Below are positions 1 through 21,276 of a stretch of DNA of 21,276 nt, piece after piece (the first letter of the stretch is position 1; each line of letters opens with the position of its first letter). The notes under the pieces are model-generated. The model saw only the letters and a list, made by a program, of their open reading frames with translations, did no database searches and had not been told where the DNA came from. This DNA is from a virus. The stretch covers positions 1 through 21,276 of the IMG/VR virus record IMGVR_UViG_3300042401_001954. The stretch is one strand, 5' to 3'. The position numbers and the translations under genes were made by a program.

Positions 1-1
1 C

Positions 2-799
2 GATCGCTTCTGGACGCCAACAGTCGATAAGGCTGGTAATGGTTATGCTGTTATTCGTTTCCTCCCTCCGCCAGCTGGCGAGGATGTTCCCTTCGTTCGT
101 ATCTTTGATCATGGTTTCCAGGGTCCAGGCGGATGGTATATCGAGAACTCACTAACAACTCTTGGTAAGAGCGATCCAGTTTCTGAGTATAATTCTAAGC
201 TATGGAATTCGGGTATTGAAGCTAACAAGGAAATTGCTCGTAAGCAGAAGCGTCGTCTTCACTTCATCAGCAATATTCATGTTATCAGCGATCCAGGTAA
301 TCCTGCCAATGAGGGTAAGGTTTTTCTTTACAAGTATGGTAAGAAGATCTTTGATAAGCTCAAGGAAGCAATGGAGCCTCAGTTTGCTGACGAGGAAGCA
401 ATCAACCCATTCGATCTTTGGGCAGGTGCACCATTCAAGCTAAAGATTCGTCAGGTCGAAGGTTATCGTAATTACGATAAGTCAGAGTTTGGTAAGCCAG
501 AGCCTCTGTCTGATAACGATAAGGAACTAGAGCAGATCTGGAAGAGTGAGCATTCGCTTAAGGAATTCCTAGATCCTAAGAACTTCAAGTCAGAAGAAGA
601 GCTACGTGCTCGTCTGGCCAAGGTTCTTGCTGAAGATTCACCTGCAGCAAAGCGTAAGGCTGCTGAGAATACAGAAGTCCCATGGCAGGAAGAAGATTCT
701 GCTCCGGCATTTAAGGCGACTCATGCGCCGAAGTATTCTGGTGATGACGAAGATGACGATGAGTCATTGGAGTTCTTTAAGAAGCTTGCTAATGAATAA
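2..799 (+). CDS. 32: Single-stranded DNA-binding protein gp32 (5' truncated)
   Basis: The gene enters from the left edge in frame 2; 265 codons and the TAA stop are visible, so the N-terminal basic cooperativity region is missing. T4 gp32 (301 aa) coats ssDNA and organises replication, recombination and repair proteins. The match lies in the core: a GNGxAVIRFLP block (visible residues 12-22), FDHGF and WYIE (35-48), NEGKVFLYKYGKKIFDK, an F-LKI-QVEGYRNYDKS block, then a strongly acidic C-terminal tail (GDDEDDDES followed by LEFFKKLANE) as expected for the protein-interaction tail. The T4 zinc ligands are not kept: only the His (residue 37) remains, and the visible part has no cysteine at all. 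All 11 arginines use CGN codons, unlike the AGA-rich tail genes. An intrinsic terminator follows 8 nt after the stop. Confidence 0.95.
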   Translation, partial: DRFWTPTVDKAGNGYAVIRFLPPPAGEDVPFVRIFDHGFQGPGGWYIENSLTTLGKSDPVSEYNSKLWNSGIEANKEIARKQKRRLHFISNIHVISDPGNPANEGKVFLYKYGKKIFDKLKEAMEPQFADEEAINPFDLWAGAPFKLKIRQVEGYRNYDKSEFGKPEPLSDNDKELEQIWKSEHSLKEFLDPKNFKSEEELRARLAKVLAEDSPAAKRKAAENTEVPWQEEDSAPAFKATHAPKYSGDDEDDDESLEFFKKLANE

Positions 800-807
800 A
801 ATGAAGA

Positions 808-831
808 GGGAGCCTTTTGGCTCCCTTTTTT
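808..831 (+). terminator. Intrinsic terminator after gp32
   Basis: A perfect 7-bp stem (GGGAGCC at 808-814, GGCTCCC at 819-825) closes a TTTT loop and is followed by six T residues. It lies between the stop of gp32 on the + strand and the stop of the convergent 699-aa gene on the - strand at 833. On the - strand the same hairpin is followed only by a mixed T-rich stretch, so it may also stop convergent transcription but is best suited to gp32. Confidence 0.93.
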
Positions 832-832
832 A

Positions 833-2932
833 TTATCCCCACATGTTCTTTTTGTAATTCTTCATTTCTTTCCAATGATTGCCACCAATCATTTCAGCCC
901 AATCAGGCCAGCCAACATCATATGTGCCATTGTAGCCGCCAGCACTAACATTGCTGTTGTTATTGACAACTGTAGATGACGAACCAGATTGTTGACCAAA
1001 TATAGAAGCAAGTATTTCAGATATTGGTTCCTGTTGCGCAATTTCTTGTTGAACTTGGTTTGATACAGCTGCCTGTTTAAGAGTTTGAGTGTTTTCTGTA
1101 GATCTACTCAATTGTTCTAATATTTGTGTACTAGATAACTGTTGTGATTGTGGCTGTTCTGCTTGTTGCTGCGGAGCAATTGCTGCAGCTTCGTCTTGAG
1201 CTGATTGTAATTGGCCCATCATTGCTGATGCTGCAGCCGCAGCCATAGGATTCATTCCTGTCATCATCATTGTCATTTGTTCAGGAGTTAATCCTGCGGC
1301 TGCTCCTGGCATTGCCTGTGTCATTGCAACTGGAGTTGCTGTTGGCATCATCGGAGAACTTGATCCTGGAGTTGTTGCTGATGGTTCAGATCCGGGAGTT
1401 GTTTGACCGCCAATTATAGATTGACCACCTTTGATACCTTTGCCACCTATTTGAGCGTGAATATGGTTATCGTGACCTTTGGTTCTCCAAAGAACAGTAT
1501 ATCCTGCAGCTTGAATTTGTTTTGCCAATTCATCAAATCTCTTGCCCCAAACCGGATCACTGGCTTCAGTTATACTACCAGGAGCATTAATATCAATTGC
1601 CAACCCATCGTTATGAGCAGAACCAGGATGATGCTGTTCCGGATGAACGCCATTAAACGCTGGATGTTCTGAAACTCTTATTCCTTGTGCTTGTAGTGCT
1701 CTACCTAAAGCAACTATGTCGCCTCCAGGCAATGCAGGCATTTTACCAATACCAGCTTCTTTTTCATTGTGATTATGTTCCGCAGCGCCACTTATGGGAC
1801 CATGTCCGTGTTCGCCACCAATTTTCTCAACTCTAGAAACGCCTTCAGAAGAAACTGGTGGTTGTTCAAACTTAGATTGCATTGGCGAAGATTGTGGAGT
1901 TGCTCCACTTTCAGAAGCTCCTTTGGTAGCTCCAGCCCCACCACCACCAACAATCGCTTTTTCTACAGCTGCAACATTCCCTGCTCTTTTTGATGCTTCT
2001 CCAGCTTGATCTCTTGGTTTTTCAAATTTATAAACAAATTGAGCAGCCGCTTCTTGGCCGCTAGAAACTGGAGTTTTTAAATAAGATTTCATTTCGCCTT
2101 CGGTCAGAGCGTAATCAATTTGCCCTTTCCAATTTTTCTGCCAGTCAGGTCCAGCTGCTCTAGTCATGTCAGTGAATCTATGTTCACCAGTTCTTAAATT
2201 ATCATGATGTTGGAACAAACCGCCAGATGGACCATTAACGTCGTTGCGATTATATGCGCCTGAATTAAATTTTGATTCATTTTGTATATTAGCTAACATT
2301 CCTACAGCGTGTTCGTGGTCTATACCTTTTTCTTTAGTCAGGTAGCTATATATGTCCTTTGCCATAACAGGATTGCTTACCTGTTTGACTCCGCCACCAG
2401 CGCCGCCGAGACCTCCACCAGCGCCGCCAGCACCACCTCCAGTCATAAAGTCCATTGCAGTTTTACCCGCACCAAAAGCCAAACCTCCCATAGCCAATGC
2501 ACCAATACCTTTAACTATGGACATAGCTGTTCCGCTAAGACCAGTTAATAATCCTGGTAATAGACTTTGTCCAATTGAAGATTGAAGGTCTTGATTTAGG
2601 CGAAATATACTATTATCAACGTTTGCTATTCCTCTGGCCATATTTTTTATGCCAGTAGCCATATCATGTATGCCAGAATTTATGTCTTGAAGTTCAGATT
2701 GAATTGCTTGTAATGTAGAAGAATTTCTTTCAGATACACTTTCGTTTTCCTGCATAACATTTTGAAGATCATTAAGATCCTGTCGCTGTGCCTTAATAGC
2801 AGCAGCAATAGTTCCCATAATCTTAGATAAATTAGCATTTCCTCTTTCCGCAGCTTCTCTGAATTGTCCAGCGGAATCTCCCATCGCTGAACGAATTGTG
2901 CCTGAGAGTTGCGAAAGTTCTGCTTGTTCCAT
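833..2932 (-). CDS. Tape-measure/hub-like virion protein with lysozyme-like and M15 peptidase-like domains
   Basis: A 699-aa protein. Residues 1-120 look alpha-helical and coiled coil (repeated I/L/M heptads, Gln/Asn-rich), 121-163 form a hydrophobic Gly/Ala segment, and 164-182 a Gly linker. Residues ~190-328 resemble the phage tail lysozyme family (IYSYLTKEKG, then NIQNESKFNSGAYN with candidate catalytic Glu219, then GGLFQHH). A His-rich linker leads to ~400-498, which resembles the LAS/M15 peptidases: SAHNDGLAIDIN (His440, Asp447) and HDNHIHAQ (His490/His492) are the expected zinc ligands. A Gln/Ala/Met-rich region and a Trp-rich C-terminal end follow. The ATG directly abuts the stop of the 59-aa ORF upstream. 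Position after gp26 and the small chaperone-like ORF is where tail phages place the tape measure, so I infer a tape measure (gp29 analogue) carrying wall-cutting domains; a separate hub hydrolase is the alternative. Confidence 0.72.
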   Translation of the reverse strand: MEQAELSQLSGTIRSAMGDSAGQFREAAERGNANLSKIMGTIAAAIKAQRQDLNDLQNVMQENESVSERNSSTLQAIQSELQDINSGIHDMATGIKNMARGIANVDNSIFRLNQDLQSSIGQSLLPGLLTGLSGTAMSIVKGIGALAMGGLAFGAGKTAMDFMTGGGAGGAGGGLGGAGGGVKQVSNPVMAKDIYSYLTKEKGIDHEHAVGMLANIQNESKFNSGAYNRNDVNGPSGGLFQHHDNLRTGEHRFTDMTRAAGPDWQKNWKGQIDYALTEGEMKSYLKTPVSSGQEAAAQFVYKFEKPRDQAGEASKRAGNVAAVEKAIVGGGGAGATKGASESGATPQSSPMQSKFEQPPVSSEGVSRVEKIGGEHGHGPISGAAEHNHNEKEAGIGKMPALPGGDIVALGRALQAQGIRVSEHPAFNGVHPEQHHPGSAHNDGLAIDINAPGSITEASDPVWGKRFDELAKQIQAAGYTVLWRTKGHDNHIHAQIGGKGIKGGQSIIGGQTTPGSEPSATTPGSSSPMMPTATPVAMTQAMPGAAAGLTPEQMTMMMTGMNPMAAAAASAMMGQLQSAQDEAAAIAPQQQAEQPQSQQLSSTQILEQLSRSTENTQTLKQAAVSNQVQQEIAQQEPISEILASIFGQQSGSSSTVVNNNSNVSAGGYNGTYDVGWPDWAEMIGGNHWKEMKNYKKNMWG

Positions 2933-3112
2933 TTATTTGCTCTTATTTTTGAGTTCTTCTACTTCTTTAAGATAATCAACTAACATCTGAACATAGATAT
3001 CTCTTTCAAATGGCATAAGGTGTTCAATATCACTAATTGAATATTTATGGTGCTGGGCCAATGAAAATATCGTTGAGAAATAGTTACCCAACGAATTATG
3101 ACTCAGCGCCAT
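2933..3112 (-). CDS. 59-aa tail-assembly ORF overlapping gene 26, likely its -1 frameshift extension
   Basis: This short ORF starts at an ATG at 3112-3110 and stops with TAA at 2935-2933, directly abutting the next gene. It encodes 59 residues ending in a helical, Lys/Glu-rich segment; MPFERDIYVQM is its most distinctive part and resembles the short 'PFE-x-D' proteins found next to gp26 in T4-like phages (gp51-like in position). It overlaps the end of gene 26 by 10 nt. No Shine-Dalgarno sequence precedes its ATG; instead a T7 run lies immediately upstream, and the ORF is exactly in the -1 frame relative to gene 26. I therefore think it is made mainly as a gp26 extension, like the T part of lambda GT, but independent initiation by coupling is possible. 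Confidence 0.7.
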   Translation of the reverse strand: MALSHNSLGNYFSTIFSLAQHHKYSISDIEHLMPFERDIYVQMLVDYLKEVEELKNKSK

Positions 3113-3816
3113 GTAAAAAAATCGTTTAACGAATTCAAAACGATCTCTCGTTTTGTCCCTGCTGTATTTTCATACTTAATTACATATTCGATCTTAGGAA
3201 TATTAAGTAAAAACTTCTGAATTTCTTCAAAAACCTTAATATTGAGGTTTTCTAGAAAGTCTACTAGATCCTGTTTTTTATAATCGCTTGCTTTATAGAT
3301 CTGATCTTCATAATAAATTGAATCGATACAACGAACTATGAGCTCAAATATGTAATCTTTCTCTAAACTCAAAAATTCTTTGTCGTCATACAGTTTTGCA
3401 GAAGGATATTTCATAACAATACCCGATTTATCGGTGATTTTTATGTTATTAATAATTTTTTCAGGAAAATTTACTTCAATTTTATTGAGATCGATCTCAA
3501 AATCGTATGTTTTATCGTCTTCAGAATCTTTGTATGAAACTTTTACGATATTATCCACTGAAATTGACCTTAATTTGAGAAAAATATACTCAAGATCAAA
3601 GAGCGCCAGCTTATCAATGTCAAATTTAGAATCAATAGAACAATTATTGATGATTTGTTTGATTGCTGAGAGAATATCCGTTGCCTGTTCACTTTCTTTA
3701 GCCATTAATAACAGTTTTTCTTCTTTAACTAAGAAAGGTCTAAACTGAAATTCCTTTTTCAAGGAAGGAACATTTACTCTATAAACTGGATAATCAATTT
3801 TAGGCAATGATGACAT
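3103..3816 (-). CDS. 26: gp26-like baseplate hub / tail-assembly chaperone
   Basis: A 237-aa protein beginning MSSLPKIDYPVYRVNVPSL, followed by a FQFRPFLVKEEKLLLMAKES block at about residues 24-43. This is the pattern of the T4 base plate family that includes gp26 (T4 gp26 is 208 aa). It is charged, soluble-looking and mixed alpha/beta, with no membrane segment. The start is supported by a GGAG Shine-Dalgarno 7 nt upstream (3824-3827 complement). It follows the tube-like gene by 18 nt and its end overlaps the 59-aa ORF. The family acts in central hub formation; given its place ahead of a tape-measure candidate and the slippery site at its end, a tape-measure chaperone role like lambda gpG is my inference. 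Confidence 0.8.
   Translation of the reverse strand: MSSLPKIDYPVYRVNVPSLKKEFQFRPFLVKEEKLLLMAKESEQATDILSAIKQIINNCSIDSKFDIDKLALFDLEYIFLKLRSISVDNIVKVSYKDSEDDKTYDFEIDLNKIEVNFPEKIINNIKITDKSGIVMKYPSAKLYDDKEFLSLEKDYIFELIVRCIDSIYYEDQIYKASDYKKQDLVDFLENLNIKVFEEIQKFLLNIPKIEYVIKYENTAGTKREIVLNSLNDFFTWR
3115..3121 (-). promoter_or_regulatory. Candidate -1 programmed frameshift slippery site (T TTT TTT)
   Basis: On the - strand the gene 26 codons read GAT TTT TTT ACA TGG CGC TGA, giving a T TTT TTT heptamer in the correct zero frame for simultaneous -1 slippage. After slippage the reading continues TAC ATG GCG CTG into the 59-aa ORF, giving a predicted product of 234 + 1 + 59 = 294 residues beside the normal 237-aa gp26. 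A weak 6-bp stem (3070-3075 with 3089-3094) lies about 20 nt downstream, further than is usual for a stimulator. Confidence 0.6.
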
Positions 3817-3823
3817 ATTAAAA

Positions 3824-3827
3824 CTCC
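3824..3827 (-). promoter_or_regulatory. Ribosome binding site of gene 26
   Basis: GGAG on the - strand, 7 nt before the ATG at 3816. It is one of the clear Shine-Dalgarno sites in the left arm and contrasts with the missing site before the overlapping 59-aa ORF. Confidence 0.7.
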
Positions 3828-3834
3828 ATTATGA

Positions 3835-4527
3835 TTAAAATATTGATTGTGATGATCCCACACCAACACCTATAGTTTCTCGTTCTTTTGCTGTTGATAG
3901 TCCACCTGGTTGCGATCTGGTTCTTAAAATTGATGAACCCTCAATTGTATATTCAGTATAAGCTAAAGAAACATTAATTCTCATCAAATTACCATCACCC
4001 CATGAAAGCGGTATTTCTCTTAATGCACTCGGAAACGCTTCAAATAAGTTAATTTTCTGAATTGAGTTTCCATAATGATCGTAAATTACAATTACTATTG
4101 TTGATGAATACTGATCTTTGTATTCAGCTGTATATGTTGGCGCTTGACCTGTAGAAGTTCCACTATACTGGAAAATAGATCTAGTCCATTGATACCAATA
4201 TTGCCAAAATTCGCAAAAATGATCACCAATCATAGAAATATTAGTTTCTTGATATTGGGCGTTTGTTGGTTTCTTTTGAGTTGGACCTATACCGTAATGA
4301 TTGATGTCTGAAGAAATAAGAGAAATACCAGGAGCTCTGACTTGATCAACTCTGAAAGACATATTTTCAGATATTTGTTTTAACGAAACAGGAGTGCCCT
4401 GATTGCCCAAAGCACCACCGTTTTGCGTCATAACTGGTGGTGTTTGAACAAATACCTCAAAAGAATTATTATCTAGGTATCCGAAATCTCTTATATTAGT
4501 TGAAAACTTGTTTATGTTAAAAGCCAT
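3835..4527 (-). CDS. 54: gp54-like baseplate tube initiator (tail-tube fold)
   Basis: A 230-aa protein. Its middle and C-terminal parts show the tail-tube pattern shared by T4 gp19, gp48 and gp54: a beta-rich segment (SFRVDQVRAPGISL then SSDINHYGIG), a polar segment ending in a W-rich helix (FCEFWQYWYQWTRSIF), and a late strand pair around IVIVIYDHYGNSIQKINLFEAFPS leading to ISLAYTEY-like strands. T4 gp54 (320 aa) sits on the gp48 cap and starts gp19 tube polymerisation. Because the gene lies among baseplate genes and not next to a sheath gene, gp54 fits better than the main tube protein gp19, but gp19 cannot be excluded. It is 8 nt after the previous gene in the minus-strand operon. Confidence 0.6.
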   Translation of the reverse strand: MAFNINKFSTNIRDFGYLDNNSFEVFVQTPPVMTQNGGALGNQGTPVSLKQISENMSFRVDQVRAPGISLISSDINHYGIGPTQKKPTNAQYQETNISMIGDHFCEFWQYWYQWTRSIFQYSGTSTGQAPTYTAEYKDQYSSTIVIVIYDHYGNSIQKINLFEAFPSALREIPLSWGDGNLMRINVSLAYTEYTIEGSSILRTRSQPGGLSTAKERETIGVGVGSSQSIF

Positions 4528-4535
4528 TTTAGTCC

Positions 4536-5111
4536 CTAGTAAGGTGGTGAACCAGCATATCTTTTATTTGAGTTTATTTTCCATCTATGAATTGGCAACA
4601 CAGCAGCCTTTTCCCAATTAGACGGGTCAACTTCATGAAACGAACTTCTAACATGACTATAAAGATATCTCTTTATACACCCATCAACGCCTTTAAAGAC
4701 GTTTGAATAACCTCTTAAAATTTCATAAGACAAACTAAGCCTTTTATTCATTTTATATTTATTTTCGTCAGTAAATTCTACTAAAGAGTTTAATAACCTG
4801 ACTCTGGCCAATGCCGGAAGATAATGTAGGTTGATACCCAAAAATCCGTCTATATACATCTCAACGGGCATAGTTAATGGATACATATCGTAAAAAGGAA
4901 GGGTGGCTTTGTATTTTGGATCATACAAATAAAGGTACATTCCTCCAATTTGAGGCAATGACATCTTTTTAAAATATTTGTTTGGTTCTGCTTTGGTCTT
5001 ATTTGATTTTAAATCTTCGACAGAATCATTGAACCAATCCTCAGCTGAAAGAGATTTGTCAGCTAAAGCTCGGGCAGAGGCTCTTAGAAGGTCATTGAAC
5101 GTATTTGGCAT
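4536..5111 (-). CDS. Conserved T4-like phage protein, possibly gp2-like DNA end protector
   Basis: A 191-aa protein with a strongly patterned core: GGMYLYLYDPKYKATLPFYD (residues ~56-75), then MYPLTMPVEMYIDGFLGINLHYLP, then a helix-rich C-terminal half with IKRYLYSHVRSSF and a final WEKAAVLPIHRWK block. I recognise this style from conserved proteins of marine T4-like phages. In T4, gene 2 (DNA end protector) adjoins gene 4, and this gene follows the gp4 homologue with a TAATG stop-start overlap, so gp2-like is my tentative reading. The sequence alone does not prove it, and a baseplate or neck role remains open. The tight coupling suggests the two products are made together late in infection. 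Confidence 0.45.
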   Translation of the reverse strand: MPNTFNDLLRASARALADKSLSAEDWFNDSVEDLKSNKTKAEPNKYFKKMSLPQIGGMYLYLYDPKYKATLPFYDMYPLTMPVEMYIDGFLGINLHYLPALARVRLLNSLVEFTDENKYKMNKRLSLSYEILRGYSNVFKGVDGCIKRYLYSHVRSSFHEVDPSNWEKAAVLPIHRWKINSNKRYAGSPPY

Positions 5112-5566
5112 TAATAACCTTTCGGTAATCCTAGTTCGTTTTCTGTCATTATTATGAATTCAAATCCTCTATCTTTGCAGTATTCACGAGCAGCTTTCCA
5201 TTTGGCTGAATTTACACCCCAAGTCATAACTTCATTAACATATTTTCGACTTTTCTTTTTGCTTTCAGTAATAGTTGGCGGCTGCGTTTGCTTGAAGGGT
5301 TTTACCTCTATGAGCACAGTTCTAGTCCCGCCTCCAGGCTTATTCATTTTTGCAGTAAAATCCACATAATAGCGATGTATTCTATTATCAACTGGCGATC
5401 TATATGGTATTATAGTCTCCTCTGAAGACCACCATATTATGTTAGGGTCAATATCAAATCGACTCATTACTAATAATTCCCATCGAGAACGATAAATAAT
5501 GTTGGTTGGATCGCCTTTGTATTTTTGAGGATTCCTTGGTTTAAAATAACCTTGATACTTAGCCAT
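5111..5566 (-). CDS. 4: gp4-like head completion nuclease
   Basis: A 151-aa protein matching T4 gp4 (gp50): start MAKYQGYFKPRNPQKYKGDP, then IIYRSRWELLVMSRFD, WWSSEETIIPYRSPVDNRIHRYYVDF and VLIEVKP. These hold a TnsA-like PD-(D/E)xK nuclease centre with candidate residues Glu30, Asp69 and Glu87-x-Lys89. In T4 this protein is needed to finish the filled head before tail joining, perhaps trimming DNA ends. It is the first gene of the minus-strand operon, with the start 27 nt from a late-promoter-like AATAAATA, and its stop overlaps the next start by one base. The length is the family norm. Confidence 0.9.
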   Translation of the reverse strand: MAKYQGYFKPRNPQKYKGDPTNIIYRSRWELLVMSRFDIDPNIIWWSSEETIIPYRSPVDNRIHRYYVDFTAKMNKPGGGTRTVLIEVKPFKQTQPPTITESKKKSRKYVNEVMTWGVNSAKWKAAREYCKDRGFEFIIMTENELGLPKGY

Positions 5567-5579
5567 GTTCTATATCACT

Positions 5580-5587
5580 AATAAATA
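5580..5587 (+). promoter_or_regulatory. Late promoter-like element for the plus-strand tail operon
   Basis: AATAAATA matches the T4 late promoter TATAAATA at 7 of 8 positions and lies 32 nt upstream of the gp48 ATG. It mirrors the element on the opposite strand at 5593-5600. Both sit in the only sizeable gap between genes in the window (53 nt). The gap is AT-rich, which lowers the specificity of the match. Confidence 0.5.
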
Positions 5588-5592
5588 AACTA

Positions 5593-5600
5593 TATTTATT
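5593..5600 (-). promoter_or_regulatory. Late promoter-like element for the minus-strand operon
   Basis: AATAAATA read on the - strand matches the T4 late promoter TATAAATA at 7 of 8 positions. It lies 26 nt upstream of the gp4 start at 5566, a suitable distance for a short leader. T4-like late promoters need the phage sigma-like gp55 and sliding clamp; neither is visible here. Confidence 0.5.
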
Positions 5601-5610
5601 CAAATAATAA

Positions 5611-5616
5611 AAGGGA
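5611..5616 (+). promoter_or_regulatory. Ribosome binding site of gene 48
   Basis: AAGGGA ends 3 nt before the ATG at 5620. The spacing is short, but this is the only purine-rich site in the leader and supports the chosen start. Confidence 0.5.
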
Positions 5617-5619
5617 ATC

Positions 5620-6384
5620 ATGGCAGTACCTAATTTTCCACAACCACCGGGAAGAAATATCGGAAGCGGGGCGGGCATGACCTTCCCTTCGGATCTCATC
5701 ACAAATGGTAGAGAATACTATACCGAAATAAACTTCCAAAGTTACGAATATGCCACTGCAACTGGTTTAGGAGCTCTTTCCTTTGGTGGAGGAGTTAGAT
5801 TACCCATTCCAAGAAGAATTAATGATAATGAAAGTATTATTTGGGAAGAATGGTCAGGAACACAAGCAGCACCACAGCTTTTAAATGCAGGGGCTGGTAT
5901 AGCTAGCACATTTGGTGCTGGTGCAGTTGCTAGAGTAGCACAGGGACTTGGCGGTGTTATGACTGGCTTGACAGCTGGTGTTGATATGGCTGGAACTTTT
6001 ACTGGACAATCTGTAAATCCATTCCAGTTTATGATGTTCAAAAGACCAAATTTCAAAGAATATACTTTTAGTTGGATATTAGCTCCGAATACAAGAGAAG
6101 ATTCTGATAATTTGAAGGATATTATCAACAAATGCAAAAAATCTGCTTTGCCTTCAACTGGTTCTCTTGGTGGCGGATTAATGAAATATCCAGATATTGC
6201 CATGGTCAGATTTAGACCAGATGATTATTTGTTCAAACTAAAGCCTTGTGCTATTCTAGGTGTTCAGGTGGACTATACAGGCGCAGGACCATCGTTTTTC
6301 AAAAGTGGCGCACCAACAATTGTAACTCTTACTATGCAATTAAAAGAACTTCAATTGCAGAAAAAAGACACATACGTAGAGTAA
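5620..6384 (+). CDS. 48: gp48-like baseplate tail-tube cap
   Basis: A 254-aa protein. T4 gp48 (364 aa) joins the hub to the tube. The best matching parts are the RPNFKEYTFSWILAPNTRED segment, like the T4 'FTWDLTPRSTED' strand followed by a helix (NLKDIINKCKKSA), and the late tube-fold strands with KPCAILGVQVDYTG, then PTIVTLTMQLKELQL. The N-terminal 45 residues are Pro/Gly-rich and extended; residues ~90-125 form a Gly/Ala-rich low-complexity stretch. It opens the long plus-strand operon behind a late-promoter-like element and is followed 3 nt later by gp53. It is shorter than the T4 protein, mainly in the middle. Confidence 0.8.
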   Translation: MAVPNFPQPPGRNIGSGAGMTFPSDLITNGREYYTEINFQSYEYATATGLGALSFGGGVRLPIPRRINDNESIIWEEWSGTQAAPQLLNAGAGIASTFGAGAVARVAQGLGGVMTGLTAGVDMAGTFTGQSVNPFQFMMFKRPNFKEYTFSWILAPNTREDSDNLKDIINKCKKSALPSTGSLGGGLMKYPDIAMVRFRPDDYLFKLKPCAILGVQVDYTGAGPSFFKSGAPTIVTLTMQLKELQLQKKDTYVE

Positions 6385-6387
6385 GAC

Positions 6388-7263
6388 ATGGTAGATAGAT
6401 ATTTCGACAAACACCCAATTATCAATTACGGCAATAATAATGCCGTAGATATTACAAAGCGTGTTGCTTTGTTAGAAAAAGTTTCAACAGATCCTTTTGC
6501 TTTTTATCCTTATGAAATTACTTCCAACGAAAGAGCGGATCAACTAAGTTACCGTTATTATCAAGATCCATTTAAAAGTTGGATATTGTATCTAGGCAAT
6601 AAAATAGTTGATCCATATTACGAATGGTATCTTCACACAGAAGAATTCCAAGAGTATATCACCAAAAAATACGGTTCATATGTTAATGCTACTGATAAAA
6701 TTATGTTTTACAGAAACGATTGGCCAAATGTAGAGGACATTAACGTAGAAGTCTGGAACTCATTACCCAAAACCTTAAAAAACTATTGGGAACCAAATTT
6801 TGGACCAAATAACAAAATTATTGGGTATAAGAGAAAACAGGTTGATTGGAAAATAGTAACAAATAAAATGGTTTCCTATCAGGTGTCAAACACAAACTTT
6901 ATTGTGGACGAAATAGTTGATATTGTATTTGATGAAATTAATTCTGGCTCAGGACAAATAGCATCAATTGCAAACAATATGATAAATGTTCAACATGTCA
7001 GCGGATCATTTTTCACAAGTGCCACAGTAGTAATTAAAGAAAATAGTTATATATACGGAAGAGAAAGCACAGTGAATACAGTTTTCACTTCTGTTACTTC
7101 TGTCGCTAATAATCTATCAGAAGAAGAATATTCTTATTGGACTCCGGTTACTTATTTGGAACATGAAAATGAAAAAAATGAGTTCAATAAATCTGTAAGA
7201 GTTATCGATAGTAGCCTCAAACAAACCATGGTCAATAATCTAAAAGATTTGATGAGAGAATAA
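6388..7263 (+). CDS. 53: gp53-like baseplate wedge protein
   Basis: A 291-aa protein. The N-terminal half matches T4 gp53 (196 aa): YRYYQDPFKSWILYLGNKIVDPYYEW corresponds to the T4 'IYGNPQLYWVLLMCNDNYDPYYGW' region and is followed by an EEFQEYITKKYG helix and a YWTPVTYLEHENEKN element. This region is LysM-like in T4 and clamps neighbouring wedges onto the hub. A central beta-rich insertion (about residues 160-235) makes it about 100 residues longer than the T4 protein and is not otherwise recognised. The C-terminal helix (VRVIDSSLKQTMVNNLKDLM) parallels the T4 end that contacts other wedge proteins. One base separates it from gene 27. Confidence 0.85.
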   Translation: MVDRYFDKHPIINYGNNNAVDITKRVALLEKVSTDPFAFYPYEITSNERADQLSYRYYQDPFKSWILYLGNKIVDPYYEWYLHTEEFQEYITKKYGSYVNATDKIMFYRNDWPNVEDINVEVWNSLPKTLKNYWEPNFGPNNKIIGYKRKQVDWKIVTNKMVSYQVSNTNFIVDEIVDIVFDEINSGSGQIASIANNMINVQHVSGSFFTSATVVIKENSYIYGRESTVNTVFTSVTSVANNLSEEEYSYWTPVTYLEHENEKNEFNKSVRVIDSSLKQTMVNNLKDLMRE

Positions 7264-7264
7264 T

Positions 7265-8527
7265 ATGGCTATTGGTGATATTAAAATTTCTTCATTGAAG
7301 GTTGGACAAATGGATTTGATCCAAGGGGGAAAGGTTTCTCTCGTTGGTTTCAACATTTATGAAGATATTCTAAATCCTTATGGACCATTAGCTGAAATAA
7401 GAGTTCTCGATCCAACAGATCAATTGGGCAAAACAAAATTAAATGGTTCATACGACCAGGATGTTGAGATAAATTTTTCTGGCGACAATTCTATAGCAGG
7501 AATTGGTGGCGGACATAAATTAAAGATGAAAATGTTTCACAACAAAGATTTGAACGATCAATCTTTGAATAACGTTGGTTCTGGACATCACAAACAATAT
7601 GACATTAGATGCGTTTCGCCAGAGTTTTTAAACGCTCAAGGTAACTATGTTGAAAAAAGTTTCAATCAAGAAACTTCTGAAGCAGTAAAACATATAGTTG
7701 AAAAGGGATTCAAATCTAAAAAACAATTCAATGCTGGTAAGACCAAAAAAAGAAGATTGATAATTCCTAAGTCTCATCCTCTAGATGCTTATAAACAAAT
7801 AAGCACTGAGCATGTTTCGGACAAATATGAATCCTCTTGTTTTGTGTTATTTCAGAAATCAGGTCAATCTGGTGGTGAATATGAGTATCACTTTAAAACT
7901 TTCGAAGAACTATTTGAAGGCTCTTCAAAAGTAAAATTAAAACAAACCACTAATTTGAATTTTGAACTCAATAATAGACAAGAAAGACAAAATTCTGTTA
8001 TGTGGTTCAAACCATCAAAGTCTTTTGATAGTGGTCCAAGAGCGTTAGATAAATCTTCAGAATATACTTTTGATTATACTACGCATAAAGTTGTGGCTGT
8101 AAACCAACCAAAAAGCAATAACAAATTTAAATTTGCAGATAGAGATCCAGTTTATAACAGTTCGCCTTCATATGTTGATAAAGGCGTACCAACTCATTAT
8201 GTGCATGATAAGGCAAACAATAAAGAAAAACATGAAACTGCTTCAGCTATGACTAAACGAGCAGCTTTTTTATCTCATCTGGCCCAAAATTCTGCAGAGT
8301 TTGAAACTTATTATAACCCTGATATCAAATTAGGAGAAATGATAGAGCTTGATATTCCCACAAAAGCAAACAGTGATTGGGAAGGTGGCGAAAAACAAAT
8401 GAATGGTAAGTTTTTGGTTGTTGCTATTAGAACAAAATATAGAATAGCAGCTGAACCACCTCATTGCACTATGGTAGTTAGAGTTGTAAAGGCTTCTTAT
8501 AAAGAAGGTGGAGGAGGTCAAGCATGA
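7265..8527 (+). CDS. 27: gp27-like baseplate central hub
   Basis: A 420-aa protein with the pattern of T4 gp27 (391 aa), the trimeric hub torus that binds the gp5 spike and mimics a hexameric tube ring. N-terminal strands around LKVGQMDLIQGGKVSLVGFNIYEDIL and the LAEIRVLDP segment fit the first tube-like domain; CVSPEFLN then EAVKHIVEKGF marks the middle; LGEMIELDIP and FLVVAIRTKY near residues 358-400 are the final beta-domain elements, as in VgrG/gpD proteins. Its position directly before the gp5 OB gene, with a 4-nt ATGA overlap, supports the hub call. The sequence similarity is distant, so the fold rather than identity carries the claim. Confidence 0.78.
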   Translation: MAIGDIKISSLKVGQMDLIQGGKVSLVGFNIYEDILNPYGPLAEIRVLDPTDQLGKTKLNGSYDQDVEINFSGDNSIAGIGGGHKLKMKMFHNKDLNDQSLNNVGSGHHKQYDIRCVSPEFLNAQGNYVEKSFNQETSEAVKHIVEKGFKSKKQFNAGKTKKRRLIIPKSHPLDAYKQISTEHVSDKYESSCFVLFQKSGQSGGEYEYHFKTFEELFEGSSKVKLKQTTNLNFELNNRQERQNSVMWFKPSKSFDSGPRALDKSSEYTFDYTTHKVVAVNQPKSNNKFKFADRDPVYNSSPSYVDKGVPTHYVHDKANNKEKHETASAMTKRAAFLSHLAQNSAEFETYYNPDIKLGEMIELDIPTKANSDWEGGEKQMNGKFLVVAIRTKYRIAAEPPHCTMVVRVVKASYKEGGGGQA

Positions 8528-8937
8528 CATTTCATATAGCAGAAGTCAGAAACTTTGAAGACGATCCTACTAAATCAGGACGTGTGAAAGTTAGAATATA
8601 CAATAAACATAACGACGAACAACAAGTAAAGGATGATGAGTTGCCATGGGCCATGGTGCTTCATCCAGTCACTTCGCCAGCAACGTCGAGAATAGGAATA
8701 TCTCCTTCAGGTCTAGTGGTTGGTTCTAGAGTTTTGATTATATATTCTGAAGAAGATCATGCTAAACAATATCCTATTGTTATAGGATCATTGGCAAGAG
8801 GTGATATGCCAGAAGGACATGAAGATAGTAATGGCGGTGTAGGAACAAATACTGATGATGCTAAGAAAAATTCTGGCGGTAAAATTAAAAAACCAGGCAT
8901 TGATAATCCAGCTTGGACTAAAAAGGATAGTAATTAA
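8524..8937 (+). CDS. 5: gp5 OB-fold domain protein (spike base, no lysozyme)
   Basis: A 137-aa protein equivalent to only the N-terminal OB domain of T4 gp5 (575 aa). The match includes GRVKVRIYNKH near residues 19-29, ELPWAMVLHPVTSPATSRIG (~44-63), then GLVVGSRVLIIYSEED and PIVIGSL. The OB fold connects the gp27 torus to the spike. The lysozyme domain and the beta-helical needle of T4 gp5 are absent here; a needle-like protein is encoded separately at 10431. The C-terminal ~45 residues are a polar Gly/Asn/Lys linker. Starts in a 4-nt overlap with gene 27 and stops in a 1-nt TAATG overlap with the next gene, so the three products are probably translationally coupled. Confidence 0.87.
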   Translation: MTFHIAEVRNFEDDPTKSGRVKVRIYNKHNDEQQVKDDELPWAMVLHPVTSPATSRIGISPSGLVVGSRVLIIYSEEDHAKQYPIVIGSLARGDMPEGHEDSNGGVGTNTDDAKKNSGGKIKKPGIDNPAWTKKDSN

Positions 8938-10430
8938 TGGCGCCTAAACCAGCTTTTGAAAAAAATAAAAAGAGAGTAAGTCCGAACAATCAAACTATTG
9001 GTGGTAAAAAACCAAAAATTGATGCTTCGGTAAAATATGCTGATGCGCCAGCAGTTAAGCCAGACGATTCAAAAGAACTTTCTGATGTCAGAGATAAATT
9101 TGCTCCTAATGCAGACAAACCAACAACTGCTTCTGGTGATAAAGGTATCACAGATTTACCGCAATTAGTAAAACAAATTGATCCTCAAGGTAAAGCACAA
9201 GTCATACCACAAATGTATCAACAATTGATGCAAATGACTAGTATATTGTCTATGGGTAGTGGTTTTGGAGGTGGTGGTGCTGGTGGGCAAACTGGTTTAA
9301 ATCAAATACCAGTATTACCTTCTGGTATTTCTTCAGTATTAGAAGATTCTTTTACTGGTGCTTTGGCTATTTTGGTTAGAAAATATGGATTTGAAAGAGT
9401 AATACAAGTTTTTGTTGAGTTACTCTCAGAAAACAGAATAAATCTAGTTGATATTAGATATAGAAAAATTGTTGAGAATGCTATGGCAAACTTGATAAAA
9501 GTTTGTCTATATTATGGACCAGAAGATATTCCTGTGTCAGTATACGAAACAGTTGTATTTGGAGTTGATGTGCCCGATCCTTTGGTAGATCCAGCTGCTG
9601 TTCCTGATTTTTACCAAAAACAATACTACACTTTAGCAACAGACCCGTATCCTGGATACTATGAATGGAGATCTCCAGCTTCTACGGATAAGGTTTGGAC
9701 AAAAAAGGAAGAAAATTCTTATCACTTTTCTTCATCAAGTCAAGAAATATACTCAAATTCAGAATTGGGATTGGCAGAAGATCTAGATCAATATGTGAAA
9801 TTACAAACACCACAACCTAATTTGGAAATTGGACCGCAACCTATTTTGACAATTGCAATATTTAATGAATTGTTGATAAAAAGATCAAACTTAATAGAGC
9901 AAGATACATTAAACAACAACATGGGAAATAATTCTGGTGGTAACTCCGGCAACAACGGAGGAAATAATATGGCTGGTATGATGGGTGGCCAATTACAGCA
10001 ATTATTGCAAATGTTACAATCTGAACAATTACCAAAATCTGTATTGAACCAAGGCGAGATTAATAAAGCTTTGCAACAGTATACAAAAGATATGTCGTTC
10101 AACAATCAGCTCTTTGAACTAGGAAATATGGCAATGGGCGGTGGTTTGGGCGGAGCTTTAGGATCTCTTGGAAACATGGGAGGCTTATCGAATATCATGG
10201 GAGGGTTTGGAATTGGTGGAGGAGGTATTGGTGGTATCCTAGGAAATCTTGGTGGTGGAAGTCTGTTAGGCAGTTTCGGTGGTTTTGGTGGCGGTTCCAA
10301 TGGCGGTGGCGGTGGGGCTGGTTCAGGATTCCCACAAGCTTCTGGCGGTGGCAGTTATTCCGGAGGAAATATTTCAGAAACAGGATTGACAAATATTGAA
10401 ACAATGTTAAAATTATTGGGAATATCGTAA
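8937..10430 (+). CDS. Gly-rich structural protein of unknown role between the gp5 pieces
   Basis: Not recognised with confidence. The 497-aa product has a Lys/Pro-rich extended N-terminus (1-65), a helical core around residues 75-105 and 130-200 (ISSVLEDSFTGALAILVRKY, then FERVIQVFVELLSENRINLV), and an aromatic segment rich in Tyr/Trp (225-262: DFYQKQYYTL, then YPGYYEWRSP). A second helix region (300-322) leads into Asn/Gly-rich linkers (328-350), a Gln/Leu-rich helix (352-383), then an almost pure Gly/Ser/Asn/Phe tract (400-475). It lies exactly where T4 has the gp5 lysozyme and linker, between OB and needle genes, and abuts both. No lysozyme or peptidase motif is visible. A spike-associated or hub-packing structural role is an inference from location only. 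Confidence 0.6.
   Translation: MAPKPAFEKNKKRVSPNNQTIGGKKPKIDASVKYADAPAVKPDDSKELSDVRDKFAPNADKPTTASGDKGITDLPQLVKQIDPQGKAQVIPQMYQQLMQMTSILSMGSGFGGGGAGGQTGLNQIPVLPSGISSVLEDSFTGALAILVRKYGFERVIQVFVELLSENRINLVDIRYRKIVENAMANLIKVCLYYGPEDIPVSVYETVVFGVDVPDPLVDPAAVPDFYQKQYYTLATDPYPGYYEWRSPASTDKVWTKKEENSYHFSSSSQEIYSNSELGLAEDLDQYVKLQTPQPNLEIGPQPILTIAIFNELLIKRSNLIEQDTLNNNMGNNSGGNSGNNGGNNMAGMMGGQLQQLLQMLQSEQLPKSVLNQGEINKALQQYTKDMSFNNQLFELGNMAMGGGLGGALGSLGNMGGLSNIMGGFGIGGGGIGGILGNLGGGSLLGSFGGFGGGSNGGGGGAGSGFPQASGGGSYSGGNISETGLTNIETMLKLLGIS
10134..10361 (+). repeat. GGN-rich low-complexity tract encoding poly-Gly
   Basis: Within the 3' end of the 497-aa gene, repeated GGT/GGA/GGC triplets encode about 75 residues dominated by Gly with spaced Leu, Ile, Phe, Asn and Ser. 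The tract is degenerate, not an exact tandem repeat. Confidence 0.8.
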
Positions 10431-11255
10431 ATGGCTAATGATAAAGACAATAAAAAATTACCAAAGTCCGGAGTTGATGAGGGCGATATTGTTCCAAAAT
10501 ATGGATACATTCACGGAGAATGGGATGCATTAGGTGGTCATCATTTCAAATATCGTTATCCTGACGAAAACGAAAAATCTTATTCTGAAGAATTATTGCC
10601 TAGTGGAAGCTATCATACCACACAGCACGATTCTGATAAAAAAGAAATACACACAAATCTAAAATCTGGTGAATATAGAGGATATACTGCTGGCGGGCAT
10701 GCTAGTCAAGTTGATGGTCATTACGATCATAATGGTGAAAAAACTGGTAGAATTGAATACGGAAAAGATTTTGGTCAAGCAACTGGTGGAAAATATTACA
10801 GAGGTACACAAAAAGAAGAAATCAAAATGTCTGGAGGCGCACAATATAAGTCGACCCAGAAAGCCTCTGATTCCGTAACTTGTAAAGTAAGCTCTGGAAC
10901 TCTTAGAGATAGATGTAAAAAAGATCGCTTTATGGCAACTGAAGGCGAATATGTTTCTATGGGTGAGAAAAACAAAATCGAAGTATTTCAGAAAGACGTT
11001 TCTTTATATGCAGGTTCTAACCATGATATTCACATAAAACAAAAGGGCAAAATAGAAACTGGTAGTACCATGATGATCCAAACAGGATCTGATGCTACTA
11101 TTAATTCTGCAGCTAAGATTATAGGAAAAGCACAATCTGATATTACTGTCGAATCACAATCAAAAATTACATTAAAAGTTGGTGGTTCCAGTATAGTGAT
11201 AGAAAGCGGTTCGATTACTATTAAATCTTCCCAGATTAAATTTGAACAAGGTTAA
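10431..11255 (+). CDS. gp5C/VgrG-like beta-helical spike needle
   Basis: A 274-aa protein. The C-terminal third (about 165-274) has regular short beta repeats with alternating hydrophobic residues, including GSTMMIQTGSDATINSAAKI and ending IVIESGSITIKSSQIKFEQG. A KLTLKVGGSSIVI-type segment (residues ~245-257) is the hallmark of gp5C and VgrG needles, which wind as a triple-stranded beta-helix that pierces the outer membrane. The N-terminal part is hydrophilic, rich in Gly, Tyr, Lys and His (HTTQHDSDKKEIHT), and probably holds further strands. It is encoded separately from the gp5 OB domain and directly precedes the PAAR-like tip gene, as expected for a spike. It starts at the base after the previous stop. 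Confidence 0.82.
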   Translation: MANDKDNKKLPKSGVDEGDIVPKYGYIHGEWDALGGHHFKYRYPDENEKSYSEELLPSGSYHTTQHDSDKKEIHTNLKSGEYRGYTAGGHASQVDGHYDHNGEKTGRIEYGKDFGQATGGKYYRGTQKEEIKMSGGAQYKSTQKASDSVTCKVSSGTLRDRCKKDRFMATEGEYVSMGEKNKIEVFQKDVSLYAGSNHDIHIKQKGKIETGSTMMIQTGSDATINSAAKIIGKAQSDITVESQSKITLKVGGSSIVIESGSITIKSSQIKFEQG

Positions 11256-11262
11256 ATAGTAA

Positions 11263-11550
11263 ATGAGCCAAGCACATAGACACAGCGATCAAAGATCTTG
11301 TGGAGCTACTACAGTTGTTAGTGGTCAGAATTTTGTTACCATCGAAGGAAAATTATGGGCTGTTGAAAACGATCAAAATACACATGGTGCTGGCGGTTTA
11401 ATAGCTTCTAAATCGTATATTACAATTGCTGGTAAAAAAATAATAGTGGTTAATGATAGTGCTAATCAGGACAATTTATGTCCAACAGCTGGCGGAGAAC
11501 ATTGTAATCCCAAAGCTTCTTCTGGAAGCAGTTTAGTAGAAGTAGGATAA
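11263..11550 (+). CDS. PAAR-like spike tip protein (gp5.4-like)
   Basis: A 95-aa protein, the size of PAAR and T4 gp5.4 tip proteins. It begins with a metal-ligand-like cluster (His5, His7, Cys13), then a VVSGQNFVTIEGKLWAVEND strand set, a THGAGGLIASKSYITIAGKK turn with His41, and a late LCPTAGGEHCNP segment (Cys73, His80, Cys81). PAAR proteins fold into a small cone that binds a metal ion and sharpens the needle. The placement immediately after the needle gene fits. The leader holds TTAAATAG between the stop and start, which may be chance. No similar protein occurs elsewhere in the window. Confidence 0.82.
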   Translation: MSQAHRHSDQRSCGATTVVSGQNFVTIEGKLWAVENDQNTHGAGGLIASKSYITIAGKKIIVVNDSANQDNLCPTAGGEHCNPKASSGSSLVEVG

Positions 11551-11976
11551 ATGGCAACAACAAGAGCAGACGCTTTAACAGGCACATCAAAACAAAAAGA
11601 ATATTTTTCGGATTTTTTGACAGGTTTTGACATCACTCCATTTGGTAATCAACTTGGTAGAGTTACTAACGAGCAAGCAGTCAATCAATCGTTAAAAAAT
11701 CTTATAAAAACAAATCTTGGCGAGAGACCTTTTCAGCCAATGGTAGGCTCAGATGTGTATTCTATGCTTTTTGAGAATCAGTATCCTGAAGATATTTCTC
11801 TTCTGGAACTTTTTATAAAAAATACTATAGAGAACAATGAACCAAGAGCAAACCTTTTGGGTGTTGAAGTTAAAATTCAGCCAAACGAAAACTCTTTAGA
11901 AATAAGTATCTATTATACTTTAATAAATAATCCAGAACCTATTACTCTTACTGTCCTATTGAAACGAGTCCGATAA
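11551..11976 (+). CDS. 25: gp25-like baseplate wedge protein
   Basis: A 141-aa protein matching the gp25/GpW family (T4 gp25 is 132 aa). It has an extended N-terminus, then ITPFGNQLGRVTNEQAVNQSLKNLIKTNLGERPFQP, the ENNEPRANLLGVEVK segment with the diagnostic EPR motif (Glu108-Pro-Arg region), and a final pair of strands (LEISIYYTLI, PITLTVLLKR). In contractile machines gp25 caps the inner sheath ring end and starts sheath assembly on the baseplate. It begins at the base after the PAAR stop and is followed without a gap by gene 6, so it forms part of the tight wedge operon. The call is firm. Confidence 0.95.
   Translation: MATTRADALTGTSKQKEYFSDFLTGFDITPFGNQLGRVTNEQAVNQSLKNLIKTNLGERPFQPMVGSDVYSMLFENQYPEDISLLELFIKNTIENNEPRANLLGVEVKIQPNENSLEISIYYTLINNPEPITLTVLLKRVR
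11922..11929 (+). promoter_or_regulatory. Possible internal late promoter-like element before gene 6
   Basis: AATAAATA inside the 3' end of the gp25 gene, 47 nt upstream of the gene 6 ATG. It is the same 8-mer seen at the divergent control region. In such AT-rich DNA a chance match is quite possible. Confidence 0.2.
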
Positions 11977-13875
11977 ATGGCAGCAAATAGCTCACTAACA
12001 CTTAGTTCTTTAGATTTTGATACTCTTAAAGAGAATTTCAAAGAGTTCCTAAAAACTCAGTCTGTTCTCAAAGATTACAACTACGACGGCTCAAATATTA
12101 ACGTTCTATTAGACGTTATGGCATATAATTCATATTTGAATTCGTTTTATCTCAATATGGTTGCTTCTGAGATGTTTCTTGATTCAGCTCAGAAATACGA
12201 TTCGATTGTGTCTCATTCAAAAGAGTTAAATTATACCCCAAGAAGCGCCCATTGTTCTGTTGCTAATGTTTCATTCACAGTTGAAACAACTGGTATTTTG
12301 GGAAATCTTACCATTCCAAAGGGCACTAGATTCTCAGGGTCAAACTCCAATGGTTCATTCAATTTCGTAACAGACTCTAGAATTACAGTCACCTCAACTA
12401 ATAATATATTTACAATAGATAACCTTCAAATTAACGAAGGTATATATTTCCAAGATTCATTTGTAATGAATTATGATATTGAAAATCAATTATTTGTTCT
12501 TTCTAATCAAAATATTGACACTACAAGTTTAGAAGTATATGTAGTTGAAGATAACGGTTCTACAAACACAGAATTTACACGTTCTGAAACCTTATTTGAA
12601 CTTGACAATAAATCAGAAGTGTTTTTCGTTCAAGGTTCTGATAGCAACAAATATGAAGTTGTTTTTGGTGACGGTTATTTTGGTAGAAAGCCTAAGAATG
12701 GGTCTACCATTCTTGTAAAATATATTGTTACCAATGGTTATCTTGGTAACGGCGTTGAAGAATTTACACTAGATGACGATATTGGACCATTTAATAACGG
12801 TGTCGCTTCACCCTCTTCTATCACAACAGTTTCTCCCTCTGTTGGTGGTTCTGCACAAGAATCAATCGAATCGGTAAGATTCGCCGCTCCAAGATATTTT
12901 GCTACTCAGCAAAGAGCAGTTTCTTCAGACGATTATGCTGCTCTTGTTAAAAACAATTTCGGCGGAGAAATTCAAGACGTTGCCATATTTGGTGGTCAAG
13001 AAGTTGAACCTAAAAGATATGGTAGAGTTATTGTTTGTTTAAAGCCAGTTATTGGAACTATTGCTCCTGACTATTTGAAAAATAGAATCATTAACTTCCT
13101 TTTAAGATATGTTGCTCTTCCTAACAGATTAGATTTAACTGACCCAGAATACATATATGTCAAGCTTGATACAGTCGTTCAATATAACATATATACTACA
13201 AGTAAATCTGTTTCTGAAATTAATACAGAAGTTTTGAACTCTATACTTCAATATAGTTCAGATCACTTGGAATTATTTAATAAAGATTTAAGATTCAGTC
13301 GATTAGCTACAGAAATTGATGATTCTGACACTAGTGTGGTAAGTAACCAAACACATTTGAGATTAATTAAAAAAATTGCTCCTTTATTAAATTGGCCTAC
13401 CACATATAGCATAGCCACAAAAAATGTTATTATGTATGAGACTCCAACTAAAAAAGTTTATGAAAATGGAGTATTAATACCGCACGCTGAACTTTATTTG
13501 TCTAGTTATCAAACTCATTACGATCATGCTTCATTAATTTCTTCAAAATTCACATACGTATATAATGGTGTTGAATATACCGATGCATATTTTGCTGACG
13601 ATGGACAAGCAGAAGAAACTGGCGATGATATTGGTAAAGCAATTATTAAAGTTTATGCTCCAGTAAATGGAGTCATCACACCTATTGTTGAAGTTGGTAA
13701 AATTAAATATAGTGATGGATCGTTTACTTTGAACGATATAACCATTTCTTCTTACAGTGGTGAAATTGCAATTTATCTTCGCAATGAAGATGTAGATATT
13801 TTTGCTGGCTTAAATAATATTATTAAAATAGTACCTGAAGATGTATCTATAACCATAATCGAAGCTAAAGAATAA
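11977..13875 (+). CDS. 6: gp6-like baseplate wedge protein (baseplate J family)
   Basis: A 632-aa protein close to T4 gp6 (660 aa). The N-terminus has the J-like wedge start: FDTLKENFKEFLKTQSVLKD then NVLLDVMAYNSYLNSFYLNM, SEMFLDSAQKYDSIVSHSKELNYTPRSAH. The core GILGNLTIPKGTRFSG, the FFVQGSDSNKYEVVFGDGYFG-like segment and RFAAPRYFATQQRAVSSDDYAALV are the diagnostic baseplate J blocks. The C-terminal region (about 540-632) ends in a beta-rich dimer domain with KIKYSDGSFTLND. gp6 rings the baseplate and drives its hexagon-to-star change. The start is at the base after gp25, and its stop overlaps the gp7 start by one nucleotide. Confidence 0.96.
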   Translation: MAANSSLTLSSLDFDTLKENFKEFLKTQSVLKDYNYDGSNINVLLDVMAYNSYLNSFYLNMVASEMFLDSAQKYDSIVSHSKELNYTPRSAHCSVANVSFTVETTGILGNLTIPKGTRFSGSNSNGSFNFVTDSRITVTSTNNIFTIDNLQINEGIYFQDSFVMNYDIENQLFVLSNQNIDTTSLEVYVVEDNGSTNTEFTRSETLFELDNKSEVFFVQGSDSNKYEVVFGDGYFGRKPKNGSTILVKYIVTNGYLGNGVEEFTLDDDIGPFNNGVASPSSITTVSPSVGGSAQESIESVRFAAPRYFATQQRAVSSDDYAALVKNNFGGEIQDVAIFGGQEVEPKRYGRVIVCLKPVIGTIAPDYLKNRIINFLLRYVALPNRLDLTDPEYIYVKLDTVVQYNIYTTSKSVSEINTEVLNSILQYSSDHLELFNKDLRFSRLATEIDDSDTSVVSNQTHLRLIKKIAPLLNWPTTYSIATKNVIMYETPTKKVYENGVLIPHAELYLSSYQTHYDHASLISSKFTYVYNGVEYTDAYFADDGQAEETGDDIGKAIIKVYAPVNGVITPIVEVGKIKYSDGSFTLNDITISSYSGEIAIYLRNEDVDIFAGLNNIIKIVPEDVSITIIEAKE

Positions 13876-16800
13876 TGGAATTTTCAGTAGAAAAATATAT
13901 CTCTAATTTCGTAGAGAACCAATTCCCGCAATTTTATCAGGAAGATGGACCAACCTTCATATTGTTTATGAAGGCATATTACGAATGGATGGAAAGCGAA
14001 GGCAACCCTATTGGCGAAGCCAGAAGCTTATTCGACAATAGAGATATCGATAATACTACTGAAGACTTTTTACAGCACTTTCAGAAAAAGTATCTGTATG
14101 GTATTCCGTTTGATATCATTTCAAACAAAAGATTTCTACTAAAGCATATTCTTGACGTTTACAGATCTAAAGGGTCAATATACTGTTATAAGCTTCTTTT
14201 CAGATTAATTTATGACGAAGATGTAGACATTTACCTTCCAGGCACTGATGTTATGAGAGTGTCTGATGGTAATTGGTATAAGCCCCAATATCTAGAAATT
14301 ACTGATAATGATGTAATGAAAGATTGGGTTGGTAAAACTATTGTTGGCACTTCTTCTAATACTTTTGCTGTTGTTGAAAATTATGTTCAACAAAGATATA
14401 ACAACGATATTGTAAATCTTGTTTACATTACTAATGTTCTTCCAAACGGCGGCGAATTTATCATCGGCGAAAAGATAATTCGTTATGACTTTTTTGCTAA
14501 CAGTGAAATAAATTATCAAGCTCCAGTAGTTCTTGGTTCTATGTATAATCTTGACGTTACTATTGGCGGTCAGGATTTTAATGTTGGCGACGTTCTAAAA
14601 CTTGTTTATAGAGATCCCATTACCGACGATATTATTTCTTATGGTAAAGAAGGTCTAATAAGAGTAGCAGAAGTATTCAAACAAATTGGTGCTTTGACAA
14701 TTAGAGTTCAGAGTAGCGGATTTGGTTTTACAGCTAATTCTCTCACATTTCTCTATAATGACACATATGATAAAACAGGTACAGGCGGCGGATTCAATAT
14801 TCGTAACCTTTATTCTAAAAGATATGTATTATATAATGATGATATAATATACAACTATAAAAGAGTTTATCTAAACGATGCAACTTTTGGGTTTGATAAA
14901 AACCTAATTGGTAATATCAATTCAACATTAAATGACGTTTTGACTTATAAAGGTGGTACTTTTGGTAGAATTCTAAATCTTAGAAATATTAAAATTGGTA
15001 ACAATTATACTAAACCAGCTACTACATTTACAAGATCAGTAATTACATCTAATGAATTGCCAGGAAAAGTCACATATTCTGCAGACGCTCTGGAAGTCAG
15101 AGAATTAATTTATACTGGTATTGCTACAAATTATAACAATACAGATATTATCACTGTAGTAAATTTAAGATCTAATGTTAATATTAGAGATGCAAGAGGA
15201 ACTACTGATCCTGCAGAGCTTCATGATATTGTTTTAGTAAGCAACGGCGCAATTTATCAATTTTATGCAAATTCTCAAGGATTTAGTAATACCTCTGATG
15301 TAATTTATATTTATCAAGCAGACGATTATTTTGCAAAAGGCGATAAGGTTTATTACCAAGTTCCTACCAATAATACTGCTTTGAGAGGGCTTACAGGTAA
15401 TAATTATTACTGGATTAATTTCGTAAACACTACATCTATTGCTTTGACTGCCAATGCTCTTGGAACTAATGCTACCTTATCATTATCTACTAATAGCACT
15501 GGTGGAAATCTATCATTTGTAGTTACTAATCCAGGAACTAATTTTATTAATTTGAACCCTACCATTGTGGTTTCAAATTCTATTGGTGGTAATTCAAGCG
15601 GTAGTGGTGCAGTTTTTGATGTTGGGTTTGCTTATTATGTTACTGGATCAACTCCTGTTCTTGGCGCAAATGTGGATATCCTTGCAGTTGTTCGTGAAGC
15701 TGATAACCCAGCAGAAACACATTATATAGAAGACGAAACAGGAACACAGTTTGCATTTTATGCGAACGGTAATGGCTTCAGTTTGTTGGGAAATTGGATT
15801 AAGCCAATAAAGTTGAGCCGAGGATATAACGTTGCTAACGTTAGCATTAATAACACTGCTCCTGGCGCAAACTCGAATGAAACTCATAGTATAGTATTGG
15901 TAAGAAATAATGTTTCTTATAATTTCTATGCTAATTCTAGTGGTTTTGATTATAACACAGATACTATCAAAATAAGCTCAGCCAGTAGCTATTTCGCAAA
16001 AGGCGATAGAGTTTATTATCAAGTTCCTAATAGCAATACTCCGCTAAACGGATTGACTGGTAATACATATTATTATGTGAACTTTGTCAATAGTTCTAGT
16101 ATATCATTAGAATACTCTGAATTGACTTTTGGACAAAGAATTGAATACGTAGTACCTAATGGCAATACTGCTTTAGACGGTCTGACAGGTAATTCTTATT
16201 ACTATATCAATTACACAAATAATTATATTGTTACTCTTACTAGTGACGAAATAACAAATGCTAATTTTGGCACAGTGTTCTCAGAGGTTTTTGAGGCGAA
16301 CGATGTAATTTGTTTCCAAGCGAATAGTGCAGATTCTAATACTGTTGAATTCCAAGTTATTAAAGAAGTTGTTAGCAATACAAAAATGTATCTGTATGGA
16401 AATACAATTTATAATTCAACAGATAAAGCAAAATATTTTATGGCTCCAACAACTATACCTGCCAATTTTGCCAAATATGACACATTGATGTATAGTGCCA
16501 ATGGTTCTATAAATGGTGAAAACGAAAAAATCACAGCTATTCCTAGCTCAGGAAATAATGCTATTAAGTCTGTTACTAGTCTTGATTCTGGTATTGGTTA
16601 TGTTGAAGGCGAAGAAGTAACTGCTTATTTGTATAATGCAGTTTCAGATGCTATTACAATTGTTCAAGGCGGAACTGGATATGCTAACAACGAAAAATTG
16701 GTTTTCGCTGGCGGAGATCCAGGAACTATTGCCACAGGATTCATAACTACAAATACAACAGGCGGAATTGTTGACGCAACAGTATTGAATGGTGGATCGG

Positions 16801-17450
16801 GTTACAGACAGGCTCCTCAGGTACTTGTCCAAACAAAAAATGGCAAAAATGCATTTTTGACTTCTGAATTGGTAGAATTTAATACTCTGGTGGAAGTTAC
16901 TGGCCTTGTCAACAAAAAAGGTATAGGAGAAGGCAAAGGATTCTGGAATTCTACAAGAAGTTTCTTGGATTCCGATAAATACATCCAAGATAGTTATTAT
17001 TATCAAGATTATTCTTATGAAATCAGGGCTGCAAAAAATCTTTCTAAATACAAAGATATAATTAACGAAACTTTCCACTCTGCTGGTTCTGAATTATTTG
17101 GTAAGTATTTATACAAAGATCTAAATACTTCTATTATGCAAATCGCATATGATCAATCATATGCTAATACTGATCCTGTTACACTTTATACTCTAGTTTC
17201 AGGAGATTTTATTACTTGTGATGAGGATCATTTCACAGTAGATACATATGTTTATGACTATTATGAATATGCTGATATTCCTACAGTTTCTGTTGATAAT
17301 ATTGCAATCAAAGTTGACAATATAACTAACAGATCTGATTTTATTGTTATCTCTGTCGATAGAGATTTGAACTCAAATGGGGATATTTACGTTCATCTAA
17401 CAGCAGACAGTAATTCTAGATTCGTAACTTCGGATATTATTGCTTATTAA
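13875..17450 (+). CDS. 7: gp7-like baseplate wedge protein with rearranged domains and repeats
   Basis: A 1191-aa protein. Residues 1-210 match the conserved segment near the C-terminus of T4 gp7 (1032 aa): F-LFMKAYYEWMESEG, then LYGIPFDIISNKRFLLKHILDVYRSKGSIYCYKLLFRLIYDEDVDIYLPG, then WVGKTIVGTSSN and GEFIIGEKI. Here that segment is at the N-terminus. The rest (210-1191) is beta-rich and largely new: repeat units at ~443-525, 610-645, 661-747 and 753-790 (FYANSxGF, YFAKGDKVYYQVP, ALxGLTGNxYY), and three GxGY motifs at ~903-975 (SGIGYVEGE, GGTGYANNE, GGSGYRQAP). The C-terminus is acidic and Tyr-rich. It lies between gp6 and the fiber/gp8 pair, as gp7 should. The wedge core role is secure for the N-terminal part; the extension may present an outer appendage. 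Confidence 0.8.
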   Translation: MEFSVEKYISNFVENQFPQFYQEDGPTFILFMKAYYEWMESEGNPIGEARSLFDNRDIDNTTEDFLQHFQKKYLYGIPFDIISNKRFLLKHILDVYRSKGSIYCYKLLFRLIYDEDVDIYLPGTDVMRVSDGNWYKPQYLEITDNDVMKDWVGKTIVGTSSNTFAVVENYVQQRYNNDIVNLVYITNVLPNGGEFIIGEKIIRYDFFANSEINYQAPVVLGSMYNLDVTIGGQDFNVGDVLKLVYRDPITDDIISYGKEGLIRVAEVFKQIGALTIRVQSSGFGFTANSLTFLYNDTYDKTGTGGGFNIRNLYSKRYVLYNDDIIYNYKRVYLNDATFGFDKNLIGNINSTLNDVLTYKGGTFGRILNLRNIKIGNNYTKPATTFTRSVITSNELPGKVTYSADALEVRELIYTGIATNYNNTDIITVVNLRSNVNIRDARGTTDPAELHDIVLVSNGAIYQFYANSQGFSNTSDVIYIYQADDYFAKGDKVYYQVPTNNTALRGLTGNNYYWINFVNTTSIALTANALGTNATLSLSTNSTGGNLSFVVTNPGTNFINLNPTIVVSNSIGGNSSGSGAVFDVGFAYYVTGSTPVLGANVDILAVVREADNPAETHYIEDETGTQFAFYANGNGFSLLGNWIKPIKLSRGYNVANVSINNTAPGANSNETHSIVLVRNNVSYNFYANSSGFDYNTDTIKISSASSYFAKGDRVYYQVPNSNTPLNGLTGNTYYYVNFVNSSSISLEYSELTFGQRIEYVVPNGNTALDGLTGNSYYYINYTNNYIVTLTSDEITNANFGTVFSEVFEANDVICFQANSADSNTVEFQVIKEVVSNTKMYLYGNTIYNSTDKAKYFMAPTTIPANFAKYDTLMYSANGSINGENEKITAIPSSGNNAIKSVTSLDSGIGYVEGEEVTAYLYNAVSDAITIVQGGTGYANNEKLVFAGGDPGTIATGFITTNTTGGIVDATVLNGGSGYRQAPQVLVQTKNGKNAFLTSELVEFNTLVEVTGLVNKKGIGEGKGFWNSTRSFLDSDKYIQDSYYYQDYSYEIRAAKNLSKYKDIINETFHSAGSELFGKYLYKDLNTSIMQIAYDQSYANTDPVTLYTLVSGDFITCDEDHFTVDTYVYDYYEYADIPTVSVDNIAIKVDNITNRSDFIVISVDRDLNSNGDIYVHLTADSNSRFVTSDIIAY
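15201..15450 (+). repeat. gp7-like internal repeat unit 1 (full)
   Basis: Encodes the first full copy of an ~83-residue unit (residues 443-525) with HDIVLVSNGAIYQFYANSQG and YFAKGDKVYYQVPTNNTALRG followed by LTGNNYY. It is repeated at 15855-16115. Confidence 0.75.
15702..15810 (+). repeat. gp7-like internal repeat, first half only
   Basis: Encodes a degenerate copy of the first half of the unit (DNPAETHYIEDETG then FAFYANGNGFS). It lacks the YFAKGDKVYYQVP half. Confidence 0.55.
15834..15854 (+). repeat. 21-bp exact repeat, copy A (in gp7-like gene)
   Basis: The 21-mer begins with the 12-bp perfect palindrome GCTAACGTTAGC and continues ATTAATAAC. An identical copy lies in the next gene at 17930-17950. 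In both it encodes ANVSINN. Confidence 0.9.
15855..16115 (+). repeat. gp7-like internal repeat unit 2 (full)
   Basis: Encodes the second full copy (SNETHSIVLVRNNVSYNFYA, then YFAKGDRVYYQVPNSNTPLN, then LTGNTYYYVNFVNSSS). It keeps nearly every residue of the unit 1 core. Confidence 0.75.
16131..16245 (+). repeat. gp7-like internal repeat, second half only
   Basis: Encodes a partial copy of the second half (RIEYVVPNGNTALDGLTGNS then YYYINYTNNYIVTLT) directly after unit 2. Confidence 0.65.
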
Positions 17451-17456
17451 AAGGGG
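17451..17456 (+). promoter_or_regulatory. Ribosome binding site of the fiber-like gene
   Basis: AAGGGG is 8 nt before the ATG at 17465. It is the strongest Shine-Dalgarno-like site in the right arm and suggests this protein is made independently and well, unlike the stop-start coupled wedge genes. Confidence 0.7.
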
Positions 17457-17464
17457 ACAAATTT

Positions 17465-18400
17465 ATGGGTACATATCAAGAAATTGATGTTGGAACGACA
17501 GCTAATGATGGAACTGGCGATCCACTAAGAACTGCTATGATTAAGGTTAATGAAAGTTTGGCTAATGCTTTCAGTAATCCTACAGTCACTAGTTGGGTAA
17601 CAGTTGGTAATGCAACGTCAAATGTTATCCTTACTTCAAATTCAACAGCGGCTCCAAGCGTTCAGGTCGCTAATGCTACAAATTCTTCAAAATCAGTAGT
17701 AAATACATACACAATTCAGGTTTCTAACAATACATATACTGCCAATTTAACAGCTGCGCAGCTTAGTATCGGAAATACAACCTCTGGAGCTTTTGGGGCA
17801 ACAGTAAACAGTTCTGTTATCGCTATTGGAAACGCAACATCAAATGTATTTGCTAATGGAACTAATATTTCTATTGCTAATAACACTCAGGGTTCTATAG
17901 TTATTCATCCAAATAGAATTCTTGTTGGTGCTAACGTTAGCATTAATAACCAAGCTATTTCCTGTGGTAATACATCAGCAAACTTGCTTTTGGATTATAG
18001 TATTGTTCGTGTTGCCAACGGTACTTCTGGTCAGGCTAATGTTGAACCTGGTAAAATAACCGTTGGTGCTAATGTTACTATTAATACAACTATGGCCACT
18101 CTGCCGGCAGCTAATGTAGTATCAAACACTGGATTTACATTAGGTTCGCATACAGCCGCTGCTAATGGTTACACTTTTCTTCCAAACGGTCTAAAGATGA
18201 CTTGGGGATGGGTGTTGTCTAACACTAGCACTGGTTCTATATCTTTTGCAGACGTTTTTAGTACTGCAGTATTTTCAATTACTGCTACAGGTAATACTGC
18301 AGATTACGTTTATTTTACAGCAAGAACAGTAAGCGGTGCAACAGTAAGAACTTCTAATGCTACTGCAACAAACGTTTATTATATTGCTATCGGTAAGTAA
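17465..18400 (+). CDS. Tail-fiber/spike-like protein with gp53-like C-terminal domain
   Basis: A 311-aa protein. The N-terminus (IDVGTTANDGTGDPLRTAMI, about residues 7-26) is the attachment motif common to virion appendage proteins of marine T4-like phages. Residues ~40-225 are Asn/Thr/Ala/Ser-rich with short alternating strands (VGNATSNV, IGNATSNVFANGTNISIANN, VGANVSINN, VGANVTINT), fitting a beta-helix. The C-terminal 76 residues (235-311: YTFLPNGLKMTWGWVLSNT, then SFADVFSTAVFSITATG) match the gp53-like C-terminal domain of putative tail fibers, a likely receptor-contact tip. It sits between gp7 and gp8, which adjoin each other in T4, so it is an insertion relative to that order. It has its own strong Shine-Dalgarno site. 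Receptor binding is inferred from domain type. Confidence 0.8.
   Translation: MGTYQEIDVGTTANDGTGDPLRTAMIKVNESLANAFSNPTVTSWVTVGNATSNVILTSNSTAAPSVQVANATNSSKSVVNTYTIQVSNNTYTANLTAAQLSIGNTTSGAFGATVNSSVIAIGNATSNVFANGTNISIANNTQGSIVIHPNRILVGANVSINNQAISCGNTSANLLLDYSIVRVANGTSGQANVEPGKITVGANVTINTTMATLPAANVVSNTGFTLGSHTAAANGYTFLPNGLKMTWGWVLSNTSTGSISFADVFSTAVFSITATGNTADYVYFTARTVSGATVRTSNATATNVYYIAIGK
17930..17950 (+). repeat. 21-bp exact repeat, copy B (in fiber-like gene)
   Basis: Identical to 15834-15854, including the palindrome GCTAACGTTAGC. A diverged relative follows at about 18066-18086. Confidence 0.9.
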
Positions 18401-18410
18401 GGGTTATTAA

Positions 18411-19970
18411 ATGGGTAAGTTACTACCTACATACAAAAAAGCTCTCATTGATGAAATGAAAGATAATATGTTGTCAGGCTCAAGCGATTATTACGCTTTT
18501 GCTGCTGATCCTGTTTCTAGCCTTACTGTCCCCACGCTAGCAAACGACGATTATGACACAAATTATCCTGTTTGGTCAATGCTTTTTGGTAAACGACTTA
18601 CTTATAATGATGTTACATTAGTCATAGACAATAAACAATGGGAATATGGAAAAGTATTCGACGAATATGATAATACCTCAGATACATTACATTCTAACAG
18701 TAATTTTTACACTGTGTGTATTCCTGGCATTGTTGGTGGCAACTATTTGATCTATAAATGTATAGATAACGCCAATGGCGCTCCTTCTACAATTGACCCA
18801 AGCACCATTGGTGACCCTCAAGGCAAATTGTCATTTCAAACTTCAGATGGTTATGTTTGGCGTTATGTTTATTCTGTTTCTTCTGCAAACTACGATAAAT
18901 TTGCAACAGATGACTATATTCCAGTTTATACAGATCAAAATATCTATGCTACTGCATCAAGCTATTCAGGCGTAGAAGTTGTTGTCATTACTAACCCAGG
19001 ATCTGGTTATGATGCACACCATGACGGTATTGTAGAAGCTGTTATTAACAGTACCATGATTCAGATTTCTTCAAATGCATCATCTTTCAATGAATATTAT
19101 ACTAAAAATGGAATTTATATCTATAACACATTAGAAACAACTTCTCAATTAACATATGTGAAACAATATATTTCTAATACTACTGGTAATTTCGTAAGAG
19201 TGCAAGACGAAGGAATCAATACAGATAATATAATTGAAGGCGAGACTCAATATAAAATCAGCCCAAGAGTAGTTTTCAATACAGACGCTGATCTCGGAGC
19301 TCGACCAAAAGCTTATACTACAATCAATCCTTATCAGAATTCTATTGGTAGTATAATTATGCTTGACATTGGAACTGGAATCACAAGAGCCAATGTCTCA
19401 ATTCAGAGTAATACTCTTTGGGGATCCGGAGCCACAGCTTATGCTATTGTTCCTCCTCCTGGAGGGCATGGAAGCGACCCAGCATCAGAATTAGACGCCA
19501 AAGGATTCTGTGTAGCTTTTAGATTTTCTAACAACGAATTGACCACAATACCAGACAATATTAATTACTCTAAAATCGGTTTAATGAAAAATCCATACGC
19601 TATGGATATAAATTTCGAAAAAAGTGAAAACAGGTATCAAACTAACACTTTTAATCAACTTTTGAAATTTGATATCAATAACATATATTACACTTTCAAC
19701 GTTGAAGATGTTATCTATGGAGAAAGTTCTGGCGCTAAAGGAATTATAGCCTTTGTTAATTCTAGTGCAATGTATGTAGCCGGAGACAGAAGTTTTGAAG
19801 ATGGTGAGAGAATCACTTATGAAGATGGTACACCTACCCTCAATATAACTATAAGTGCAGAAGGCGCAATTTACACTAAAGACGTTAGACCTCTTTATGT
19901 TCAGAATATAAATACAGTTGAAAGATCAAACACACAGACTGAATCGTTCAAGTTGATTGTAGAATTTTAA
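18411..19970 (+). CDS. 8: gp8-like baseplate wedge protein with a long insertion
   Basis: A 519-aa protein, longer than T4 gp8 (334 aa). Conserved parts match both ends: YPVWSMLFGKRLTYNDV (~52-68, T4 'MWTHMMGTVKV'), QWEYGKVFDEYD (T4 'RRDWGDTRYPDP'), NYLIYKCIDN (T4 'WLVYRCLD'), and SDGYVWRYVYSVSS (~145-158, T4 'GDGYVWEYLFEIP'); the end RPLYVQNINTVERSNTQTES then FKLIVEF mirrors the T4 terminus 'RPPIIMAMDQTEEINILFTF'. The extra ~180 residues (about 185-480) lie in the middle and include a GSGY turn (NPGSGYDAHHDG) like those of the gp7-like protein. gp8 links the wedge to outer parts. A TAAGGG site overlapping the upstream stop serves as Shine-Dalgarno. Confidence 0.82.
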   Translation: MGKLLPTYKKALIDEMKDNMLSGSSDYYAFAADPVSSLTVPTLANDDYDTNYPVWSMLFGKRLTYNDVTLVIDNKQWEYGKVFDEYDNTSDTLHSNSNFYTVCIPGIVGGNYLIYKCIDNANGAPSTIDPSTIGDPQGKLSFQTSDGYVWRYVYSVSSANYDKFATDDYIPVYTDQNIYATASSYSGVEVVVITNPGSGYDAHHDGIVEAVINSTMIQISSNASSFNEYYTKNGIYIYNTLETTSQLTYVKQYISNTTGNFVRVQDEGINTDNIIEGETQYKISPRVVFNTDADLGARPKAYTTINPYQNSIGSIIMLDIGTGITRANVSIQSNTLWGSGATAYAIVPPPGGHGSDPASELDAKGFCVAFRFSNNELTTIPDNINYSKIGLMKNPYAMDINFEKSENRYQTNTFNQLLKFDINNIYYTFNVEDVIYGESSGAKGIIAFVNSSAMYVAGDRSFEDGERITYEDGTPTLNITISAEGAIYTKDVRPLYVQNINTVERSNTQTESFKLIVEF

Positions 19971-19983
19971 ACAGGATTAGAAA

Positions 19984-21276
19984 ATGCCAATAAACACTAA
20001 TTTTAACGTCAACCCTTATTTTGACGATTATGATGAAGCTAAAAATTATTATAAAGTCCTATTCAGACCTTCTACAGCTATCCAGGCACGTGAACTCAAT
20101 CAAATGCAGACTATTCTGCAGAAACAAATTGATAGATTTGGTCAACATATATTTAAAAACGGCTCTATAGTATTAGATGGTTCTTTTGATTATGAACATT
20201 ACATTGATACCGTAAAGGTAGTTTCATTAACCCAAGATCTAGAATCATCATATTTTGTTGGTAAAATTGTTACTGGATCTGTTTCCGGTGTCGAAGCTTA
20301 CGTAAAACACGTAGACTATGATTTCGATAATAACGTTTATGTATTTTTCGTTAGATATACAAAATCAGGCACAGATACTAATTTCTTTCTAACGGACGAA
20401 ATTGTCACTGACAACAGCAATCCTAATAATTTCTTTAAAACTGTAGAAGAAGATTGCAACTCAGTAGGAACTATCTTTAGCATTTCGCAAGGCGTAATGT
20501 TCTCAAAAGGCTTTTTTGCAGCCTTTCCTGCGCAAACTGTGGCGCTTTCGTTTTATACCACAACTCCTTCTGTGATTGCAGGTTTTAAAGTTGTAGAATC
20601 AATCATAACAGATTTACAAGATCCATCTTTATTGGATAACGCTCTAGGATCTCCTAATGAAAACGCTCCAGGAGCTCATAGATTTGCAGTAGATCCTACT
20701 CTTACTGTTGTTGATTATGATGCTGAGATTACTGATCCTGATTTTTCGATTCTTGTTGTTATTAAAAATGGCATTATCGAACAGTCTAAAGAAAGAACTG
20801 AATACGCAAGAATTTATGACGAATTCGCAAAAAGAACTTATGATGAATCAGGCGATTATTACGTTTCTGGGTTTAATGCCAGAGTAAGAGAGCATTTAAA
20901 CGTAAACTCTAATGAAGGACTATTCTCATTAGCAGAGGGTGGCGATTCACAAAAACTAACTATCGATATTGATCCAGGTGTTGCTTACGTAAAAGGTTAT
21001 GAAGTTAATAAACTTGTCACACAGCACATTATTACTGATAAGGGCATAGAATACGAATCTGAAAACGGTGAAACTATTAATGCAAGAACAAGTGGTTATT
21101 ATCTAGTCAAAGAAGCTATAGGGACCCTATCTTTAGATACTGGTACTTTAGTAAATCTTTATAATACTGCTGAACAGAGAATTACAAATAAAACAACATT
21201 ATCAACAGCAAATACTGGCGCTTTGATCGGTACTGCTAGAGTTAAGTATTTTGCTTACGATTCAGGATCTCAGGGT
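19984..21276 (+). CDS. DUF4815-type virion structural protein (3' truncated)
   Basis: Starts at ATG 19984 with an AGGA-like site upstream, runs open for 431 codons and leaves the window without a stop. The N-terminus (NVNPYFDDYDEAKNYYKVLFRPSTAIQARELNQ, then MQTILQKQIDRFGQHIFKNG) is characteristic of a family of large baseplate-associated structural proteins in marine and cyanophage T4-likes (DUF4815 type, from memory). A later VSGFNARVREHLNVN block and DIDPGVAYVKGYEV (around residues 335-345) belong to the same family. Its place after gp8 is where T4 has gp9-gp12, suggesting an adaptor between wedge and fibers, but this is inference. No T4 counterpart is evident. Confidence 0.75.
   Translation, partial: MPINTNFNVNPYFDDYDEAKNYYKVLFRPSTAIQARELNQMQTILQKQIDRFGQHIFKNGSIVLDGSFDYEHYIDTVKVVSLTQDLESSYFVGKIVTGSVSGVEAYVKHVDYDFDNNVYVFFVRYTKSGTDTNFFLTDEIVTDNSNPNNFFKTVEEDCNSVGTIFSISQGVMFSKGFFAAFPAQTVALSFYTTTPSVIAGFKVVESIITDLQDPSLLDNALGSPNENAPGAHRFAVDPTLTVVDYDAEITDPDFSILVVIKNGIIEQSKERTEYARIYDEFAKRTYDESGDYYVSGFNARVREHLNVNSNEGLFSLAEGGDSQKLTIDIDPGVAYVKGYEVNKLVTQHIITDKGIEYESENGETINARTSGYYLVKEAIGTLSLDTGTLVNLYNTAEQRITNKTTLSTANTGALIGTARVKYFAYDSGSQG

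Follow-up and report, generated by a model that had tools for sequence, protein, structure and literature searches.

A T4-like phage gene very probably yields a short and a long tail assembly chaperone by programmed -1 ribosomal frameshifting

Comparison of sequences makes it very probable that a single T4-like gene encodes both a short and a long tail assembly chaperone through a programmed -1 ribosomal frameshift. The sequence studied, positions 1 to 21,276 of IMG/VR record IMGVR_UViG_3300042401_001954, is referred to here as the window and is the tail module of a T4-like phage, with gp4, gp2, a tail tube-like gene, gp26, a 59-aa open reading frame (ORF), and a 699-aa gene in that order on the - strand, the strand of all features described below. 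The frameshift principle is already published, both for lambda G/GT and for T4-like tail assembly chaperones (Vladimirov et al. 2022), while the anatomy of the stimulators may be new.

The gene gp26 (3103-3816, with its TGA stop codon at 3105-3103) encodes the short, 237-aa tail assembly chaperone (TAC-N) and matches PF12322 (E 1.6e-56) and phrog_150 (E 9e-61). The 59-aa ORF (2933-3112), putatively entered via the -1 frame, is the C-terminal domain of gp51 (TAC-C) according to its match to phrog_634 (E 3.7e-23), a family labeled "baseplate hub assembly catalyst"; it also matches the C-terminal part of phrog_150 (243-277, E 0.005), the N-terminal part of which corresponds to gp26. The preliminary description of this region had spoken of a "gp51-like small product", and the homology to gp51 holds, but the ORF represents the C-terminal domain only and not the whole of gp51. 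The tail tube-like protein (3835-4527; phrog_45, E 5e-23, and PF23849, E 6e-8) is encoded 5' of gp26, and the 699-aa protein in the tape-measure position (833-2932) has a tail lysozyme domain (PF18013, E 1.4e-15) and matches phrog_13339, a tape measure family, over residues 405-500 (E 4e-9). The phiM12 gene at the corresponding position is annotated as tape-measure-like, and the placement of the gp26/59-aa pair between the tail tube-like and tape-measure genes is common to phiM12 and Vibrio phage 6E35.1a. The AlphaFold model of gp26 has a pLDDT of 91 and clear fold matches are found to gp26 and gp51 models from other phages. The gp26 profile found only weak matches to unrelated proteins among PDB sequences; in the PDB fold search (350,542 chains) the HK97 chaperone 2ob9 came 10th and 14th and had the highest probabilities among the matches listed, but its E values were 2.3-2.7, which makes a shared fold with a tail assembly chaperone of solved structure only suggestive. 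Elsewhere in the window (8524-11550), gp5 looks split, with an OB domain standing alone (PF06714, 137 aa), a separate needle-like protein, and a PAAR tip; no lysozyme domain is found among these three proteins, PF18013 being present instead in the tape-measure-position protein (833-2932). A 497-aa protein of the baseplate region (8937-10430) has a glycine-rich C-terminal end and no Pfam match.

The 3' end of gp26 reads AAC GAT TTT TTT ACA TGG CGC TGA, and the slippery heptamer T TTT TTT at 3121-3115 lies in register for tandem -1 slippage, as the preliminary description had proposed. Its further statements, that the 59-aa ORF (3112-2933) overlaps gp26 by 10 nt (3112-3103) and that the stop of this ORF abuts the ATG of the 699-aa ORF (2932-833), are also borne out by direct reading. 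A -1 slip would join gp26 residues 1-234 to a tyrosine and the 59 aa, giving the 294-aa fusion that had been predicted. The suggested likeness to the lambda G/GT frameshift arrangement is supported by comparison as well, but it is not new, having been published for T4-like tail assembly chaperones.

The comparative support for the frameshift is very strong. Relatives were gathered by their gp26 protein with the heptamer ignored (258 loci, giving 178 distinct junctions), and the heptamer NNT TTT TTN stands in register, together with an open -1 frame into a gp51-like domain, at 170 of the 178 junctions, at most about ten codons from the gp26 stop. The spelling is TTTTTTC in 108 and TTTTTTT in 60 of these, with one each ending in A and G. 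The codon preceding the two slip codons ends in T in all 170, while the residue it encodes varies (S, D, N, A, T, G, or H). Phe-Phe is spelled as the heptamer in 168 of 168 cases at the site versus 39 of 532 at other positions of these loci. Because the loci are related to one another, the counts do not represent independent events, but site and control come from one set of loci. By this comparison, the spelling of the heptamer is kept beyond what the protein needs. The junctions lacking a heptamer are five from the T4 clade, those of Vibrio phages D504 and VAP7, and that of SP-15, which is too distant for judgement; Straboviridae such as Cronobacter LPCS28 and Aeromonas 65 retain the frameshift signal.

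In Escherichia coli, ribosomes shift less readily on U_UUU_UUU than on A_AAA_AAG (PMC5009743), so the site would need its stimulators. One candidate is a stem 3' of the heptamer, the 9-bp core of which pairs a 5' arm at 3107-3099, beginning 7 nt past the heptamer and including the gp26 stop codon, with a 3' arm at 3060-3052. In the fold of the window this core is extended by an outer stem (3112-3109 with 3050-3047) that is poorly kept in relatives, and an inner hairpin is seen within it (3070-3094, pairing 3094-3087 with 3077-3070). The window alone folds at -23.4 kcal/mol (z -4.2 versus dinucleotide shuffles). For the 26 sequences of its clade that are less than 85% identical, the 72 nt past the slip site have a mean z of -3.7 +/- 0.5 against synonymous shuffles, whereas six gp26 control windows score between -0.1 and -0.4. 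In an alignment of 28 sequences the core stem ranks first among 1830 possible 9-bp stems, and the core plus the outer part can pair in 86.9% of cells versus 25-48% when slid by 1-3 columns. Cells altered on both sides number nine, versus 2.7 expected from shuffles; counted as pairs altered on both sides there are three, which is not exceptional (77 of 500 shuffles were as high), and the window's own copy of the stem has one A-C mismatch. The consensus found by RNAalifold itself was weak (-0.7 kcal/mol), probably owing to the long and variable interior that the stem encloses, and the named structure was therefore counted directly. Rfam covariance models had no match in 2800-3300 up to E 1. Among 30 relatives with a strong stem, 20 have it beginning 7 nt past the heptamer, and this spacer is present whether the distance from heptamer to stop is 10 or 16 nt, which argues that the stem is anchored to the slip site and not to the stop.

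A second candidate stimulator lies upstream. Shine-Dalgarno (SD)-like elements that stimulate -1 frameshifting act at 9-14 nt (PMC5009743), and in 74 of the 170 relatives an internal GAGG precedes the heptamer by exactly 10 nt (GGAGG in 41). The glutamate codon at that spot is GAG rather than the alternative in a ratio of 74:28, versus 1129:2825 elsewhere. The clade of the window has the stem only, the GAGG element being absent. Folding 3' of the site in the SD-bearing group gives a z of -2.2 versus synonymous versions; a single RNA structure common to the whole of this group was looked for and rejected, since none stood out and the best was 69% paired. On balance, it is likely that the T4-like slip site carries a module of a 3' stem (at 7 nt, with compensatory changes) or a GAGG element (at 10 nt), depending on lineage and sometimes with both, and that the module was lost at the gene duplication of the T4 clade. 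The literature consulted does not describe such a module, although the stem and the SD-like element may already appear in Vladimirov et al. 2022.

If the 59-aa ORF were instead a separate gene, ribosomes would reinitiate on it at the ATG (3112-3110) lying in the overlap with gp26, and the run of T would be a coding accident. The start of a "gp51" is annotated in most of the GenBank records examined, and the Vibrio phages D504 (locus L251) and VAP7 (L255) keep a -1-frame C domain, with a TAATG stop-start overlap and without any heptamer. An intact small ORF lacking the heptamer had been named as the case against frameshifting, and such a case is thus present, but only in these two distant phages, which may either reinitiate or slip on a weaker T-rich sequence similar to the Vandenendeviridae GTTTTT. 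Ahead of the domain core, the -1 frame of the relatives that do have the heptamer lacks an ATG in 105 of 170 and any ATG, GTG, or TTG in 71 of 170, and the ATG of the window is replaced by TTG, GTG, or a non-start codon in near relatives; a separate start for the 59-aa ORF was rejected on this lack of conservation. In 41 of the 170 the -1 frame has a stop at most 3 nt 5' of the heptamer, so that the frame can be entered only by a slip at the heptamer itself. The ORF had also been described as lacking a Shine-Dalgarno sequence; among the 19 starts in the window, its own does pair most weakly with the anti-SD (+0.3 kcal/mol), which speaks against a separate gene, but this is poor evidence alone because two accepted genes are nearly as weak (-0.2). 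Reinitiation also leaves the heptamer spelling, conserved beyond protein need, and the stem or SD-like element at frameshift spacing to be explained, and as the general account of the small ORF it is very unlikely. In 13 GenBank records with frameshift-type or related genes, a join of gp26 and gp51 is annotated in none and a gp51-like ORF is missing from some.

The fusion could also be made by RNA polymerase slipping on the run of T, with an extra U in some mRNAs. The window has seven T, and homopolymer runs can slip, as in Thermus dnaX (PMC5009743); however, 108 of the 170 relatives have six T and then C, a run of any phase would suffice for the polymerase yet the register is fixed, and a stem 7 nt 3' or an internal SD 10 nt 5' are features of ribosomal frameshifting, all of which makes polymerase slippage scarcely credible. 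That gp26 and the gp51 C-terminal domain form one ordinary gene broken by a sequencing or assembly error is refuted in effect, since, error-prone as homopolymers are, the same break is common to 170 distinct junctions, including those of the isolate genomes S-ShM2 and phiM12.

Under programmed ribosomal frameshifting, most ribosomes would terminate at the TGA (3105-3103) and release gp26 as the short form, TAC-N. A minority would pause against the stem starting 7 nt past T TTT TTT, both Phe tRNAs would re-pair one base back, and the ribosome would read past the gp26 stop to give the 294-aa product with the gp51 C-terminal domain (TAC-NC). If the two forms work as lambda gpG and gpGT do, their N part would cover the tape-measure protein and the C domain would bring in subunits of the tail tube. 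The heptamer, the frame, the logic of the fusion, the stem, and the homology to T4 gp51 are drawn from comparison among relatives; that ribosomes slip during infection, how efficiently they do so, and what each part binds are inferred.

In T4 itself the same two domains are arranged differently. The N and C domains of T4 genes 26 and 51 are homologous to those of the window, but T4 gp26 ends in LKEFFELL, spelled GAG TTC TTT GAG and thus without a heptamer, and the gene for gp51 is on the opposite strand from gp26. Residues 1-201 of T4 gp51 match PF12322 (E 4e-52) and residues 147-246 match phrog_634 (E 1.2e-23), so the N+C form is encoded as a whole gene. In an unrooted tree with mixed inner supports, T4-type gp26 and gp51 group together as a clade (UFBoot 99) amid genes of the frameshift type, consistent with one duplication having replaced the frameshift in the T4 clade. 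In the Pseudotevenvirus EC-F2 (locus L260, 3001-4294), a gp51-type fusion gene is followed by a 185-aa gp26-like ORF on the same strand, unlike the opposite-strand pair of T4.

Vladimirov, Gautam, and Davidson (2022, Virology 566:9-15) reportedly found frameshifting to be kept in several T4-like groups. With the T4-like chaperones (gp26 as TAC-N, gp51 as TAC-NC) the window shares the PF12322 N domain and the gp51 C-terminal domain, and it differs from those of Vladimirov et al. 2022 in belonging to a new, mostly uncultured lineage. PMC12846349 presents poly-T sites as known -1 signals in the TAC-N genes of T4-like phages, and such a site in TAC-N, as well as the order of tube, TAC, and tape measure, is also found in the window; PMC10885494 describes some T4-like tail assembly chaperone loci as carrying a short gene and a fusion gene. 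PMC5009743 reviews the gpG/gpGT frameshift of lambda (Xu, Hendrix & Duda 2004), which it describes as widely conserved "except T4"; the window has T TTT TTT instead of the lambda site, and its T4-clade relatives use two genes instead. The TAC locus of Vandenendeviridae/Andersonviridae (phage Adele, PMC12846349) likewise has a -1 frameshift at a T-rich site at the 3' end of TAC-N, but it comes from a different family and has the shorter motif GTTTTT, which the GTT TTT C of VAP7 resembles. The E. coli dnaX signal has an SD-like element about 10 nt before the slip site, as do many of the relatives, and a stem after it; however, it is in a different gene with an A AAA AAG site, and the clade of the window has the stem only.

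In records of marine and freshwater T4-like phages, gp26 and a tiny "gp51" are entered as two separate genes. The small ORF would instead be a domain reached by frameshifting, with the site fixed to one heptamer and with stimulators that can be tested. One phage group would then have two routes to two isoforms, frameshifting or, in the T4 clade, gene duplication, and the presence of both routes within one group would make the cost and benefit of each testable.
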